This document shows positions 1 to 64,000 of a stretch of DNA of 64,000 nucleotides, piece by piece. The notes beneath the pieces are model-generated. The model was not told where the DNA came from and made no database searches. It worked only from the letters and a program-made list of their open reading frames with translations. How positions within the stretch are numbered: the stretch's first letter is position 1; each line of letters opens with the position of its first letter. Origin of the DNA: Methylomonas fluvii (GTDB lineage: Bacteria; Pseudomonadota; Gammaproteobacteria; Methylococcales; Methylomonadaceae); the NCBI RefSeq assembly GCF_014850975.1, contig NZ_JACXST010000001.1, positions 992,001 to 1,056,000 of the forward strand. The letters are read 5' to 3'. Made by a program: the position numbers and the translations under genes.

Positions 1-45
1 TAATGAACGGGCCAAATCTTTCATTGCAAAAGCCTTTTTTGGATT

Positions 46-180
46 CCCTCACCCCTGCCCTCTCCCGGGGGGAGAGGGAGTTATATTTCCGAGCTAGATG
101 AGGCGATCCTAATTTAGTCTAGCTAACAAAAATACCGGTATTCCCCCTCTCCCCTTGGGAGAGGGCTGGGGTGAGGGGAG
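46..180. repeat. Pair of palindromic GGGAGAGGG-type repeats
   Basis: Two copies of a dispersed repeat lie at 46-80 and 143-180 in opposite orientation. Each has a core stem of CCCTCTCCC and GGGAGAGGG separated by a few bases, with a GGGTGAGGG or CCCTCACCC arm on one side. Similar copies occur at about 2800-2840, 3121-3215, 26058-26092, 27889-27925, 28975-29008 and 29038-29071, always between genes. They look like REP-type elements. Copies near gene ends could fold into RNA hairpins, but none is followed by a convincing T-run. Confidence 0.75.
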
Positions 181-263
181 TTAAAAGCCCCGGCAAATTT
201 AATTTTTTGCCCTTCAAGCAAAAATACCGAGAATAAAATTCCAGAAAGCTTTAGCGCAAATAC

Positions 264-989
264 TCAACCAAACTGCGCTGCAATCTGTGCCTGAATTTTT
301 TCCGCCATGGCTTTACGGTCAGCCGCGTCGCGGATAGGCCTGCCCACTACTATGTAATCCGCGCCGTTTTGAATCGCTTGCTCGACACTGACCGCGCGTT
401 TTTGATCATCGTCTTCGCGGTTATCCACCGGCCGGATGCCGGGAGTAATCACCAACAACTTTTCGCCCAACTGCTCCCGAATCATGGCCACTTCCATGCC
501 CGATGAAACAATGCCGTCGCAACCGATTTGTAAGGCTCTTTTAGCGCGGGACAACACCAGCTCGCGCACATCGCATTGAAAGCCCAAGTCGTCCAAGTCT
601 CCGCGATCCAGGCTGGTTAATGCGGTGACTGCCAGCACTTTTAAGTCGCCTTTCGCAGCTGCCGCTGCTTCCATAATGGAGTCGTTGCCGTGGATAGTGG
701 CCAGATCCACGCCTTTGTTACTCAGCGCTTTAATTGCCCTGTCCACCGTGGCTGGAATGTCGAAGAATTTAAGATCGACAAACACTTTTTTGTCGCGGGC
801 CTTCAGCCATTCGATAAATCCGAAATAATCACCCGACATGAATAGCTCCATGCCCACTTTGTAAAAAATCACCGCTTCACCCAGTTCTTCGACCAAAGCT
901 TGCGCTTCTGCAATGCTGGAAACATCCAGCGCCATGATCAGGCGTTCGCGGACGGGAATGGCTTTATTTGATATGAAAGATTCTGTCAT
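264..989 (-). CDS. pyrF: Orotidine 5'-phosphate decarboxylase
   Basis: Last step of de novo UMP synthesis: decarboxylation of OMP to UMP in the cytoplasm. The 241-aa product has the usual family length. It shows the N-terminal strand LIMALDV, the catalytic DLKFFDIP motif (Asp72, Lys74, Asp77) and a C-terminal phosphate-binding VVGRPI segment. The ATG is preceded on the coding strand by an AAGGA-like ribosome site. The gene stands alone, divergent from the exopolysaccharide locus that starts at 1288. Its downstream side carries the palindromic repeat pair. Assignment is secure from the motif and length. Confidence 0.95.
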   Translation of the reverse strand: MTESFISNKAIPVRERLIMALDVSSIAEAQALVEELGEAVIFYKVGMELFMSGDYFGFIEWLKARDKKVFVDLKFFDIPATVDRAIKALSNKGVDLATIHGNDSIMEAAAAAKGDLKVLAVTALTSLDRGDLDDLGFQCDVRELVLSRAKRALQIGCDGIVSSGMEVAMIREQLGEKLLVITPGIRPVDNREDDDQKRAVSVEQAIQNGADYIVVGRPIRDAADRKAMAEKIQAQIAAQFG

Positions 990-1287
990 AAGGATTATGA
1001 AATAGTCTGTTTACTGGGTTAAGGGTAGCGTTTTTATTGGTGAGCTTGGCAAGACCTGCTAAAGTGGTTTACAAGCAACGTTGATTTTTCAGTTGGTGTT
1101 TAAGTAACAATTGTTGCGCCTGCGATGACGCTAAGAAGCGGCATGCATGAAAAACTTGTAGGCACCGGACGGTTTACATGCCGCCGGGGTTTCATTAAGC
1201 TTTCATTAAGCTGAAATAATTTTGGCTTAAAGTCCTATAATCAGGCAGGCAAATGATGTACTCATTAAGCTAACCAGTATATTTGAT
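990..1287. promoter_or_regulatory. Intergenic region between pyrF and the EPS locus with CATTAAGC direct repeats
   Basis: This gap must hold the divergent promoters of pyrF and the sugar-phosphate transferase gene. An 11-base unit TTTCATTAAGC is repeated head to tail at 1190-1211, and CTCATTAAGC recurs at 1261-1270, just upstream of the start at 1288. Such spaced copies could be operator half-sites. No ribosome-binding site is obvious before the ATG at 1288. Function is inferred only from position. Confidence 0.35.
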
Positions 1288-2709
1288 ATGAATCAGTTTC
1301 GCCCAAAAGGATTTATCAGGCCGCTACAGCCCGAATTGCAAAGCATTAAACGGGCAATGGATACCGCGTTGATTTTTATCACGCTATATATCTCTCTGCA
1401 TATTTACGGCGAGACGTTTGATCGTGAATACCTAGGCTTATTCATTGTTTGCACGGTGTTGTTCGGTATATTTGCCGAGCACCAGGAAATCTATCACGGC
1501 TGGCGCGGCGACCCCCTGTTTGACGATGCCGTGCGGATATTGTTGTCGTGGATAGTGGCCTTTGCGCTGATTGCCAGCAGTTTTTTCGTGTTCGATTTTG
1601 GGTTTGAATACTCGCGGCAAGTATTGGAGCTTTGGCTGCCGCTGGCACCGCTCAGCATCATCATGCTGCACTCACTGCGCCGTTCGACATTGTCTTATTT
1701 GCGGATGCACGGGCTTAATACCCGAAACTACGCGATCTTGGGCGGCAATTCGCTCGGCAAACGCCTAAACGCCGCGTTGACTGAAATGCCGTGGCTGGGA
1801 TACAGCTTTGTGGGGTTTTTCGACGACCGCATCGAGAACAAGCAGCGCAGGCAGGATGAAGACATGGTCGACGTCATCGTCGGCGACTTCAAAGAGCTGC
1901 TGGAAAGAGCGCAGCGCGGAGAAATCGATCATATCTACATCACCTTGCCCTTGCGTGCGGAAAAGCGAATTAACCAATTGATTCGAGAACTGGCTGACAG
2001 CACCGTGTCGGTCAACATTGTTCCGGACTTTTTTACCTTCAACCTGATGCAGTCCAAACTCAGCAGCGTAAAAGGTATTCCGGTGGTCAGCGTCTTCGAT
2101 ACGCCTTTAAATTCATCGCTGGATGGCTTCGCCAAACGCCTTGAGGATCTGTTGCTGTGTGCGATCATTTTGCCGATTATCGCTATCCCGATGTTGATTA
2201 TCGCTATCGCCATCAAGATTACCTCGCCGGGGCCGGTCATTTTCAAGCAAATGCGTTACGGCGTTAAGGGCGAGCAGATCGAAGTTTGGAAATTTCGGTC
2301 GATGTCGGTGTGTGAAAATGGCGACAGCATCAAACAAGCCACCGCCAACGACAGCCGGGTGACGCCGCTAGGCAGCTTTTTGCGGCGTACCTCGTTAGAT
2401 GAATTGCCGCAGTTTCTAAACGTACTGAGCGGCACCATGTCGGTGGTCGGCCCACGGCCCCATGCCGTGGCTCATAATGAATACTACCGCAAACAAATCC
2501 AAGGCTATATGCTGCGGCACAAAATGAAACCCGGCATCACCGGTTTGGCGCAAATCAGCGGTTGCAGAGGCGAAACCGAAACCATCGATAAAATGGAAAG
2601 ACGGATTCATCACGACCTGGAATATATACGCCAGTGGTCAGTCATTTTAGATTTAAAGATTGTGATATTGACTATTTTTAAAGGGTTTGTAGGGCAGCAG
2701 GCTTATTGA
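1288..2709 (+). CDS. Undecaprenyl-phosphate sugar phosphotransferase (WcaJ/ExoY type)
   Basis: Probably transfers a hexose-1-phosphate, likely glucose, to undecaprenyl phosphate at the inner membrane, starting exopolysaccharide repeat-unit assembly. The 473-aa protein has the full PHPT layout: N-terminal membrane helices (about 25-140), a Rossmann-like CoA-binding domain (about 145-270, YAILGGN start), one more membrane hairpin (about 290-315), and a C-terminal sugar transferase domain. That domain shows FKQMRYG, WKFRSM, the LRRTSLDELPQ segment and VVGPRPH. It is the first gene of the locus and is more GC-rich than the genes that follow. The exact sugar cannot be read from the sequence. Confidence 0.9.
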   Translation: MNQFRPKGFIRPLQPELQSIKRAMDTALIFITLYISLHIYGETFDREYLGLFIVCTVLFGIFAEHQEIYHGWRGDPLFDDAVRILLSWIVAFALIASSFFVFDFGFEYSRQVLELWLPLAPLSIIMLHSLRRSTLSYLRMHGLNTRNYAILGGNSLGKRLNAALTEMPWLGYSFVGFFDDRIENKQRRQDEDMVDVIVGDFKELLERAQRGEIDHIYITLPLRAEKRINQLIRELADSTVSVNIVPDFFTFNLMQSKLSSVKGIPVVSVFDTPLNSSLDGFAKRLEDLLLCAIILPIIAIPMLIIAIAIKITSPGPVIFKQMRYGVKGEQIEVWKFRSMSVCENGDSIKQATANDSRVTPLGSFLRRTSLDELPQFLNVLSGTMSVVGPRPHAVAHNEYYRKQIQGYMLRHKMKPGITGLAQISGCRGETETIDKMERRIHHDLEYIRQWSVILDLKIVILTIFKGFVGQQAY

Positions 2710-3283
2710 GTAAAAGCTCCTCTCTTTTGAAGAAAAGAAAGCTATTAAGCTTAATCCTCACAGCTGGATGAAGCGAGGGATAATGCCTCTTAAGTCAAGT
2801 TCCCTCTCCTTGCGGGAGAGGGATGGGGTGAGAGGGATTAAACACGAAGCATTGATTAAGTCCTTCGACAGCCAGTGTACCCAAGGGGCGTAAAGACGAA
2901 CAGTAGTTACAGATTCAGTTTGTGGTGACCTTGCCCAACTTCTTTGCCCTGAGGTTATGATCGGAACCAACTTGTAAATAATTTCCTAAGGCTAACCACA
3001 CGTTTTGATTTCGTAAACCCAAATATTTAACGGACCTCTTAACAAGCTTGAAATTGTTCGGCTCTAGTACAGACGATAATAGCACTGGCGGAGACATAGA
3101 TTTATAGGAACCTCTAGAAATCTCCTCTCCCTCCGGGAGAGGGTTAGGGTGAGGGGGGTAAATAAGTGATTTTAACCCCCTCATCCCAACCTTCCCCCAA
3201 ATCAAGGAGAAGGAGGTTTTTTAATTTTTAGAGGTCCCGTTGTGTGTAAAAGGATTTAATCAAAATCTTGAAAAAAACCTTGG
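2710..3283. other. Gene-poor gap with three palindromic repeat copies
   Basis: About 570 bases without a supported gene. It contains copies of the GGGAGAGGG repeat at about 2800-2840 and 3121-3160, and a CCCTCATCCC variant at about 3178-3215. The last two face each other. Short open frames here on the minus strand translate the repeat itself and are not credible genes. Confidence 0.6.
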
Positions 3284-3598
3284 ATGCCAAACTTTGCTTT
3301 CTGGTTAAAGCCAAACAGGCACTGGGCGAACAGCGATAAACCTAGTATTTCCTCTGGCATTAGGGCAAGAGCAACAGGGCTTTGCGGAACACACAGCTAT
3401 TCCGTTATGCGTAAACAAGAAGGCATTGAATTTAAACTTGGGCCAGGACTACAGGAATGTTGGGTGCATCGACTAGATTGTATGCAGCATAACGATACTG
3501 CGGCATCTCGCGACACATATACCCATGCTCGCACAGAGCGTTTTGCATGTAGCGGACGCCGCAAATGCGCGGATTTTAACCCAAAATCAACAAGATAA
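3284..3598 (+). CDS. Doubtful 104-aa reading frame before the VanZ-like gene
   Basis: Not recognised. The frame is rich in Cys, His, Arg and Ser, with no hydrophobic segment or known motif. Its only supporting feature is that its stop overlaps the next ATG as TAATG, an arrangement often used for translational coupling. The opposite strand is also open here, so it may be relic DNA. Confidence 0.2.
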   Translation: MPNFAFWLKPNRHWANSDKPSISSGIRARATGLCGTHSYSVMRKQEGIEFKLGPGLQECWVHRLDCMQHNDTAASRDTYTHARTERFACSGRRKCADFNPKSTR

Positions 3599-3978
3599 TG
3601 GCTCACCAAGAAAGCAATCGCAACCTAGCAATAGTGTTTATTGTGTCGAGTATCGTATGGATAGCGATACTATTTATCGAATCATCACAGCCTCCGGCTG
3701 CAATCATGGGGCAAGTGTCTGGCTTGGATAAAGTGGCGCATTTTCTAGCATTTGGTGTATTAGCCTTGCTAGTGTTTGGGGCTTCGTTTAATTTGCGTTT
3801 GGGGCGATATTTGCCAGGGTTTTTAATGCCGCTATTGATTGTGACAATTATTGGTGTCACCGATGAGCTATACCAGTTATCCAACCCTAGTCGTGCTTTC
3901 GAGTTATTAGATTTAGCGGCCGATATTAGTGGTGCTATTGTATTTTTATGTTTTTGTAAATTGTTCTTAAAAAGTTGA
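3598..3978 (+). CDS. VanZ-like membrane protein
   Basis: A 126-aa inner-membrane protein with four predicted helices. It has the VanZ-family signature DKVAHFLAFG near residue 42 and TDELYQ followed by DLAADISGA near residue 105. VanZ-like proteins are common in exopolysaccharide and exosortase-linked loci, but their biochemical role is not settled. The ATG overlaps the stop of the preceding doubtful frame. The family call is firm; any function in polymer assembly is inference. Confidence 0.8.
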   Translation: MAHQESNRNLAIVFIVSSIVWIAILFIESSQPPAAIMGQVSGLDKVAHFLAFGVLALLVFGASFNLRLGRYLPGFLMPLLIVTIIGVTDELYQLSNPSRAFELLDLAADISGAIVFLCFCKLFLKS

Positions 3979-4095
3979 ATGAGTAGTCATTTAACTTTTT
4001 CAAAATAGTTTTTATTGCAGGCTGGTTTTGGCTATTTGGTATCTTGTGCGTTTAAGCTGTTTTTTCATTAATATTTAGAAAAGTGGATAATTAGA

Positions 4096-5088
4096 TTGGA
4101 TAAAAAAAGCAGACTCATTGATATTGATAAAGCCAAAGGATTTGCAATTTTTCTTGTCGTATTAGGGCATGTTGTTGCTACGGATATGCCGGCGGACAAT
4201 GAATGGTATGCGGTGCTTAAATTTTATATTTATAAGTTCCATATGCCATTCTTTATGTTTATTTCAGGATTAATAATGGCATATACATTTCCTGGTATTA
4301 GCAATAGTGCGGATTATTTTGGTTATGTTTTTAGGAGGCTAAGGAGATTGGCTCCGGGATATATTTTATTTGGAACTTTAATTTATGTAGGTAAGTTGGC
4401 ATCTTCTAACGTAATGCATGTCGATGGTTTGCCAGGGGATGTATATACTGAGATTTTTAATTTGTTATTAGTCCCTTCCCAAAGTGCAGGAGGTTCGCTT
4501 TGGTTTATCTATGTTTTAATGGAAATGTATATAGTATTTCCGTTGGTTTTGATGGCAAGTCCTCAACGGTCGATAATAATCTTATTGGTCGGTTTGGTTA
4601 TTGAGTTTGTTCCCGCTCCTAATGTATTTATGTTGGATAGATTTTGCGAATATTTTTTATTTTTTGCGGTGGGCGTTGTAGTTGTCCGGAGTTATGAAAA
4701 ATATTTAAATATCATAGATAGGTATGGTTATTTTATTGTTTTAATATTTGCTTTATCATTTGCTACAGTGTCTTTTTTTTCGCCATTGGTGTCAAAAGTC
4801 ATTATAGGTATGTTTTCTCTGCCAGGATTGCAGGCATTAATGAGAAATGGGTTTATGGCAAAAATACCAATTTGGGATGTGTTTGGCAAATACACCTACA
4901 GCATTTATTTAATGAACACAATTTTAATCGGTCTTGCAAAAGGTGTTTTATTGATGTTTGTTACTTGGGATGGGGCTAATTTTTTAATGATATTCCCTGT
5001 GCTGCTGTTGGTCGGCGTTTTTGGGCCTATTTTCGTTAAAAAATTTATATTTAACCGAGTTTCATTTTTAGACAAATTAACAAGTTAG
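4096..5088 (+). CDS. Membrane acyltransferase (acyltransferase-3 family)
   Basis: Probably O-acetylates or otherwise acylates a sugar of the exopolysaccharide from the membrane. The 330-aa protein begins IDIDKAKGFAIFLVVLGHV, the family's N-terminal motif with the conserved His, and has about ten membrane helices. The start is a TTG at 4096; no in-frame ATG precedes the motif. This is the first gene of the strongly AT-rich part of the locus. Two further genes of this family lie at 10145 and 13304, suggesting a multiply acylated polymer. Confidence 0.85.
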   Translation: MDKKSRLIDIDKAKGFAIFLVVLGHVVATDMPADNEWYAVLKFYIYKFHMPFFMFISGLIMAYTFPGISNSADYFGYVFRRLRRLAPGYILFGTLIYVGKLASSNVMHVDGLPGDVYTEIFNLLLVPSQSAGGSLWFIYVLMEMYIVFPLVLMASPQRSIIILLVGLVIEFVPAPNVFMLDRFCEYFLFFAVGVVVVRSYEKYLNIIDRYGYFIVLIFALSFATVSFFSPLVSKVIIGMFSLPGLQALMRNGFMAKIPIWDVFGKYTYSIYLMNTILIGLAKGVLLMFVTWDGANFLMIFPVLLLVGVFGPIFVKKFIFNRVSFLDKLTS

Positions 5089-5169
5089 TAATGATTTTAA
5101 CTAATATTGGTTTAATGAAAGCCGAGAATACAGTGCTCAGGAATATTAACTTTATTTATTAGACTAATA

Positions 5170-6411
5170 ATGAAAGCAGTTAGAAAAGATGCGGTTTATG
5201 GCATACTAGACCAAGGGCTAATTAGTCTTAGCAATCTTGGGATAGGTTTTTTATTAATCAAACTAACAAACAAAGAAAGCTATGGAATGTATGGTGTGGG
5301 TTTCTCTGTGATTTTATTGTGTGTTGGTGTAATCAATTCACTTATAACTACTCAAATGGCAGTATTTTCTCCTGAGAAACCCGACAAGAAAATATACTGT
5401 CTCTCTATGTTTTTTGCACAATGCATTATATTATCATTTATATGGTTAGTATTTGCAATATTAATTAGTGCTTTGCATTGTGCTAACTTTGTAAATGCGG
5501 ATATTTTTATTTATAGTTTAATAGTTTCTGTTTCGGTATTAACGGCTACATTTCACGAGTTTGTAAGAAGATATTTTTATGTGGCATTAAAGCCTGTCAG
5601 GGTGTTGCAAATAGATATTATAAATTCTGTAGTAATATTCTTGGCACTATTTTTTGCAATATATTTAAAAATATCTCTGTCACATCGCACGGCGATAGGG
5701 ATATACGGGTGTGGAGCGTTTGTAGCGGGTTTGGCAGGTTTGATGTTGGCTGGTTTAATTAAAAAAATAAAATTAATCGATATTTTTTCGAGCATTAGTG
5801 AATGTTGGCAGCATAGCCAGTGGGCTATTGGTGGAACAATTGTTTCCTGGATGCAAACGCAGGGGTATGTTGCAATGCTTTCAATTTTTGCTTCTGCCGC
5901 CGCTATTGCTGAAGCAAATGCGGCAAGATTATTTCTTGCTCCTGTAGGTTTTGTAAGTACAGGATTGGTTATGGTATTTATGCCTCGTCTAGCGATATTA
6001 AGGAAAGAGGGGGAAAGTCTAGCCCTAATTCATATGGCGCAAAAAATGTTAATGTTCATAATTGGAGTTATTTTTATCGTATCAATGCTAACTTTCATTG
6101 TCAAAGACTATGTTATAAGTTTTGCGTTTCCAAAGGAATATCACAACGTAGGCGAATTGGTTATTTTATGGGCGATAGTTTTTTTTGCTCAGGCTGTAAG
6201 GAATAACGCGGCAATACTGCTTCAGATTTATAAGAAATTTAAAGTTGTAACAATATATAACTTCTTGACGGCGATATTTACGATATTTATGACTGTCATA
6301 TTTGTAAAGATTAGAGGAGTGGAAGGAAGTATTCTGGCGATAGCGCTGGGTGAGTTAGTGTTGGCGTTTTTTTTATGGCGAGCTTTTCATTATTATTCTC
6401 TTGAAAAATAA
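5170..6411 (+). CDS. Wzx-like polysaccharide flippase
   Basis: A 413-aa protein with roughly twelve hydrophobic helices, start of the KDAVYGILDQGLISLSNLGI type typical of oligosaccharide flippases (MATE/MVF superfamily). It would move lipid-linked repeat units across the inner membrane. The next gene overlaps it by 11 bases and looks like the polymerase, giving a Wzx/Wzy pair. The assignment rests on topology, length and neighbours; flippases have few fixed motifs. Confidence 0.8.
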   Translation: MKAVRKDAVYGILDQGLISLSNLGIGFLLIKLTNKESYGMYGVGFSVILLCVGVINSLITTQMAVFSPEKPDKKIYCLSMFFAQCIILSFIWLVFAILISALHCANFVNADIFIYSLIVSVSVLTATFHEFVRRYFYVALKPVRVLQIDIINSVVIFLALFFAIYLKISLSHRTAIGIYGCGAFVAGLAGLMLAGLIKKIKLIDIFSSISECWQHSQWAIGGTIVSWMQTQGYVAMLSIFASAAAIAEANAARLFLAPVGFVSTGLVMVFMPRLAILRKEGESLALIHMAQKMLMFIIGVIFIVSMLTFIVKDYVISFAFPKEYHNVGELVILWAIVFFAQAVRNNAAILLQIYKKFKVVTIYNFLTAIFTIFMTVIFVKIRGVEGSILAIALGELVLAFFLWRAFHYYSLEK

Positions 6412-7558
6412 ATTAATAACATATCCTATGCGCATAAAAGGGAATAAGGCGAGTACCTCAGGTCCGGAAATTGCGGCGAATGCGGTAGGTGAGCGTCGCG
6501 CATATATTTCAATGATGATGCTTTTATATATTGCTCTAATAGGAATATCTTTCTTAAGATATGTATTTTATTTATTACCCATTGCTGCGCTGTTTATTTG
6601 GTTAACATACCGGAATAGATCAGTGAATTTTACTGCAATGCCGTTTTGGCTGCTACTAGCAGCTAGTATTTCATCCTTATATGAAGCAGATGCTAATGGG
6701 ATGAAAATGAGTTATCTGATGTTCGTCTATACTTTTACTTTTACGCTATTTGATTTTTCTAAGATTGAAATAAACTTTAACAAATCAATCATTTTTATTT
6801 TTTTTGTATTTTTGATACATATAGTCCTTGGCGGGGAAGTTGGTCATATTTCCTTTTCATTGATAAACTCTGAATCAACGTTTGAAAGTACATTGGCATT
6901 TCCTTTGGGAGTGCTTGCCCTGTATTTCTTCATAGTTAAGAAATATTTTTCTTTCATAATTTCCGTTGTTTTATGCGTAATCATGCTGAAGAGAATTGTA
7001 ATAGTTGCTTTGTTTTTGGCGATTGCCCCACGGTTTTTGGGGGAGCGGTTAAGAAGTTTTATTCTCAACCCATATACAGTTTCTATTTTTTGCGGATTAA
7101 CAGTTATGTTTTTAATTGAATTAGCAAAAGGTTCTTTTGATGTATTCTTTGTTGAGACAATTGACCAATCAGCAAATCAATTTACTAAAGGGCGTAAGGA
7201 GCTTTGGGATGCAACGTTAAATGTAGTAAATTTCAACTACTCGGAATTTGCGTTTTGGGGGGTTGGTCAAGGAAAGGTAACAACATTATTAGAAAACGCT
7301 TTCCATACCAAAGATATTAGATTGCATAGTGACCTTCTTTTGTTAGTGCTTCAGTTTGGAGGTTTGATATTTATATCATTCATTTTTTTTCTTAATAAGC
7401 ATGATTCAATGAATAAGCGGACGATGAGTTTATTTCTAACGACCTTGTTTCTAACGGACAACGTATTGGTATATCAGCATGTAATGGTTTTTTATTTTTT
7501 AGCTATGTCTCAGTTAGAGAGGGCAGAAAATAAAGAAGTACAAATATCCGAAAATTAA
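6401..7558 (+). CDS. Wzy-like O-antigen/exopolysaccharide polymerase
   Basis: A 385-aa very hydrophobic protein with about ten helices and a larger hydrophilic loop in the second half (about residues 235-315) ending near a GxGQGK segment, the usual Wzy plan. It would join flipped repeat units in the periplasm. The frame opens with TTG at 6401 inside the flippase gene; an in-frame ATG at 6428 is an alternative start. Sequence similarity between Wzy proteins is low, so the call depends on topology and on following a flippase. Confidence 0.65.
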   Translation: MKNKLITYPMRIKGNKASTSGPEIAANAVGERRAYISMMMLLYIALIGISFLRYVFYLLPIAALFIWLTYRNRSVNFTAMPFWLLLAASISSLYEADANGMKMSYLMFVYTFTFTLFDFSKIEINFNKSIIFIFFVFLIHIVLGGEVGHISFSLINSESTFESTLAFPLGVLALYFFIVKKYFSFIISVVLCVIMLKRIVIVALFLAIAPRFLGERLRSFILNPYTVSIFCGLTVMFLIELAKGSFDVFFVETIDQSANQFTKGRKELWDATLNVVNFNYSEFAFWGVGQGKVTTLLENAFHTKDIRLHSDLLLLVLQFGGLIFISFIFFLNKHDSMNKRTMSLFLTTLFLTDNVLVYQHVMVFYFLAMSQLERAENKEVQISEN

Positions 7559-7714
7559 TGGTTAAAGGCTTATTCTATTCGAATATAATTCACTGTGCTA
7601 ATGTATCTGTCCCACGTACAGTTTTTTAAAATTTTAATATTATATATAGCCTTCATTTGCATTTGGGAATTATTTTATATGCTAGTCATCGGTGCTTTTT
7701 GAGGTAATTATTTT

Positions 7715-8662
7715 ATGATAACAGTAGTGGTGCCGCTGTATAACAAAGCATCGACAATTGAAAGAGCAATTAATTCGGTGCTTGTACAAACGGTAGAGAA
7801 CTGGGAGTTAATAGTTGTAGACGACGGGTCTGAAGATCAAGGTGCTGAGCTGGTTTCAAGATATAATGATAAAAGAATAAGGCTAATAAGACAGAAGAAT
7901 TCAGGGGTTGCAACTGCTAGGAACGTAGGGGCGAAAGCAGCAAATAGCAGCGTATTAGCATTTTTGGATGCGGATGACTATTGGGCGACAACTCATTTAG
8001 AGAATTTAGAGAAACTTATAACTGAATACCCCGAGGCGGTTTTATACGGCAGTGCCTATTTTGGCGTTGGGGAAGATGGTGTAGCAAGAAAAATTAAGTT
8101 TAGTGGAATTGATGAACTCCCTATTAGGTTATTAATAACCGATTATTTTATGACAGTTGTCGAAAATGGTTATTTTCTATTTACTTCTTCTGTTGCAATA
8201 AAAAAAGAAATATTTGAAGACTTAGGTGGGTTTCCAGTTGGCGTCAAATCAGGTGAGGATACGCTAACATGGGCGCGCTTAGCCTGCCAAGGAGATGTGG
8301 CGTATACAAAAGTCGCCACATCATATTACATGTTACCTAACGTCAGTCTTGGCGAAAGAAAGAACTTTCTTCGTCGCCCACAAATTCCGGACTATGTCGG
8401 CAGCGAACTAATAAAGCTGCTAGATAGTTCTATAAAAAATAAAATGAGCCTACAAAAATATATAGCGTATTGGCACAGGATACGCGCGATGATTTTTTTG
8501 GAGTTAAACGAAAGAGCAAATGGTTACTTTGAAATTTGGAAGGCAATTAGTCATGATCATGTAAAGCTTAAAGATATTTTATGTTGTATTCTTCTGCTTT
8601 TACCGTTAAATATAAGAGCTTACTTTCTGTTCAATATAAGAAAAATGCGAGGTAGAGCATAG
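7715..8662 (+). CDS. Family 2 glycosyltransferase
   Basis: A 315-aa cytoplasmic GT-A enzyme. It starts ITVVVPLYNKASTIERAI and has the nucleotide-binding VVDDGS motif, GVATARNVG, and the DxD-like FLDADDYW motif that binds the metal and sugar nucleotide. A hydrophobic C-terminal stretch (about 285-305) may touch the membrane. It should add one sugar to the lipid-linked repeat unit. Donor and linkage are unknown. Strongly AT-rich like its neighbours. Confidence 0.9.
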   Translation: MITVVVPLYNKASTIERAINSVLVQTVENWELIVVDDGSEDQGAELVSRYNDKRIRLIRQKNSGVATARNVGAKAANSSVLAFLDADDYWATTHLENLEKLITEYPEAVLYGSAYFGVGEDGVARKIKFSGIDELPIRLLITDYFMTVVENGYFLFTSSVAIKKEIFEDLGGFPVGVKSGEDTLTWARLACQGDVAYTKVATSYYMLPNVSLGERKNFLRRPQIPDYVGSELIKLLDSSIKNKMSLQKYIAYWHRIRAMIFLELNERANGYFEIWKAISHDHVKLKDILCCILLLLPLNIRAYFLFNIRKMRGRA

Positions 8663-8908
8663 CTCCGTTTCAGAGCTGAAGATAATGTGTGTGAGATTAT
8701 TTGGCTAGCTGAAGCAATAGCTATCCGGTTATTATTAACCGTGCAAGCTGTATTAAGTTGCAAGAAAATTTGATACATATTCTCAATACGCAGCAAAAAT
8801 AATGGAGAAAATGGCTTTAAATACCTATATGCTAGTCTGTTTAGTTAATGCTTTTTTGGTCAATTAAAGCAGCTTGTCGGGATTCGATAAATTAAGTCAA
8901 AATATAGA

Positions 8909-10054
8909 ATGAATATACTAATATTCCAACCAATGCTAAAGCAATATCGCGTGCCTTTGTTTGTGCGAATGAAAGAGCTATTAGAGGAGCATGGGCATGA
9001 GCTTAGAGTGGTGTCGGGTTCACCGCCAATAAAAGAAATGAGTAAAGGGGATAATGTTATTACTAGCAATAACTATTGTATAGTTGAAAAGAGTATATGG
9101 TTATTTTCCGGAAAGCTGCACATATTGCGCAATTTTTGTTCTCATATATTGTGGGCAGACTTTATAATAACTGAGCAGGCTAATAAGCATCTACATAATT
9201 ACGTTCTGATTATGCTTAGACTAATTGGTGTTAAATATTTTGGATATTGGGGGCATGGCAGAAATAGGCAGGGGAGATCTAATAGTATAAAGGAAAGGGT
9301 AAAGAAGGCTCTTTCGTTGCGCTGTGATTGGTGGTTTGCCTATACTGGAGGAGTTGGCGAATACATGAAGAGTTTAGGCTTTCCGTCTTCAAAAATTACC
9401 GTTTTGAATAATAGTGTTGATACTTCTGAGTTTAAGGGGGTATTAGATTCTATTGGCATCGATGAGATTAGTTCATTTAAAAAAGATTTGGAAATTGATT
9501 CGAAAGCTAGGATTGGCTTGTATTGTGGAGCAATATACGCGGAAAAAAAAATTGGATTTCTGTTGAATGCAGCAATTCAGGTCCATCACGATAATCCAGA
9601 TTTTATATTGCTGATAGTGGGAGATGGCGCAGAGAGGTATTTGGTGGAGGATTTTGCAAAGCAACATAGTTTTGTTCGATATCTTGGACCATTGTTTGGA
9701 GCATCTAAGGCTCTAGCATTTAAATCATCGGAAGTATTTTTATGTCCGGGATTGGTAGGTCTTGCTATTTTAGATGCATTCGCATCAGCACTTCCTATAT
9801 TTACAACAGATATCCCGTACCATAGCCCAGAGATTGAGTATTTGCAAAACTATTATAATGGCATAATGGTTGAGGCGCGGGAAGATTGCTATGCTCAAAC
9901 TGTCATACGTGCTCTAATGGATTTAGAAAATCTAGAAAAATTAAAACATAACGCTTATTTAAGTAGCAATTTATTTTCTATAGATAAAATGGCTCATAAC
10001 TTTGTCAATGGCATTATTGGGTATATAGTATCTCGTGAAATATCAGAGGGGTAA
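8909..10054 (+). CDS. Glycosyltransferase, GT-B fold (GT1/GT4-like)
   Basis: A 381-aa GT-B type enzyme. The N-terminal domain starts NILIFQPMLKQYRVPLF. The C-terminal domain shows GLYCGAIYAEKKI and LLIVGDGAERYL, typical of GT4 enzymes. The usual EGFGxxxxE donor-site motif is altered to a PGLVGLAILDAF stretch, so the first conserved glutamate is missing and the second is Asp. This suggests an unusual donor site or reduced activity. It is preceded by a 246-base gap without a gene. Confidence 0.8.
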   Translation: MNILIFQPMLKQYRVPLFVRMKELLEEHGHELRVVSGSPPIKEMSKGDNVITSNNYCIVEKSIWLFSGKLHILRNFCSHILWADFIITEQANKHLHNYVLIMLRLIGVKYFGYWGHGRNRQGRSNSIKERVKKALSLRCDWWFAYTGGVGEYMKSLGFPSSKITVLNNSVDTSEFKGVLDSIGIDEISSFKKDLEIDSKARIGLYCGAIYAEKKIGFLLNAAIQVHHDNPDFILLIVGDGAERYLVEDFAKQHSFVRYLGPLFGASKALAFKSSEVFLCPGLVGLAILDAFASALPIFTTDIPYHSPEIEYLQNYYNGIMVEAREDCYAQTVIRALMDLENLEKLKHNAYLSSNLFSIDKMAHNFVNGIIGYIVSREISEG

Positions 10055-10144
10055 GGTTGTCCTCATGGGATATATCTATATTCTACGTCGAATCTACCAT
10101 TTTAAATTTTATTGACAGCCGTTCAGTATTTGGATCGATATTTT

Positions 10145-11203
10145 ATGAGAGTGCGAGAAATATATTTAGATTTTATTCGTGGTGTAGCTATTTTATTAGC
10201 CATGGGATCGCATTTTAATAATACTGTCACAAATATATGGTTTGTGGATTTGCTAATGGTTCCAGGGCGGCTTGTCGGCTGGGCTGGAGTGGACTTATTC
10301 TTTGTGCTTAGTGGGTTTTTAATCGGTGGACTTATATTTAACGAATATAAACAAACTGGAAGCTTCAAGGTAGGAAGATTTTTAATAAGGAGAGGTTTTA
10401 AAATATGGCCAGTATTATATTTTTATTTGTTCTTATTGCTTATATCTGGTCGTTACCCGTGGGATACTTTTTTGTGGCAGAACTTATTGCATGTACAAAA
10501 TTATTTTCTCACCCCTATTCAGCATCTATGGAGTTTGGCTGTTGAGGAGCATTTTTATTTGATTTTCGCAGCGGCGATAGTCGTTGTGATGAGGCTAAAT
10601 TCTATAAATATCAAAGTTTTCGAGGCGGTGCTGCCAATGGTTTTGATTGGCACCATTGGCTTGCGAGTTTGGGCGTTTATGTATGAAATTAATCCATATA
10701 GCATTTATATCCAAACACAGTATAGAATTGATGCGCTGGCATTCGGTATATATCTAGCCTATATTAAAATATTTTACGCAGACAAGTTTAACTATATAGC
10801 TAAATTTAAGTTGTATATTTTTCTGGTCTTAATTTCTGGTATTTTTCTGCTAGTATTTTTCCGAGAGAATATTTTTTTTAAAGCTACCTTTCGATATACT
10901 GTAAGCTATTTGTCTGCTGGATCGCTATTGTTATATTGTTATAAGCTTAAAGTTATTGATAATAATAACGCTCTAGTAAGAGTGGTAGCATGGATCGGGT
11001 TATATTCTTACGCTATGTACGTGTACCAGTTTGTGGCTATGAGGGTTATTTATGCGTTGCTGGGAGTGGTTGAGATACACGAAATTTCGCCGATATTCGA
11101 CTTATGTATAAAATATTTAGGTGCTATCTTTTTGGCTGTGGTTATCACAAAATTAATAGAAAAACCTTCTCTTGCTCTACGAGAACGGCTTTTTCCTTCT
11201 TAA
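10145..11203 (+). CDS. Membrane acyltransferase (acyltransferase-3 family)
   Basis: Second acyltransferase-3 protein of the locus. The frame is open from a TTG at 10112, but the ATG at 10145 fits better because it starts RVREIYLDFIRGVAI, the family's normal N-terminus, giving 352 aa. The conserved His lies in LLAMGSH and the motif FFVLSGFLIGG follows. About ten membrane helices are visible. It probably acylates a sugar of the polymer or its lipid-linked precursor. Confidence 0.85.
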   Translation: MRVREIYLDFIRGVAILLAMGSHFNNTVTNIWFVDLLMVPGRLVGWAGVDLFFVLSGFLIGGLIFNEYKQTGSFKVGRFLIRRGFKIWPVLYFYLFLLLISGRYPWDTFLWQNLLHVQNYFLTPIQHLWSLAVEEHFYLIFAAAIVVVMRLNSINIKVFEAVLPMVLIGTIGLRVWAFMYEINPYSIYIQTQYRIDALAFGIYLAYIKIFYADKFNYIAKFKLYIFLVLISGIFLLVFFRENIFFKATFRYTVSYLSAGSLLLYCYKLKVIDNNNALVRVVAWIGLYSYAMYVYQFVAMRVIYALLGVVEIHEISPIFDLCIKYLGAIFLAVVITKLIEKPSLALRERLFPS

Positions 11204-11491
11204 TCTAGTAGATTTGGAGTCGCTATATTTGTCAAAATATCTTTTCGGAATTCCCAAGAGAAAATAATAGATCTATATTGCCTTATAATTCATTTGGAAT
11301 CCCACTTTCGTGGACTCTCCCATGAGTCAATGCGGCGCTATCTTCCTATGCAGCAACGTGATAATGTCTTTAGGGGCTTAATATATTCATTTCACAAATT
11401 TCTTGGTTTCTAGGTTAGTTGGCACCGGTAAGTGCTACATGTTGGAGGTTGTTATTCTTATTTTCAAAGTTATAATTTAGAGTAATTTAAT

Positions 11492-12652
11492 ATGAAAATA
11501 TTAATTGTCCATAATTATTATCAGCAAGCTGGTGGTGAAGATAGTGTTGTGGCCGCAGAATTTGATTTGTTAAAACGGCGCGGGCATGAAGTTGAGCTAT
11601 GGAGTGTTGATAATAGGGACTTACCAGTAGGGTTAGCGGGTAAGATTAATGTCGCACTAACAACTAATTATTCATTTAATAGTAAGCTCCTTGCTAATGA
11701 AAAGCTAAAGCAATTTAGGCCGAATATAGTGCATGTCCACAATTTCTTTCCGCAAATTAGCCCTTCTATTTACGACGCCTGCATCAATGCAGATGTGCCT
11801 GTCGTGCAAACGCTACATAATTATCGTTTGATTTGTCCAGGAGCATTACTTATGCGTAATGGAAAAATCTGTGAAAACTGCATAACAGGCACTCCATATC
11901 AGGCTGCATTACATGGTTGTTATCGTGGTTCGAGGGTGGGTAGCTTAGTTTTAGCGCACATGGTAAATAATCACCGAAAAATTGGTACATGGAATAATAA
12001 GGTGAGTCGGTTTATAGCTTTAACTGAGTTTTCTAAATCTAAATTTGTTGAAGCAGGCTTTCCTTCTGAAAATATAGCTGTTAAACCTAATTTTGTAGAT
12101 GATCCTTTTAATAGTGATAATGAAATGGATTGTATCGGTGCTCCATACGCCTTGTTTGTTGGCAGGATTAGTGAGGAGAAAGGTATTAGAACCTTAATTG
12201 CGGCATTTTCTTCAGTTGGTAACGATATTGAATTAAAAATTGCCGGTTCTGGGCCTATTGAAAATTCGTTAGTTGGAAATAACGTTACGATGTTAGGCCG
12301 GCAGAGTTCAAATGAAATAAGCCGACTTATGCGCAACGCTGCATTTTTGATAATGCCATCGGAATGGTATGAAGGGTTTCCAATGGTGTTAGTGGAGGCA
12401 CTGGCTCACGGCTTGCCGGTTTTGGCATCTAACTTGGGGAGCATGGCTGAGATAATTAGCGACGGAGAAAACGGCTTGCTATTTGAGCCTGGAAATAGTG
12501 CCGATTTAGCTAATAAAGTGCGCTGGTTAATCAATAATCCGGTAGTGAGGAGGAATTTAGGGAAGAATGCAAGAAGGACTTACGTCTCTCACTACACGCC
12601 AGATATAAATTATCAGAAGATAATGGAGATATATCAAGGACTGATCTGTTAA
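11492..12652 (+). CDS. Family 4 glycosyltransferase
   Basis: A 386-aa GT-B enzyme with complete GT4 features. The N-terminus contains YYQQAGGEDSVV and HVHNFFPQISP, and the C-terminal half has FVGRISEEKGI, then the donor-site glutamates in EGFPMVLVEAL, followed by SDGENGLLFEPG. It would transfer a sugar from a nucleotide donor to the growing repeat unit at the cytoplasmic face. A 288-base gene-free gap precedes it, so it may have its own promoter. Confidence 0.92.
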   Translation: MKILIVHNYYQQAGGEDSVVAAEFDLLKRRGHEVELWSVDNRDLPVGLAGKINVALTTNYSFNSKLLANEKLKQFRPNIVHVHNFFPQISPSIYDACINADVPVVQTLHNYRLICPGALLMRNGKICENCITGTPYQAALHGCYRGSRVGSLVLAHMVNNHRKIGTWNNKVSRFIALTEFSKSKFVEAGFPSENIAVKPNFVDDPFNSDNEMDCIGAPYALFVGRISEEKGIRTLIAAFSSVGNDIELKIAGSGPIENSLVGNNVTMLGRQSSNEISRLMRNAAFLIMPSEWYEGFPMVLVEALAHGLPVLASNLGSMAEIISDGENGLLFEPGNSADLANKVRWLINNPVVRRNLGKNARRTYVSHYTPDINYQKIMEIYQGLIC

Positions 12653-13303
12653 ATTGTCAAGACGCCTGAGACTGTAAGGAGGAACTGTTTTGCCGAACGA
12701 TTTTTTCGAGAACTGCGCCACCGTTTATACCTTGGGGGCTCTTCGTTCGCGTCATCTCGTCCCGACCCAACAAGGGCCCGGAACTTAGACTCTCGCACGA
12801 CTTGACGACGTCGGGTTGGTTTTCTCCGCTTCGCGCCGAAAATCCGCCCAGCGCTAAGGCTTCGGGAATTAAAAATATAACTTCGTTGACGCTCTGTTTC
12901 CAAGATTTTCAGCGATTGCAAAGTGATACTTTGATCCCAAATAATTATAGAAATCAATAAAGATTGTTCCCGAGTAATTTCCGGGGTTAGGAAGTGTGTA
13001 TCCACTGTTTTAGGTTGGTATAGTTTTATCTTGGTCGCATTGCTTGCTAGTTTGTTGATCAACTAAATACAAGATAGGCGGTATTTAATTGCTCAGTTGG
13101 TATTTTGTAGATATTGCACTCAATGCCATTTTTATTATTGCATACAAGTGTGACTAAGCTCTTAAATTCACGTTTAATATAAATATTAGAATATGGGTGT
13201 TAGTTTTGCGCGCTTTGATATTGAATTGAACTTATGTCTTTGATCAAAATTGATTATTTGGGCTTAGATCGGGATTGGTAATAAAGTTTGAAAAGGGATC
13301 TGC
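12653..13303. other. Gene-poor gap with a GC-rich block
   Basis: About 650 bases between two EPS genes. Bases about 12660-12890 are markedly more GC-rich than the surrounding AT-rich locus and are open on the minus strand as an Arg/Lys-rich frame without recognisable motifs. The rest is AT-rich and looks non-coding. The block may be a transferred or repeated intergenic element; I see no gene in it that I can support. Confidence 0.4.
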
Positions 13304-14242
13304 ATGTTTGGGCTATTTCGTTTGATGTTAGCAATAATGGTAGCACTCTCGCATTTTGGATTAGTCTATAAGGGGTTAAATCCGGGGCAGTGGGCGGTTA
13401 TATCTTTTTATCTTTTGTCTGGATATTTAATGCAACTCCAATTTGGCAAGTTCACCAGTAAATACAGTTATAAAAAAGCTATAGCCGTTTTTTTTACAGA
13501 TAGGGCTATTAGAATATTTCCGCTTTATTGGGTGATTGTTGCTTTGATTTATATAACGGTTGGGGGCGATAATTATCTTATTAATTTCACGCTGTTTCCT
13601 CTAAGTTATCATGAGCTCTTGGATGTGAAGGCTGTAATATTCCCGGCATGGTCTCTAGCAACAGAAATGCACTTTTACCTTTTAGTCCCTTTATTATTTA
13701 TCCTGAATGTACGGGTTCTAAAGCTTGTAATGTGGATAAGTTTAATAATATTTGGATTGTCTCCAGTATTTCCTCATTCTACATGGTGGGGATATTATGG
13801 CGTACCGGGGATGTTGTTTGTGTTTTTGGCTGGAATGATGTTGGCGAGAAATGAAAGTATTGCAGGTATATTTTGTGCCGTAATTGTGTTGTTTGTTGCC
13901 TTTGTTGCTGGGAAAATATTTGGTCTAGATATACCGAGCGGAATTAATATTAGTGCATGTATCGGTGTATTCATTGCCTATTTTATTATTCCGTATTTGG
14001 CGAAAATTAAACAGTCAGCATGGGACACTAAACTTGGCGCACTTACGTTCCCCTTGTTTTTATCGCATCCATGGGTAATGGAATATTTTAAATATAAGAA
14101 TATGTTTTATTTATTAGTTGCATCGGTCCTTTTTTCATTGCTTTTGGTGCTACTAATTGAAAAACCAATAGATATTTTTAGGTATTGGATCAGAGGAAGG
14201 CGGTTGAACAATGAAAATTCACGTGACGCTGAATTGCTCTAA
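13304..14242 (+). CDS. Membrane acyltransferase (acyltransferase-3 family)
   Basis: A 312-aa protein starting FRLMLAIMVALSHFG, with the conserved His after the first helix, followed by VISFYLLSGYLM and an AWSLATEMHFYL segment typical of acyltransferase-3 enzymes. About nine or ten helices are visible. It is the last gene of the AT-rich block; an IS cluster begins about 100 bases downstream. The C-terminus ends in a polar tail after a final helix. Substrate unknown. Confidence 0.85.
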   Translation: MFGLFRLMLAIMVALSHFGLVYKGLNPGQWAVISFYLLSGYLMQLQFGKFTSKYSYKKAIAVFFTDRAIRIFPLYWVIVALIYITVGGDNYLINFTLFPLSYHELLDVKAVIFPAWSLATEMHFYLLVPLLFILNVRVLKLVMWISLIIFGLSPVFPHSTWWGYYGVPGMLFVFLAGMMLARNESIAGIFCAVIVLFVAFVAGKIFGLDIPSGINISACIGVFIAYFIIPYLAKIKQSAWDTKLGALTFPLFLSHPWVMEYFKYKNMFYLLVASVLFSLLLVLLIEKPIDIFRYWIRGRRLNNENSRDAELL

Positions 14243-14365
14243 GTTTTAGGTAGGGTGGATTCAAAATAGAAGTGCAACGCAGTGATGTTTATGAATGGAA
14301 TAATTACTTTTGCGCTTTGTAAGTAAAAACATATAACCGAATTACTGCTCATAAAGAAAGTATTG

Positions 14366-15214
14366 TCACTCGCCGGCATATCGACATTCCGGGTGCCTAA
14401 AGAAAGATTTAACGACCTGCGGGAGTTTCTGTAATCGGTGCATGGCCGATTGAACGAGTTTCTTTAATTCGATTTTATTTTCCGGCATTTGCTTGGCGAC
14501 GCGCGGCTTGATATAGCCCCAGACCTGTTCGTCGGGATTCAATTGCGGCGCATACAGTGGCAAAAAGGCCAATTTCAACCGGCCTTGCTGCTGGTCCACA
14601 AAGGTCTTTACAATCTTGGCCTTGTGAATCGGATGTCCATCGACGACCAGAATGATCGGCTGTTCGGCACCACGCAGCAGGCGCTTCAAGAATTCGACAA
14701 ACACCTCGGCGGTGACGTTGCCTTCCTGCACCATGAAGCGAAAATCGCCCCGCGCGCTGACCGCCGAGATCAGATTCAAACCGTAGCGTCGCCCGGTCGC
14801 CTTCACGATGGGTGTTCGTCCGACCGGCGCCCAAGTGGTGCCGGCATGAAAATCAGAACGGACGCCCGCTTCGTCAGCAAAATAAATCACCGCGCCGGTG
14901 CGTTTGGCTTCGGCTTTCAAGGCAGGAAACTCGTCTGCCTGCCACTTTTCGACTAAAACTGGGTCTTGCTGCCAAGCCCGATATAAAGGTTTTTGCGGCG
15001 TAAACCCCAGCAACCGCATGATCCGCCCGACGCTTGGCGCGGTCAGACGTTTACCAAACTGGCGGTAAATGACTTCGCCTATCAACGACAAGGTCCACAA
15101 GCCACACTCCAGTTTCATCTGCCAGGGCGTTTTATCCCGCACCATCTCGGCAATCCAGCGCATTTCGTCGGGTGTGACCAACGGCGGGCGACCTGTAATC
15201 TTCTTGGCCAGCAA
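14366..15214 (-). CDS. IS630 transposase, catalytic frame (OrfB)
   Basis: A 282-aa frame with a second small HTH (LIGEVIYRQFGKRLTAPSVG), then an RNase-H-fold DDE domain: first Asp in YFADEAG, second in LVVDGHPIHK, and Glu in PQLNPDEQVWG. All three catalytic residues are present. It is read as the product of frameshifting from the 15115-15399 frame and is not expected to be made alone in quantity. Confidence 0.9.
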   Translation of the reverse strand: MLAKKITGRPPLVTPDEMRWIAEMVRDKTPWQMKLECGLWTLSLIGEVIYRQFGKRLTAPSVGRIMRLLGFTPQKPLYRAWQQDPVLVEKWQADEFPALKAEAKRTGAVIYFADEAGVRSDFHAGTTWAPVGRTPIVKATGRRYGLNLISAVSARGDFRFMVQEGNVTAEVFVEFLKRLLRGAEQPIILVVDGHPIHKAKIVKTFVDQQQGRLKLAFLPLYAPQLNPDEQVWGYIKPRVAKQMPENKIELKKLVQSAMHRLQKLPQVVKSFFRHPECRYAGE

Positions 15215-15399
15215 CGCATTTTGCCCCCGGTCGCAAAGTCTGACAGCCAGCGAAACACCGTGCGGATGTTGACGCCCATGGCTGCCGCTACGCTGGCAGC
15301 AGTCTGCCCGTTTTTCACGGCTTTGACGGCCTGCTGACGCATCACTTGCAGGGTATGATGGTCAATTTCTCGACAGTCGGAATCTCGTTTGCATTTCAT
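15115..15399 (-). CDS. IS630 transposase, N-terminal frame (OrfA)
   Basis: Encodes the helix-turn-helix DNA-binding part: the segment AASVAAAMGVNIRTVFRWL is a typical recognition helix. The frame would be joined to the catalytic frame by frameshifting at the GGGGGCAAAA stretch near 15215, where the other frame continues as ALLAKKITGRPP. It overlaps the second frame by 100 bases. Together they make one DDE transposase of normal IS630 length. Confidence 0.85.
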   Translation of the reverse strand: MKCKRDSDCREIDHHTLQVMRQQAVKAVKNGQTAASVAAAMGVNIRTVFRWLSDFATGGKMRCWPRRLQVARRWSHPTKCAGLPRWCGIKRPGR

Positions 15400-15493
15400 G
15401 GGTCTATTATCCCATGAATATGGCTTAACTTATTTTAAGAGCAGTAAAAACATAGGTTAAGCTGATGTCGTTTAGAACTTACCTTAGCCAGCG

Positions 15494-16350
15494 ATGTTGC
15501 CACCGTTTGAATTGAGCGAAGCAGAATGCATGACACTCCAAGAGTTAGCCGAGCATCACCCGTACCCCGACTTTCGTCGCCGAGCGTTGGGCTTGCTTGC
15601 GCTGGCCAAAGGCCACGCGTTCGCGGTGGTTGCCGACATACTCGGTGTCACGTTGCCTACCCCTTACAACTGGGCCAAGGCGTGGCGGAACCAAGGTGTA
15701 GTCGGCCTGTTAAGCGGTCACCAAGGCGGCGCCCCAATCAAACTTCGCTCGGAATGGCTCGACACCGCCGAGCGCATTGCGCGCGAATCGCCCTGTACCT
15801 TGGCCGAAATCGACCGGCAGTTGCGAGAAATCCATCCCGATGCAGTGACCTTCAGTCTCGATGCCTTGGCACGCCATCTGAAAAAGCGCGGCTTGTCGTT
15901 TACTCGTACCCGGTTATCACTGAAAAAAAACGCGACCCCGAACACTTCGATGCCACGCAAGACAACCTGAAACGCTTGCAAGCAGCCGCACTCGCTGATC
16001 AATTGAGCCTGTTCTATCTGGACGAAAGCGGTTTTTCCACGATTCCCAATGTGCAAAGAGCGTGGGCGCCCAAAGGCAAACCGCATGCGGCCGATGCCAG
16101 TTCGTGCAGACAGCGCGTCAATGTGATTGGCGCCTTGGAATTTAACACCGGTCGTCTTTGGTATGACTTACACGGCCAAGCCGTCAAACGACCACACGTC
16201 ACTGAATTGATTGACCGGATTGCTCGGCGCGAACAACGCATGCCTCTGACCGTTGTCGTGCTCGATAACGCGACGATGCACCATCACTTTGGCTCAGACA
16301 AATTGGATGAATGGCTGATTGAGCATCGCCTGATTTTGCTTGAGAAATAG
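15494..16350 (+). pseudogene. IS630-family transposase fragment, 3' truncated
   Basis: A second IS630-type transposase, unlike the one next to it. The first frame (15494-15970) gives the HTH region, and the second (open to 16350) continues from a run of eight A at about 15924-15931 into EKKRDPEHFDATQ and the DDE domain. The two catalytic Asp are present in FYLDESGFS and VVLDNATMHHH. The third acidic residue is missing because the frame is cut at 16350, where the IS256 element begins. The A-run is a likely frameshift site rather than damage. Truncation makes the gene non-functional. Confidence 0.8.
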
Positions 16351-16377
16351 TCAAATCTGGTGTATAGGCAAATTGAA

Positions 16378-17122
16378 TCAGGCGGCGATCTGCTGATTTT
16401 CTGCGGCTTTATCCGACTCAGTAATGACAGCAATGCCATCCTGAAATCGAATGCCGTTGATCACATCCGGTAGTTGTTTAAATCCGCGTATCTTGCGCCA
16501 ACTTTTTTCGGCGGTCAGTGCCAACTGGAACACTAGGCCTAGCAGCGAATGCCGTGACACGCAGTTCTTGGTCCGCGTTGTCCGATGGCGAATGGTCGCA
16601 AAGCTCGATTCGATCGGATTGGTGGTGCGGATGTGTACCCAGTGTTCAGCGGGAAAATCGTAAAACGCCAGTAACGATTCACGGTCTTTTTCCAGAATAT
16701 TGACCGCTTTGGGGTATTTGGCCTCAAAGTCACGCCGGAAGCTGTCAAAGGCTTTGCTGGCATGGTCTTTGGTTTCTGCCAGCCAGATATTTTTCAAGCC
16801 AGCCTTGGCTTTAGCCTGAATCGAATCCGGTAATGCAGCCAGCACATTCGCCGTTTTATGCACCCAGCAGCGTTGCGTCCGTGTCTGCGGCCAGGTTTCA
16901 TTCACCGCCGCCCAGAAACCCAGAGCCCCATCGCCGGTGGCCAGTTTCGGCGCGTCCTGTAAACCGCGAGTCTGCAAATCTTGCAACACGCTCAGCCAGG
17001 ATGCCTTGGATTCTCGATAGCCATCCGAGAGCGCCAAAAGCCGCTTTTCACCGTGCTCATTGACACCAATGATCACCAACAGACACAAGCGGTCATCTTC
17101 GCCGCGCAGGGTCGAATAAATA
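16378..17122 (-). pseudogene. IS256 transposase, C-terminal part
   Basis: Continues the transposase from STLRGEDDRLCLLVIIGV to the end. It keeps the second catalytic Asp in ATGDGALGFW, the QRCWVHKTANVL motif and the Glu in TTNPIESSFATIR. It is separated from its own N-terminus by the 1.7-kb IS5-like element, so it cannot be translated as a complete enzyme. Bases 17117-17122 are one copy of the insert's target repeat. Confidence 0.85.
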
Positions 17123-17252
17123 GTCGCCCCTGAAAAGCCACAAATTCACGGCTAAAGCATTGAAACACAATAAATAATTGAAGAAAAAGACGGGCAATAA
17201 TTGCAAGAAATTAGTAAAATAGATATTAATTTCTTGCAAATTTTTATCGAAA

Positions 17253-18599
17253 ATGAAGCCAAAATCCCAAGAAAGTAGCGGCCAAATCGATCTATTCAAC
17301 ACACCACTGGCCGACCTGTTGAATCCGAAGCATGAGCTTTACCAACTGGCAAATTTGATCGATTGGAAAGTACTGGATGATGCGTTCGGTGAATTTTTTA
17401 CCGAGAACCAAGGCGCTCCGGCGTTGCCAACGCGTCTTATTGCCGGGCTTCATTACCTCAAACATGCGTTTGCACGCTCGGACGAAGCGGTCGTGGCACA
17501 GTGGCTTGAAAATCCCTATTGGCAATATTTTTGTGGCGAAGAGTATTTCCAACACCAGATACCTTGCCACCCCACGTCACTGACCTATTGGCGAAAACGG
17601 ATCGGAGAAGAAGGTTGCGAGTGGATGTTATCGGTGACGATCCAGGCTGGCGTAGCCAGCAAGACCGTGAAGAAACAGGATTTTGAATCGGTGACGGTTG
17701 ATAGCACGGTGCAAGAGAAAGCCATCACGTATCCGACCGATGGAAAATTGTATGAACGCTGTCGCCAGCACATGGTACGTCTGGCTGAGCAGCATGAGAT
17801 TACACTACGGCAGAACTACAACCGCAAAGCCCCCTATTTGCTGATGATGGCGAACCGGTACAGTCATGCCAAGCAAATGAAGCGCAAACGCAAAATGCTC
17901 AAACAGCTCAAAACTTTGGTGGGTCGGGTTTACCGAGATATCGAGCGCCAATTGACGGATCAATCCGATGCAGTCAAATTGGCTTTTAAAGAGACGCTAG
18001 AGAAAACCCAACGGATTTTGAACCAACAACCCCAGGATAAAAACAAGCTGTACAGTTTCCACGCCACGGAAGTCGAATGCATTTCCAAAGGCAAAGTCCA
18101 CAAGAAGTATGAATTCGGCGTCAAAGTGGGCATCACCGTCACCAACAAAAGTAATTTTGTGCTCGGCGCCCGCAGCTTTTCCGGTAATCCCTACGATGGA
18201 CACACCCTGGAATCGTGTCTGGAACAGGCGGAGATTCTAAGCGGTACACGCGCAAAAGAAGCTTTTGTGGATTTAGGATACCGTGGTGTCGAGGTCCCGA
18301 ACGTGACCATTTACAAAGCCCGGCAAAAGAGAGGAATAAACACCCGGCGACTCAAACGCGCCCTCAAACGCCGCAATGCCATCGAACCCGTCATCGGGCA
18401 CCTCAAAAACGACGGATTGCTGGGCCGCAATTACCTGAAAGGCGAACTGGGCGATGCCATGCATGCCATCTTATGCGGTGCTGGCCACAATATCCGTATG
18501 ATCCTCAGGCAGTTGAGGATTTTTTTGCCTCATTTTTGGAGACCGCCATGTCGGATTTTGGCGCGGCCATTGAGCGCGCCGTTTTTATTGTCGGCCTGA
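17253..18599 (+). CDS. IS5-like transposase, copy 1
   Basis: A 448-aa DDE transposase with an N-terminal DUF772-type domain (LADLLNPKHELYQLA, then PTRLIAGLHYLKH). Catalytic Asp lies in SVTVDSTVQEKA and a later Asp in AFVDLGYRG, with the Glu in the C-terminal RRNAIEPVIGHLK motif. The protein is identical in the sequence shown to the copy at 21858-23204. It is the newest layer of the IS nest because it interrupts the IS256 gene. The DDE set is complete. Confidence 0.88.
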   Translation: MKPKSQESSGQIDLFNTPLADLLNPKHELYQLANLIDWKVLDDAFGEFFTENQGAPALPTRLIAGLHYLKHAFARSDEAVVAQWLENPYWQYFCGEEYFQHQIPCHPTSLTYWRKRIGEEGCEWMLSVTIQAGVASKTVKKQDFESVTVDSTVQEKAITYPTDGKLYERCRQHMVRLAEQHEITLRQNYNRKAPYLLMMANRYSHAKQMKRKRKMLKQLKTLVGRVYRDIERQLTDQSDAVKLAFKETLEKTQRILNQQPQDKNKLYSFHATEVECISKGKVHKKYEFGVKVGITVTNKSNFVLGARSFSGNPYDGHTLESCLEQAEILSGTRAKEAFVDLGYRGVEVPNVTIYKARQKRGINTRRLKRALKRRNAIEPVIGHLKNDGLLGRNYLKGELGDAMHAILCGAGHNIRMILRQLRIFLPHFWRPPCRILARPLSAPFLLSA

Positions 18600-18847
18600 A
18601 TGCTGGTGTTCGGAAAATATCGGCTTTTTCAGGGACGACTACCTGAAAGGCGAACTGGGCGATGCCATGCATGCCATCTTATGCGGTGCTGGCCACAATA
18701 TCCGTATGATCCTCAGGCAGTTGAGGATTTTTTTGCCTCATTTTTGGAGACCGCCATGTCGGATTTTGGCGCGGCCATTGAGCGCGCCGTTTTTATTGTC
18801 GGCCTGAATGCTGGTGTTCGGAAAATATCGGCTTTTTCAGGGACGAC
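18432..18847 (+). repeat. 208-base tandem duplication of an IS end
   Basis: Units 18432-18639 and 18640-18847 both start TACCTGAAAGGCGAACTGGG and both end at the outer inverted repeat TTTTCAGGGACGAC. The copy therefore has two right ends. The transposase stop (18597-18599) lies in the first unit, so the gene is unaffected. Confidence 0.88.
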
Positions 18848-18903
18848 TAAATACCGTCGGCCCACACATACACATAGCGCTGATTCGACAAATCCCGCCG
18901 ATG

Positions 18904-19440
18904 CTAGGCTTGATAATCCTCGGCCCATTGCGCTTTCAAACGACTGACCACCGCTGGCGACAAGCCTTTCGCCTCTGTGCCCAGCAGGACCGACAAGGCG
19001 TCCTGCATGTCACCCGTCGATATACCGCGCAAATACAGCCAGGGCAATGCCGCTTCCACCCGCTTGGCCTTGCGAACATACGGCGGCACTAGCGACGAGT
19101 TGAACTTGACCCCGCCGCCAGAACGATCTCGAACCTTGGGGATTTTGACCGTCACGTTACCCACACCCGTCACGATTTCCCGCTCCGGCAAATAGCCATT
19201 ACGCACCACCGTTTGTCGGCCCCGTAAATCGGTCACCTTGGCATATTCGCCCAGAAACGCTTGTAACTCCGCCTCAACGGCCTGTTGGATCAAGGCCTTA
19301 GCGCCCATCTTCAACAAATCTGTCAAAGGGTCGTTGAGCGCACTAGCGCTATCCCACTCTTTTGCATTATCTTTACTCATGGCGTCTCTCATTTTGCTGG
19401 TATTCGATCTCGACAATCTCATTTCAGCAGAGGGCGCCAC
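18904..19440 (-). pseudogene. IS256 transposase, N-terminal part
   Basis: Encodes the first ~178 residues of a mutator-type transposase (TDLLKMGAKALIQQAVEAEL and the GYLPEREI segment). The frame ends at a TAG after AQWAEDYQA. The sequence beyond the stop, NQRYVYVWADGIY, is still family-like and leads into the TAAATA repeat. The gene therefore carries a nonsense change, plausibly TGG to TAG, as well as the IS5-like insertion. Confidence 0.8.
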
Positions 19441-19539
19441 CTTTCTTCAAGTCCGGCTGTACACCAGATTTAGTTATAACTCAGTGGTGAGCCGTATGAT
19501 GTATTAGCATCTTTGGTCAATATTTGAATATGGGTAATT

Positions 19540-21627
19540 TTATTTTATTAGCCCTATGTCTTCTGGTAAGGCTTGAAATTCAATTTTTGAGGCCGGTGTG
19601 TTCGCACAGAACGTACTTTTATTGCCGCTTATGGTTATGCAAGGATCCGCATAAATACTGTTCTTTTCCAGCCCTTCACTTATCCAGGCATCCCATGGTG
19701 CAGCTCCTCTTTTTTTATTGGGTATGTCGAGAATATTGTAATCTACCGCAATTTGACCCGAATCACTCCATACTAAGTTTTTTGTTATTAAATTACTTTT
19801 ACTAGGCAAGTAATAACGCAATGCTAGCCTTTTGGGGTTTGTAGAAATAATGATGTTATTATTAATTTTATTACCTTCAGGCCACATGTAATTGTTCATC
19901 TTTAAGGACAGTTCAGGATACTTATACGCCCAGATTTTGCTTTTATTTGGCACTGCTAGTAGGCGATTTTTATTGTCGCCCCAATTGTACTTAGGCCAGC
20001 GATCATCAATACTAATTGCATAACCTGATGTATAGATTATATTGTTATAAATGGTGTTGTCGCGCCCTCCCCCAATATGGATGGCTATTGCACCAGTATT
20101 TTTGAATATATTGCCCGTTACATCGAAACCACTAACTGCATCATCAAGATAGATACCCCTAACTCCGTCAGATTTAGCGTATGTCACAATATTTTTCGAT
20201 AGATCTACACGTATAAGTCCGTAGCCAAATAGATCGTGAATGCTATTATATCGAATAATGTTGCCGCGATAGGTCCAGTCCCTGCCTGAGTATATTGCTC
20301 CGCAATCCGATGCCTGTTCACATACGTGATTGATCTCATTTTTTTCAATCAAATGATCATTGCCATTGATTTGAATACCTAAGCCAGCGCCTTGTTCTAC
20401 TAGATTATTAGTCGCCATACTACCAACTCCATCAAGTGTAATGGCTGGCGAGTAATTCATTAAAATTACCCCAAAATCATGTATGTAGCTATTATGTATG
20501 CTGTTATGAGCGGGGCGTAGCAAATTTCGGTCTCCACCACTTAGTAACACGCCGCCATTGCCGGTATGATGAATTTGGCTATTAAGTATAGTGACGTATT
20601 GGCTCTGCTTAACCGATATGCCGAGCCCACCGATATTGTTTACCTCAATATTATTTAGAGCAACGTTACTTGATTTATCAATGCTTACAGCAGTATCTGT
20701 GCTGTATTTAAATGAAAAATTACTAAAGCTGATATGGCTTGCCTGATCTAATATCAATAAATTTTTTAAGCTCGATATGTTGATATCGCTAGGGTGAGTA
20801 TTAATAGGTGGTATAAATAAAATATTTTTATTATTTACATCATAGAACCACTCGCCGGGAGCATCTAATTCTGTTCTTACATTTTGCAGATAAAATCTGC
20901 GTCCGCTTGCTAATGGATATTTCGTTTCTGCGGCTAATGTTAAATGATTGCTCTCTAATTTTGATACTGCGATATATTGATCAAACCAATCATTACCTGC
21001 AAAAATATGAACTTGGGCATTATTTAAACCTTCAGATAAATTCGGTAATTCTTCAATTGAGCTGAAACTAGTAGCTCTATCTAAAGGTAGCTTTATATGG
21101 GCCCAATCGGAATTTGGCCAGCGTGCAAGATGTAATCTGTCATCGTTAACAAATAATTCAAACCCTGGAATGTTGCCTTGTTTGCGCGGATTTTGTTGAT
21201 AATTAATTGAACTTAAATCTAACCCGTCTATAGGGCAACTCCAAACATTATTATTTTCAGTTGAGCATTTTGTTATGTTCTTTGCTCCACTAACGACTGC
21301 CATGCCATTTTCTGCTTGCCAGTGAATAATTTTGTCAGGAGTCCCTGAGTCACTAGAATTAAATTTAATTGCTTCATTTAATTGATATGTCCCCGCTTGA
21401 ACATGAATTGTTATCGGCTCTTTAAATTTATTGCTATTTTTTATATCGCGTATTGCTTGCTGGGCTCGAACAATGGTTTGAAATGGACCGGTTGAGTTTT
21501 CTGGTCTTTGCTCTGGTGATAGACCATCAGAGTTATCATTTCCATAAGGAGATATATATAGCTCTTGAGTAAATGCATTGATTGGTATTAGGAGAAACAA
21601 AAGAAATAATGATAATTTATGGGTCAT
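19540..21627 (-). CDS. Exported right-handed parallel beta-helix protein, paralog A
   Basis: A 695-aa secreted protein. Residues 1-19 are a signal peptide (LSLFLLFLLIPINAFTQ). The next part, LYISPYGNDNSDGLSPEQR, matches the DUF1565-like start of beta-helix proteins. About residues 290-560 form repeating NxI/NxF rungs typical of pectate-lyase-like folds. Such proteins in polysaccharide loci can be lyases, epimerases or hydrolases acting on the polymer; no catalytic set is clear enough to choose. It is about half identical by eye to the 23444-25570 product. The second IS5-like copy sits directly upstream and may have displaced its promoter. Confidence 0.8.
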   Translation of the reverse strand: MTHKLSLFLLFLLIPINAFTQELYISPYGNDNSDGLSPEQRPENSTGPFQTIVRAQQAIRDIKNSNKFKEPITIHVQAGTYQLNEAIKFNSSDSGTPDKIIHWQAENGMAVVSGAKNITKCSTENNNVWSCPIDGLDLSSINYQQNPRKQGNIPGFELFVNDDRLHLARWPNSDWAHIKLPLDRATSFSSIEELPNLSEGLNNAQVHIFAGNDWFDQYIAVSKLESNHLTLAAETKYPLASGRRFYLQNVRTELDAPGEWFYDVNNKNILFIPPINTHPSDINISSLKNLLILDQASHISFSNFSFKYSTDTAVSIDKSSNVALNNIEVNNIGGLGISVKQSQYVTILNSQIHHTGNGGVLLSGGDRNLLRPAHNSIHNSYIHDFGVILMNYSPAITLDGVGSMATNNLVEQGAGLGIQINGNDHLIEKNEINHVCEQASDCGAIYSGRDWTYRGNIIRYNSIHDLFGYGLIRVDLSKNIVTYAKSDGVRGIYLDDAVSGFDVTGNIFKNTGAIAIHIGGGRDNTIYNNIIYTSGYAISIDDRWPKYNWGDNKNRLLAVPNKSKIWAYKYPELSLKMNNYMWPEGNKINNNIIISTNPKRLALRYYLPSKSNLITKNLVWSDSGQIAVDYNILDIPNKKRGAAPWDAWISEGLEKNSIYADPCITISGNKSTFCANTPASKIEFQALPEDIGLIK

Positions 21628-21817
21628 ATTATATATTCCTTTGTTTGGTTTTAATATTCAGTTGGCTTGTGGAGGGGAGTGTATTTAGTTATTAAGGATA
21701 TTATACGGAATATATGAATATACGCGCTAAGGAGCCTCTGATTAATGCAGCTTATCAAGAAAAATCGATGCGCAAGCCATTGATTTAATTGCCGCTGAAA
21801 TTCGAGATAACGATTTA

Positions 21818-23334
21818 GTCGTCCCTGAAAAAGCCGATATTTTCCGAACACCAGCATTCAGGCCGACAATAAAAACGGCGCGCTCAATGGCCGCGCCAAA
21901 ATCCGACATGGCGGTCTCCAAAAATGAGGCAAAAAAATCCTCAACTGCCTGAGGATCATACGGATATTGTGGCCAGCACCGCATAAGATGGCATGCATGG
22001 CATCGCCCAGTTCGCCTTTCAGGTAATTGCGGCCCAGCAATCCGTCGTTTTTGAGGTGCCCGATGACGGGTTCGATGGCATTGCGGCGTTTGAGGGCGCG
22101 TTTGAGTCGCCGGGTGTTTATTCCTCTCTTTTGCCGGGCTTTGTAAATGGTCACGTTCGGGACCTCGACACCACGGTATCCTAAATCCACAAAAGCTTCT
22201 TTTGCGCGTGTACCGCTTAGAATCTCCGCCTGTTCCAGACACGATTCCAGGGTGTGTCCATCGTAGGGATTACCGGAAAAGCTGCGGGCGCCGAGCACAA
22301 AATTACTTTTGTTGGTGACGGTGATGCCCACTTTGACGCCGAATTCATACTTCTTGTGGACTTTGCCTTTGGAAATGCATTCGACTTCCGTGGCGTGGAA
22401 ACTGTACAGCTTGTTTTTATCCTGGGGTTGTTGGTTCAAAATCCGTTGGGTTTTCTCTAGCGTCTCTTTAAAAGCCAATTTGACTGCATCGGATTGATCC
22501 GTCAATTGGCGCTCGATATCTCGGTAAACCCGACCCACCAAAGTTTTGAGCTGTTTGAGCATTTTGCGTTTGCGCTTCATTTGCTTGGCATGACTGTACC
22601 GGTTCGCCATCATCAGCAAATAGGGGGCTTTGCGGTTGTAGTTCTGCCGTAGTGTAATCTCATGCTGCTCAGCCAGACGTACCATGTGCTGGCGACAGCG
22701 TTCATACAATTTTCCATCGGTCGGATACGTGATGGCTTTCTCTTGCACCGTGCTATCAACCGTCACCGATTCAAAATCCTGTTTCTTCACGGTCTTGCTG
22801 GCTACGCCAGCCTGGATCGTCACCGATAACATCCACTCGCAACCTTCTTCTCCGATCCGTTTTCGCCAATAGGTCAGTGACGTGGGGTGGCAAGGTATCT
22901 GGTGTTGGAAATACTCTTCGCCACAAAAATATTGCCAATAGGGATTTTCAAGCCACTGTGCCACGACCGCTTCGTCCGAGCGTGCAAACGCATGTTTGAG
23001 GTAATGAAGCCCGGCAATAAGACGCGTTGGCAACGCCGGAGCGCCTTGGTTCTCGGTAAAAAATTCACCGAACGCATCATCCAGTACTTTCCAATCGATC
23101 AAATTTGCCAGTTGGTAAAGCTCATGCTTCGGATTCAACAGGTCGGCCAGTGGTGTGTTGAATAGATCGATTTGGCCGCTACTTTCTTGGGATTTTGGCT
23201 TCATTTTCGATAAAAATTTGCAAGAAATTAATATCTATTTTACTAATTTCTTGCAATTATTGCCCGTCTTTTTCTTCAATTATTTATTGTGTTTCAATGC
23301 TTTAGCCGTGAATTTGTGGCTTTTCAGGGGCGAC
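21818..23334 (-). mobile_element. IS5-like element, copy 2
   Basis: The 1517-base element has ends GTCGTCCCTGAAAA at 21818 and TTTTCAGGGGCGAC at 23334. It lies in the opposite orientation to copy 1 and lacks the 208-base end duplication. No matching target repeat is visible (left flank CGATTTA, right flank GAATTA), which suggests a deletion or recombination after insertion. Confidence 0.88.
21858..23204 (-). CDS. IS5-like transposase, copy 2
   Basis: A 448-aa transposase with the same protein sequence as that at 17253-18599, including the DUF772-type N-terminus and the DDE residues. The leader region upstream of the ATG is also the same in both copies. The lack of divergence indicates recent transposition or gene conversion between the copies. 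Confidence 0.88.
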   Translation of the reverse strand: MKPKSQESSGQIDLFNTPLADLLNPKHELYQLANLIDWKVLDDAFGEFFTENQGAPALPTRLIAGLHYLKHAFARSDEAVVAQWLENPYWQYFCGEEYFQHQIPCHPTSLTYWRKRIGEEGCEWMLSVTIQAGVASKTVKKQDFESVTVDSTVQEKAITYPTDGKLYERCRQHMVRLAEQHEITLRQNYNRKAPYLLMMANRYSHAKQMKRKRKMLKQLKTLVGRVYRDIERQLTDQSDAVKLAFKETLEKTQRILNQQPQDKNKLYSFHATEVECISKGKVHKKYEFGVKVGITVTNKSNFVLGARSFSGNPYDGHTLESCLEQAEILSGTRAKEAFVDLGYRGVEVPNVTIYKARQKRGINTRRLKRALKRRNAIEPVIGHLKNDGLLGRNYLKGELGDAMHAILCGAGHNIRMILRQLRIFLPHFWRPPCRILARPLSAPFLLSA

Positions 23335-23443
23335 GAATTAATCAGAGGTCCCCCTAAAGAGCTTTGTATAGTTCTTATGCTAAAATGTTATCAGAAAAAT
23401 AAAGTGGCATCATTTTAGCTAAATAGTTTGCAATAATTTGACG

Positions 23444-25570
23444 CTATAATTGATCGATAAGTCCAATATCTGACGGTATTGGGAGGAATCCAATTTCGTT
23501 TATAGGAGAGTTGTTGCAGCTAACATTTATAGAGTTTCTCGTTACTGTTACACATGGGTCGGCGTTTAAGCTATTCTTTTCGCCACTTTTCTTTATCCAT
23601 TGTGCCCATGTTGCTCCAGTTTGGGTTACCGGTACGTCAAGTAATACATAATCAACTCTGAACTCTTCAGTTGGATTCCAAACGATATTATTTCTTATTA
23701 TGTTTTTCTCTTTAGGCATCCAGTATTGCAATGATCTACCTCCAATTTTGTTTGAAATTATAACATTCTTTTGAAAAATGTTGCCCTCCGGCCAAGTTGG
23801 GTTATTCATTTTTATCCCAAGAACAGGGTACTTCTTTAGCCAGACTGAATTGTTTATCGGCATGCTTTTTAAGCTTTCTATGGGTATTTGCCAGTTAAAG
23901 TATCCGCCACGGTAATCTACCAATATTGCAAATCTGTCCGTTTTTATAATATTGTTTTCAATTAGATTATCTCGTCCGCCCCCTATTTGGATTCCAATTG
24001 AGCCGGCATTGTTAAATATATTTCCATATGCGGTGACTCCGCTGGCGGCGTCGTCTAAATAAAGTCCTCTTGCGCCATGAGCTATATATTCAATTACGTT
24101 TTTGGCTACGTTAAGAGTATTCTCGTTAAGAGAATAGCCAGTGAAGTCGTGTATGCTATTGAAGCTGATTATGTTCCCTCTATATGTCCAATCCCGGCCT
24201 GTATATATTGCACCACAATCTCCGGATTGTTTACATATGGCAGTTATTTCATTTTTAGAAATTATATGGTCATTGCCTGAGATCCTAATTCCTTTTCCAT
24301 TACCATTATCTATTAGATTGTTGGTTACTTCTGTTGCAACTCCATCAACTTCAATTGCAGGTGAGTTTGTGTATAAATCTGAATCGTAGTGATGGATATG
24401 GTTGTTGTGAATAATGTTATCTGAAGGGCTAAGTGTAGGTCTATCGCCCCCCGATATCGAAATTCCACCTAATCCAGTGTTATATATAATGCAATTTGAA
24501 ACTGTTATATTGACACTATTATCGATCTCTATTGCTTTTCCCGTGATATTGCTAAATTCTGAGTTATCAAAGTAAATTCTCTTGGCGTTTGTAGCTATAA
24601 TGGCGGTTGCCGTGCTATGTTGAAACTTTAAATTTTTAAAATTTACGTCAGTTAACGAGTCAATTTTAAGAATATTTTGGATAGATGAAACTGTTATTTT
24701 ATTTATAGTTTCGTTTTTTGGGGGTATAAACTGTATTTGGCTGTTTTCCTTATCGTAGAACCATTCTTTCGCATTATTAAGTTCTGATTGGATGTTTTGA
24801 ATGTAAAACCTGCGGCCAATAGATATATCTTGTTTGGTATTAGTTAACAAGGATATTCTTTTTTCGGAATAATTTATGTCAGAAATGCCAATGTATTGAT
24901 CAAAAAAATCACTCCCTGGAAATATATGGACTTGCGCAGCGGTCAAATTGCCCGCAAAAGCAGGCATATTCTCATGTACAGTGAAGGCAAAATTTCTCTC
25001 TGTGGCTGTTGACAATGGGTTTCTTATATGTGCCCAGTCTGAGTCTGGCCATCTTGCTAGATGCATTCTTATTTCATTTACAAATAGCTCGAATCGAGGT
25101 GCGTTACCATGGATTCGTTCATTTTCTATACCCTTTATAGCATCCAAAAATGAGTTGTTTACAGGACAATTTAGTACTTTAAGGGGGGTATTCTGGTCGT
25201 ATGGTTGGCAATTTTTGATTTGAATTCCACCAGAAATTATACTGACTCCTTTTTCTCCTTCCCACGTAATTTCCTGCCCAGGTACGCCGGAATCTCTATC
25301 ATCCAGCTCTAGCGTCGCTTGCAGTTGATAGGTACCTTTACCCACATGCACGGTAATAGCCTCATTAAATTTTCCAGCTGCTTTTAATTGCCGAATTGCG
25401 TTTCTTGCACGGGTTAGGGTTTTGAAAGGGCCGGTTTTGGTCCAGAAATTGACGCTGGGGGACAGGCCATTCAGGCTGTCGCTGCCCGAGGGTGATACGT
25501 AGAAATCCTTTGCTGCCGCTGCCGAGCAGAACGTTGCGAAGGTTAGGGTTATGACAAGTTTAATAAACAT
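23444..25570 (-). CDS. Exported right-handed parallel beta-helix protein, paralog B
   Basis: A 708-aa secreted protein with a signal peptide (LVITLTFATFCSAAAA, residues ~5-20) and then DFYVSPSGSDSLNGLSP. Beta-helix rungs fill the middle and C-terminal half. The shared blocks with paralog A include ARWPDSDWAHI, GAIYTGRDWTYRGNII, YLDDAASG and IGGGRDN, so the two arose by duplication. The conserved acidic and Arg residues in these blocks could form an active site for polymer cleavage or modification, which is inference. A good ribosome site (GGAGAA) precedes the ATG. Confidence 0.82.
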   Translation of the reverse strand: MFIKLVITLTFATFCSAAAAKDFYVSPSGSDSLNGLSPSVNFWTKTGPFKTLTRARNAIRQLKAAGKFNEAITVHVGKGTYQLQATLELDDRDSGVPGQEITWEGEKGVSIISGGIQIKNCQPYDQNTPLKVLNCPVNNSFLDAIKGIENERIHGNAPRFELFVNEIRMHLARWPDSDWAHIRNPLSTATERNFAFTVHENMPAFAGNLTAAQVHIFPGSDFFDQYIGISDINYSEKRISLLTNTKQDISIGRRFYIQNIQSELNNAKEWFYDKENSQIQFIPPKNETINKITVSSIQNILKIDSLTDVNFKNLKFQHSTATAIIATNAKRIYFDNSEFSNITGKAIEIDNSVNITVSNCIIYNTGLGGISISGGDRPTLSPSDNIIHNNHIHHYDSDLYTNSPAIEVDGVATEVTNNLIDNGNGKGIRISGNDHIISKNEITAICKQSGDCGAIYTGRDWTYRGNIISFNSIHDFTGYSLNENTLNVAKNVIEYIAHGARGLYLDDAASGVTAYGNIFNNAGSIGIQIGGGRDNLIENNIIKTDRFAILVDYRGGYFNWQIPIESLKSMPINNSVWLKKYPVLGIKMNNPTWPEGNIFQKNVIISNKIGGRSLQYWMPKEKNIIRNNIVWNPTEEFRVDYVLLDVPVTQTGATWAQWIKKSGEKNSLNADPCVTVTRNSINVSCNNSPINEIGFLPIPSDIGLIDQL

Positions 25571-26311
25571 AATTTTCTCCTTTTATTAACTCATGCTCCA
25601 ATAGCCTGACAGACCACGGAATACAGTCAGCTAATTCAGTTAATATTTGAGGGGTAGTGTTCCGGTCCTTGGTTACGAAGATACTTTGGAATTGTTTCAG
25701 AATTGGGTCAACTGCGGGCCATTCCATTCAGTCTGCATCGCCAACACGAAATCAATACTAGCAGCTCTTTTCAATAACGAAATACGTAACCTCACGAATA
25801 CCGCTTTTTCAACCGCAGTCAGGGTGTAATAAATTTTGACGAGCCAAATTGGTGCGCTTGGCTAGCATCTGAACTAAAGCGCGCGGTTCTGACATGCTGA
25901 TGAAATGTGTTGGTAACAGCCTATCTCGATTGCATGTGTCGATAATGGCTTTTTATGTGCCCATCCAAGTTTATATCGGTAGCTTCTAAAAATCCCTTTT
26001 CCTACGTAACCGCAGGGAATAAAGGAGAGGGGAGGGATTTACATATTTCATATTTAATCCCTCATCCCAACCTTCTCCCGATGGGAGAAGGAGATTTTTT
26101 AATTTTTAAAGGTTCCCTATAGCCATGTGCCACCAATGAGTAAATTCGTCAGGTTTGGCGAGAATGGTGTTGTTGATGCGTGCATCAAGCTAACTGTTCT
26201 AGCCTCGCCTAGTGTGTCGAATTATAAGCGGATGATATTGGAGGCTAGGTACAGCCTAAAACATAATGGCTTGATAACCAAGTCATTTTTTCATTTTAAT
26301 TAAATCTTAAT
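25571..26311. other. Intergenic debris with a gene fragment and a repeat
   Basis: Contains the WecG-like fragment at 25650-25826 and a GGGAGAAGG repeat copy at about 26058-26092. The remainder shows no gene. This appears to be an old rearrangement zone between the beta-helix genes and the IS3 element. Confidence 0.5.
25650..25826 (+). pseudogene. Fragment of a WecG/TagA/CpsF glycosyltransferase
   Basis: About 59 codons align with the N-terminus of the complete gene at 28098-28889: VPVLGYEDTLELFQNWV matches FPILDYELTLQLFQEWI, and HSVCIANTKS matches HQVCIANVHT, then NEIRNLTNTAFST matches HELRDISNNALST. The frame ends shortly after, at a TAA, where the parent gene continues into MDGLPLVWYAK. 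No start with a ribosome site is present. It is a truncated duplicate. Confidence 0.75.
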
Positions 26312-26376
26312 GGTGTGCCTAAGCCTGCTTCATGGGCTGTTTTGGACGATTTGTGAGCATTCATAAATAGCTCATA

Positions 26377-26565
26377 GGCACGCTACAGGCCTTGATTGGC
26401 AACGCCGGAGGCTTTATCGGCACCGATGAAGCGTCTGGGATTACCGCCAGGAGCGTTGTTGGCGCCGCTGAGCCTTCTGTGGGTACCTCCAGGTGTTTTG
26501 TGGGTGCCGATGAACTTTCTATGGTTGCCGCCAATTAGTTTGTCGGCAACCATGAGCTAGTCGTG
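26377..26565 (-). repeat. 21-base degenerate tandem repeat
   Basis: Nine consecutive 21-base units run from 26377 to 26565 with exact spacing; examples are GGCGCCGCTGAGCCTTCTGTG at 26461 written as a 21-mer start GGCGCCGCTGAG, GGTGCCGATGAA at 26503 and GGCACCGATGAA at 26419. Weaker units may extend left to about 26312. Units are too degenerate for a CRISPR array and there are no spacers. On the minus strand they encode a heptapeptide repeat. Confidence 0.75.
26383..26553 (-). CDS. Small heptad-repeat protein (56 aa), hypothetical
   Basis: Reading the 21-base repeat on the minus strand from the ATG at 26553 gives eight clean heptads: MVADKLI, GGNHRKF, IGTHKTP, GGTHRRL, SGANNAP, GGNPRRF, IGADKAS, GVANQGL, then TAG. 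Gly at position 2, a polar residue at 4 and Lys/Arg at 5-6 recur, giving a basic Gly-rich peptide. No family is recognised. The IS3 left end lies 16 bases upstream, so the natural 5' end or promoter may have been lost. There is no strong ribosome site. Confidence 0.35.
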   Translation of the reverse strand: MVADKLIGGNHRKFIGTHKTPGGTHRRLSGANNAPGGNPRRFIGADKASGVANQGL

Positions 26566-26635
26566 GGGTAATCCCCCCTGAAAAAAACAGCGTTTAAAAG
26601 TAGAATTTTCTCGTAACAGACGAAGGAAGTTTTAC

Positions 26636-26902
26636 ATGAAGACCTCACGATTTAGTGACAGCCAGATTCTGGCGATATTGAAGCAAGCGGAAGCCGGCAC
26701 GCCCGTACCGGAGATCTGTCGTGAACACGGCGTTAGCTCTGCCACGTTTTACAAATGGCGCTCCAAATATGGCGGCATGGATGCGTCCCTGATGGCTCGC
26801 CTAAAAGAGTTGGAAGACGAAAACCGGCGGCTGAAGAAAATGTATGCCGAAGAACGGCTGAAGGCCGACATCATCAAGGAAGCCCTGGAAAAAAAGGCCT
26901 AA
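26636..26902 (+). CDS. IS3 transposase OrfA
   Basis: An 88-aa protein with the IS3 [22 protein letters not shown] and then [20 protein letters not shown], followed by a leucine-zipper-like helix ([17 protein letters not shown]). A GAAGGAAG ribosome site precedes the ATG. The normal OrfAB fusion would arise by frameshift near its end at the A-rich stretch GGAAAAAAAGG. Confidence 0.88.
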
Positions 26903-27740
26903 CGCCATCTTGCCTCCGCGAGATGGCGCAACCCCTGATTCAGGCCAAGCGGGCCAGTCTTCGGTTGGTGTGTGCGGCTTTAGGCATCAGCCCGAGCGGT
27001 TATCGCTATCAGTCAAAGCGCTCGACCGAAAACGCCGAGATTGCCGACTGGCTGCTACGCCTGACCGCCACGCACCGCACCTGGGGATTTGGATTATGTT
27101 TTTTATATTTGCGGAACGTGAAAGGCTTTCGTTGGAATCACAAACGGGTCTATCGGATTTACCGGGACCTGGCACTCAACCTGCGCATCAAGCCCAAGAA
27201 GCGCTTGGTACGGGAAACCCCGCAACCCTTGACGGTCCCGGATCACATCAATGCCGTGTGGTCGATGGATTTTATGCATGATCAACTGGCTGACGGGCGG
27301 GCTTTCCGTTTGCTCAACGTCATTGATGACTTTAATCGGGAAGGTTTAGGCATTGAAGTGGATTTCTCGTTACCGGCTGTGCGGGTCACCCGCACATTGG
27401 ATCGCATCATCGAGTACCCATAGGGCATAAATGGCGTGGAAAGCCTGACGCCATTCGCTGTGACAATGGACCGGAATATATCAGCGAGACTCTAAAAACC
27501 TGGGCCGAGCAACAGGGTATCCAGATTAACTATATCCAACCGGGCAAGCCGCAACAGAATGCCTACGTTGAACGTTACAACCGAACGGTGCGTTACGAAT
27601 GGCTTGCCCAATACCTATTTGAATCGATCGGGCAGGTTCAAGATTTTGCGGCGCACTGGTTATGGATCTACAATCATGAACGGCCCAACATGGCTATTGG
27701 CGGCATCACTCCAAAACAAAAGTCGGCACTCGCCGCTTAA
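26903..27740 (+). pseudogene. IS3 transposase OrfB, interrupted
   Basis: The integrase-like domain reads from [19 protein letters not shown] through [14 protein letters not shown] (first Asp of DDE) and VIDDFNRE to RIIE. A 17-base insertion (about 27415-27431) then brings a TAG at 27421 and a frameshift. After it the correct frame resumes with WRGKPDAIRCDNGPEY (second Asp) and QPGKPQQNAYVERYNRTVR (catalytic Glu), ending at TAA 27738-27740. Removing 17 bases restores one complete reading frame. Confidence 0.82.
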
Positions 27741-27777
27741 CCTCTACTTTTAGACTCTCCTCAAAATGGGGGGATTA

Positions 27778-28097
27778 CGTGGCTGCGTTCCTTAAACTTA
27801 TAGGAGACTGCTAAAAATTTAAAAATCTCTTATCAGCAGGGCACAAAGGAGAAAGTTGAAGTTAGGGGATTAAAGTCAATTATTTGATCCCCTCACCCTA
27901 GCCATTTCTCGAAGGGAGAGGGAGCTATCATGGTTCAACTCACGTTAACGGCATTGTCCGCAGGCGGAATACAGGCCTGCTTGATTGATACCTCGTTGAT
28001 TTTGTCGAATTGGTCTGCTCTGAATTGACTCCGAAGGCAAATATAGCGATGCTAGAGGTGACAAAATTAAAAACATCACTTTTCAATTAACCGCCCG
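27778..28097. other. Gap with a palindromic repeat copy
   Basis: About 320 bases with no gene. A copy of the dispersed repeat (CCCTCACCCTAG, then GGGAGAGGGAG) lies at about 27889-27925. Any promoter of the WecG-type gene at 28098 must lie here, but none is obvious. Confidence 0.5.
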
Positions 28098-28889
28098 ATG
28101 GAGCTTGGAATGAAAGCAATCAAGTCAGTAGATATTTTCGGAATACGCTTCCCTATCCTGGATTACGAGCTTACGTTACAACTATTTCAGGAGTGGATCG
28201 CCAGCGGCCAAGCTCATCAGGTCTGTATCGCCAATGTGCATACCACCGTGGCCTGTCTCACCGATCATGAGTTGCGTGATATTTCCAACAACGCCTTGTC
28301 CACCATGGATGGCCTGCCTTTGGTTTGGTACGCCAAGCTGGTGCATCAAGCGTCGATAAAAACCCGAGTTTGCGGGCCGGACTTGATGTTGAAATGCCTG
28401 GATCACGGGCAGCAATTGGGCTGGCGGCATTTTTTTCTAGGCGGCAAGGATGAGGTATTGACGGATTTGGTTGCCAACATCCACAAGCGTTATCCGCAAG
28501 CAGAGCTGGTGGGCTGGCATTCTCCGCCGTTTCGGCCCTTGTCCGCAGAAGAAGATCATCAATTGGTGGATTTGATCAACGCCGCCAGGCCGGATTTTCT
28601 CTGGGTAGGCTTAGGCGCGCCCAAGCAGGAAAAATGGATTGCGGCGCATCTGGACAGAGTGCATGTGCCGGTGCAATTGGGGGTGGGCGCGGCTTTTGAT
28701 TTTCACTCCGGACACATCAAGCGGGCGCCGCTGTGGATGCAAAAAAGCGGTTTGGAATGGTGCTATCGGATGGCTAAGGATAGGCGGCTGGTTAAGCGTT
28801 ATTTTTCCACCAACCCGGTGTTTCTACTACGTTTTACCTGGGATTTTTTGCAGATTAGAGTGTTGAAGCGCTCGGCGGTTACTTCTTAA
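28098..28889 (+). CDS. WecG/TagA/CpsF-family glycosyltransferase
   Basis: A ~260-aa GT26 enzyme that transfers an N-acetylmannosamine-type or related sugar from UDP to a lipid-linked acceptor on the cytoplasmic face. Key signatures are VCIANVHTT, STMDGLPLVW (conserved Asp), RVCGPDLM, FFLGGK and the C-terminal WVGLGAPKQEKW with VGAAFDFHSG. An ATG at 28110 preceded by GGAG six bases upstream may be the real start rather than 28098. It is the last recognisable EPS gene, and a truncated duplicate lies at 25650. Confidence 0.9.
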   Translation: MELGMKAIKSVDIFGIRFPILDYELTLQLFQEWIASGQAHQVCIANVHTTVACLTDHELRDISNNALSTMDGLPLVWYAKLVHQASIKTRVCGPDLMLKCLDHGQQLGWRHFFLGGKDEVLTDLVANIHKRYPQAELVGWHSPPFRPLSAEEDHQLVDLINAARPDFLWVGLGAPKQEKWIAAHLDRVHVPVQLGVGAAFDFHSGHIKRAPLWMQKSGLEWCYRMAKDRRLVKRYFSTNPVFLLRFTWDFLQIRVLKRSAVTS

Positions 28890-29134
28890 AGGTCATCAAC
28901 CAATGCGCTAAATAACCTCCAAAAAATCCCCCTTACTAAGGGAGAGAGCTAGAGTTAATACCGTTAAGTTAAGCCCCCTCTCCTGCTGGAGAGGGTTGGG
29001 GTGAGGAGAATAAATAAGGCAAAGAACTTTATTGATCCCCTCATCCCAGCCTTCTCCCTGAGGGAGAAGGGGCTGCCCGTCTTTAAGTTATGTGCAGTTG
29101 TCCAGAAGGATAGGGGATTTAACTATTTGTTTTA
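28890..29134. repeat. Two facing palindromic repeat copies after the EPS locus
   Basis: Copies at about 28975-29008 (CCCCTCTCCTGCTGGAGAGG) and 29038-29071 (CCCTCATCCC, GGGAGAAGGGG) face each other between the convergent ends of the WecG-type gene and gltA. Together they could act as a bidirectional transcription barrier. No gene is seen. Confidence 0.6.
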
Positions 29135-30430
29135 TCACCGATTAGAAATCGATTTCACATCCCTGGTCGTCACGCCTTTATATAACTGGCGCGGGCGGCC
29201 GATTTTCAATTCCGGATCGGAGATCATTTCGTCCCATTGCGCAATCCAGCCCACCGAGCGGGCCAAAGCAAAGATGGCGGTGAACATTTCGGTCGGGATG
29301 CCTAGAGCGCGGAGGACGATGCCGGAATAAAAATCCACGTTGGGGTAGAGTTTTTTTTCGACGAAGTACGGGTCTTCAAGGGCAATCCGTTCCAGTTCCA
29401 TCGCCAGTTTGAACAGGCGGTCGTCGTTCAGGTTTAATTCGTCCAATACTTCGTGGCAGGTTTGCCGCATCAGTTTGGCGCGCGGGTCGTAGTTTTTGTA
29501 AACACGGTGGCCAAAACCCATCAAGCGGAACGGATCGTTTTTATCCTTGGCTCTGGCGACATATTCGCCTATTTTCGACACATCGCCGATTTCTTCCAGC
29601 ATGTTCAATACCGCCTCGTTGGCGCCGCCGTGTGCCGCGCCCCACAGGCAGGCAATGCCGGCCGCTACGCAGGCATAAGGGTTGGCGCCGCTGGAGCCGG
29701 CCAGTCTGACGGTGGAAGTGGACGCATTTTGTTCGTGGTCGGCGTGCAGGATCAGGATTCTATCCAGCGCTCTGACCAACACCGGATTGGCTAGATAATC
29801 TTCGCCGGCGTCGCCGTGCATCATGCGCATAAAGTTTTCTGCATAGCCCAATTTGCGTTTGGGATAGATAAACGGCATGCCGATGCTATATTTGTAGCAC
29901 ATCGCTACCATGGTCGGCATTTTGGCGATCAGGCGGATGGCGGAGATATAGCGGTCTTCCTTGCAATTGATGTCCATTACTTCGTGATAGAACGCCGACA
30001 GCGCGCCGACTACGCCCACCAATACCGCCATTGGATGCGCGTCACGGCGGAAGCCGCTGTAAAATTTAATCAGCTGTTCGTGTACCATCACATGCTGACT
30101 AATAGTTGTGACGAAGCCTTTCATCTCCGAGCCATTGGGCAGATCGCCGTTCAACAATAAATAACAGACTTCCAGAAAATCGCATTTTTCCGCCAGTTGT
30201 TCGATGGGGTAGCCCCGATACAACAATACGCCGGCGTCACCGTCGATGAATGTGATTTTTGAAGTACAGCTGGCGGTGGAGGTAAAGCCGGGGTCGTAAG
30301 TAAAATGGCCGGTCTGCGCGTACAAAGACCGAATATCGATGACGGACGGACCCATGGTGCCGGGTGTGACCGGTAATTCGATTACGCGGTCTTGGTCTTC
30401 CTGTTTTAACGTCACTTTTTTATCAGTCAT
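29135..30430 (-). CDS. gltA: Citrate synthase
   Basis: Condenses acetyl-CoA with oxaloacetate to citrate, entry to the TCA cycle. The 431-aa protein is a type II hexameric-like citrate synthase: it has the N-terminal small domain ([14 protein letters not shown]), catalytic His267 in [11 protein letters not shown], His308 in [13 protein letters not shown], and the Asp in [13 protein letters not shown]. The ATG follows a GGAGAA ribosome site. It stands alone on the minus strand. In methanotrophs such enzymes mainly serve biosynthesis, which is family knowledge rather than visible here. Confidence 0.97.
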
Positions 30431-30700
30431 GTCAAATTCTCCGGAGAGCTAGCTGTTGAGAAGGGGATGGTTTGTATTCTATTGCAAATAGCGAATAAAC
30501 ACAGCTTTAGATAGGGATTGTTTACAATTTAGCAAAAAATGCGGGCTTAATTGATGGGGTTCGCTTTGCTTTAGTCTTGCAAGGGAACCCGGATGGCAAA
30601 TTTGTAGGGACGGGAGAGCAACGCGAAAGCCATCGCCAACGCTGTTATTCTTGGCTGGGCTGGTGCCTTTTCCCATGTCCGGTAACCCTGCCAGGGTGGT

Positions 30701-31822
30701 TTACAAAACCGTCCGCTCTAACAGCCAATAAGCCCCCATCAAGGCCACCATCGCTGAACAGCCTTTCAAGAATTTCTCGGCAAATGCCGGCTTGTTATTC
30801 AGCCACCAGATGATAGGCAACACCACCGAGGCCACGGCGATTTGCCCGGTTTCTATGCCGAGGTTAAACGACAGCAAGGGCAGCAAGATGCCGGTGTCGC
30901 TGCTGGTAATATTCATTTCCCGCAACACACTGGCAAAGCCAAAGCCGTGAATCAAGCCAAAGCCGAAGGTTAGCCATTGCCGGCCCTTGGGGTGGTCGCC
31001 GCGAATGATGTTTTCCACCGCCACATAAATAATGGTCAGCGCAATCACCGGTTCGACGAAACTGCTGGGTAGCTCAATGATGTTCAGCCCGGCACACGCC
31101 AAGGTAATGGAGTGGGCGATGGTAAAGAAGGTGACGATCTTGATCGCCGGCCAGAAGCTGTGCGTGACTGCCAGCAAGGCAAACAGGAACAACAGGTGGT
31201 CATAACCGGTAAGGATGTGCTCAATGCCCAGCTTCAAAAAATCCGCAAACGCGGAAAATCGGGAGTCGTTTTGTGCGACGGATTGATCCGCAGGGGGCAA
31301 TACCCATTGCAACTGGTCGTCCGCCCTGTTCAGCATTTTCTCGCTCAGCGTTTTACCTGCAGTGTCGCGCACCGTGACATATTGCTGATGCCCGTCCGGC
31401 AGCCAGGCTAAGAGTTTGGATTGCACCTGCAATTGTTGGTGCGGTACGGATTGAAAAATAAATTCGACATGGGCGTTGTTCTGTTCATCGTAATTGACAG
31501 CTCCCGGCGCCACGGCTTGCACATCAACACCATCAATATTGACCCGCAACTGCGCAGCCAGCATTTTGGCGATGTCCGGCTTAGCGGCTTCGCGCTCGGC
31601 GGCGCTGACTTCCGCGTCCAGGTCGCTGTCCATCGGCGCAAAGGCTTCGATGTCTTGCAGGGCAAAGGTCAATTTAGCTACAACTTGCTCGGATTTGATT
31701 GCCACATCGATTGAGCTAAGGCCAGGATCGTGCGCCGCTGCCCAGCTCGATTGCAACAGCAAACAAACCAGCAGCAGACATCGACCGGCGAACAGCCTAT
31801 GCATTTTCCATCTGCTGCTCAT
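30701..31822 (-). CDS. HupE/UreJ-like membrane protein with exported N-terminal domain
   Basis: A 373-aa protein. A signal peptide (~12-30) ends in AAAHD, then comes a periplasmic beta-rich domain (~31-190) and a membrane part from ~195 with HupE/UreJ features: GIEHILTGYDHLLFLFALL, FFTIAHSITL, VEPVIALTIIYVAVEN and GFGLIHGFGFASVL. The repeated His in these helices suggests metal transport, nickel, cobalt or copper being candidates. It overlaps the upstream lipoprotein gene at the ATG/TAA junction and ends a four-gene cluster with CopC, so copper handling is the favoured inference. Confidence 0.8.
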   Translation of the reverse strand: MSSRWKMHRLFAGRCLLLVCLLLQSSWAAAHDPGLSSIDVAIKSEQVVAKLTFALQDIEAFAPMDSDLDAEVSAAEREAAKPDIAKMLAAQLRVNIDGVDVQAVAPGAVNYDEQNNAHVEFIFQSVPHQQLQVQSKLLAWLPDGHQQYVTVRDTAGKTLSEKMLNRADDQLQWVLPPADQSVAQNDSRFSAFADFLKLGIEHILTGYDHLLFLFALLAVTHSFWPAIKIVTFFTIAHSITLACAGLNIIELPSSFVEPVIALTIIYVAVENIIRGDHPKGRQWLTFGFGLIHGFGFASVLREMNITSSDTGILLPLLSFNLGIETGQIAVASVVLPIIWWLNNKPAFAEKFLKGCSAMVALMGAYWLLERTVL

Positions 31823-32490
31823 TAAGGTTGTTCCCCATTTCCGTTGGCTTGCGCGGCTTTTCTACGTTTGTGAAGGAAGACCAAAAATCCCAGCACCATC
31901 AACACCAGAGCCACGACACCACCAATTGCCTCCAGAGGCAGATCGGCACCGTTGGGATCGACACCCACTTCCAGCGCAATGCGGAATTTATCGTCGTCTT
32001 CCATCGCTTCGCCGATCAACAGATAAAGAACGTAATCGCCATTTTTATCCACATCGGCTTGCGCTTCTACCGCGCCTTTCGGATACAGCTTGGACGGGAT
32101 TTCGGCGACAGTGCTGATTTCGCGCACATCATCCGGGGCCTTCTGGCCGGTTTTTTCCACTTCCACCAATTTAATGCCAATCGGCGTGGCGCGAATATCA
32201 CGGTCGATCAAATCGGCGGTGAAAAACATCTTGCCGGCTCTGGGTATTTTCTGACAAAACGGCACAAAAGCGGCTTTAGGATCGGGATTTTTGTCGTTCT
32301 TATCCGGCTGCAAATACGCACTGAAATGCACCGCGTAAAAATCGTTGGCGATGATGCAATCCAGGTCCGGGCGATTGCCCAGTGCATTGGATTGTTTTGT
32401 GCCGAAGCCGAGTTTGTCGCAACCGCTGAGTAAAAAGACGCAGGCCATGAGCCCGACTATAAAAAAGACGGGAAGTCGCTGAATATTCAT
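31822..32490 (-). CDS. Lipoprotein with C-terminal membrane anchor, unknown function
   Basis: A 222-aa protein with a lipobox (LLSGC, Cys ~24), a soluble central domain and a C-terminal helix (~188-208) followed by a basic KRRK tail, so it may be anchored at both ends. No family was recognised with confidence. It lies between the CopC gene (27 bases upstream) and the HupE-like gene (one-base overlap), in an apparent operon, suggesting a role in the same metal-related process. Confidence 0.7.
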   Translation of the reverse strand: MNIQRLPVFFIVGLMACVFLLSGCDKLGFGTKQSNALGNRPDLDCIIANDFYAVHFSAYLQPDKNDKNPDPKAAFVPFCQKIPRAGKMFFTADLIDRDIRATPIGIKLVEVEKTGQKAPDDVREISTVAEIPSKLYPKGAVEAQADVDKNGDYVLYLLIGEAMEDDDKFRIALEVGVDPNGADLPLEAIGGVVALVLMVLGFLVFLHKRRKAAQANGNGEQP

Positions 32491-32517
32491 AGAAATAAAC
32501 CGATGTAAGAATGCAGA

Positions 32518-32901
32518 CTAGGGTTTGACGGTAAATTCGAATTTACCGGTGACTATGTGAGTGTCCTCGGAAACCACGCGGTAGCGAATAGTGTAGGTGC
32601 CCGGCGCCAGTGTTGGCACGGTGGCGTAGATATTGGCGCCATTGGTCAGGCTTTGCGCGACATCGTGGTTATCCACCCGCTTGCCGGTGCTGTCGATGAC
32701 GGCCAGGGCCTTGTATTCGCTGCGGACTGCGTCGTTAAACCATAGATCGATTTGCTTGGGCGATTCGGTGACGGTTTCGTCCTTAGCCGGTTGCGATTTC
32801 ACCAGAATCGCGTGCGCAAATGCCGAAACCGGGCTAAATAACGCAATCGCCAACAAGCCGGGTTTTATTATTGTTGTTATGTCTAACTTGGGCATGACCA
32901 C
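32518..32901 (-). CDS. CopC-domain periplasmic copper-binding protein
   Basis: A 127-aa protein with a signal peptide ending in AFA, so the mature protein begins with His (HAILVKSQPAKDETV), the normal N-terminal copper ligand of CopC. The PKQIDLWFNDAV strand and the C-terminal YRVVSEDTHIVTGKFEF segment, with Asp and His that can complete a Cu(II) site, are both present. The methionine-rich Cu(I) site of some CopC proteins is absent. It is probably a periplasmic Cu(II) carrier. It is the second gene of the cluster running from 34139 to 30701. Confidence 0.9.
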   Translation of the reverse strand: MVMPKLDITTIIKPGLLAIALFSPVSAFAHAILVKSQPAKDETVTESPKQIDLWFNDAVRSEYKALAVIDSTGKRVDNHDVAQSLTNGANIYATVPTLAPGTYTIRYRVVSEDTHIVTGKFEFTVKP

Positions 32902-32918
32902 CTCTTAAATTATAAAAA

Positions 32919-34139
32919 TCATTGTAAAACCGCCGCCGACCATTGCTTGCCGGCCGCCGATTGCTCTAACCACATTGCCAACAAGCCAGTCGGAGTGGCG
33001 ACGATGCGCGGGAAGGTCGCGGAAGCGCTGGCGGATGATAGCAACTTGCTTGCCGACCAATGTTCGCCATTATCGACGGATTCCGAGACAAACACTTTAG
33101 AGCCTTCCGGCCCTAGCGCATCCCACACCGCGACTAAGCGCCCGGCGCCGAACGCGATGTCCGCATGAAACGCGCCGGCTTCGCCAAGCCGTTGCGACGG
33201 CGTCCAGTTTTTGCCGCCATCGGCGGACTGCATATGATACAGCCCCACCTGGTTTTCCGCGCCGGTCCATACCAAACTATGCAAGGAACCGTCGCCGGCT
33301 AGGCTCAAGCCGCCGCCGTTATGCGGGCAGCCGTCGAAAATCCAGTTGAACTCACCTACCGTACTCAAGCGTTGCCAATTGGCGCCGGCATCGGCAGTTT
33401 GAGCCAGCGCCATATCGCGCGGTTTCATATCCCGGTACAGTACATTCAACTTACCATCGGCGCCCACAGCCAGGCGATTCCAACAGCACGAGCAACTGGA
33501 ATCGTCGATAGTCTGCGCCATCTCCCAGCTTTTGCCGCTGTCGCTGCTGCGCGCATAGCGCACACCTTGGTAACCGTTCTCGTCTCTATCATCCAGCCAC
33601 ACCGCATGAAAGCGGCCTTCAGCATCCGCCAATAGTTCGTGATGCGATTGGTCCGCATCGCTGCCGGTCGGTTTGGCGCCTTGCTGCCAAGTTTTGCCGG
33701 CATCATTCGAATAAATAGTGAATAACGGCCCCATGCCCGGCAATTCGCCGGTAGTTTGCCAGACGATCAGCAATTTGTCGCCGGCTGCGGCAATTTGTAT
33801 ATCGTTGCCGATTTTCGCCTCAACGGGCTGGTTAAATTGCGGACTCAAAGCGCTGGGCTGCGACCAATGCACACCGCCGTCTTCGGAATGCAGATAGCCT
33901 ATATAAGGTTGCTTACTGCCGGTTGGTGTCGCGACGAAGGTTGCGTGCAGGGTCTGCCTGTCGACATACACATCGAAACTGACCAGATTTTGTAAGCCTA
34001 GCGCTTTGGCGTCGATAGGACTGAGAATCGCCTGCCCCAAAGCCAGCTTCGCAGGCGCAAGTTCTTGTTCGCCACAACCAAACAACGCCAAACTGGTGAG
34101 CACGACAACGCTCAAGTAAATAGCCTTCAAGTTCGGCAT
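32919..34139 (-). CDS. BNR/Asp-box beta-propeller lipoprotein (sialidase-like fold)
   Basis: The frame is open from a GTG at 34322, but the ATG at 34139 gives a lipoprotein signal (LSVVVLTSLALFGCG, lipobox Cys), so it is the preferred start (406 aa). Six Asp-box motifs of the form SxDxGxxW are visible, for example SEDGGVHW, SNDAGKTW, SSDSGKSW, TADAGANW, SADGGKNW and SVDNGEHW, consistent with a six-bladed propeller. There is no full sialidase arginine triad that I can identify, so enzyme activity is doubtful. It leads the CopC/HupE cluster. Confidence 0.78.
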   Translation of the reverse strand: MPNLKAIYLSVVVLTSLALFGCGEQELAPAKLALGQAILSPIDAKALGLQNLVSFDVYVDRQTLHATFVATPTGSKQPYIGYLHSEDGGVHWSQPSALSPQFNQPVEAKIGNDIQIAAAGDKLLIVWQTTGELPGMGPLFTIYSNDAGKTWQQGAKPTGSDADQSHHELLADAEGRFHAVWLDDRDENGYQGVRYARSSDSGKSWEMAQTIDDSSCSCCWNRLAVGADGKLNVLYRDMKPRDMALAQTADAGANWQRLSTVGEFNWIFDGCPHNGGGLSLAGDGSLHSLVWTGAENQVGLYHMQSADGGKNWTPSQRLGEAGAFHADIAFGAGRLVAVWDALGPEGSKVFVSESVDNGEHWSASKLLSSASASATFPRIVATPTGLLAMWLEQSAAGKQWSAAVLQ

Positions 34140-34495
34140 GGGTATGACGCCTCTCTGACAAAAAAGGCGATGATTAGACCATATTGACGCGCAAATCAGA
34201 ACCGGGAAACACCGGCAACTTCGAGCAATGCAGGAGCACAATGAATAACAGCTGCGTCGATCAAATTTCGGCCCGCCGTTTGAAGGACAAATCGTTCTAT
34301 CCCGGCATTGCTGCCAGCCCACTTGGTTTAAAGTCTAGCCATTGAAAAACTTAAAAATTGTATGATTGACCGTATCTATTAAAGCAAGTGACAATCCCAT
34401 CGCCTTGTAGGGGGAAGGTAGCGGACTGAGATATTTGGCAGACGTTTTTTGACACAAAATCTTTTAATTTTGCATTGGTATTTAGGGAGATTTAC

Positions 34496-35092
34496 ATGAA
34501 AAGCATTATGTTGTTACTAGCGTTACTATCGGCAAGTTTAACCAGTATTGGCGTGGCAGCACACGAACTTAGTTATGCCGTTGTTCTATCCGGGCCAAAT
34601 GAAGCGCCCACCAATAGCTCGCCAGGTCTTGGTAGCGGTACAGTCACTTTCGATCTGGACTTAGTCACCATGCGGGTTAATTTTTCATTCAGCGGCTTGC
34701 AAGGCAATACCGCAGCCGCTCACATTCATTGCTGCACTTCCGTTGCGGGCGCAGCGACTGCCGGGGTCGCTAGTCAAACGCCAAGCTTTGTTGGATTTCC
34801 TTTGGGTGTAACATCCGGCAGCTACGACCATACCTTCGATCTCAGCCTCGCAAGCAGCTATAACGCGACATTCATCACCAATAACGGCGGTACCGTCAGC
34901 AGTGCCCTAAATGCTCTACTGGCTGGCGCGGATGCGGGCAAAGCCTACCTTAACATTCATACAAACTTATTTCCCGGCGGCGAGATTCGCGGCTTCTTGC
35001 AACCAGCAGCCGTACCAGTCCCGGCTGCAATTTGGTTATTTGGCAGCGTAGTCGGTGTGTTCTCGTTAAGCCACCGTCGTAGGCAAGTTTAA
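34496..35092 (+). CDS. CHRD-domain exported protein with VPxPA C-terminal sorting tail
   Basis: A 198-aa protein from the ATG at 34496, which has a GGAG ribosome site. A signal peptide (~1-22) is followed by a CHRD domain: YAVVLSGPNEAP at the start, AAHIHCC in the middle and AYLNIHTNLFPGGEIRGFL at the end. The C-terminus VPVPAAIWLFGSVVG plus a basic RRRQ tail resembles PEP-CTERM-type signals handled by an exosortase. No exosortase gene is in the window. It is likely an envelope or matrix protein. Its promoter would lie in 34323-34495. Confidence 0.82.
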   Translation: MKSIMLLLALLSASLTSIGVAAHELSYAVVLSGPNEAPTNSSPGLGSGTVTFDLDLVTMRVNFSFSGLQGNTAAAHIHCCTSVAGAATAGVASQTPSFVGFPLGVTSGSYDHTFDLSLASSYNATFITNNGGTVSSALNALLAGADAGKAYLNIHTNLFPGGEIRGFLQPAAVPVPAAIWLFGSVVGVFSLSHRRRQV

Positions 35093-35118
35093 AAGCAACC
35101 GATTTAGCATTAGTTGAA

Positions 35119-35155
35119 ATGTCGGGTTACGCTCTATCGAGCTAACCCGACCTAC
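35119..35155. terminator. Hairpin after the CHRD gene
   Basis: GTCGGGTTA at about 35120 and TAACCCGAC at about 35142 form a 9-base perfect stem with a ~13-base loop, 30 bases beyond the CHRD gene stop. There is no T-run, so it may be a dispersed palindrome or a weak terminator rather than a classic one. Confidence 0.45.
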
Positions 35156-35248
35156 GAGACTGCCGGATAACCTGCCGGCTATTCAAAACTGTATTCATCT
35201 TGCTACAAGCATAGACTTGGACGGCAGTTGATTCGGATAAATTTTCCC

Positions 35249-36661
35249 CTATTTCACTGGCGCAGAACCCGCCAAATCCATGTGTAACTGCGCTTGCAAA
35301 CCACCTAGCTCCGACTTGGCAAAATCAATATCCGCCGCATGTAAAGCCACAATGCGCTGCACGATGGACAAACCCAAGCCGCTGCCTTCAACGCTATTGG
35401 CGGTTTCTAAGCAACGGTAAAAGCGCTGCGTGATGCGCTGGTAATCGTCGTCGGCAACACCGGGGCCGCTGTCGTCCACTGTCAGCTGCAAGCGGTTGTT
35501 TTCGCGGCGACAAGCTACTTTGATATGCCCTTCAATCGGTGAATATTTAATGGCGTTATCGATCAAGTTGCGGATCAATACTTGAAATAACTGTGGATTG
35601 GCGACGATCATCAGAGCCGGCTCTCCTTGCAATTCAATATCGATACGCTTGTCGCGGGCGGCGTGATCCAGATCGGAAATCACGTCTATCAAGGCCTCGT
35701 TAACATCAACAGACTGCTTGGCAATCCTGGCCTGTTGGTGCTGAACCCGCGACAAAGTCAGCAATTGCTGTACGGTGTGCGTCATTCGCGACACCGCTTG
35801 CTGGGCTTTTTGCAAGGCCTGATCGCGCATCAGCGTATCGGTGGTTTTTTGCGCCACTTGAATTTGCGTCAACAGACCGGCCAATGGCGTGCGCAGTTCG
35901 TGGGAAGCGTCGGACGTAAAATTGCGCTCATTAGCAAAAGCCTGTTCCAGCATCGCAAACAAACTGTTGATTTGTGTGACCACCGGCAACACTTCGTCCG
36001 GCAAATTTTCCACCGACAGCGGTTGCAGAAAGCCGGCGGCCCGGCTGGCCAGTTGCTCTTTGACCTGATTGACCGGCGACAAGGTGCGGCTGACGATCCA
36101 CCAAATCATCATGCCCAATATAGGTAATGCGATCAAAAAACCGATTACTTGCTGGCCAGCGATGCCTTCCACCAATTCCCGGCGAATATCGTCGCGCTGA
36201 CCGACATGAATTACATAATTGCCGTTTTCGGTACTCAGACTAAATACGTGCCAAAGCTGGCCATCCAGCATGGTTTCGCTGTAGCCGTTTCGAGTCAAGG
36301 ATAAGGCGAATTCCGGCGCGCTTTCCGAGCGCAACACCAGACCCTCTTTTACGGAGCGTAATTGAAAGGCAATTTTGCGTTCGTACTTGTGGCCGAGGAT
36401 GGGCGTGTCGAACAGCTCAGGAGTTTTGTCACGCTCCCAGAGTTTGGTCAGTGCTCGTTGCCGAACCATGTTCTCGACAAAGGCGTGCACTACCCGTGCC
36501 GACTGAGCTAATTCAGCGTTGAATAGTTCGGTGACTTCGTCGCGGGTTTGTTTGTAACTGAAGTAGGCGGTAACGCCCCAAACCAACAACAGCGAGGTTA
36601 GGAGCGACAGCAGCAGCTGCTTTTTTAGGGAGCGCGGCGCCAGACGAAAATGTTTGGCCAT
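35249..36661 (-). CDS. Sensor histidine kinase (QseC/PmrB-like)
   Basis: A 470-aa membrane kinase with two membrane helices (~16-36 and ~172-192), a ~135-residue periplasmic sensor, a HAMP region, the phosphoacceptor His254 in SDASHELRTPLAGL, the N box LIDNAIKYSP, G1 DDSGPGVADDD and G2 GSGLGLSIVQR. It overlaps the response regulator stop by one base, so both come from one transcript. The signal is unknown. The pair resembles QseBC or PmrAB, but that identity is not proven by sequence alone. Confidence 0.92.
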   Translation of the reverse strand: MAKHFRLAPRSLKKQLLLSLLTSLLLVWGVTAYFSYKQTRDEVTELFNAELAQSARVVHAFVENMVRQRALTKLWERDKTPELFDTPILGHKYERKIAFQLRSVKEGLVLRSESAPEFALSLTRNGYSETMLDGQLWHVFSLSTENGNYVIHVGQRDDIRRELVEGIAGQQVIGFLIALPILGMMIWWIVSRTLSPVNQVKEQLASRAAGFLQPLSVENLPDEVLPVVTQINSLFAMLEQAFANERNFTSDASHELRTPLAGLLTQIQVAQKTTDTLMRDQALQKAQQAVSRMTHTVQQLLTLSRVQHQQARIAKQSVDVNEALIDVISDLDHAARDKRIDIELQGEPALMIVANPQLFQVLIRNLIDNAIKYSPIEGHIKVACRRENNRLQLTVDDSGPGVADDDYQRITQRFYRCLETANSVEGSGLGLSIVQRIVALHAADIDFAKSELGGLQAQLHMDLAGSAPVK

Positions 36662-37320
36662 TAGTTCTCGTCGATGATGTAACCGACGCCGCGTATGGTG
36701 CGAATCAGATTGCTATCCAGTTTTTTACGCAGGTGGTGAATATGTACTTCCACCGCATTGCTTTCGACTTCCGAACCCCAGGCGTAGAGCGACTCTTCCA
36801 GACGAGCCCGGGAAATAACCTGGCCGATATGCCCCATTAGGTAACTAAGCACTTCAAATTCTTTTTGTGCCAGATCAACCGGTTTGCCATTGAAATACAC
36901 TTGGTGTGCGGCCGGATCGATGGTAACGCCTTTATGTTCGATCACTGGCAGGCTATGACCATCGTGGCGGCGGGCCAGTGCGCGCAAGCGGGCGCAAATT
37001 TCCGCTAGGTCGAAAGGTTTGGTGACAAAGTCGTCGGCGCCATTGTCCAGACCGGCCACCCGCTCGGCGACGCCTTCACGCGCGGTTAAGACCAAAACCG
37101 GGGTGCTGTCCTTGCGGCGGCGCAGGTTTTTCAACACGCTCATCCCGTCCATGCGCGGCAAGTTCAAGTCCAACACCACCAGATCATAGTGGTTCAGTTT
37201 CAGCGCTTCGTCGGCCTGCGCGCCGTCGATTAACCAATCCACCGCATAACCTTCCAGCGTCAAGCCGGCTTTCAAGCCATCACCGAGGATGGCGTCATCT
37301 TCTACCAATAATAAGCGCAT
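36661..37320 (-). CDS. OmpR-family response regulator (QseB/PmrA-like)
   Basis: A 219-aa regulator. The receiver domain (1-115) has the acidic pocket VEDDA, phosphoacceptor Asp51 in VVLDLNLPRMDG, the switch Thr in VLTARE and Lys in VTKPFD. A winged-helix DNA-binding domain follows (~125-219), ending in LIRTIRGVGYII. It is the first gene of the two-component operon and would be phosphorylated by the kinase encoded just downstream. Confidence 0.95.
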   Translation of the reverse strand: MRLLLVEDDAILGDGLKAGLTLEGYAVDWLIDGAQADEALKLNHYDLVVLDLNLPRMDGMSVLKNLRRRKDSTPVLVLTAREGVAERVAGLDNGADDFVTKPFDLAEICARLRALARRHDGHSLPVIEHKGVTIDPAAHQVYFNGKPVDLAQKEFEVLSYLMGHIGQVISRARLEESLYAWGSEVESNAVEVHIHHLRKKLDSNLIRTIRGVGYIIDEN

Positions 37321-37458
37321 GATGTTTGTGTACCTATGGGCTGAGTAATTAACTTAGCCTGGATTGTAGCAATGATTTCTCAGTGTTCTGTGAGCGAGTA
37401 AGCAACTTAAAAGTTCGCTGGGATTGCAACTAAAACCCAGCGAACGGCGCAAGCCTCA

Positions 37459-38688
37459 TTACGCCGAAAGGCTTCGTTCCAGATTGGCTCGCAAAGCTTC
37501 CAGAAAATCCTCGGTCGGCAAAAAATGCGAGTCGGTCAAATCGTCGCCGTAGATGCACAAGGCCAAATCCTTGGTCATTTGCCCGGCTTCGACGGTATCG
37601 ACACAGACTTTTTCCAGGGTTTCGCAAAAAGTAATCAATTCGGCGTTGCCGTCCAGCTTGCCGCGAAACGCCAGGCCGCGCGTCCAGGCAAAGATCGAGG
37701 CAATCGGATTGGTGGAGGTCTTTTTGCCTTGCTGGTGCATCCGGTAATGGCGGGTGACGGTGCCATGCGCCGCTTCGGCTTCCATGATCTTGCCGTCCGG
37801 CGTCACCAGCGTGGAGGTCATCAATCCCAGTGAACCGAAGCCTTGCGCCACCGTGTCGGATTGCACATCGCCGTCGTAGTTTTTGCAGGCCCAAACGAAG
37901 GCGCCGTTCCATTTCAAGGCTGAAGCCACCATGTCGTCGATCAGTTTATGTTCGTAGACAATGCCTTTGGCTTCGTATAAGGCTTTGTATTCGGCTTGGT
38001 AGATGTCTTCGAAGATGTCTTTGAAGCGGCCATCGTATTTTTTCAGGATGGTGTTTTTGGTAGACAGATACAAAGGCCAGCTTCTATCCAGTGCCACGTT
38101 GAAACAACTACGCGCGAAACCGGCGATGGATTCATCGGTGTTGTACATCGCTAGAGCCACACCATCACCGCCGAAGTGATACACCTCGAAAGATTGTTCC
38201 GCGCCACCGTCGTCCGGGGTAAAGCTGATTTTTAATTTCCCCTTGCCTTTGGTGACGAAATCGGTGGCGCGGTATTGGTCGCCGAACGCATGCCGGCCGA
38301 TGCAGATCGGCTGGGTCCAGTTCGGCACCAGACGCGGCACGTTTTTGCAGATGATGGGCTCGCGAAACACGGTGCCATCCAGGATGTTACGAATCGTGCC
38401 GTTCGGCGATTTGTACATTTTTTTCAGGCCAAATTCTGCCACCCGTGCTTCGTCGGGGGTGATGGTGGCGCATTTGATGCCAACACCGTGCTTTTGGATG
38501 GCGTGAGCCGCGTCAATGGTGATTTGGTCGTCGGTGGCATCGCGCTGCTCTATGCCTAAGTCGTAATAATCGATTGGCAGATCCAGGTAAGGCAGAATCA
38601 ATTTGTCTTTAATGAAATGCCAGATGATGCGGGTCATTTCATCGCCGTCGATCTCCACCACCGGATTTTTGACGGATATTTTCTTCAT
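37459..38688 (-). CDS. icd: NADP-dependent isocitrate dehydrogenase (eukaryote-like type)
   Basis: Oxidative decarboxylation of isocitrate to 2-oxoglutarate. The 409-aa protein belongs to the dimeric subfamily related to eukaryotic NADP enzymes: [17 protein letters not shown] at the N-terminus, [19 protein letters not shown] for substrate binding, [13 protein letters not shown], and the metal site in [14 protein letters not shown]. Length fits. With gltA about 7 kb away it completes the TCA steps to 2-oxoglutarate, needed for glutamate synthesis in a one-carbon metabolism. Confidence 0.95.
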
Positions 38689-38979
38689 AACGGCTCCTCA
38701 CCTTTCGCTAAAAATGGCCTTCAGTATAGCCTGCCTACCCTTGAAGCAAGGAATGTTTAACGGCTTGCTCGGCTCTGTCTGCAGCGCGTCGCGCATTAAT
38801 CGAATCACGGCAAAAACTAGGCTATACTGCCCAGGCAGCGTCTACGCATGCTGCCGTAAGACATTGTTCTGTACAGGGTTTTAGCAACAGGCTTTCCCCA
38901 GCAACACCGTTTTTCTTCAACATCCGATAGCAGGGCAATGAGCCAATAATAATAAAAAATCATTCTTGAGGAGGTGTAA

Positions 38980-40737
38980 ATGACTGGTCAGATCTTCGAT
39001 TACGAAGCGATAGTCATCGGTAGCGGTTTCGGCGGTTCCATCAGCTTTTGCCGGCTCGCGCAGAAGTGGGGTTCCAAAGTCTTGCTGGTGGAACGTGGCA
39101 GGCATTACCCGATGGGCTCTTTCGCCCGTTCACCCAAACAAATTTCCGACAGTTTTTGGAGCGTGGAAGGCGAGGCGATTGACCGGCCACGCCACATTCA
39201 AAACAAAAATCTGCGCGGCCTGTTTGACGTCCGCAATTACAAAAAAATGGATGCAGTGATTTCGGCGGGCCTGGGCGGTGGCTCGCTGATTTACGCCAAC
39301 GTTTTCCTCGAACCGCCCGAACAGGTTTTTGAGCAGGGCTGGCCGACCGGCTTGGATAAAACCACTCTCGCTCCTTATTATCAAATTGCCAAACAAGTCT
39401 TGGGCGCTCGCCCGGTGCCATCCTGGCAAACTGACGACCGCAGAAAAATCGTCCGCACCGAACTGTTTCAAGAATTTGCCGCCCACGATAATCGCACCAG
39501 CAAACTGGCCGACATCTGCGTGTTCTTTGGTAACGACTACAACTACCAAGGTTCGGACGCACCCATCCCCATCGGTTTGCAGGAGAAAAACCGTTACGGC
39601 GCCACGCAAACCTCTTGCACCTACTGCGGCGAATGCGACATCGGCTGCAACACCCATTCCAAAAATACCCTCGATCTGAATTACATTCACGCCGGCCAGC
39701 ATCGGCATGGCGGCCAAGTGTTTACCGATTGCCAAGCTGAAAAAATTATTCCGCTCAATGCACAGGGCGATGACGATACCGCCGCCAGCGGCGAATTCGG
39801 TTATCGCCTGGAATTTCAAAATTTTGCTTCAGGAAAACTGGAAAGCTTGAAAACCCGCCGCGTCGTGGTGTCGGCGGGTACCTTCGGCAGCAACGAGCTT
39901 TTGCTGCGCTGCCGCGATGTGCATCGCAGTCTGCCCAAACTCAGCGCACAATTGGGGCGTTGGTTCTCCGGTAACGGCGACTTTTTATCGTTTGCCATCG
40001 AAGGCAAAAAAGACGCCGATCCCAATTACGGGCCGGTGATCACGCAATACACCGATTACAACTTGTTTGACCGCTTTAACAGGCAGCAGGCCTTTGTATT
40101 GGAAGATGCCTCTTATCCGGCTTGGCTGGCCTGGTATATCGAAGGCGTATTCCCAACCAGCACCTTACGCAAGCTGGTCCGCGCATTGAAAGCGTTGGTC
40201 GAATGGCTGAAAAAATATCTCAGCAACGGTGTGTGGAACGGTTCGCTGGGTTTTTCCTTACATGAAATTTTAAAGGACGATTTGTCTTCAAAATCCGTGG
40301 TGATGTTGTGCATGGGTCTGGATCACGGCGACGGCACGCTGACACTCAACCAGGCAGACCGTATCGATCTGGACTGGCCGCAAGAGACCAGCATGAGCTT
40401 GTATCAAGCCATCCTTGCGGCCGGCGAGCGCTTCAAAAAATTTGTCAAATCCAATTGGTTTTTCCCGCTGCCGACTTGGGACTTACCAATCCGTCATAAC
40501 GTGACCGTGCATCCTTTAGGCGGCTGCATCCTGGCCGACTCGCCGGACAAAGGCGTGGTCAGCGGCCATCCCGAGCAGCGTGGCCAAGCCTTCGGTTACC
40601 AAGGCTTGTATGTGGTGGACGGCTCGATCTTGCCGAGCGCAGTCGGCGCCAATCCGGTGGCCACCATTTCCGCGACCGCGGAATGGATAGCCGAAGGCAT
40701 CACCGGCATCAAGCCCGATGCCAGCCTGGGCGTGTAA
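38980..40737 (+). CDS. GMC-type FAD oxidoreductase (cholesterol oxidase-like) with a Cys4 cluster
   Basis: A 585-aa enzyme with an N-terminal FAD-binding motif (VIGSGFGGS), the GMC-like SAGLGGGSLIYANV segment and a C-terminal NPVATISATAEW motif with the conserved His in HPLGGC. A CxxCxxCxxxC cluster (Cys213, 216, 219, 223) in the middle could hold an iron-sulfur cluster, as in some GMC-related dehydrogenases. The ribosome site AGGAGGTG is strong. It leads an operon with an alpha/beta hydrolase and a metallophosphoesterase. Substrate is unknown; a sterol, hopanoid or long alcohol is possible. Confidence 0.82.
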   Translation: MTGQIFDYEAIVIGSGFGGSISFCRLAQKWGSKVLLVERGRHYPMGSFARSPKQISDSFWSVEGEAIDRPRHIQNKNLRGLFDVRNYKKMDAVISAGLGGGSLIYANVFLEPPEQVFEQGWPTGLDKTTLAPYYQIAKQVLGARPVPSWQTDDRRKIVRTELFQEFAAHDNRTSKLADICVFFGNDYNYQGSDAPIPIGLQEKNRYGATQTSCTYCGECDIGCNTHSKNTLDLNYIHAGQHRHGGQVFTDCQAEKIIPLNAQGDDDTAASGEFGYRLEFQNFASGKLESLKTRRVVVSAGTFGSNELLLRCRDVHRSLPKLSAQLGRWFSGNGDFLSFAIEGKKDADPNYGPVITQYTDYNLFDRFNRQQAFVLEDASYPAWLAWYIEGVFPTSTLRKLVRALKALVEWLKKYLSNGVWNGSLGFSLHEILKDDLSSKSVVMLCMGLDHGDGTLTLNQADRIDLDWPQETSMSLYQAILAAGERFKKFVKSNWFFPLPTWDLPIRHNVTVHPLGGCILADSPDKGVVSGHPEQRGQAFGYQGLYVVDGSILPSAVGANPVATISATAEWIAEGITGIKPDASLGV

Positions 40738-40760
40738 ACCTAATTCACAGGAATATTGAC

Positions 40761-42500
40761 ATGACAACTACCAACAAAACCTCATTCGAATTTACCGAAG
40801 AAATGAAAGGCTATCTGAGCCTGGGCCAAACCGCGTTCGAAGACGGCTATCAGCAAGGCAAGGCCGATAACCATTACTTCATGTTTCATCTGACCATCCA
40901 GAGCGACGATCTTGATACCTTTCTGGAGTCCGAAGCGCATCAATCGGCGGCCATCGGCTATGTGGAAGGCGATTTGATCGGCGGCCGGCGCACGGTGGAC
41001 AAAGGCGTGTTCAATCTGTTCGTCGATAGCGCCGATGCGGACCGCAAACAAATGCTCTACCGGCTGTTTTTTACCGATGCTAATGGTCAGGCCATGACCT
41101 TGAGCGGCCGCAAGCAAATTCAAAACAACGTCGGCCCGGACTTATGGGCCGACACTACCACCTTGTTCACCAATTTGTTCAAGGGCCATGTGGAAGCCCA
41201 CAAGGAAGCCAAAGCCAAGGTTTACGCCACCGGCTTGCTGTATATCGAAATCATGGATTTTGCCAAACAACTGACCACAATCCGCGCCAGCGGCGAAACG
41301 CTGAAAGACCGCCTGCACGCGGTGGAGCGCTTCGGCGGCTTCTTTTTGGGTGCGTTGTGGGAGGTCTACAAACCATCCATGTTGCCAAAGATGGGCGGCT
41401 TCGAACGGGAAATTCCGCTGTATACCCTGGAAGGGGTCAAGGATGCGGAAGTCAGCACACATCCATTCACCACCGCTGATCGGCTGGGTCTGAGTTTATT
41501 GCGCTTCAAGCGCGCGGTGAACGACGATGTCGTGGTCTTGGTGCCGGGTCTGACCGCCGCCAGCGATATGTTCATCATGCCGGAACATTACAACCTGACC
41601 AGCTATTTGCTGGACCACGGTTTTAGCGATGTCTGGACTTTGGACGGTCGGATCAGCAACCGCTATTCCTATAACCTGCATCGGCACAACTTCAACGTCG
41701 ACGATCTGGCGCTCTATGACATGCCGGCGGCCATCGCCACCGTGCGCGCTGCGGTCGGTCCTTCCGCTCGCATTCATGTCATCAGTCACTGCTTTGGGGC
41801 GTTGGCGTTTACCATGGGTCTGTTCGGCAAAGCAGTGACCGGCGTGCGCAGCTTGATCGCCAACGGTGTGGCGTTGACGCCTTGCGTGCCGCTGCCGGCC
41901 AAGATCAAACTGTATCTGGGGCCGTTGGCCGCCGATTATATTTTGGGCGTGGATTATTTGAACCCTTATTGGCGTCGCGAACCGGGTTGGGGCGCGGGTA
42001 AATTGCTGGCGACTGCGATTTCGGCGTTTCATAAGGAATGCGACTCGCCGGAGTGCCATATGCTCAGTTTCATGTGGGGCTGGGGCTTTCCGGTGTTGTA
42101 CAAACACGAAAACCTGCACGATGTGACACATCGCCGCTGTGGCGACTTGTTCGGCGGTTGCAGCGTCAATTACTACCGGCATGTGTTGAAAATGGTCAAT
42201 GCCAACAATACCGCCGTGAAATATCAGCCCAACGAACCTCGCTACCGCAGCTTGCCGGACAATTATTTCCAGCATGCCGCCGAGATCGACACGCCGTGTC
42301 TGTTCGTCGCCGGCCAAGACAACGCCTTGTTCCGCAACTCCAATATCGTTTGCCACCAACGTCTGGAACAGATCGTGCCGGGCCGCCACGAACTGGCAGT
42401 GATTCCGGATTACGGCCACGCCGATGTGATCATGGGCAAAAATGCCGCGCAAGACATATTCCCACGCTTCGTGGAATTCCTGAATAAACATCGCAATTGA
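40761..42500 (+). CDS. Alpha/beta hydrolase with a cysteine nucleophile
   Basis: The frame is open from 40683, but the ATG at 40761 lies just after the upstream gene and gives 579 aa. The C-terminal ~320 residues are an alpha/beta hydrolase: oxyanion region VLVPGLTAAS, nucleophile elbow ISHCFGA, Asp520 in GQDNALF and His553 in DYGHAD. The elbow has Cys344 where Ser is usual, as in polyhydroxyalkanoate synthases. The N-terminal ~230 residues are a separate helical/beta domain not recognised. It may act on the product of the GMC enzyme, 24 bases upstream. Confidence 0.78.
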   Translation: MTTTNKTSFEFTEEMKGYLSLGQTAFEDGYQQGKADNHYFMFHLTIQSDDLDTFLESEAHQSAAIGYVEGDLIGGRRTVDKGVFNLFVDSADADRKQMLYRLFFTDANGQAMTLSGRKQIQNNVGPDLWADTTTLFTNLFKGHVEAHKEAKAKVYATGLLYIEIMDFAKQLTTIRASGETLKDRLHAVERFGGFFLGALWEVYKPSMLPKMGGFEREIPLYTLEGVKDAEVSTHPFTTADRLGLSLLRFKRAVNDDVVVLVPGLTAASDMFIMPEHYNLTSYLLDHGFSDVWTLDGRISNRYSYNLHRHNFNVDDLALYDMPAAIATVRAAVGPSARIHVISHCFGALAFTMGLFGKAVTGVRSLIANGVALTPCVPLPAKIKLYLGPLAADYILGVDYLNPYWRREPGWGAGKLLATAISAFHKECDSPECHMLSFMWGWGFPVLYKHENLHDVTHRRCGDLFGGCSVNYYRHVLKMVNANNTAVKYQPNEPRYRSLPDNYFQHAAEIDTPCLFVAGQDNALFRNSNIVCHQRLEQIVPGRHELAVIPDYGHADVIMGKNAAQDIFPRFVEFLNKHRN

Positions 42501-42511
42501 GGAATGCAGCT

Positions 42512-44086
42512 ATGACAAGTACCCAAGAAGATTTACAACTAACGCTGGATACGCTGCAACCGACCAGAACCCGACCAACGGCCGGGCTGAACCGGCTGTG
42601 CATCAGCATCAGCGATCTGCATTTCACCGATAACACGGTCGGCAATCAAAGCAGCGAGGAAATTGTCTGGGCCGAATTCTTCGCCGACATCGCCAGTACC
42701 TGCAAAACTCAGCAAGTCGACGAATTGACGCTGATCCTAGACGGCGACGTGGTGGATATGATTCGAAGCGCGGTCTGGGCCAAGCACGGTGTCTATCCGT
42801 GGGAGCGCGACAAACCTGAATTTGCCGTGTGCCTGCGTAAAATCATGGCCGAGATCGTCAGCTTGCACGCCACCAACGCGGACGGTTTTTTCAATCATCT
42901 AAAACGGCTTCCCGACGATCTGAAAAATACCCGGCTGGAAGTGATTACTCTGCTGGGCAATCACGATAAGGAAATTTTCACCGATCCGGTCACCCTGCGG
43001 ATGTATTACGACGAGTGCTTGGGGCCAAAGTTGGCCAATTTGTCAGCCGAGTATCGGCAGTGGGTCGGCAAGATGTATTTCGATGACGAACAACATTTTT
43101 CCGACCAAAGCAGCGTACCGTGGCTGCCGTTTTATTGGGGAGATGCCGAGTTGCGGGTATTTATTACTCACGGCCAATGGCGGGATCGGGAAAACAGCTT
43201 GGCATTTACGCCGGGCAACAATTTACCGGGCTGGAGTACCGGCGACGGTTGGCGAGCTAAGGTTTGGCAGCAACTCCATTACGCGCCGTTCATTGAGGCC
43301 TGTTTCGGCGATACGGTCGCGGCCGGTGCGCTGTCCACGTTTATCTACCGTTGCAAACTCAAGCTGAACGATCAGGACCCGGATCAAGCCAATGTCAGCC
43401 GTATCAAACGCATTCTGGACGAATTGGATTTGTACCGGCCCACCTCGGCGGCAATTGCCCGGATTCTGCAAGAAACCCGTGACAAAAAAACCGGCGACGA
43501 GCTGCGGGACATTATCGAGAATGAGTTATACGAAACCCTGTGTCTGTGGTTGAGCTGGGATTACACGCTGAGCAGTTCTCCAGCTTGGCGGCGCTTGGCG
43601 TTTCGCGTCGCCAGGGTGTGGCTGATGGTCACCGGTCCATTGCATATGTTCCGGGTGCAATTGCACTTGGTCCGCGGTGTGTTATGGCTTTATGACCAAG
43701 TACAAACACTGCTTGACTTGCTCGGACCCAGTTCGGTGTATCGAGAAGACGGCGCCAGTTTCAAAAATTTGCAGGTGTTTCCGACATTTCAGGATTTATT
43801 CCTGCAACAAGGATTTCGGCTGCACGGCGAAGGCCATACCCATATCCCGCTGCAAACCGAAGCGGATATCAAGCACACCGAGGACGGCGCACCAAGCCGA
43901 AACTTTACCTACATCAACTTCGGCACTTGGCGCGACCAGTTGGTAGGCAAAGAGAAAAAAGGCTACCGCCGCCGCGGCGTCGGCCGCAGTCTGTATGTGC
44001 TGAACAAGGTTACGGGCCAACAACCGGGCTATCGTTTTTTCGTGAACGATAATTTGTCCTGGAGCGACAACATGGATCGACTGTAG
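42512..44086 (+). CDS. Metallophosphoesterase
   Basis: A 524-aa calcineurin-like phosphoesterase. The motifs are complete: ISDLHF, LDGDVVD, LGNHDKE, ITHGQW and GEGHTHIP, which bind two metals. A long insertion sits between the third and last motifs. The ATG at 42512 follows a GAGGAA ribosome site and is preferred to an in-frame TTG at 42497 that overlaps the previous gene. It ends the three-gene operon. The substrate could be a phospholipid or nucleotide; nothing in the sequence decides. Confidence 0.85.
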   Translation: MTSTQEDLQLTLDTLQPTRTRPTAGLNRLCISISDLHFTDNTVGNQSSEEIVWAEFFADIASTCKTQQVDELTLILDGDVVDMIRSAVWAKHGVYPWERDKPEFAVCLRKIMAEIVSLHATNADGFFNHLKRLPDDLKNTRLEVITLLGNHDKEIFTDPVTLRMYYDECLGPKLANLSAEYRQWVGKMYFDDEQHFSDQSSVPWLPFYWGDAELRVFITHGQWRDRENSLAFTPGNNLPGWSTGDGWRAKVWQQLHYAPFIEACFGDTVAAGALSTFIYRCKLKLNDQDPDQANVSRIKRILDELDLYRPTSAAIARILQETRDKKTGDELRDIIENELYETLCLWLSWDYTLSSSPAWRRLAFRVARVWLMVTGPLHMFRVQLHLVRGVLWLYDQVQTLLDLLGPSSVYREDGASFKNLQVFPTFQDLFLQQGFRLHGEGHTHIPLQTEADIKHTEDGAPSRNFTYINFGTWRDQLVGKEKKGYRRRGVGRSLYVLNKVTGQQPGYRFFVNDNLSWSDNMDRL

Positions 44087-44169
44087 CGTTTTTTGGCGAC
44101 GGTGGCCGGATAGTTGCGTCCGGCAGCCGCCACGCTTGGAATTGGCCGGCCTGTGTTAGAATCGGTCCA

Positions 44170-44754
44170 ATGCATGAACTAGACACATTCAAGCTGATCG
44201 AGCGGATCAGCGCCTTGTTACGTTCGGAAGAGCGCAAAAAATACGCAGCAATCGGTTTGCAACCGGTACATGGCCAGGTGCTGGAGTATCTGGCCAAGTG
44301 CAATAAATACAGCAATACCCATGCTGCGGTGGCCGAGTATCTGGGCTTAACCAAAGGCACGGTATCCCAGACTATTCAGATTTTGGAGCGCAAGCGCTAT
44401 TTGGATAAGACCACATCCATTTTGGACGGACGGGTGGTACATCTGAGCCTGACAGAGGCCGGCAAACAGTTGATCGACGAGTTAAAGCCACTGGATGTTT
44501 TTAAGCAGGCCGAATCCAAAGTCAGCCGCCAGGAGTTCGATACCATAGGCCAGGCGCTGCAAACTACGCTGGGCGTGCTGCAAAAAGTGAATGACTCGAA
44601 GAGTTTTGGTTTGTGCCGTTCCTGCCATTATTTTTCGGTGGAACAGCATCACTATCAATGCGGATTAACCGAACAACCCTTGGATCGCGAGGATACTGAT
44701 AAAATATGTCGTGACCATTTACCAATTCCCAATTCATTCATAGACCAAGAGTAG
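44170..44754 (+). CDS. MarR-family regulator with Cys4 C-terminal tail
   Basis: A 194-aa protein. Residues ~1-140 are a MarR winged helix (VAEYLGLTKGTVSQTIQILERK as recognition helix, then the wing with DGRVVHLSLTEAG). The extra ~50 residues contain Cys149, Cys152, Cys164 and Cys180 plus several His, which could bind zinc or an iron-sulfur cluster and make the regulator metal or redox responsive. It lies 83 bases after the metallophosphoesterase and 5 bases before ubiK. Its targets are unknown but the upstream operon is the nearest candidate. Confidence 0.85.
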   Translation: MHELDTFKLIERISALLRSEERKKYAAIGLQPVHGQVLEYLAKCNKYSNTHAAVAEYLGLTKGTVSQTIQILERKRYLDKTTSILDGRVVHLSLTEAGKQLIDELKPLDVFKQAESKVSRQEFDTIGQALQTTLGVLQKVNDSKSFGLCRSCHYFSVEQHHYQCGLTEQPLDREDTDKICRDHLPIPNSFIDQE

Positions 44755-44759
44755 CTACC

Positions 44760-45011
44760 ATGTTTGATCCCAAAGCCATAGACAACCTTGCCGAGCGTAT
44801 CGCCGGCGCCATTCCGCCCGGATTGACCAACTTGAAAGACGACGTCGAAAAAAATGTCCACGCCTTGCTGCAAAGCGGGTTATCCAAATTGGATCTGGTT
44901 AGCCGCGAAGAATTTGAAGTGCAAAAAGCCGTATTGGCGAAAACCCGCGCCCGTTTGGAAGAACTGGAAAAACGCGTCGCCGAACTGGAACAACGGATTC
45001 CGCAAGCTTAA
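44760..45011 (+). CDS. ubiK: Ubiquinone biosynthesis accessory factor UbiK
   Basis: An 83-aa member of the YqiC/BMFP family, an accessory protein of the aerobic ubiquinone synthesis complex. The pattern FDPKAIDNLAERIAGAIP, then a coiled coil LARTRARLEELEKRVAELE-like C-terminus (residues ~55-80), fits the family well. The proteins form trimers that bind membranes. It lies between the MarR-type gene and comM, a common arrangement for ubiK and comM in gammaproteobacteria. Confidence 0.9.
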   Translation: MFDPKAIDNLAERIAGAIPPGLTNLKDDVEKNVHALLQSGLSKLDLVSREEFEVQKAVLAKTRARLEELEKRVAELEQRIPQA

Positions 45012-45018
45012 AAAAGCC

Positions 45019-45870
45019 ATGTCGCTGGCCGTCGTTTACAGCCGGGGCCGCTCCGGTATAGACGCCCCGCAGGTGACGGTGGAAGTGCATGTCAGTAGCG
45101 GCTTGCCGGCTCTAAACATAGTCGGCTTGCCCGAGACGGCGGTGAAAGAAAGCAAGGATAGGGTACGCGGGGCGATCATCAACTCGCACTTCGAATTTCC
45201 GTTCCAGCGCATCACTATCAACCTGGCACCCGCCGATTTACCCAAAGAAGGTGGGCGCTTTGATTTGGCGATTGCCTTGGGCATCCTGGCCGCTTCCGGG
45301 CAAATCCCCAAAGACGCACTGCACGAATACGAATGCATAGGCGAGCTGTCGCTAGGCGGGGAGTTGCGGCCTATTCCCGGCGCGTTGCCGGTAGCGATTC
45401 ATTGCCGCAATGCTTTTAGGCAACTGATTCTGCCTGCTGGTTGCGCGGCGGAGGCGTCGTTAATCAAGGATGCGCAACTGCTGCCGGCCAGAACGCTGCT
45501 GGAAGTCTGCGCCCATTTGGCGGGCCGGCAAGCCATCGCGCCACCCGACATTAATCTCAGCTTCGAGCAAGCAGTTCACACGGTCGATTTTGCCGACGTG
45601 CATGGCCAATTTCACGTCAAGCGGGCGATGGAAATCGCCGCCGCCGGGAAACACAATTTATTGATGCTTGGGCCTCCCGGCACCGGCAAGTCCATGCTGG
45701 CGGCACGCTTGCCGACTATTTTGCCGGAACTCAGCGAACAGCAAGCCCAGGAAACCGCCGCGCTGGCCTCGATCAGCGACCATGGCTTGAACGTCAGCCG
45801 CTGGCGGCAGCCACCGTACAGAGCGCCGCATCACACCGCATCAGCTGCGGCTTTGGTTGGCGGCGTGTAA
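45019..45870 (+). pseudogene. comM: comM (yifB), 3' half lost at an island boundary
   Basis: The 283-codon frame is the N-terminal part of a ComM/YifB AAA ATPase, normally about 500 aa. It has the Lon-like domain (LPALNIVGLPETAVKESKDR) and Walker A GPPGTGKS, and it ends after PYRAPHHTASAAALVGG, in the middle of the conserved region before Walker B. The stop TAA belongs to foreign DNA. No remaining part of comM was found in the window. ComM helps branch migration in natural transformation. This point in comM is a known target of Tn7-like and AbaR-type islands. Confidence 0.88.
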
Positions 45871-46132
45871 ACCAGAACGTATTTTGCGACTGACCGATAT
45901 TTGAGGACTGATAAATGCGACTATGGTAATTTCGCCATTATTGCCTTAATATTATGAGCGCTTTTTGCGACTGAGTACGTGTGGGTGTGAAATTGGCATT
46001 CAACTAATAGCTTCTAAGGTCACTTACTCTTGCCTACAACATACGCAAATCCAAAAAGCAGCCTGTACCACCAAAACATAAATCCAGATATACCAATTAT
46101 TTACGATTTTTAACCGATAAAGAGGGCAATAA
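45866..46132. mobile_element. Candidate Tn7-like transposon end in comM
   Basis: Right at the comM break the sequence reads TGTAAACCAG. Three copies of a TTTGCGACTGA-like motif follow in the same direction: 45882-45893, 45911-45923 (AAATGCGACTA) and 45962-45974. Tn7-like elements start with TGT and carry several transposase-binding repeats at each end, and one family targets comM. No transposase gene and no second end are in the window, so the element may be incomplete. Confidence 0.55.
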
Positions 46133-46462
46133 ATGTCAGGATCAAATGGAAGTAGCGGTGTTGGAAGCGGCTTTTGGGAAAGCGAAGAGAGTTGTGAAGC
46201 ATTAGTAATTGACACACAACTTAGTTCCCCCAAACCTGACGTTATTTCGGATATCTCAGTTGGCGATCAGCTGGAAATTTCGGCACAGCCAATTGGAACT
46301 ACCACAGTAGTCGTTGCGCTACATAAGGGTAAAGTTGCAGGTGGATTGGCATCCCCGAAAATACGACGGTTGCTTGAATGTTTGGCAGGTGGCACTCGGT
46401 ACGTTGCTCGAGTCACCGATAAGAACGACGGTCAGATTCGCGTGCGTGTTAGTCCTCAATGA
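46133..46462 (+). CDS. Small Gly/Ser-headed protein of the QueC module
   Basis: A 109-aa protein that I do not recognise. It begins with a flexible MSGSNGSSGVGSG stretch and continues as a compact beta-rich domain (DQLEISAQ, TTVVVALHKGKVAGGL, LLECLAGGTRYVARV). No signal peptide or membrane segment. Its stop overlaps the ATG of the PfkB-fusion gene as ATGA, so it is translationally coupled to it. A good ribosome site (GAGGG) precedes the ATG. The exposed Gly/Ser N-terminus could be a place for modification by the neighbouring enzymes, which is speculation. Confidence 0.75.
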   Translation: MSGSNGSSGVGSGFWESEESCEALVIDTQLSSPKPDVISDISVGDQLEISAQPIGTTTVVVALHKGKVAGGLASPKIRRLLECLAGGTRYVARVTDKNDGQIRVRVSPQ

Positions 46463-47694
46463 ATTCAACAACAAATAATACTTACCCTATAGCAGTCGTC
46501 GGCGGGGTGTATCTTGAGCGCTGCATGCGACCAGCTTGGCAAGAGGTGTACGGTTCAGCAGGAAGAGCAGCATCCGCCATGGCGGCAATGGGCGTATTTG
46601 TTGAGCTACACACCTATTACGATTCAATAACAGAGCCTGTATTAATTTCTCGAGCAGCCATTGAAGGATTTAAGTTCTCAGGGGAAAGCATTCAAAAGTC
46701 TATACTTTTTGATTACGACCACGGCTTAGCCACTCCACGCATCTATAGTTCTGATGGTAGTCAATCTTCGCTACGCTTACAGGCCGAACAGGTTTTACGC
46801 TTCGGCATGCTGGAAGGCAGCGCATCTGTTCATGGTAAGAGAGTTGTGTACGACCCGCAGAGCCCAGCAAAGCCTGAGGCATTTCATCAAAACGGATCTA
46901 CAGCAAACGAACTTGCTCTGATTCTTAATCGTCGCGAGGCCCAGCTGTTAAGCGGTGGGGAAAGTAAATCAGTTGACTTAATTGCCAAGTCATTGGTTCT
47001 TGATGGCCATGCTCAAGTTGTAGTCATTAAATGCGGTCCACTGGGTGCTTTGGTTCATGATGGTAAGTCAACTGATCTAGTTCCAGCCTATCGGTCACGC
47101 TCCGTATGGAAAATAGGATCCGGGGATAACTTTGCTGCACATTTTGCATTGCGATGGATGGAGGAAGGGAAATCGGCCGCCGAAAGTGCGGACCTTGCCT
47201 CACGAGCAACGGCATACTATTGCCAAAGCAGAGGTTTTGCCATACCAGAAATATTCGAATCATTCACACCAGAAGCAATTGTTCCCTCTGAGGCATTTCG
47301 AAATGGGCGCCGTCCGGTTGTCTATTTGGCAGGCCCTTTCTTTACTTTAGCTCAGCTCTGGATCGTTGAGCAAGCACGGAAAGACTTAACGGATATGGGG
47401 CTTGAGGTATTCTCACCGTATCACGATGTGGGTTGCGGTAGTGCTGGGGACGTAGTGATGTTTGACTTAGCGGGCATCGAGAGAGCAGACATCATTTTTG
47501 CCATTGGCGACGGCATGGACTCAGGCACAATTTATGAGATTGGCTACGCTAGAGCCAAAGTTAAACCTGTGATCGTTTATTGTGAAAACGAGTCCCAGGA
47601 AAACAAAAAAATGATGCAAGGTTCGTCATGCCTTATGTGCGATGACTATGTTAGCGCTATCTATCATGCAATTTGGACTGCGTGTAGTCTATGA
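46459..47694 (+). CDS. PfkB-like sugar/nucleoside kinase fused to a nucleoside deoxyribosyltransferase-like domain
   Basis: A 411-aa fusion. Residues ~8-265 are a PfkB-type kinase: VVYDPQSP, the NxxE-like NRREAQLLSG, VVIKCGPLGALV and the catalytic GSGDNF with Asp223. Residues ~287-405 resemble nucleoside 2-deoxyribosyltransferases: VYLAGPFF, FSPYHDVG, and DSGTIYEIGYA with probable catalytic Glu360. The combination suggests handling of a nucleoside: cleaving or exchanging its base and phosphorylating the sugar. It overlaps both neighbours by 4 bases, so it is a core part of the module. Confidence 0.85.
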   Translation: MNSTTNNTYPIAVVGGVYLERCMRPAWQEVYGSAGRAASAMAAMGVFVELHTYYDSITEPVLISRAAIEGFKFSGESIQKSILFDYDHGLATPRIYSSDGSQSSLRLQAEQVLRFGMLEGSASVHGKRVVYDPQSPAKPEAFHQNGSTANELALILNRREAQLLSGGESKSVDLIAKSLVLDGHAQVVVIKCGPLGALVHDGKSTDLVPAYRSRSVWKIGSGDNFAAHFALRWMEEGKSAAESADLASRATAYYCQSRGFAIPEIFESFTPEAIVPSEAFRNGRRPVVYLAGPFFTLAQLWIVEQARKDLTDMGLEVFSPYHDVGCGSAGDVVMFDLAGIERADIIFAIGDGMDSGTIYEIGYARAKVKPVIVYCENESQENKKMMQGSSCLMCDDYVSAIYHAIWTACSL

Positions 47695-48296
47695 GGACTG
47701 CTTTATTATTATCTGGTGGAATGGATTCACTGGCTATTGCATGGTGGAAACACCCTGACCACTGTTTTACTATTGATTATGGGCAGCTCGCGGCCGAAGC
47801 AGAGATAACTGCATCAAAGGTTATCTGTGAGAAATTGGGCATCGAGCATCATGTCATCCGTATCGATTGCAGGTCTCTGGGCTCGGGAGATATGGCTGGT
47901 ACACCTCCAGATGGATATGCCCCTGCCAGCGATTGGTGGCCCTATCGAAATCAAATGTTGCTAACCTTTGCCGCCATGAAGGCCTTACCCTTGGGTGTCA
48001 AGTCGCTTTGGATTGGCTCCGTAAAATCCGATAAGTCCCATCAAGACGGCACTATCCAATTTTTGGAAAGCATGAGCGCCTTACTGTCTCTCCAAGAAGG
48101 AGGCATGACAGTTAGTGCTCCTGCTATCGATATGACGACTCCTGAACTGATTCGACACGCAGGCGTCCCTAAAAATATTCTAAGTTGGGCACACAGTTGT
48201 CATAAAGCAAACGTTGCGTGCGCAAACTGTCGAGGATGTAATAAGTATTTTGAGGTGCTTTATGAGCTCAATGGCGGAATGGATAGACTTGGGTAA
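47691..48296 (+). CDS. QueC-like 7-cyano-7-deazaguanine synthase homolog
   Basis: A 201-aa ATP-dependent ligase of the QueC family. The PP-loop SGGMDS (8-13), the PYRNQMLL segment and the zinc site Cys170, Cys177, Cys180, Cys183 are present. The normal SGYPDC motif is changed to SHQDGT. Canonical QueC makes preQ0 from 7-carboxy-7-deazaguanine. No queD, queE or queF lies nearby, and its partners are defence-like, so a specialised role similar to the QueC-like Cap9 of type IV CBASS is more likely. ATGA overlap with the previous gene. Confidence 0.85.
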   Translation: MRTALLLSGGMDSLAIAWWKHPDHCFTIDYGQLAAEAEITASKVICEKLGIEHHVIRIDCRSLGSGDMAGTPPDGYAPASDWWPYRNQMLLTFAAMKALPLGVKSLWIGSVKSDKSHQDGTIQFLESMSALLSLQEGGMTVSAPAIDMTTPELIRHAGVPKNILSWAHSCHKANVACANCRGCNKYFEVLYELNGGMDRLG

Positions 48297-48957
48297 TCCT
48301 TTCCCCCGTCTGGTGCCTAATTGCTATACACCTATAAGTTGGCCTAAGAGAAACGTAATTCAATTACCCCTGACAATTACTGCCGAGGAAAGACAGGAAT
48401 CTGTAATCAATATACTGCTTCGTCGTCGCACGCGACGCCAGTTTTCTAATTTGAGTATGGAAGCACTTGGCTCTTTACTTTGGGTGTGCTGCCATACTCA
48501 AGAATTAGGTAGTGACCACTTAGGGTTTCCTTTGTCACGCCGCCCAAGCCCATCGGGCGGCGCGATTCATCCCGTCCACCTTCTTGTGCTGCTACCCCAA
48601 GAAAACTGCTGGTACCGTTACGATCCTAAGGAACATGCATTACACGAAACGCCCAGTAAACTGGATGCAACGATAGTGAGGAGTTCTATGCAAACCATAG
48701 TTGCTGCACCATCGGCGACATTGTTCATCCTTGCTGCGGAACCAGAGATGACAGCAGCAAAATATGAGGCCTCTGCAAGCCTAGTATGGAGGGATGCCGG
48801 CGTGATACTTGGGATATTAGCTATCGCTGCAGAAGCCCTTGATCTCAGTTTTTGTCCATTGGGAGTAACTGGCGAGCCTTGGGTAAGCCAGTTACTCGAA
48901 CAACCGGGTTTGTTTGGTGTCGGCTGTGCCTTTGTTGGAGCGACTCCGTCCTCTTGA
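48262..48957 (+). CDS. SagB/ThcOx-type nitroreductase
   Basis: A 231-aa FMN-dependent oxidoreductase from the ATG at 48262 (48271 is an alternative). Family features: LLRRRTRRQFSN, then RPSPSGGAIHPVHLLVLL, WYRYDPKEHAL and VWRDAGVILGILAIAAEAL. Relatives oxidise azolines to azoles in peptide natural products. Here no precursor-cyclase pair is present, so its substrate is unknown. It overlaps the end of the QueC-like gene by 35 bases and its last 66 bases overlap the convergent glycosylase gene. Confidence 0.85.
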   Translation: MSSMAEWIDLGNPFPRLVPNCYTPISWPKRNVIQLPLTITAEERQESVINILLRRRTRRQFSNLSMEALGSLLWVCCHTQELGSDHLGFPLSRRPSPSGGAIHPVHLLVLLPQENCWYRYDPKEHALHETPSKLDATIVRSSMQTIVAAPSATLFILAAEPEMTAAKYEASASLVWRDAGVILGILAIAAEALDLSFCPLGVTGEPWVSQLLEQPGLFGVGCAFVGATPSS

Positions 48958-49761
48958 TGAATTAGTCACAAGAACATTAGACGACGAGCGGGGACGAACT
49001 CCGGCTAAACTCCCTCCCATCAACTGAGTAACGGTCCTAGGGGAGGACATCATTTCAAACCAGATAATTGCATCTAGCTCAGAAGGGCGGGCTCCGATAG
49101 CCTGAGCAAAACGTATAAATTGTTCCTCTAGTTCTAAATAGTTCTTCTCTACCGTTAGGTTTTCATCAAAGAACTTCGCCAGTGCACCCGCACGCAGTAC
49201 GTGAATATCCAGAATTGCGACATCATCCGCGTTTAGCCAGTTACGTGCGACCCACGACGCCGTTTTGAGTCCAATACCAGGCAATTGGATGAGCCATTGG
49301 CGTAATGTCTTTCCACTGTTTAATGGTGGAGTTTCTGTAGACAGCCGCAATAATGCTTTACTCAAATAATGTGCTTTTTGTTTTGCAAAGCGGTATCGAA
49401 TCTGACGACCATCGATTTCAAGCGGGTGGGAAAGTACATCAAATATCTCTGATTCGGTTGGAGTATTAGCCAGCATACCAAGTGTTTGGAGTCTTCGAAA
49501 TGCGGCAAGACCGACATTAGCCGGAATTCCATGGCCGCCTAGAAGACACGCGCCGACCTCCTCGGCAAGTGTACTTCCTAGTCGGTGCCGTGGGGATATT
49601 CCTGTGATACGGCGTGCCATGACTTGGTAAGTCCAATATGCTGGAGTAGGAAACGCTTCAATTGGTCCCCAAGGAATTCCAGGTAGCACAAAGGTGTCTG
49701 AAGATGGCAGTTCGATTTGCACTACGGCAGAGTCTATGAAAATTGCAGCGGACTGCCTCAT
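48892..49761 (-). CDS. OGG-like HhH-GPD DNA glycosylase/lyase
   Basis: A 289-aa protein with the helix-hairpin-helix LPGIGLKTASW (catalytic Lys166) and the downstream Asp185 in VAILDIHVLRA, the full set of a bifunctional 8-oxoguanine-type glycosylase. The N-terminal ~110 residues are not the usual OGG start. OGG-like proteins accompany QueC-like proteins in type IV CBASS, so their pairing here is notable. Its ATG overlaps the stop of the methylase gene (ATGA), and its 3' end overlaps the nitroreductase gene. The C-terminus is basic and Ser/Arg-rich. Confidence 0.85.
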   Translation of the reverse strand: MRQSAAIFIDSAVVQIELPSSDTFVLPGIPWGPIEAFPTPAYWTYQVMARRITGISPRHRLGSTLAEEVGACLLGGHGIPANVGLAAFRRLQTLGMLANTPTESEIFDVLSHPLEIDGRQIRYRFAKQKAHYLSKALLRLSTETPPLNSGKTLRQWLIQLPGIGLKTASWVARNWLNADDVAILDIHVLRAGALAKFFDENLTVEKNYLELEEQFIRFAQAIGARPSELDAIIWFEMMSSPRTVTQLMGGSLAGVRPRSSSNVLVTNSSRGRSRSNKGTADTKQTRLFE

Positions 49762-50435
49762 AAGTGTCTCGACTCGGTTAAGTACTGGGCATTGAGTGCA
49801 TGCAAAAGGTGCTCTCGCTCAACTGGTTCCATACGGTCAAACCGATCAAACAAACGCTGGTGGCGGCGCTTGTTCGTCTGCCGATCTCGATATGTCTCCC
49901 CGAAATATGAAGCATCATGAAGCTTAGTTGGGGGGGGGAAATTCATCCAGACACACTCTGTACGTACATCTACGTGGGTCTTTGACAAAAACGTTGATTT
50001 GCGCCAATTTGCCAGTCGCAGCTCATACATCGAATTGTCGTAACCCGAAAGCATTACCATGCAAGGCAAAGCAATCAAAACATCCAACAGCCGGCAATGA
50101 TCCTTGTACGAATACTCATGCCGATAAATTTTCGAATTTCTTCGAGATTCGGGTAAATATGGGGGGTCAGCATAAACTAACTCCCCTCCTTGAAAATCAT
50201 ATTTCTCAAGAAACGAAACGGCGTCACCGTGAACAAGAGTGCAATAGTTCGGATACCGTTGCTGCCAGTTAGCAATAACCGCCTCATCTGCATCGATACC
50301 AAAATTGATTTGAGCGGTCTTTTTGTTCCTTAGCACAGCTCCGCCACCTAAGTGAGATTCAATATAGGTTGTGTGTGCTGGCATCAAATTAATTAGCCGC
50401 TGGTAGCATTTGCCTTTTCCGCCTGGGTATATCAT
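49758..50435 (-). CDS. D12-class DNA adenine N6-methyltransferase (Dam-like)
   Basis: A 225-aa methylase with the D12/Dam order of motifs: YPGGKGK (SAM-binding start), SHLGGGAVL, VHGDAVSFL and the catalytic ADPPY (90-93). No restriction endonuclease gene adjoins it. It is translationally coupled to the glycosylase downstream and is the first gene of that two-gene unit. It could mark host DNA for protection from the module or methylate a modified base; the target site is not readable. Confidence 0.88.
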   Translation of the reverse strand: MIYPGGKGKCYQRLINLMPAHTTYIESHLGGGAVLRNKKTAQINFGIDADEAVIANWQQRYPNYCTLVHGDAVSFLEKYDFQGGELVYADPPYLPESRRNSKIYRHEYSYKDHCRLLDVLIALPCMVMLSGYDNSMYELRLANWRKSTFLSKTHVDVRTECVWMNFPPPTKLHDASYFGETYRDRQTNKRRHQRLFDRFDRMEPVEREHLLHALNAQYLTESRHL

Positions 50436-50859
50436 GCACTAATCATCGTCAATTCTGACGATGATGTCAAGTAGAGCAAATCAATTAATCGTCCGTGATT
50501 TTGATCTTGCACATGGTTCACAGACATTTCGCTAAACCACCATTTAAACCGGTATCGCTTTTTGCCTATTGTGTTTAGTAGACAAGGATTTGAAAGATTG
50601 CGTTAAATTTTACCGTGAGATATGGGGCGACTTTAATGTTCCTGTTGATATTCGGCGAAGGGTTTCTAGCTGCACTCGACTCGTGGCGTGCTTGGGCACG
50701 TGGTATCAATCTGTTCATCTAGGTTTTTCACAGGCAGACTGACGGCCGTCGATTAACCGTAAGCGATCTTTAACCACGTCTAACCAATTGCCTGGAACGT
50801 ATTGATCTCCGGTGGTATATTGAAGAAATAAAATAACTTAATAAAGAACAAAAATTAGG
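50436..50859. other. Gene-poor gap with possible gene remnant
   Basis: About 420 bases with no intact gene. Around 50590-50730 a broken plus-strand frame reads roughly KFYREIWGDFNVPVDIRR then VSSCTRLVACLGTWYQS, which vaguely recalls SprT-like proteins but ends at stops. It may be a decayed gene continuous with the zinc-ribbon remnant that follows. Promoter for the Dam-like gene should lie close to 50436. Confidence 0.3.
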
Positions 50860-50868
50860 AAGTTTATA

Positions 50869-51264
50869 TCTTCACGAAAACTAACAGAATTGAAAAATGA
50901 AGCTTGCTCCAAGTGCGGGCAATAATATTCGGCTAAGCATGAAGCCTTGCCACTGAAATATGCTGATGAGTTTATTTGTTCTTGTGGCGAAGGATTAAAA
51001 TCTTGGCGTGAAACTGGGATGCACGTTCATTTGACCATCAACAACGAAAACACTCAAAAAGAATTTAATGTTTTTCTTATGAATGATGAAATAACAATAG
51101 AACATCAAGGTAAAAGTTATTCTGCGGAATTCGTTGTACATGGTGATACATTAATTATGTTTCTTCCAGATGGCAGCCAAAAAGAAACGGAACTAAGAGG
51201 TTTGAAGCCGGAGTTTGCAGCAAAAACTCATCTAAGAAGCTATATATCTAACAAAAAAACTTAA
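50869..51264 (+). pseudogene. Decayed zinc-ribbon protein gene
   Basis: The intact part (from a TTG at 50947) encodes 105 aa with ICSCGE and a beta-rich C-terminal half. Upstream in the same frame the sequence reads LKNEACSKCGQ, then TAA at 50925-50927, then YSAKHEALPLKYADEF. CxxC before the stop and CxC after it together would make a zinc ribbon, so the TAA looks like a recent nonsense change in one gene. The family is not known. Alternatively translation starts at 50947 and yields a half-domain. Confidence 0.5.
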
Positions 51265-51329
51265 CAACGGAGCGGGAATGTATTGGATAGTTGAGTGCCT
51301 TATTTTGTTTACTTTTTGTTAGGTTACAC

Positions 51330-52097
51330 ATGGCTGGTCCAACACTGTCAACAATCAAAAGGCTTTTCGCCCTCTCCTGTAATCAATGTGCATTTCCTGA
51401 TTGCCACACACCACTAATCGAAGAGTCAGGAACGATTACAGGCGAGATATGCCATATCCGCTCTTCAAGCCAGGGCGGCCCGCGCTTTGACGAAAACCAA
51501 AGTGATCTTGAGCGTCATGCTGCAGCCAATCTCATACTTCTCTGCGCGCGGCATCATAAAATAATCGACTCCGAACCTAATAAATATTCAACGCAAGTTC
51601 TCGAAATTATAAAGCGCAAGCATGAGCAACCTGAATTGGTTGAAATTTCTCCGATGACAACTAAGGTGGCACAGAGACTTTTGGACAATTACATGTCTGT
51701 GACCATTCAATCGAATTCAGGTCAAATTGCAATTCAGAGTCCTGGGGCTATTCAAGCACACACTGTAAACGTCAAAACTACGAAGTCGAAGATTACAATT
51801 GCACCACCGGCTGGAAGCATAGCAAACGATAGAAAAATGTTGTCTTACTGCAAATACTTAATTGATCGCTATCAAGAATTTCAAAAGGGTGATTCTAATA
51901 AGACTGGTGATTTCAAGTATATGGCTATTCACGCGGCCCTGAAGCGTGAGTTTAAGTGTGATTGGAAATTACTGCCAACAGATCGGTTTAACGAGTTGAT
52001 TACTTTCCTTCAGCATCGTGTAGACAATACCAAACTGGGTCGTATCAATCGTGCAAAATCAAATCCGAACTATCACCCATTCGCAGATCATGAATAA
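51330..52097 (+). CDS. HNH-nuclease-like protein
   Basis: A 255-aa protein from the ATG at 51330 (an upstream in-frame start at 51291 has less support). Residues ~15-82 are an HNH domain with zinc ligands: Cys17, Cys20, Cys25, His42 in GEICHIRS, Asn67 in AANLILLC, Cys72 and HH at 75-76. The C-terminal ~150 residues are unrecognised, with a beta-rich stretch (SVTIQSNSGQIAIQS) followed by helices. Such HNH proteins with variable C-termini are frequent effectors in defence islands; no partner gene is obvious beside it. Confidence 0.78.
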   Translation: MAGPTLSTIKRLFALSCNQCAFPDCHTPLIEESGTITGEICHIRSSSQGGPRFDENQSDLERHAAANLILLCARHHKIIDSEPNKYSTQVLEIIKRKHEQPELVEISPMTTKVAQRLLDNYMSVTIQSNSGQIAIQSPGAIQAHTVNVKTTKSKITIAPPAGSIANDRKMLSYCKYLIDRYQEFQKGDSNKTGDFKYMAIHAALKREFKCDWKLLPTDRFNELITFLQHRVDNTKLGRINRAKSNPNYHPFADHE

Positions 52098-52558
52098 AAA
52101 GTCCCGCGAATTTCCATTTGAATTGCATATTCCAGTTCAAACCTGCCATCAATTCCGATTGAAAACCGCCACTACTTCCGGTTCAAACCAAGCATCGATT
52201 CCGATACCATTACGCCATTATTGGACCATTGCTTTTGAACGCAGCAAATTGACGCAATCGACCCAGGCTGCGTAAAAACGTAAAAATTCCAAAGCCAGCG
52301 GAAAATCCCTGGGAATTATTTTGCCATTCGTATGGCCGAGTGGGGTATATTTTCAATGGTATCCAAGAAAAAGCGCCCAGTGTGGGAGAAATTTTGAATT
52401 TAAATTTTTATTTTGGGTTTTTACACAGCCTCGACCCCAAGCGGACGAAGGCGCTTATGATTGACTTGACAGAGGTTGGGCGCTACTAAGCAGTTATTCA
52501 AGCCAATGAACGGATGCTTTATTACAATTCCGAGCTAACCAAGTGCTTTTTAAATAGT
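52098..52558. other. Gene-poor gap with 23-base repeats
   Basis: About 460 bases with no supported gene, between the convergent HNH and cyclase genes. Four exactly spaced 23-base units occupy 52129-52220. The remainder is AT-rich non-coding sequence. Confidence 0.5.
52129..52220 (+). repeat. Four 23-base iteron-like repeats
   Basis: Units start at 52129, 52152, 52175 and 52198, each with (A/C)TTCC followed by a GTTCAAACC or GATTGAAAACC-like core. Spacing is exactly 23 bases. They are degenerate and have no spacers, so they are not a CRISPR array. Iterons of a replication origin or binding sites for an element protein are possible. Confidence 0.55.
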
Positions 52559-53752
52559 TTAATCGACATCACCTTGCTGAATTTTGTGTAGTTTATCCAA
52601 AAGACTTGTTAAATCTGGGATAGAAGTTTCCACACTTGCTGAGTTTATAGAATCACTTATTTCAGGGTCATTCTTGGCTTCGATGTCGGTGGTTTCTTTT
52701 GATCGTTTGAGATTTTCCTCTTCCAGATAGCTGTTAAGTCGATCCATTAGTTCGTCATGACGCTGAGGAACGTTATCAAAATGCCCAAAGCTGCAGCGCT
52801 GTATAAATGGCCGCATGACGAATCGATGCTGTGATGACTTGAAGTATTCGTCACAAAAGTCACGAACCATTTCATGTGTTACGGGACGCAAGTTAGAAAG
52901 CTTATCTTCATGTTCATTCAATCGGTCACCTTTTCCTGCATCCAACCAAAAGCATGGGTATGCACAGCCTCCGGTCACTCCCTTCAGCGACACACGACCG
53001 TCAAAATATATTTCTGGCTTACGAACGCCTCCTTGGTAAGTTGACTTTATATCAAGAGCAGAGTATGCAACCAAGTACGCTAGATCTACAGAAATAATAA
53101 ATTTTCGCGGCGTCGCGAGTGTTGCAATTCTAAATCCCGTATCAATAGATGGGCCTATGTAGTCAACCACTATTTGATGCCCGTTGCTGTCACACTTATT
53201 TCTATATAGTTCAAATGCTGAAATAACAGGGTCATCGGGAATATTATTATTTTCCGATCTATCACCGAAATTGTTTTCGAAGCAAACAAAAGCGTTATTT
53301 ATCGGGAACCCTGCAATCCATGCCGAACCTTTAATATCTAAAATAGCCTCATCGTCCCGGTTTTGAAATTTTGAACGCTGCTCATGCATGGTTTCAACCC
53401 ATGCACGGATCAAAGCGAGCGCTTCTCTTGGATCTGACAGTCTAGCGCTATATAAGATTTCATCGCCTCGCCCTTTCCAGAACTTTGGTTCTGCCTTGAC
53501 CACAGCAGCCCAGTCATCCGGTAGATCTTTTTTTGTTAGCTCCCATTTTCGTTGAAAGCCAGTAGAAAATTCGCGAAAGAACCCTGATATAGCGTAAACC
53601 CAGGACTCTACTGGGACTTTGCCGGGTAAATATGTGTCGTCGTGTCTAGGGCTACGTCTTGCAAGCTGTTTGAATGCTGTCGAACCTACAATATCAGCAC
53701 TTAAAAATAGGCGAAGTTCTGGTTCAAACCGCGAAGGGTTTTCTTGATCCAT
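52559..53752 (-). CDS. pycC: Class III nucleotide cyclase, Pycsar PycC-like
   Basis: A 397-aa cytoplasmic protein. The N-terminal domain shows a class III cyclase core: FLSADIVGSTAFK with metal-binding Asp20 and WKGRGDEILYS with Asp97. In Pycsar systems such cyclases make cCMP or cUMP upon phage infection. Here the gene is 1.3 kb from, and co-oriented with, a protein of the Pycsar membrane-effector type, which supports that role over ordinary cAMP signalling. The C-terminal ~60 residues are acidic and probably disordered. Base specificity cannot be read by eye. Confidence 0.78.
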   Translation of the reverse strand: MDQENPSRFEPELRLFLSADIVGSTAFKQLARRSPRHDDTYLPGKVPVESWVYAISGFFREFSTGFQRKWELTKKDLPDDWAAVVKAEPKFWKGRGDEILYSARLSDPREALALIRAWVETMHEQRSKFQNRDDEAILDIKGSAWIAGFPINNAFVCFENNFGDRSENNNIPDDPVISAFELYRNKCDSNGHQIVVDYIGPSIDTGFRIATLATPRKFIISVDLAYLVAYSALDIKSTYQGGVRKPEIYFDGRVSLKGVTGGCAYPCFWLDAGKGDRLNEHEDKLSNLRPVTHEMVRDFCDEYFKSSQHRFVMRPFIQRCSFGHFDNVPQRHDELMDRLNSYLEEENLKRSKETTDIEAKNDPEISDSINSASVETSIPDLTSLLDKLHKIQQGDVD

Positions 53753-53939
53753 TGTTTATATCAAATAGGTTGCTGACCACATTTCGACGAGAATCACCCA
53801 ATTGCTAAGCTTTAGCGCTAGTTGTGTTTTTGTTGGATGAATAAATAGTTTGTACAGATATTTTTGGCTTGTGCGGCTGACAAAGTTACATATGCTGTTG
53901 ATTTTTATAGATACATCATGTACTAGGTAGCACCAAAGG

Positions 53940-54458
53940 TTATGCTAGACCAAGATGCCCTGCCATTACTGTCGCCGCTTGCTGGGATACCTTGAACTTC
54001 TCGGATAGCAATAGAATATTGCCGCCTACTTCAATAAAGTAATCTCTAAACTCTTCCTCTGGCATTAAGAAAGAAGCGGCAAACCAATTTGCCTCAGTTT
54101 CAGCCCTATTTTGTCCATATCGCGCTGCACGCATAGGTGTTTCCTTATCTGGCAACAAATAATGCAGAAAATAATGTCCTAACTCATGACAAATTGTAAA
54201 GCGATCTCGCAACTGACTAGTATGATTAGCCAATATTACTCTAAAATCACCAGGCTTTTCTATAACTATTGACCCTGAATTAGATTCTTTCAAATCCCAC
54301 AAATCATCATAGATAATACAACCGCCAAGAGCCTGTATAATAGGCAACAAATCATCTCCAGGGTTATAACTAAAATGCTTAGTTACAGCCTTTGAAAAAT
54401 TATTGATTTCTGCTCGCGGTAGGTTGCATGATTCTGGCTGACAATAATGTTCAGACAT
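53940..54458 (-). CDS. ImmA/IrrE-family metallopeptidase
   Basis: A 172-aa zinc protease with HELGH (91-95) and the third ligand Glu122 in AETEANWFAA, typical of ImmA/IrrE proteins that cleave repressors. It has no DNA-binding domain. A partner repressor gene is not adjacent. It lies 23 bases after the PycTM-like gene and 187 bases before the cyclase gene, so it is likely part of the same operon. A role in activating or controlling the cyclase system is inference. Confidence 0.85.
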   Translation of the reverse strand: MSEHYCQPESCNLPRAEINNFSKAVTKHFSYNPGDDLLPIIQALGGCIIYDDLWDLKESNSGSIVIEKPGDFRVILANHTSQLRDRFTICHELGHYFLHYLLPDKETPMRAARYGQNRAETEANWFAASFLMPEEEFRDYFIEVGGNILLLSEKFKVSQQAATVMAGHLGLA

Positions 54459-54481
54459 TTATAGCCTCCTCATAATTTTTA

Positions 54482-55033
54482 TTAGTTAATTCCAGAGATT
54501 AGAGATACTAGACTAAGAATTGTTCCCGCCGAAATAAAAATCGCAGAATATCGTAAGACGGTAAATTTTTGTTTAGCAATTTTTGACAAGTCAAACGAAT
54601 GGGCAAGAATCTCAGACCTAAAGTCATCATCACTCATACCGAGAACCTTGTTAACAAAATCATTTTTACTTGGATGACCATCCACAATATCCAGCCATGA
54701 GAGCACCCTCCCATTTTGCTCTTTGCCAAATTTTGGCCATACACATATCAAGGATGAAAATATAGTGAGTCCCAAAAACAAAATTGCAACTTCGCCAAAA
54801 GCTTGGCCTATGCTCAACTGACAAATATGTGCTTGAAACGCATCAAAGGCATGTTGATTCGAAAGATAGCCAAGCTCTAGTGCACTGCTGGCCAAAAAAA
54901 AAGAAGCCTTTCTGTCAGCAAACCCTATCATCTCGCGTATATAACCGTGCTGATGCGATATAAAATCTTTGGCTACATTCGGTTTGCTAGTCTCACTTTC
55001 CAGAGGTTTTACGTTTGTTGTTGACTCACTCAT
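54482..55033 (-). CDS. PycTM-like Pycsar membrane effector (DUF5706-type)
   Basis: A 183-aa protein. The segment YIREMIGFADRKASFFLA (~31-48) matches the start of the Pycsar effector domain, followed by hydrophobic segments at ~45-58, ~76-98 and ~160-182, and the late SKIAKQKFTVLRYS block typical of the family. In known systems the effector is triggered by cCMP or cUMP and damages the inner membrane. It is the first well-supported gene of the minus-strand unit leading to the ImmA-like protease and the cyclase. Family call is by pattern, not by search. Confidence 0.72.
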   Translation of the reverse strand: MSESTTNVKPLESETSKPNVAKDFISHQHGYIREMIGFADRKASFFLASSALELGYLSNQHAFDAFQAHICQLSIGQAFGEVAILFLGLTIFSSLICVWPKFGKEQNGRVLSWLDIVDGHPSKNDFVNKVLGMSDDDFRSEILAHSFDLSKIAKQKFTVLRYSAIFISAGTILSLVSLISGIN

Positions 55034-55043
55034 TCTTTATAGG

Positions 55044-55229
55044 TCATATGTAATTAACAAAACCATCTACAGTCAGCAGTGGAATCAAACTTGTTAAGTC
55101 GTTACTAGCCCGTTTACCGTAGCAATCACTACAAATTGTAGCAGCATGATTAAGTATCAAAAAGAAAGCTCGCACAATGCAAGCTGCGCATCTTAGGTAA
55201 CCGACAGATTCTACAGAAAGTCTTGTCAA
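55044..55229 (-). CDS. Possible 61-aa protein with two CxxC pairs
   Basis: A TTG-started frame ending 10 bases before the PycTM-like gene. It has CAAC and CSDC pairs separated by ~21 residues, which could form a zinc knuckle. The start codon is weak and no ribosome site is clear. It might be a small leader gene of the Pycsar-like unit or chance. Confidence 0.25.
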   Translation of the reverse strand: MTRLSVESVGYLRCAACIVRAFFLILNHAATICSDCYGKRASNDLTSLIPLLTVDGFVNYI

Positions 55230-56053
55230 ATTTCTACGGGTAGACCAGAACGAGAACGGAAGCTTTCTGACTTAAAACTGCCGTAGGACTAAATTTTTGA
55301 TCGTCCCTTAATGGTCGATCCTTACAGCTTGAGAAGATTGAAATCCAATCAAGCCATTCGCTTTCATGTGACCGGGTACTGCTGCCACTAATTTTAGCTT
55401 GCTGCTCTGCAAAATTGGCAAGGTAAACCGGTCGAGGCGAATCGGTGAAGGTGTCCGTCTGGAGGTGAGTATTGTCGATCCAGTGATTTTGGAAGCCTGA
55501 GTTTAGCTCAGGATCTCGATGGATTCGACATGGCGTTCCGGTGGTTGTGAAGGAAGTTTTTTAACCTAGGAGAATGATGGTGTTGCTTAGATAGGCGTAG
55601 TGGGCGATGATAGCGTCCAGGGATGATCGTTACAGCGGGTATTAATTTGAAAGGGTAATTGGTCGATCCCATGTCAAAACGCCACTACCGCCGAAACCGC
55701 TCAATAGCTGGAGGCTTGCTGTCAGATACAGCTTTCATGACCAATCGTTTTTCATGGCAAGGCACCTTGGTCCTAGGTGGTGTGCAATTTGTCATTTTTT
55801 ACTGATTGCTGCCGGCGTGAATTAATCACCAACTCGATTCGCTGCAAAGCAATATGTTTCGGCCATTGGTAGAGCCGATATTTGAGAAGCGTTTGGATTG
55901 GCTCCAGTGGCTCGCAATAGCATTCGCGCTGATCTGCGGGTTCTTTGTGGTTTGACTAGACACCACCGGTTATCCTCAGCTTCTGTGGAAAACCCTGTGA
56001 CAAAGCCGTGAAAACGTAACCTAAGCAGCCGCCAGGCAACAAGGAAGGTCAAA
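55230..56053. other. Gene-free stretch after the defence island
   Basis: About 820 bases with no supported gene on either strand. Three scattered copies of a (G/T)GTCGATCC motif occur near 55312, 55468 and 55661. A sequence like the island's left end (GTAGACCAGAACG, 55240-55252) is present but in the same orientation as the left end. No remains of the missing comM 3' half were found here. Confidence 0.45.
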
Positions 56054-56353
56054 TTGACTGAAATTTGGTCAGCGCTCAGTCGCGAGATATTACAACCGCC
56101 GCGCAAGGTCGATGAGGCTGTTGACCGGCTTTTGCTCATCATGAACGACACCGAACGCCATGCGGTTGCCAGCGTGCAGGAAGACGAACTGGAGCAGTTC
56201 CACTTTTGCCTTGGCGTTGCGATCCGGAATGCGTTTGGGCTGCACAGCCCCGGCAGCGAGTTGGCGGCGGCTTGCGGCGCCGACATTCATCCGGATGATG
56301 CAAGTAGCGTCATTATCCGGGCGCTTTGGGAGCGGCTGCAGGATGACGCATAG
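56054..56353 (+). CDS. DUF6794-like protein
   Basis: A 99-aa cytoplasmic protein. The pattern PRKVDEAVDRLL, FHFCLGVAIRNAFGL and HPDDASSVIIRALW resembles DUF6794, a small helical domain of unknown function found in many bacteria. The opposite strand is also open but has no such pattern. It overlaps the next gene by 11 bases, which supports both as a two-gene unit. The function is unknown. Confidence 0.7.
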   Translation: MTEIWSALSREILQPPRKVDEAVDRLLLIMNDTERHAVASVQEDELEQFHFCLGVAIRNAFGLHSPGSELAAACGADIHPDDASSVIIRALWERLQDDA

Positions 56354-56864
56354 CGATAGCCAGCCAGGGTCTAAATATTCGGTAGAAACAGCAAACGGGC
56401 CGATTGGTCAGCGAGTTGCGGCGCTCCAGCGCGAGGCGGGCAAATGCAAAGGTGCCGAATTGCCAGCTGCCGTTGCCTGCTTACAAGAGGCCGCTGAGTT
56501 GATGCGGCAACACCCTAGTAGTTATTCTCTTAGCCAGTGGTTAAGCCTACCATTAGTTCTCCAGCAAGTAGGGCGCTTTGAAGAAGCTATCGAGGAATTT
56601 CATAGGCTGTTAGATGAGGTTGAAGAGCGCGTCAAAAATGAGGCTCCACGCCAGATACCTACTATCCGACAAAAGTTTGTGCACCTCAATTATTTCCAGA
56701 TATACGACCAAATGAGCTTGGCTTGTAAGCGCCAGGAATTGGTTAATCAAGCGCAGCAATATGCCTTACTGGCCTCACAACACTACCAGGTGTTTCTGGA
56801 TTTGTCGGTGGAATCTTATTACTATAAGTCTACACACGAGCGACCCGACGTCACGGATAATTAA
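56343..56864 (+). CDS. Helical (TPR-like) hypothetical protein
   Basis: A 173-aa protein from the ATG at 56343, which overlaps the stop of the DUF6794-like gene; a longer upstream frame is a shadow of that gene. Helical pairs such as AAVACLQEAAELMRQH, LVLQQVGRFEEAIEEFHRLL and FQIYDQMSLACKRQELV are consistent with tetratricopeptide-type repeats. There is no signal peptide. Probably a protein-binding partner of the upstream product. No specific function is recognised. Confidence 0.65.
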   Translation: MTHSDSQPGSKYSVETANGPIGQRVAALQREAGKCKGAELPAAVACLQEAAELMRQHPSSYSLSQWLSLPLVLQQVGRFEEAIEEFHRLLDEVEERVKNEAPRQIPTIRQKFVHLNYFQIYDQMSLACKRQELVNQAQQYALLASQHYQVFLDLSVESYYYKSTHERPDVTDN

Positions 56865-57144
56865 CTTTCCACATCAATTCAGGAACAGGTTTTGTTTTTG
56901 CCGCATCCATTCACCTGTCGCCAAGGTCTGTATCTGCAAGGGATCTAAGCCACGTTGTTGCTATAGTCGATGTCTTCAAGCACGGCCTGGGAATAACGGA
57001 GTTTGGTTGTTTTCAGGAGTCTTTCGATTTTATCCTTTCAGGATATTCGGGCAAAAAACTAACATTGAATCTTGCCTAAGTAAACATAAGGCTCAGCCAA
57101 TTCAATTCTCATTTAGCGTCATTTCGTTTATACTCTCTGCCACG

Positions 57145-57340
57145 ATTAGGTGTCTTGGTATGCGTTCTGCGTATCAAGGTGAAACGGGAAGTCCGGTGCG
57201 ATTTGAGATTAATCTCGGTCAAATCCGGCGCAGCCCCCGCTGCTGTAAGCCTGATGAATCTCCTTTTTGCCACTGCACGGTTAGTGTGGGAAGGCGGTAG
57301 ATTCAGATGACGGCAAGCCAGAAGACCGGCCTGATCGAAT
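57145..57340 (+). ncRNA. Cobalamin riboswitch
   Basis: The leader before the cobalamin operon contains the hallmarks of the B12 riboswitch: an opening GGTGAAACGGGAA segment (~57177), CGCAGCCCCCGCTGC (~57228), GGAAGGC near 57290 and the B12 box AGCCAGAAGACCGGCCTG at 57316-57333. Downstream, GGAGCCG at ~57362 can pair with CGGCTCC at ~57423, a possible expression platform ahead of the ribosome site AGGAG at 57449. It should shut off the operon when cobalamin is plentiful. Confidence 0.92.
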
Positions 57341-57460
57341 GTAGGATGCCGACTCCGGAGGGGAGCCGTATGCCAGCGATGCAGCGTGAGCTGTATTTGT
57401 GCGTGCGTGTTTTCTTGCTCGGTCGGCTCCAATTATCCCTGATATTTTAGGAGACTCGAC

Positions 57461-57637
57461 ATGTTCGTTCTAAGCCCATCCCAACCGGAAACCCTGGCAA
57501 CTCCTCGGCCTGTTGCCGCCTTGTCCGCTATTTTACTGGGTTTTACCCTGCTGTTAGTCGTCGGCTTCGCACCGCTCGCCGAAATACACAACGCCACTCA
57601 CGACACCCGTCACGCCACCGGCTTTCCTTGCCATTAA
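57461..57637 (+). CDS. cbtB: CbtB-type cobalt transporter small subunit
   Basis: A 58-aa protein with one membrane helix (~22-40) and the CbtB signature EIHNATHDTRHATGFPCH at its C-terminus, rich in His for metal binding. It is small enough to be missed by length cut-offs. Starts at an ATG with AGGAG 8 bases upstream, directly after the riboswitch. It pairs with CbtA, encoded next, for cobalt uptake. Confidence 0.9.
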   Translation: MFVLSPSQPETLATPRPVAALSAILLGFTLLLVVGFAPLAEIHNATHDTRHATGFPCH

Positions 57638-57645
57638 CGCCCGAT

Positions 57646-58329
57646 ATGTTCAAACACATGGTGTTTTCATCGGCATTGGCTGGCATCGCCGCCGCCCTGC
57701 TGTTATCGGTGTTACAGATGTTTTGGGTCACGCCACTGATTTTGCAGGCAGAAATGTACGAAGTTGCCGCCGAAGCGGATGCCCATGCACATACTGCCGA
57801 CGACCATACTCACAATGCAGTCGCATGGCAGCCTGAGGACGGCTGGCAGAGAACTGTATCTACTATCAGCAGCAACGCCCTGATGGCAATAGCTTTTGCC
57901 TTGATGTTGACCGGCGCCTACGCCCTGCGCAAGCCATCCGGCATCCTGCAAGGCTTGGCTTGGGGCTTGGCAGGTTACACCGTCTTTTTCGCCGCGCCTT
58001 CTTTAGGCTTGCCGCCGGACTTACCCGGCACCAGCACGGCAGCAGTGTTGAGTCGACAAGGCTGGTGGCTTGCTACCGCATTGGCAACAGCGTTCGGGCT
58101 GGGCTTGCTACTTCTGCAAGGCCGCTGGTCATTACGACTGCTTGGCGCATTGGCCATGATCACGCCACATTTACTGGGCGCGCCGCAGCCTGAAATCGTT
58201 ACAAGTCTGGCACCTGAGGCCTTGCAAACACAATTTCGCTGGGCCAGTACGCTGACTAACGGCGCGTTCTGGACAGTGTTAGGCATGTTATCGACCATAA
58301 CGTTTAATCGGACGCCAAACCAGCCATGA
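57646..58329 (+). CDS. cbtA: CbtA-type cobalt transporter subunit
   Basis: A ~227-aa inner-membrane protein with about five helices and a His-rich loop (DAHAHTADDHTHNA, residues ~44-57) that should capture the metal. The ATG at 57646 (FKHMVFSSALAGIAAALLL) is preferred to an in-frame TTG at 57628 inside cbtB. Its stop overlaps the next start by 4 bases. CbtAB proteins are regulated by B12 riboswitches in many bacteria, as here. Confidence 0.88.
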   Translation: MFKHMVFSSALAGIAAALLLSVLQMFWVTPLILQAEMYEVAAEADAHAHTADDHTHNAVAWQPEDGWQRTVSTISSNALMAIAFALMLTGAYALRKPSGILQGLAWGLAGYTVFFAAPSLGLPPDLPGTSTAAVLSRQGWWLATALATAFGLGLLLLQGRWSLRLLGALAMITPHLLGAPQPEIVTSLAPEALQTQFRWASTLTNGAFWTVLGMLSTITFNRTPNQP

Positions 58330-59135
58330 ACGCTAGCGATAAAACCGATCACACCCTGGGCAAGGTCTGGTTCGTGGGGGCGGGACCTGGCGATCCTGAA
58401 CTGATTACCGTCAAGGCCCAACGCCTACTGCAACAAGCCGGTGCCGTCCTTTATGCCGGCTCGCTGGTCAATCAGGCAGCGACGATGTACGCGCCGGACA
58501 CATGCAAAATTCGCGACTCCAAAGACATGACGCTGGCGGACATTACCGACTGGCTGATCGCTCAAGCGCAGCGGCATCAAACCGTGGTGCGCTTGCAAAC
58601 CGGGGATCCCGGCCTGTATGGCGCACTGGTGGAAATGGTGCGGCCGTTGGATGCCGCAGGTATTCACTGGGCCGTGGTACCGGGTGTATCGTCTGCGATG
58701 GCAGCTGCTGCGGCTGCCGGTGAAACACTGACCTTGCCGGAAGTCACCCAAACCGTGATTCTTACCCGGGTCGCCGGACGCACGCCGATGCCGGCGGGTG
58801 AAGAACTGGAAGCCTTAGCTGCCCATCACACTACTTTGTGCATTTTTCTTTCAATCACCTTGCTCCCGGAAGTCCGACGCGCCTTGCTCGCCGCCGGCTG
58901 GGAGGACGATGCACCGATACTGGTGGTACAAAAAGCCAGCTGGCCGGACCAGGAAAAAATCGTTCGCGGCACCCTTAGCGACATTGGCGCTAAGTGCCGG
59001 GCGGAAAAAATCAATAGTCAGGCGATGATCATCGCCAGCCCTGCCCTGGGTGCGCGTTACTGGCCGGAGATTCAGCATTCAAAACTTTACGATGCCGAGT
59101 TCTCGCATCGATTCCGTCAAGCCGTCAAACCCTAA
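58326..59135 (+). CDS. cobM: Precorrin-4/cobalt-precorrin-4 C11-methyltransferase
   Basis: A 269-aa SAM-dependent methylase (also called CbiF). It has the tetrapyrrole methylase motifs VWFVGAGPGDPELITVKA at the N-terminus, the LQTGDPGLYGAL SAM site and VPGVSSAMAAAA. It methylates C11 of the corrin precursor. With cbiX, cbiD and cbiG nearby it works on the cobalt-containing (anaerobic-type) intermediates. ATGA overlap with cbtA. Confidence 0.93.
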   Translation: MNASDKTDHTLGKVWFVGAGPGDPELITVKAQRLLQQAGAVLYAGSLVNQAATMYAPDTCKIRDSKDMTLADITDWLIAQAQRHQTVVRLQTGDPGLYGALVEMVRPLDAAGIHWAVVPGVSSAMAAAAAAGETLTLPEVTQTVILTRVAGRTPMPAGEELEALAAHHTTLCIFLSITLLPEVRRALLAAGWEDDAPILVVQKASWPDQEKIVRGTLSDIGAKCRAEKINSQAMIIASPALGARYWPEIQHSKLYDAEFSHRFRQAVKP

Positions 59136-59143
59136 AACAACCT

Positions 59144-60004
59144 ATGCAAAATCAAACCATCTTATTGATCGGCCACGGCTCACGCGAGCCATCCGGCAAC
59201 CGGGAAATTGTAGCCTTTGCCGAGCAATGGCGCGCCCACCAGCCGCAATGGCGTATCGAAGTGTGCTTTATCGAGTTCGCCGAGATTCTGATTGAAGAAG
59301 GGCTGGATCGGGCGGCGGCGCATGGCGGCCAGGTGGTCGTGGTGCCGTTGATTCTAAATGCCGCCGGCCACGTCAAAATGGAAATCCCCGAGCATATCGA
59401 ACATGCCCGCTTGCGGCATCCGCAAGTCGCGTTTGTCTATTGCCGCCACCTGGGCGCCAGCCAAGACATACTCGCCATTCTAAAACGCAATCTGCGCAAG
59501 GCCTTGCATACGCTGGACATGCCGGACCCGCGCAACACCGGCGTGATACTGCTGGGCCGTGGCGCATCGGACCGGGTCGCCAACGGCGAAGTCGCCAAAA
59601 TGGCGCGCTGGCTGTATGAAGAAGGCGAGCATCCTATGGTCGACATCGCCTTTACCGGCATCACTCATCCGCGCTTGGAAGCCATCGTGCAGCGTCAACA
59701 CACGCTGGATATGCGGCAGATTGTCGTGTTGCCATACTACCTGTTTACCGGCACCTTGATCGAACGCATCCACCGGCAGGTCGCGCGCTTACAACGCCAA
59801 TACCCGCAGATTTATTTCGGACTCGCCGACTATCTGGGTTTTGAAGCGGAAATTTTCGCCATGCTGGAAAACCGCATCACCGAAGCCACTGACAGGCTAG
59901 CCCCGGCCATGATGGAGTGCGACGGCTGCAAGTACCGAGAATTTGCCGCCGACCATGGCGATGGCCACCACCATCACGCGCACGCACCCCAGGCCAGCGT
60001 ATGA
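59144..60004 (+). CDS. cbiX: Sirohydrochlorin cobaltochelatase (CbiX)
   Basis: A 286-aa long-form CbiX with two chelatase-like halves: ILLIGHGSREPSGN with the metal-binding His, then VILLGRGASD and VVLPYYLFTGTLIERI. It inserts Co2+ into sirohydrochlorin, which defines the cobalt-early pathway. The C-terminus has CDGCKYRE and a His-rich tail (HGDGHHHHAHA) that may store or deliver cobalt. Its stop overlaps the next ATG by 4 bases. Confidence 0.93.
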   Translation: MQNQTILLIGHGSREPSGNREIVAFAEQWRAHQPQWRIEVCFIEFAEILIEEGLDRAAAHGGQVVVVPLILNAAGHVKMEIPEHIEHARLRHPQVAFVYCRHLGASQDILAILKRNLRKALHTLDMPDPRNTGVILLGRGASDRVANGEVAKMARWLYEEGEHPMVDIAFTGITHPRLEAIVQRQHTLDMRQIVVLPYYLFTGTLIERIHRQVARLQRQYPQIYFGLADYLGFEAEIFAMLENRITEATDRLAPAMMECDGCKYREFAADHGDGHHHHAHAPQASV

Positions 60005-60672
60005 CCAGCAACATCGTCACCGAGCAACTTACCGATGCCGGCCGCCGGATAGAGCACGACTCGTTCGCCATTGTCGACCGCGAAGCCGGGCCGCATCACT
60101 ACAACGACCAGCAATGGCAAGTGGTCAGACGCATCATTCACGCCTCGGCCGATTTTGAATTCAACGGCCTGGTACGTTTTCATCCCGAAGCGGTCGCCGC
60201 CGGTTTGCTGGCGATTCGGCGTGGCGCGCCGATAGTCGCCGATGTGGAAATGATCTGCGTGGGTTTGTCCACACCTCGGCTGGATTACTTCGGCGTCGCT
60301 ACGCATCATTTCATCGCCGATGCGGATGTGATTGCCCAGGCCAAAGCTGAGAACAGCACCCGCGCGGTGCAAGCCATGCGCAAAGCCCAGCAACTCAATT
60401 TGCTGGACGGCGGCATCATCGCAATCGGCAATGCGCCAACAGCCCTACTGGAAGTAGTGCGGATGACTAGCGACGGCTTAATCAAACCCGCTCTGGTGAT
60501 CGGCATGCCGGTGGGCTTTGTGTCGGCAGCGGAATCCAAAGCGCTCGCCAGTGAACTCAGGGATATTCCCTGGATGGTCATTGACGGTCGCAAAGGCGGC
60601 TCGACACTGGTGGTTGCCGCTATTCATGCATTGTTGGCGTTGGCCGAAGCGGAACAAACCCAGCTTGGTTAA
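60001..60672 (+). CDS. cbiC: Precorrin-8X/cobalt-precorrin-8 methylmutase
   Basis: A 223-aa protein from the ATG at 60001, which overlaps the cbiX stop; longer frames upstream are shadows. It moves the methyl group from C11 to C12. Motifs: IEHDSFAIVDREAG, RRIIHASADFEF with the catalytic His, GNAPTALLEV and GMPVGFVSAAESK. It is equivalent to CobH. Confidence 0.93.
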   Translation: MTSNIVTEQLTDAGRRIEHDSFAIVDREAGPHHYNDQQWQVVRRIIHASADFEFNGLVRFHPEAVAAGLLAIRRGAPIVADVEMICVGLSTPRLDYFGVATHHFIADADVIAQAKAENSTRAVQAMRKAQQLNLLDGGIIAIGNAPTALLEVVRMTSDGLIKPALVIGMPVGFVSAAESKALASELRDIPWMVIDGRKGGSTLVVAAIHALLALAEAEQTQLG

Positions 60673-60681
60673 TTTGAGTTG

Positions 60682-61782
60682 ATGGAAAAAAAGCCGAAAG
60701 GCACCCGCAAAGGTTACACCACCGGCGCTTGTTCCGCTGCGGCGGCACGGGCGGCGGCGCTCGGCTTGCTGCAAGGCGCGGTACCTGACAGCGTGGAATG
60801 CGAGTTGCCCAACGGTCAACGGATAACATTCGCAGTCAGCAACGGACATTGCGCTAACGATTTCGCGCAGGCGGTGGTTATCAAAGATGCCGGCGACGAT
60901 CCTGATGTGACCGACAAAGCCGCGCTGACCGCGCACGTCCGGCTGCTGCCTGATGCGCCGGGTGAAGTGCTGCTGAAAGGCGGCGCCGGCGTCGGCACCA
61001 TTACCATGCAAGGTTTGGGTTTGGAAGTGGGCGGGCCGGCAATTAATCCGGTACCTAGGCGCAATATAGCCGCCAATGTGCGCGAGGCTGCCGCCAGCTT
61101 GCTCGAACAGGCTGGGCTGGAAGTGACTATTTCCGTACCCGGCGGTGAAGAATTGGCGAAAAAAACCCTAAATTACCGGCTAGGCATTATCGGCGGTATT
61201 TCCATCCTGGGCACTACCGGCATCGTGCACCCTTATTCCACGGCGGCGTTTAGGGCCAGCGTGATTCAGGGGATCGAAGTCGCGGCCAATCAGGGCCAGC
61301 ACTGTGTGGTACTCACCACCGGCGGTCGCACGGAAAAATTCACCATGCGCGAACTGCCTGAACTGGCCCCGGCCTGCTTCGTGCAGATGGGGGATTTTCT
61401 CAAGTACGCTTTGGATACCGTCGTGCGCTGCGGCTTGCCACAAGTGGTAATCGGCGGCATGGTCGGCAAACTGACCAAAATTGCCCAGGGCGAGACCATC
61501 ACCCATGCTAATCGTAGCGCGGTGGATACCGACTTGCTGGCGGAAATTGCTGCCGAAATCGGCGCTCCAGCTGCGGTTTGCACCGCGATCAGCCAATCGG
61601 AAATGGCTCGCTATGCCAGCGAACGCATGGAAGAACTGGGTTTGATCGGCGAATTTTATACGGCGTTAGGCCGGCGAGTCATCGCCACCTTGAGCCAGCG
61701 CTACACCGGCAAATTCCGCTTGCGTGTGCTGATGTGCGATTTTGACGGTAACAAACTGGCGGAAGTGGCAGGCGATGTCTGA
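60682..61782 (+). CDS. cbiD: Cobalt-precorrin-5B C1-methyltransferase
   Basis: A ~366-aa protein with the CbiD N-terminus KGTRKGYTTGACSAAAARAA and the GTTGIVHPYS and TTGGRTE motifs. CbiD is specific to the anaerobic cobalamin route. The ATG at 60682 directly follows an in-frame TTG; either may be used. Its end overlaps the next gene by 8 bases. Confidence 0.93.
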   Translation: MEKKPKGTRKGYTTGACSAAAARAAALGLLQGAVPDSVECELPNGQRITFAVSNGHCANDFAQAVVIKDAGDDPDVTDKAALTAHVRLLPDAPGEVLLKGGAGVGTITMQGLGLEVGGPAINPVPRRNIAANVREAAASLLEQAGLEVTISVPGGEELAKKTLNYRLGIIGGISILGTTGIVHPYSTAAFRASVIQGIEVAANQGQHCVVLTTGGRTEKFTMRELPELAPACFVQMGDFLKYALDTVVRCGLPQVVIGGMVGKLTKIAQGETITHANRSAVDTDLLAEIAAEIGAPAAVCTAISQSEMARYASERMEELGLIGEFYTALGRRVIATLSQRYTGKFRLRVLMCDFDGNKLAEVAGDV

Positions 61783-63088
61783 GATGAACAACCCTTGCCG
61801 AATTATCGGCGCACTGGACAACGGCGCGGCGGGTTTAACGCCCAGCACATTGGCGCTTGTACAAGCTGCCGATGTCGTGATTGGCGCAAGTCGCACCTTG
61901 GCACTATTCGCCGCTAACATTAGTGCCGATGCCGAACGCTGCGATTTAACCGGCAAGCTGTCGCAACTCCCCGACTGGATCACTTTAGCCCGCGAAGCCG
62001 GTAAACAGGTGGTGGTGCTGGCCACCGGCGACCCACTATGTCATGGCATCGCCAGTTTTTTGCTTAACAAACTTGGCCGTGACAGTATCGAAATCCTACC
62101 CAATCTAAGCATGCTGCAATTGGCCTGCGCCCGACTGGGTGTGGCCTGGCAGGATGCGCGCATCGGCTCGGTGCACAGCTGTGATGCCGGCGAATGGCAG
62201 ATTGGCGCTACACCCAAGCATGGATTATATGCCTTGCTGAATTTGCTACGGCAATCTGGTTTAACCGCCGTCTTCACCAGCCCCGAAAACGACCCTGCCC
62301 GCATTGCCCGCATGTTGCAGATCGAGTCTTTAGCCGATGACTATGAAATGGCAGTGGCGGAATGCCTGTTGCAGCCACAGGAACAGATTTCCGATTGGTT
62401 GAAGGTCGATGCCGCCGCGGCCGGCAGATTTGCCGATCCCAATATCGTCCTTTTACGCCGCCGGCAACCGGTGATAAGGGAAGCGCTATTTGGTTTGCCC
62501 GATGAACGTTTTAAGCAACGTAAACCCGACAAAGGCCTCATCACCAAACGCGAAGTGCGTGCGGTGTCGTTGGCACGGATGGCTTTGCTGCCGGACAGCA
62601 TCGTGTGGGACATCGGCGCCGGTTCCGGTGCGGTTGGGCTGGAAGCGGCACGGCTGTGCCCGCACGGCCATGTCTACGCTATCGAGAAAAATGCGGATGA
62701 CGCGGCGATTGCGCTGAGCAATCGCGCGAGTTTGCGAGTGAGCAACTATACCGTGCTGCATGGCCGCGCACCGGCCGGGCTGGAAAACTGGCCCGACCCA
62801 GATGCGGTATTCATCGGCGGTTCCGGCGGCGAATTACGCGCACTAATCACCCTTTGTCTGCAACGCCTGCGACCCGACGGTCATTTGGTGATGAACTTCG
62901 CCACTCTCGAAAATCTGAGCACGGCCGTCGAAGCCTTGAAAACAACAGGCGCGCAATGGGATGTGCTGCAACTGCAAGCCGCGCGCAGCAAGCCGATTCT
63001 GGATATGCACCGCATGCAGGCGGAAAACCCGATTTGGGTGGTCTGCGCCCAGCCTGCCAAGAGCATACTCAACGACCATGATGACTAA
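61775..63088 (+). CDS. cobL: Precorrin-6Y C5,15-methyltransferase (decarboxylating), CbiE-CbiT fusion
   Basis: A 437-aa fusion that methylates C5 and C15 and decarboxylates the acetate side chain. The CbiE half (~1-210) has VVLATGDPLCHGIASF; the CbiT half (~240-437) has the class I methylase motif VWDIGAGSGAVGLEAARL and AVFIGGSGGEL. The start at 61775 overlaps cbiD; an ATG at 61784 is an alternative. Equivalent to CbiET or CobL. Confidence 0.93.
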   Translation: MSEMNNPCRIIGALDNGAAGLTPSTLALVQAADVVIGASRTLALFAANISADAERCDLTGKLSQLPDWITLAREAGKQVVVLATGDPLCHGIASFLLNKLGRDSIEILPNLSMLQLACARLGVAWQDARIGSVHSCDAGEWQIGATPKHGLYALLNLLRQSGLTAVFTSPENDPARIARMLQIESLADDYEMAVAECLLQPQEQISDWLKVDAAAAGRFADPNIVLLRRRQPVIREALFGLPDERFKQRKPDKGLITKREVRAVSLARMALLPDSIVWDIGAGSGAVGLEAARLCPHGHVYAIEKNADDAAIALSNRASLRVSNYTVLHGRAPAGLENWPDPDAVFIGGSGGELRALITLCLQRLRPDGHLVMNFATLENLSTAVEALKTTGAQWDVLQLQAARSKPILDMHRMQAENPIWVVCAQPAKSILNDHDD

Positions 63089-63872
63089 CGTATCCCCCGG
63101 CCGCTTATACGGTGCCTCGCTCGGCCCCGGTGATCCGGGGCTAATTACCCGCCGCAGTTGGGCTTTATTGCAACGCCCGGATATTTACTGGACTTACCCC
63201 ATCCGCCGTAAAGGCGCCGACAGCTACGCCTTACAAATTGCTCTGAATGCCGGCTTGACCTTGCCAGCCGACCACAGCCCACTGATTTTTCCGATGACCC
63301 ATGACACGGAAATCCTCGCCGCTTACTGGCTGCGAGCCGCCGAAGCGGTGCTGATCCGTTTGCACGCCGGTCAGGATGTGCTGTTTCTGGTGGAAGGCGA
63401 CGCCTCTACTTATTCCACCTTCGGCCATCTGGCCCGCACCGTGCGCGCGCTGCATGCCGGTATCGCCATCGAAACCATGCCCGGCGTGCCGTCGTTTACC
63501 GCCGCCGCAGCGCGGTTAGCGATGCCGCTGGCCGATACCGATGAAACCGTGGCCATCATCCCGGCCAGTTACGGCATCGCCATGATAGAACGCCTGCTCA
63601 ACGATTTTGACACACTGGTACTGCTGAAGGTTAAGCCCTTGCTGGACGATATTTTGGACTTGCTGGAACGGCGCGGCTTGCTGACTCATGCCGCGCTCAT
63701 CGAAAAAGCCGGTAGTCCGGAAGAGCGCATCGAACGCGATCTGCTAAAACTGCGCGGCCAAAAAGTCAATTATCTATCCTTACTACTGGTTCGCAACCCG
63801 GATCGCCAGCGCGGCGAAATGCTGCGGGGATGCCGGAAAAAATCCTCCCTCTCCACAACTGAGACGCCATGA
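63078..63872 (+). CDS. cobI: Precorrin-2/cobalt-precorrin-2 C20-methyltransferase
   Basis: A 264-aa SAM-dependent methylase (CobI/CbiL type) with LYGASLGPGDPGLITRRS, VLFLVEGDASTYSTF and IETMPGVPSFTAAAARL. It methylates C20. Two adjacent ATGs (63078 and 63081) can serve as start, both inside the end of cobL. Its stop overlaps the next ATG by 4 bases. The longer upstream frame is a shadow of cobL. Confidence 0.92.
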   Translation: MMTNVSPGRLYGASLGPGDPGLITRRSWALLQRPDIYWTYPIRRKGADSYALQIALNAGLTLPADHSPLIFPMTHDTEILAAYWLRAAEAVLIRLHAGQDVLFLVEGDASTYSTFGHLARTVRALHAGIAIETMPGVPSFTAAAARLAMPLADTDETVAIIPASYGIAMIERLLNDFDTLVLLKVKPLLDDILDLLERRGLLTHAALIEKAGSPEERIERDLLKLRGQKVNYLSLLLVRNPDRQRGEMLRGCRKKSSLSTTETP

Positions 63873-64000
63873 ACTTACTTATCCAACCCCGTATCGCCCT
63901 GGTGGCGATCACCAAACACGGCGTCGCGCAAGCCTTGCGCTTAGCGGACCAGTTACCTCATGCCCGATTGGCTGTATCGGAAAAATTCGCTGCCGGCTTA
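63869..64000 (+). CDS. cbiG: CbiG (cobalt-precorrin-5A hydrolase), 5' part only
   Basis: The first 44 codons are in the window. The sequence RIALVAITKHGVAQALRLA matches the N-terminus of CbiG, which opens the delta-lactone of cobalt-precorrin-5A before CbiD acts. The ATG overlaps the preceding stop. The gene continues beyond 64000, so length and C-terminal domain cannot be judged. Confidence 0.82.
   Translation, partial: MNLLIQPRIALVAITKHGVAQALRLADQLPHARLAVSEKFAAGL

Follow-up and report, generated by a model that had tools for sequence, protein, structure and literature searches.

The window, a 64,000-nucleotide stretch of the Methylomonas fluvii genome, holds a compact group of genes in which a QueC-like enzyme is accompanied by a kinase-deoxyribosyltransferase fusion, a flavin oxidase, a DNA glycosylase, an adenine methyltransferase and a small protein, and the question it raises is what a QueC-like enzyme would make in such company. 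A first-pass annotation of this DNA had suggested that the set makes or removes a 7-deazaguanine adduct on a protein or on DNA. The open reading frame list confirmed all six genes, four on the plus strand facing two on the minus strand, and the ORF coordinates reproduced the annotated gene order, strands and overlaps of 4, 4, 35 and 4 bases (Table 1); in the list itself the SagB-type gene is longer, starting with a TTG at 48214. We judge it an even chance that these genes form a mobile defence operon centred on the conjugation of a nucleobase to the N-terminus of a protein.

Table 1. Genes of the operon, in positions of the window.
Gene product	Position	Strand	Length	Remarks
Small protein	46133..46462	+	109 aa	Tail, residues 1 to ~21, and HIRAN-fold domain, 22-109; proposed nucleobase acceptor
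PfkB-NDT fusion	46459..47694	+	411 aa	PfkB sugar/nucleoside kinase and nucleoside 2-deoxyribosyltransferase; overlap of 4 with small-protein gene
QueC-like enzyme	47691..48296	+	201 aa	Overlap of 4 with PfkB-NDT gene
SagB/ThcOx-type FMN oxidase	48262 (ATG)..48957	+		Proposed azoline oxidase; overlap of 35 with QueC gene
OGG-type HhH DNA glycosylase/lyase	48892..49761	-	289 aa	
Dam/D12 adenine methyltransferase	49758..50435	-	225 aa	Optional component; overlap of 4 with OGG gene

Linkage and genomic setting

Among 114 loci chosen by PfkB-NDT, the small protein was found in 111, QueC in 112, OGG in 97, SagB in 89 and Dam in 43, and the order small protein, PfkB-NDT, QueC was nearly fixed; the genes are thus not unlinked in relatives, the outcome that would have counted against the annotated set. 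Of the two minus-strand genes, OGG is frequent and Dam optional. Given that the arrangement is conserved in these 114 loci, across several bacterial phyla and on haloarchaeal plasmids, we rejected a chance gene order. From IMG/VR we kept 6 loci (L098-L103) of 78, those that also match the PfkB part, and left out the other 72; a search for PfkB-NDT in phage genomes gave no match at E 1e-10 among 50,697 records.

The presence of the operon is sporadic, in 7 of 398 genomes of its own phylum and 10 of 5,426 complete E. coli genomes, and it is carried on plasmids and Tn7-like elements. An environmental E. coli isolate, for example, has it at NZ_CP147109.1:4345433-4349767. One E. coli copy lies between ssb and yjcB, where its company includes recombinases, a dGTPase and a pair formed by an ATP-dependent nuclease and a UvrD helicase; a dGTPase is nearby in 16 of the 114 loci. 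In L015, and in L257, which nearly copies it, the operon adjoins a Vut_1 transporter annotated as 'queuosine salvage'. The defence-gene setting that had been anticipated was borne out across loci: 94 neighbour ORFs, taken from 153 that had been picked out of 499 candidates, matched 225 PADLOC families, against 51 matched by 94 control ORFs taken from 150, in a contrast that counts families and not proteins with any match, calls ORFs by length alone and draws its controls from two genomes only. One such family, mad3, was matched by 7 neighbour ORFs but also by 3 control ORFs.

The enzymes and their relatives

In a Pfam scan of the window proteins the QueC-like enzyme matched QueC (PF06508, E 3e-22), and its profile found Cap9 of type IV CBASS as the best solved relative in the PDB (E 2.5e-13), in keeping with the kinship to that system already suspected. 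The ATP loop, PxRN, D119 and four Cys are kept in the QueC-like proteins of the loci, so that the features by which we recognise a Cap9-like enzyme (ATP loop, RN, Asp and Cys4 site) are all present; the canonical substrate motif YPDC is altered to H-x-D-G, which implies that the base may not be CDG. The operon enzyme lacks the combination of YPDC and YxQxHxxE motifs and queD/queE linkage that marks a canonical QueC, and the host's canonical QueC stands on another contig (C2), beside a gene judged by eye to encode a QueE-type radical-SAM protein. Since that copy exists separately, we rejected the idea that the operon QueC is the genome's own queuosine enzyme, and with it the annotation's reservation that a queD/queE/queF set elsewhere might depend on it.

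The same scan found PfkB (PF00294, E 4e-11) and Nuc_deoxyrib_tr (PF05014, E 7e-16) in one protein, and in 13 aligned PfkB-NDT proteins the Asp of GSGD (D223) and a Glu of the second domain (E360), which we take to be the kinase Asp and the NDT Glu, are invariant. The 289-aa protein matched Ogg-HhH (PF22175, E 1e-14), with Lys166 and Asp185, presumably its catalytic residues, present in 93 of 93 proteins, and the 225-aa protein matched MethyltransfD12 (PF02086, E 3e-9), with DPPY in 43 of 43.

The operon resembles type IV CBASS, with its QueC-like Cap9, TGT-like Cap10 and deazaguanylation of the CD-NTase, in that a ligase closest to Cap9 is joined by a partner protein with a conserved N-terminal motif. 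It differs in that the proposed partner is a HIRAN-fold protein in place of a CD-NTase, that PfkB-NDT, SagB, OGG and Dam surround QueC where no TGT-like Cap10 was found, and that residue 2 is mostly Ser and not Gly. The family matches of ten scanned window proteins include neither CD-NTase nor TGT, as the annotation had said, no CD-NTase was found near the operon, and none is annotated in the plasmid operons examined; ordinary type IV CBASS was therefore rejected.

The Qat system (qatABCD) likewise pairs a QueC-family enzyme, QatC, with a tailed partner, QatB, bearing a conserved N-terminal motif, MGTS (PMC13279940). However, QatC has ~400 aa with extensions, compared with 201 aa here, and at the nucleobase-binding Tyr/Asp it shows Thr, where the operon QueC keeps the Asp; the QatB domain is helical, whereas the small-protein domain is mostly strands, and the QatA ATPase and QatD TatD nuclease are absent among the scanned window proteins.

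The pairing of QueC with PfkB-NDT is already known: the Cys motif CH(x)5CxxCxGCxK and the adjacent PF00294-PF05014 protein place the operon enzyme in the QueC subfamily published as PF06508 'Cluster 4' (Libby et al. 2026, PMC13329287), whose YGQ(x)6E we count as YGQ(x)5E. A term search of the main text of that paper found no mention of HIRAN, nitroreductase, glycosylase or methyltransferase, and no defence role is assigned there to Cluster 4; our search of open-licence papers found no other paper joining these genes.

The small protein and residue 2

The 109-aa protein has no significant match in Pfam, NCBIfam or PADLOC, and a PDB sequence search gave no credible match (best E 1.5). A Pfam scan of 57 members at E up to 1 returned 28 families (best E 0.0056), with HIRAN absent among the best 25 of the 28. 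In the predicted model, however, residues 22-109 adopt a HIRAN fold, with HIRAN-type Foldseek matches of E 4e-3 to 6e-2 only. The preceding Ser/Gly tail, of low model confidence, starts Met-Ser-Gly-Ser in the window protein and usually Met-Ser-Gly: taking the ATG with the best RBS, 94 N-termini comprised 80 MSG, 5 MGG, 3 MTG, 1 MAG and 5 others, and an M[STGAC]G start occurred in 2 of 62 control ORFs. Ser, Gly, Thr and Ala at residue 2 all allow removal of the initiator Met. Within the tail, conservation in the alignment of small proteins is concentrated at the tip; the HIRAN domain is conserved as well, and C21 and C83 are invariant in alignment A4.

In L090 and L242 a PfkB-NDT and a small protein occur without QueC, an adenylosuccinate-synthetase-like (PurA-like ligase) gene taking its place, and the tail motif is missing (N-termini MSKRKD and MKGKPD, respectively). 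In four divergent TIR-type loci (L017, L182, L234 and L235) QueC is present and the profile found no small protein, which suggests that QueC may have another substrate there.

What had been described as a nitroreductase or flavin oxidoreductase does belong to the Nitroreductase family (PF00881, E 1e-7), and its closest relatives are more specifically the azoline (thiazole/oxazole-forming) oxidases. It matched the SagB-family peptide dehydrogenases (TIGR03605, E 1e-16), yet below the curated cut-off (60.7 of 78.4 bits); its profile found the cyanobactin oxidase CyaGox/ThcOx best in the PDB (E 9e-20; BmdC, 1e-12), and ThcOx was also the best match by predicted fold, so that it resembles the SagB/ThcOx enzymes of RiPP pathways in both sequence and fold. 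Azoline dehydrogenases carry a Lys-Tyr dyad, and at these positions the SagB-like proteins have Tyr in 89 of 89 but Lys in only 58 of 89. Unlike in RiPP pathways, no YcaO cyclodehydratase was found among the scanned window proteins, and QueC is the proposed partner in cyclisation.

The presence of SagB is associated with the identity of residue 2. With both sets pooled (124 resolved loci) and clustered at 90% identity, 85 SagB-containing clusters had Ser/Thr and 0 another residue, compared with 13 and 12 (Gly/Ala/Cys) lacking SagB (p 1e-9); at 50% identity the counts were 13/0 and 8/9 (p 0.003). On a quick tree, in which 40 of 106 inner branches are well supported, all 6 origins of a residue other than Ser/Thr fell on SagB-minus branches, which make up 37% of the tree length (p 0.0025). 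Gly2 occurs in L085, where SagB survives as debris in shifted frames, and Ser2 in its sister L084, where SagB is intact. The idea was drawn from the first set, and the first-set p-value is not blind; the later set was not significant by itself (SagB+ 11/0, SagB-minus 5/2, p 0.14), and it includes three SagB+ loci that nearly duplicate first-set ones. Ser2 is retained in eleven SagB-minus loci of the first set, two of which end before the SagB position, and hence Ser2 does not serve SagB alone.

These counts omit L068, L100 and L009 for SagB (flank too short), L020, L092 and L090 for the N-terminus (not assignable), L017, L182 and L009 (no small protein) and four rows whose PfkB sequence duplicates that of another row. 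In the later set, L239, L249, L251 and L254 repeat earlier records, and L234 and L235 (no small protein), L242 (no QueC) and L255 (ambiguous start) were not counted. Clustering absorbed the near-copies L256 of L073, L257 of L015, L258 of L022/L023 and L247 of L248. Starts were set by hand in L010 (from RefSeq), L080 (by eye) and L178 (by eye, agreeing with RefSeq); the longer ATG start was taken in L238, L240, L241, L243, L247 and L248, where the script favoured an internal one, L176 (MSS) was scored as Ser, and the small ORF of L236 is broken after its start.

Proposed mechanism and alternatives

Of the two sites offered for a deazaguanine adduct, the protein gives the most economical reading, with the 109-aa protein as its probable natural acceptor; the chemistry and the identity of the base we infer. 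The conjugation reading rests on the observed gene linkage, the intact motif residues, the tail motif with its QueC/SagB association and the defence and mobile-element setting, together with a HIRAN fold seen in a predicted model. Removal of Met1 would expose the Ser2 amine, to which the Cap9-like QueC would use ATP to couple a 7-deazaguanine through its carboxyl group; the most likely base is CDG from the host. In canonical QueC a second ATP step converts the amide to a nitrile. Where SagB is present this step may be reused, the Ser/Thr side chain closing on the activated amide to give an oxazoline that the ThcOx/SagB-type enzyme would oxidise to an oxazole; such a step predicts Ser/Thr at residue 2 wherever SagB is present, as is true of every resolved case seen. 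PfkB-NDT, perhaps standing in for the TGT (Cap10) of type IV CBASS, would add (deoxy)ribose to the base and phosphorylate it, leaving a protein-linked nucleotide. In the weakest step, the HIRAN domain might carry the conjugate to phage DNA, at its forks or single-stranded ends, and OGG, with Dam if present, might act on that DNA, either handling lesions or marks or serving as effector and self-mark. The full version, in which QueC acylates Ser2 and then acts as cyclodehydratase, and the azole-bridged nucleotide on the HIRAN tip could form base pairs at DNA ends or become joined to them, with the PurA-like ligase of one Bacteroidota variant replacing QueC and so offering another enzymatic way to link nucleobase and protein, we put forward only tentatively.

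It is possible, though we hold it no more than tentatively, that QueC acylates the HIRAN N-terminus while SagB targets another residue or partner, such as the conserved Cys21, the link between Ser2 and SagB being a lineage effect. The invariance of C21 and C83 and the many SagB-minus loci that keep Ser2 are consistent with this; the confinement of all six non-Ser/Thr origins to SagB-minus branches and the L084/L085 sister pair argue against it. That kinase, base-transfer and azoline oxidase together look like a small-molecule pathway, that conservation of the tail centres on its tip and that dGTPases lie nearby might instead indicate that the tail is a scaffold for a deazaguanine-azole nucleotide, later set free to act against viruses as an antimetabolite or a signal. 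We consider this unlikely, given that conservation extends to the HIRAN domain as well as the tail, that no protease or export gene was seen by eye among the eight neighbour clusters present in at least 6 loci, and that the conjugates proposed for the two precedents, type IV CBASS and Qat, remain on the protein.

A base made by QueC and PfkB-NDT might also enter DNA or dNTPs, to be removed by OGG while Dam marks self, and both the frequency of OGG and Dam with intact motif residues and the occurrence of 7-deazaguanines in phage and bacterial DNA noted in the Cluster 4 paper (PMC13329287) speak for it. We regard it as distinctly unlikely: no DNA transglycosylase was found among the scanned window proteins, OGG was not seen within 5 kb in 17 of the 114 loci (some for lack of flank), and the MSG tail and its QueC/SagB link are left unexplained. 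Purine salvage or regulation, the genome-neighbourhood guess in print for Cluster 4 (PMC13329287), seems very improbable in view of the sporadic presence, the plasmids, Tn7-like elements and defence neighbours, and a HIRAN protein and SagB for which it offers no explanation.

One defence system has been shown, and another is proposed, to conjugate a nucleobase to protein by means of QueC; the operon described here, if the conjugation reading is true, would be the third. In it the likely acceptor has a fold of the DNA-end-binding type, a kinase fusion that adds a sugar would replace TGT, and an oxidase would form an azole. Such a system would suggest nucleobase tagging as a general immune chemistry and predict a new type of bond. 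The operon spans ~4.3 kb and occurs naturally in some E. coli, where it is testable.

Linkage and distribution of the gene set

ORF calling in the window bore out the six genes and overlaps described in the first-pass annotation. Family searches with the window proteins assigned PfkB plus Nuc_deoxyrib_tr, QueC, nitroreductase-family/SagB-type, Ogg-HhH and D12 methyltransferase, and no family to the 109-aa small protein. Among the matches of the ten window proteins scanned per search there was neither a CD-NTase nor a TGT, in agreement with the earlier statement that both are missing. The host genome is 5.59 Mb, and the nearest copy among the best 80 of at least 290 relatives is that of Methylomonas methanica (90% identity across PfkB-NDT).

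With PfkB-NDT as bait, 114 loci were gathered: 80 from genome contigs (those best 80), 15 plasmid regions, 12 from sampled genomes, six viral contigs and the window. The genes proved linked, as the first-pass annotation had proposed to check: within 5 kb of PfkB-NDT we found the small protein in 111, QueC in 112, SagB in 89, OGG in 97 and Dam in 43, though short flanks account for part of the absences. After removal of identical baits (n = 110) the counts were 107, 108, 85, 93 and 41. Because the bait was picked first and the best matches were retained, these figures give the rate of linkage where a fairly close PfkB-NDT is present. Among 72,556 plasmids searched, the window small protein matched 13 records, all within the 37 having PfkB-NDT. 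The system is rare, occurring in 7/398 genomes of the window's own phylum (its own genome counted) and, seeds counted, in 7/395 of the phylum and 14/400 of the order of a Mucilaginibacter match, 4/385 of the class of a Sphingomonas match and 5/377 of the phylum of a Verrucomicrobia match.

Enzyme motifs and nearest relatives

The QueC residues SGGxDS, Y30, Q32, E38, P84/R86/N87, D119 and four Cys are each kept in at least 108 of 110 sequences; OGG K166 and D185 are present in 93/93, Dam DPPY in 43/43, and PfkB D223 and NDT E360 are invariant across 13 sequences. The QueC profile matched Cap9, the QueC-like protein of type IV CBASS, best (E = 2.5e-13), followed by two canonical QueCs. ThcOx, BmdC and McbC oxidize azolines to thiazoles or oxazoles. 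The cyanobactin oxidase CyaGox/ThcOx was the best match of the nitroreductase-family profile (9e-20), ahead of BmdC (1e-12), a number of nitroreductases (3e-10 at best) and McbC (0.0018), and ThcOx was also the best match of the SagB-type protein by fold.

PF06508 has been divided into clusters (PMC13329287, Biochem J 2026), of which Cluster 4 is marked by the motif CH(x)5CxxCxGCxK, carried by the window QueC as C170, H171, C177, C180, C183 and K185. About 89% of Cluster 4 neighbourhoods contain a PF00294-PF05014 protein, and that paper guesses at purine salvage for the cluster; a term search of its main text returned no HIRAN, nitroreductase, glycosylase or methyltransferase. Known QueC carries out two ATP-dependent reactions, the second converting amide to nitrile (PMC13329287). 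QatB/QatC are treated in PMC13279940, which states by citation that Cap9 links CDG, the carboxyl-bearing 7-deazaguanine, to an N-terminal glycine. No other paper joining the genes of the window operon was among the matches listed in our literature searches.

Residue 2 of the small protein and the SagB-type oxidase

In the proposed mechanism QueC would acylate Ser2 of the small protein, the deazaguanine carboxyl supplying the carbonyl that precedes Ser2, and the second ATP step of QueC, which in the known enzyme turns amide to nitrile, could drive ring closure. Given that an azoline oxidase needs a Ser, Thr or Cys already closed on the preceding carbonyl, loci with SagB were expected to have Ser or Thr at residue 2.

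Among the first 114 loci, residue 2 was Ser/Thr in all 87 resolved loci with SagB, versus Ser in 11 and Gly/Ala/Cys in 10 of those lacking it (Fisher p = 9e-9); without identical baits, Ser/Thr versus other was 83/0 and 11/10. A later set gave Ser2 in 11/11 loci with SagB, three of them near-copies of first-set loci, and five Ser and two Gly in those lacking it (p = 0.14 alone). Clustering the pooled 124 resolved loci left the picture the same, with 85/0 against 13/12 at 90% identity (p = 1e-9), 62/0 against 12/12 at 70% and 13/0 against 8/9 at 50% (p = 0.003). On a quick PfkB-NDT tree all six departures from Ser/Thr fell on branches lacking SagB, which make up 37% of its length (p = 0.0025 under a simple model). 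The sister loci L084 and L085 are especially informative, the former having SagB together with Ser2 and the latter Gly2 with SagB debris at the same place (frames shifted, three pieces, 5e-20). Ser2 thus accompanies SagB without being confined to loci that have the oxidase, since eleven first-set loci lacking SagB retain Ser2.

Genomic setting, variants and overall reading

Neighbour clusters were named by eye, with annotation or Pfam backing some members. Of the 114 loci, this clustering placed a dGTPase near the operon in 16 (within 6 kb in 15 of them); 10 loci had an HTH gene nearby, 9 had pieces of comM, and 7-8 carried Tn7-like genes for transposition. Ninety-four neighbour ORFs matched 225 PADLOC families, versus 51 for 94 control ORFs; the 25 families listed for neighbours include AriA, OLD, PtuA, AbiLi and dGTPase, and 23 of the 25 listed for controls are GajB/helicase models with one ORF each. 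The mad3 family was matched by seven neighbour and also three control ORFs. In E. coli the operon is chromosomal in 10/5,426 complete genomes (megablast sensitivity). Both copies examined adjoin yjcB/pdeC/soxS and have a dGTPase, and one has ssb as boundary, three recombinases, and an ATP-dependent nuclease and UvrD-helicase pair. On two near-identical Roseobacter-type plasmid copies the operon adjoins a Vut_1 transporter annotated 'queuosine salvage', consistent with a 7-deazaguanine substrate.

In the host genome comM is split, its 5' part ending just upstream of the operon and its other part lying about 62 kb downstream, so that the operon borders a large insertion or rearrangement within comM. 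Genes downstream of a cobalamin riboswitch between the two parts resemble, by eye, cobalamin biosynthesis genes.

Features around the operon and ligase genes of variant loci
Feature	Position	Remark
comM, 5' part	window 45019-45870	
comM, Mg_chelatase_C part	G000:C1:1099793-1100071	host-genome contig
HNH protein	window 51291-52097	like CBASS-type endonuclease effectors and PDC-M68A (PADLOC 3e-30)
Probable Pycsar-like set	window 52559-55033	
Cyclase-like protein	window 52559-53752	by eye, no Pfam match
IrrE/CapP-like peptidase	window 53940-54458	Pycsar-like set
PycTM-type membrane effector	window 54482-55033	PADLOC 2e-21
Cobalamin riboswitch	window 57131-57348	116.6 bits
PurA-like ligase	L090:11170-12372	
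PurA-like ligase	L242:7500-8774	

Downstream of QueC, Bacteroidota loci lacking SagB have an AAA ATPase and DUF4435 pair (by Pfam in L078, by eye in L080 and L094) or a dGTPase, and some rhizobial copies have an Mrr-type nuclease after QueC (L181 by Pfam, L253 by annotation). With these variant gene sets after or around QueC, the system looks modular. In four rhizobial and related TIR-type loci (L017, L182, L234, L235), TIR, OGG and QueC occur together with a divergent PfkB protein; the small-protein profile found no small protein there, and this operon is apparently a separate QueC defence variant. Two loci have a PurA-like ligase in place of QueC beside PfkB-NDT and the small protein, possibly an alternative nucleobase-protein ligase. 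A viral contig (L101) has a second PfkB-NDT-like gene directly downstream of QueC.

The first-pass annotation had proposed a 7-deazaguanine adduct made on or removed from a protein or DNA; this is partly supported and can now be made specific, in that the operon likely conjugates a nucleobase to a protein. Two bolder inferences, an oxazole and a nucleotide linked to the protein, are testable. The operon would work similarly to type IV CBASS and to Qat, yet it is a member of neither.
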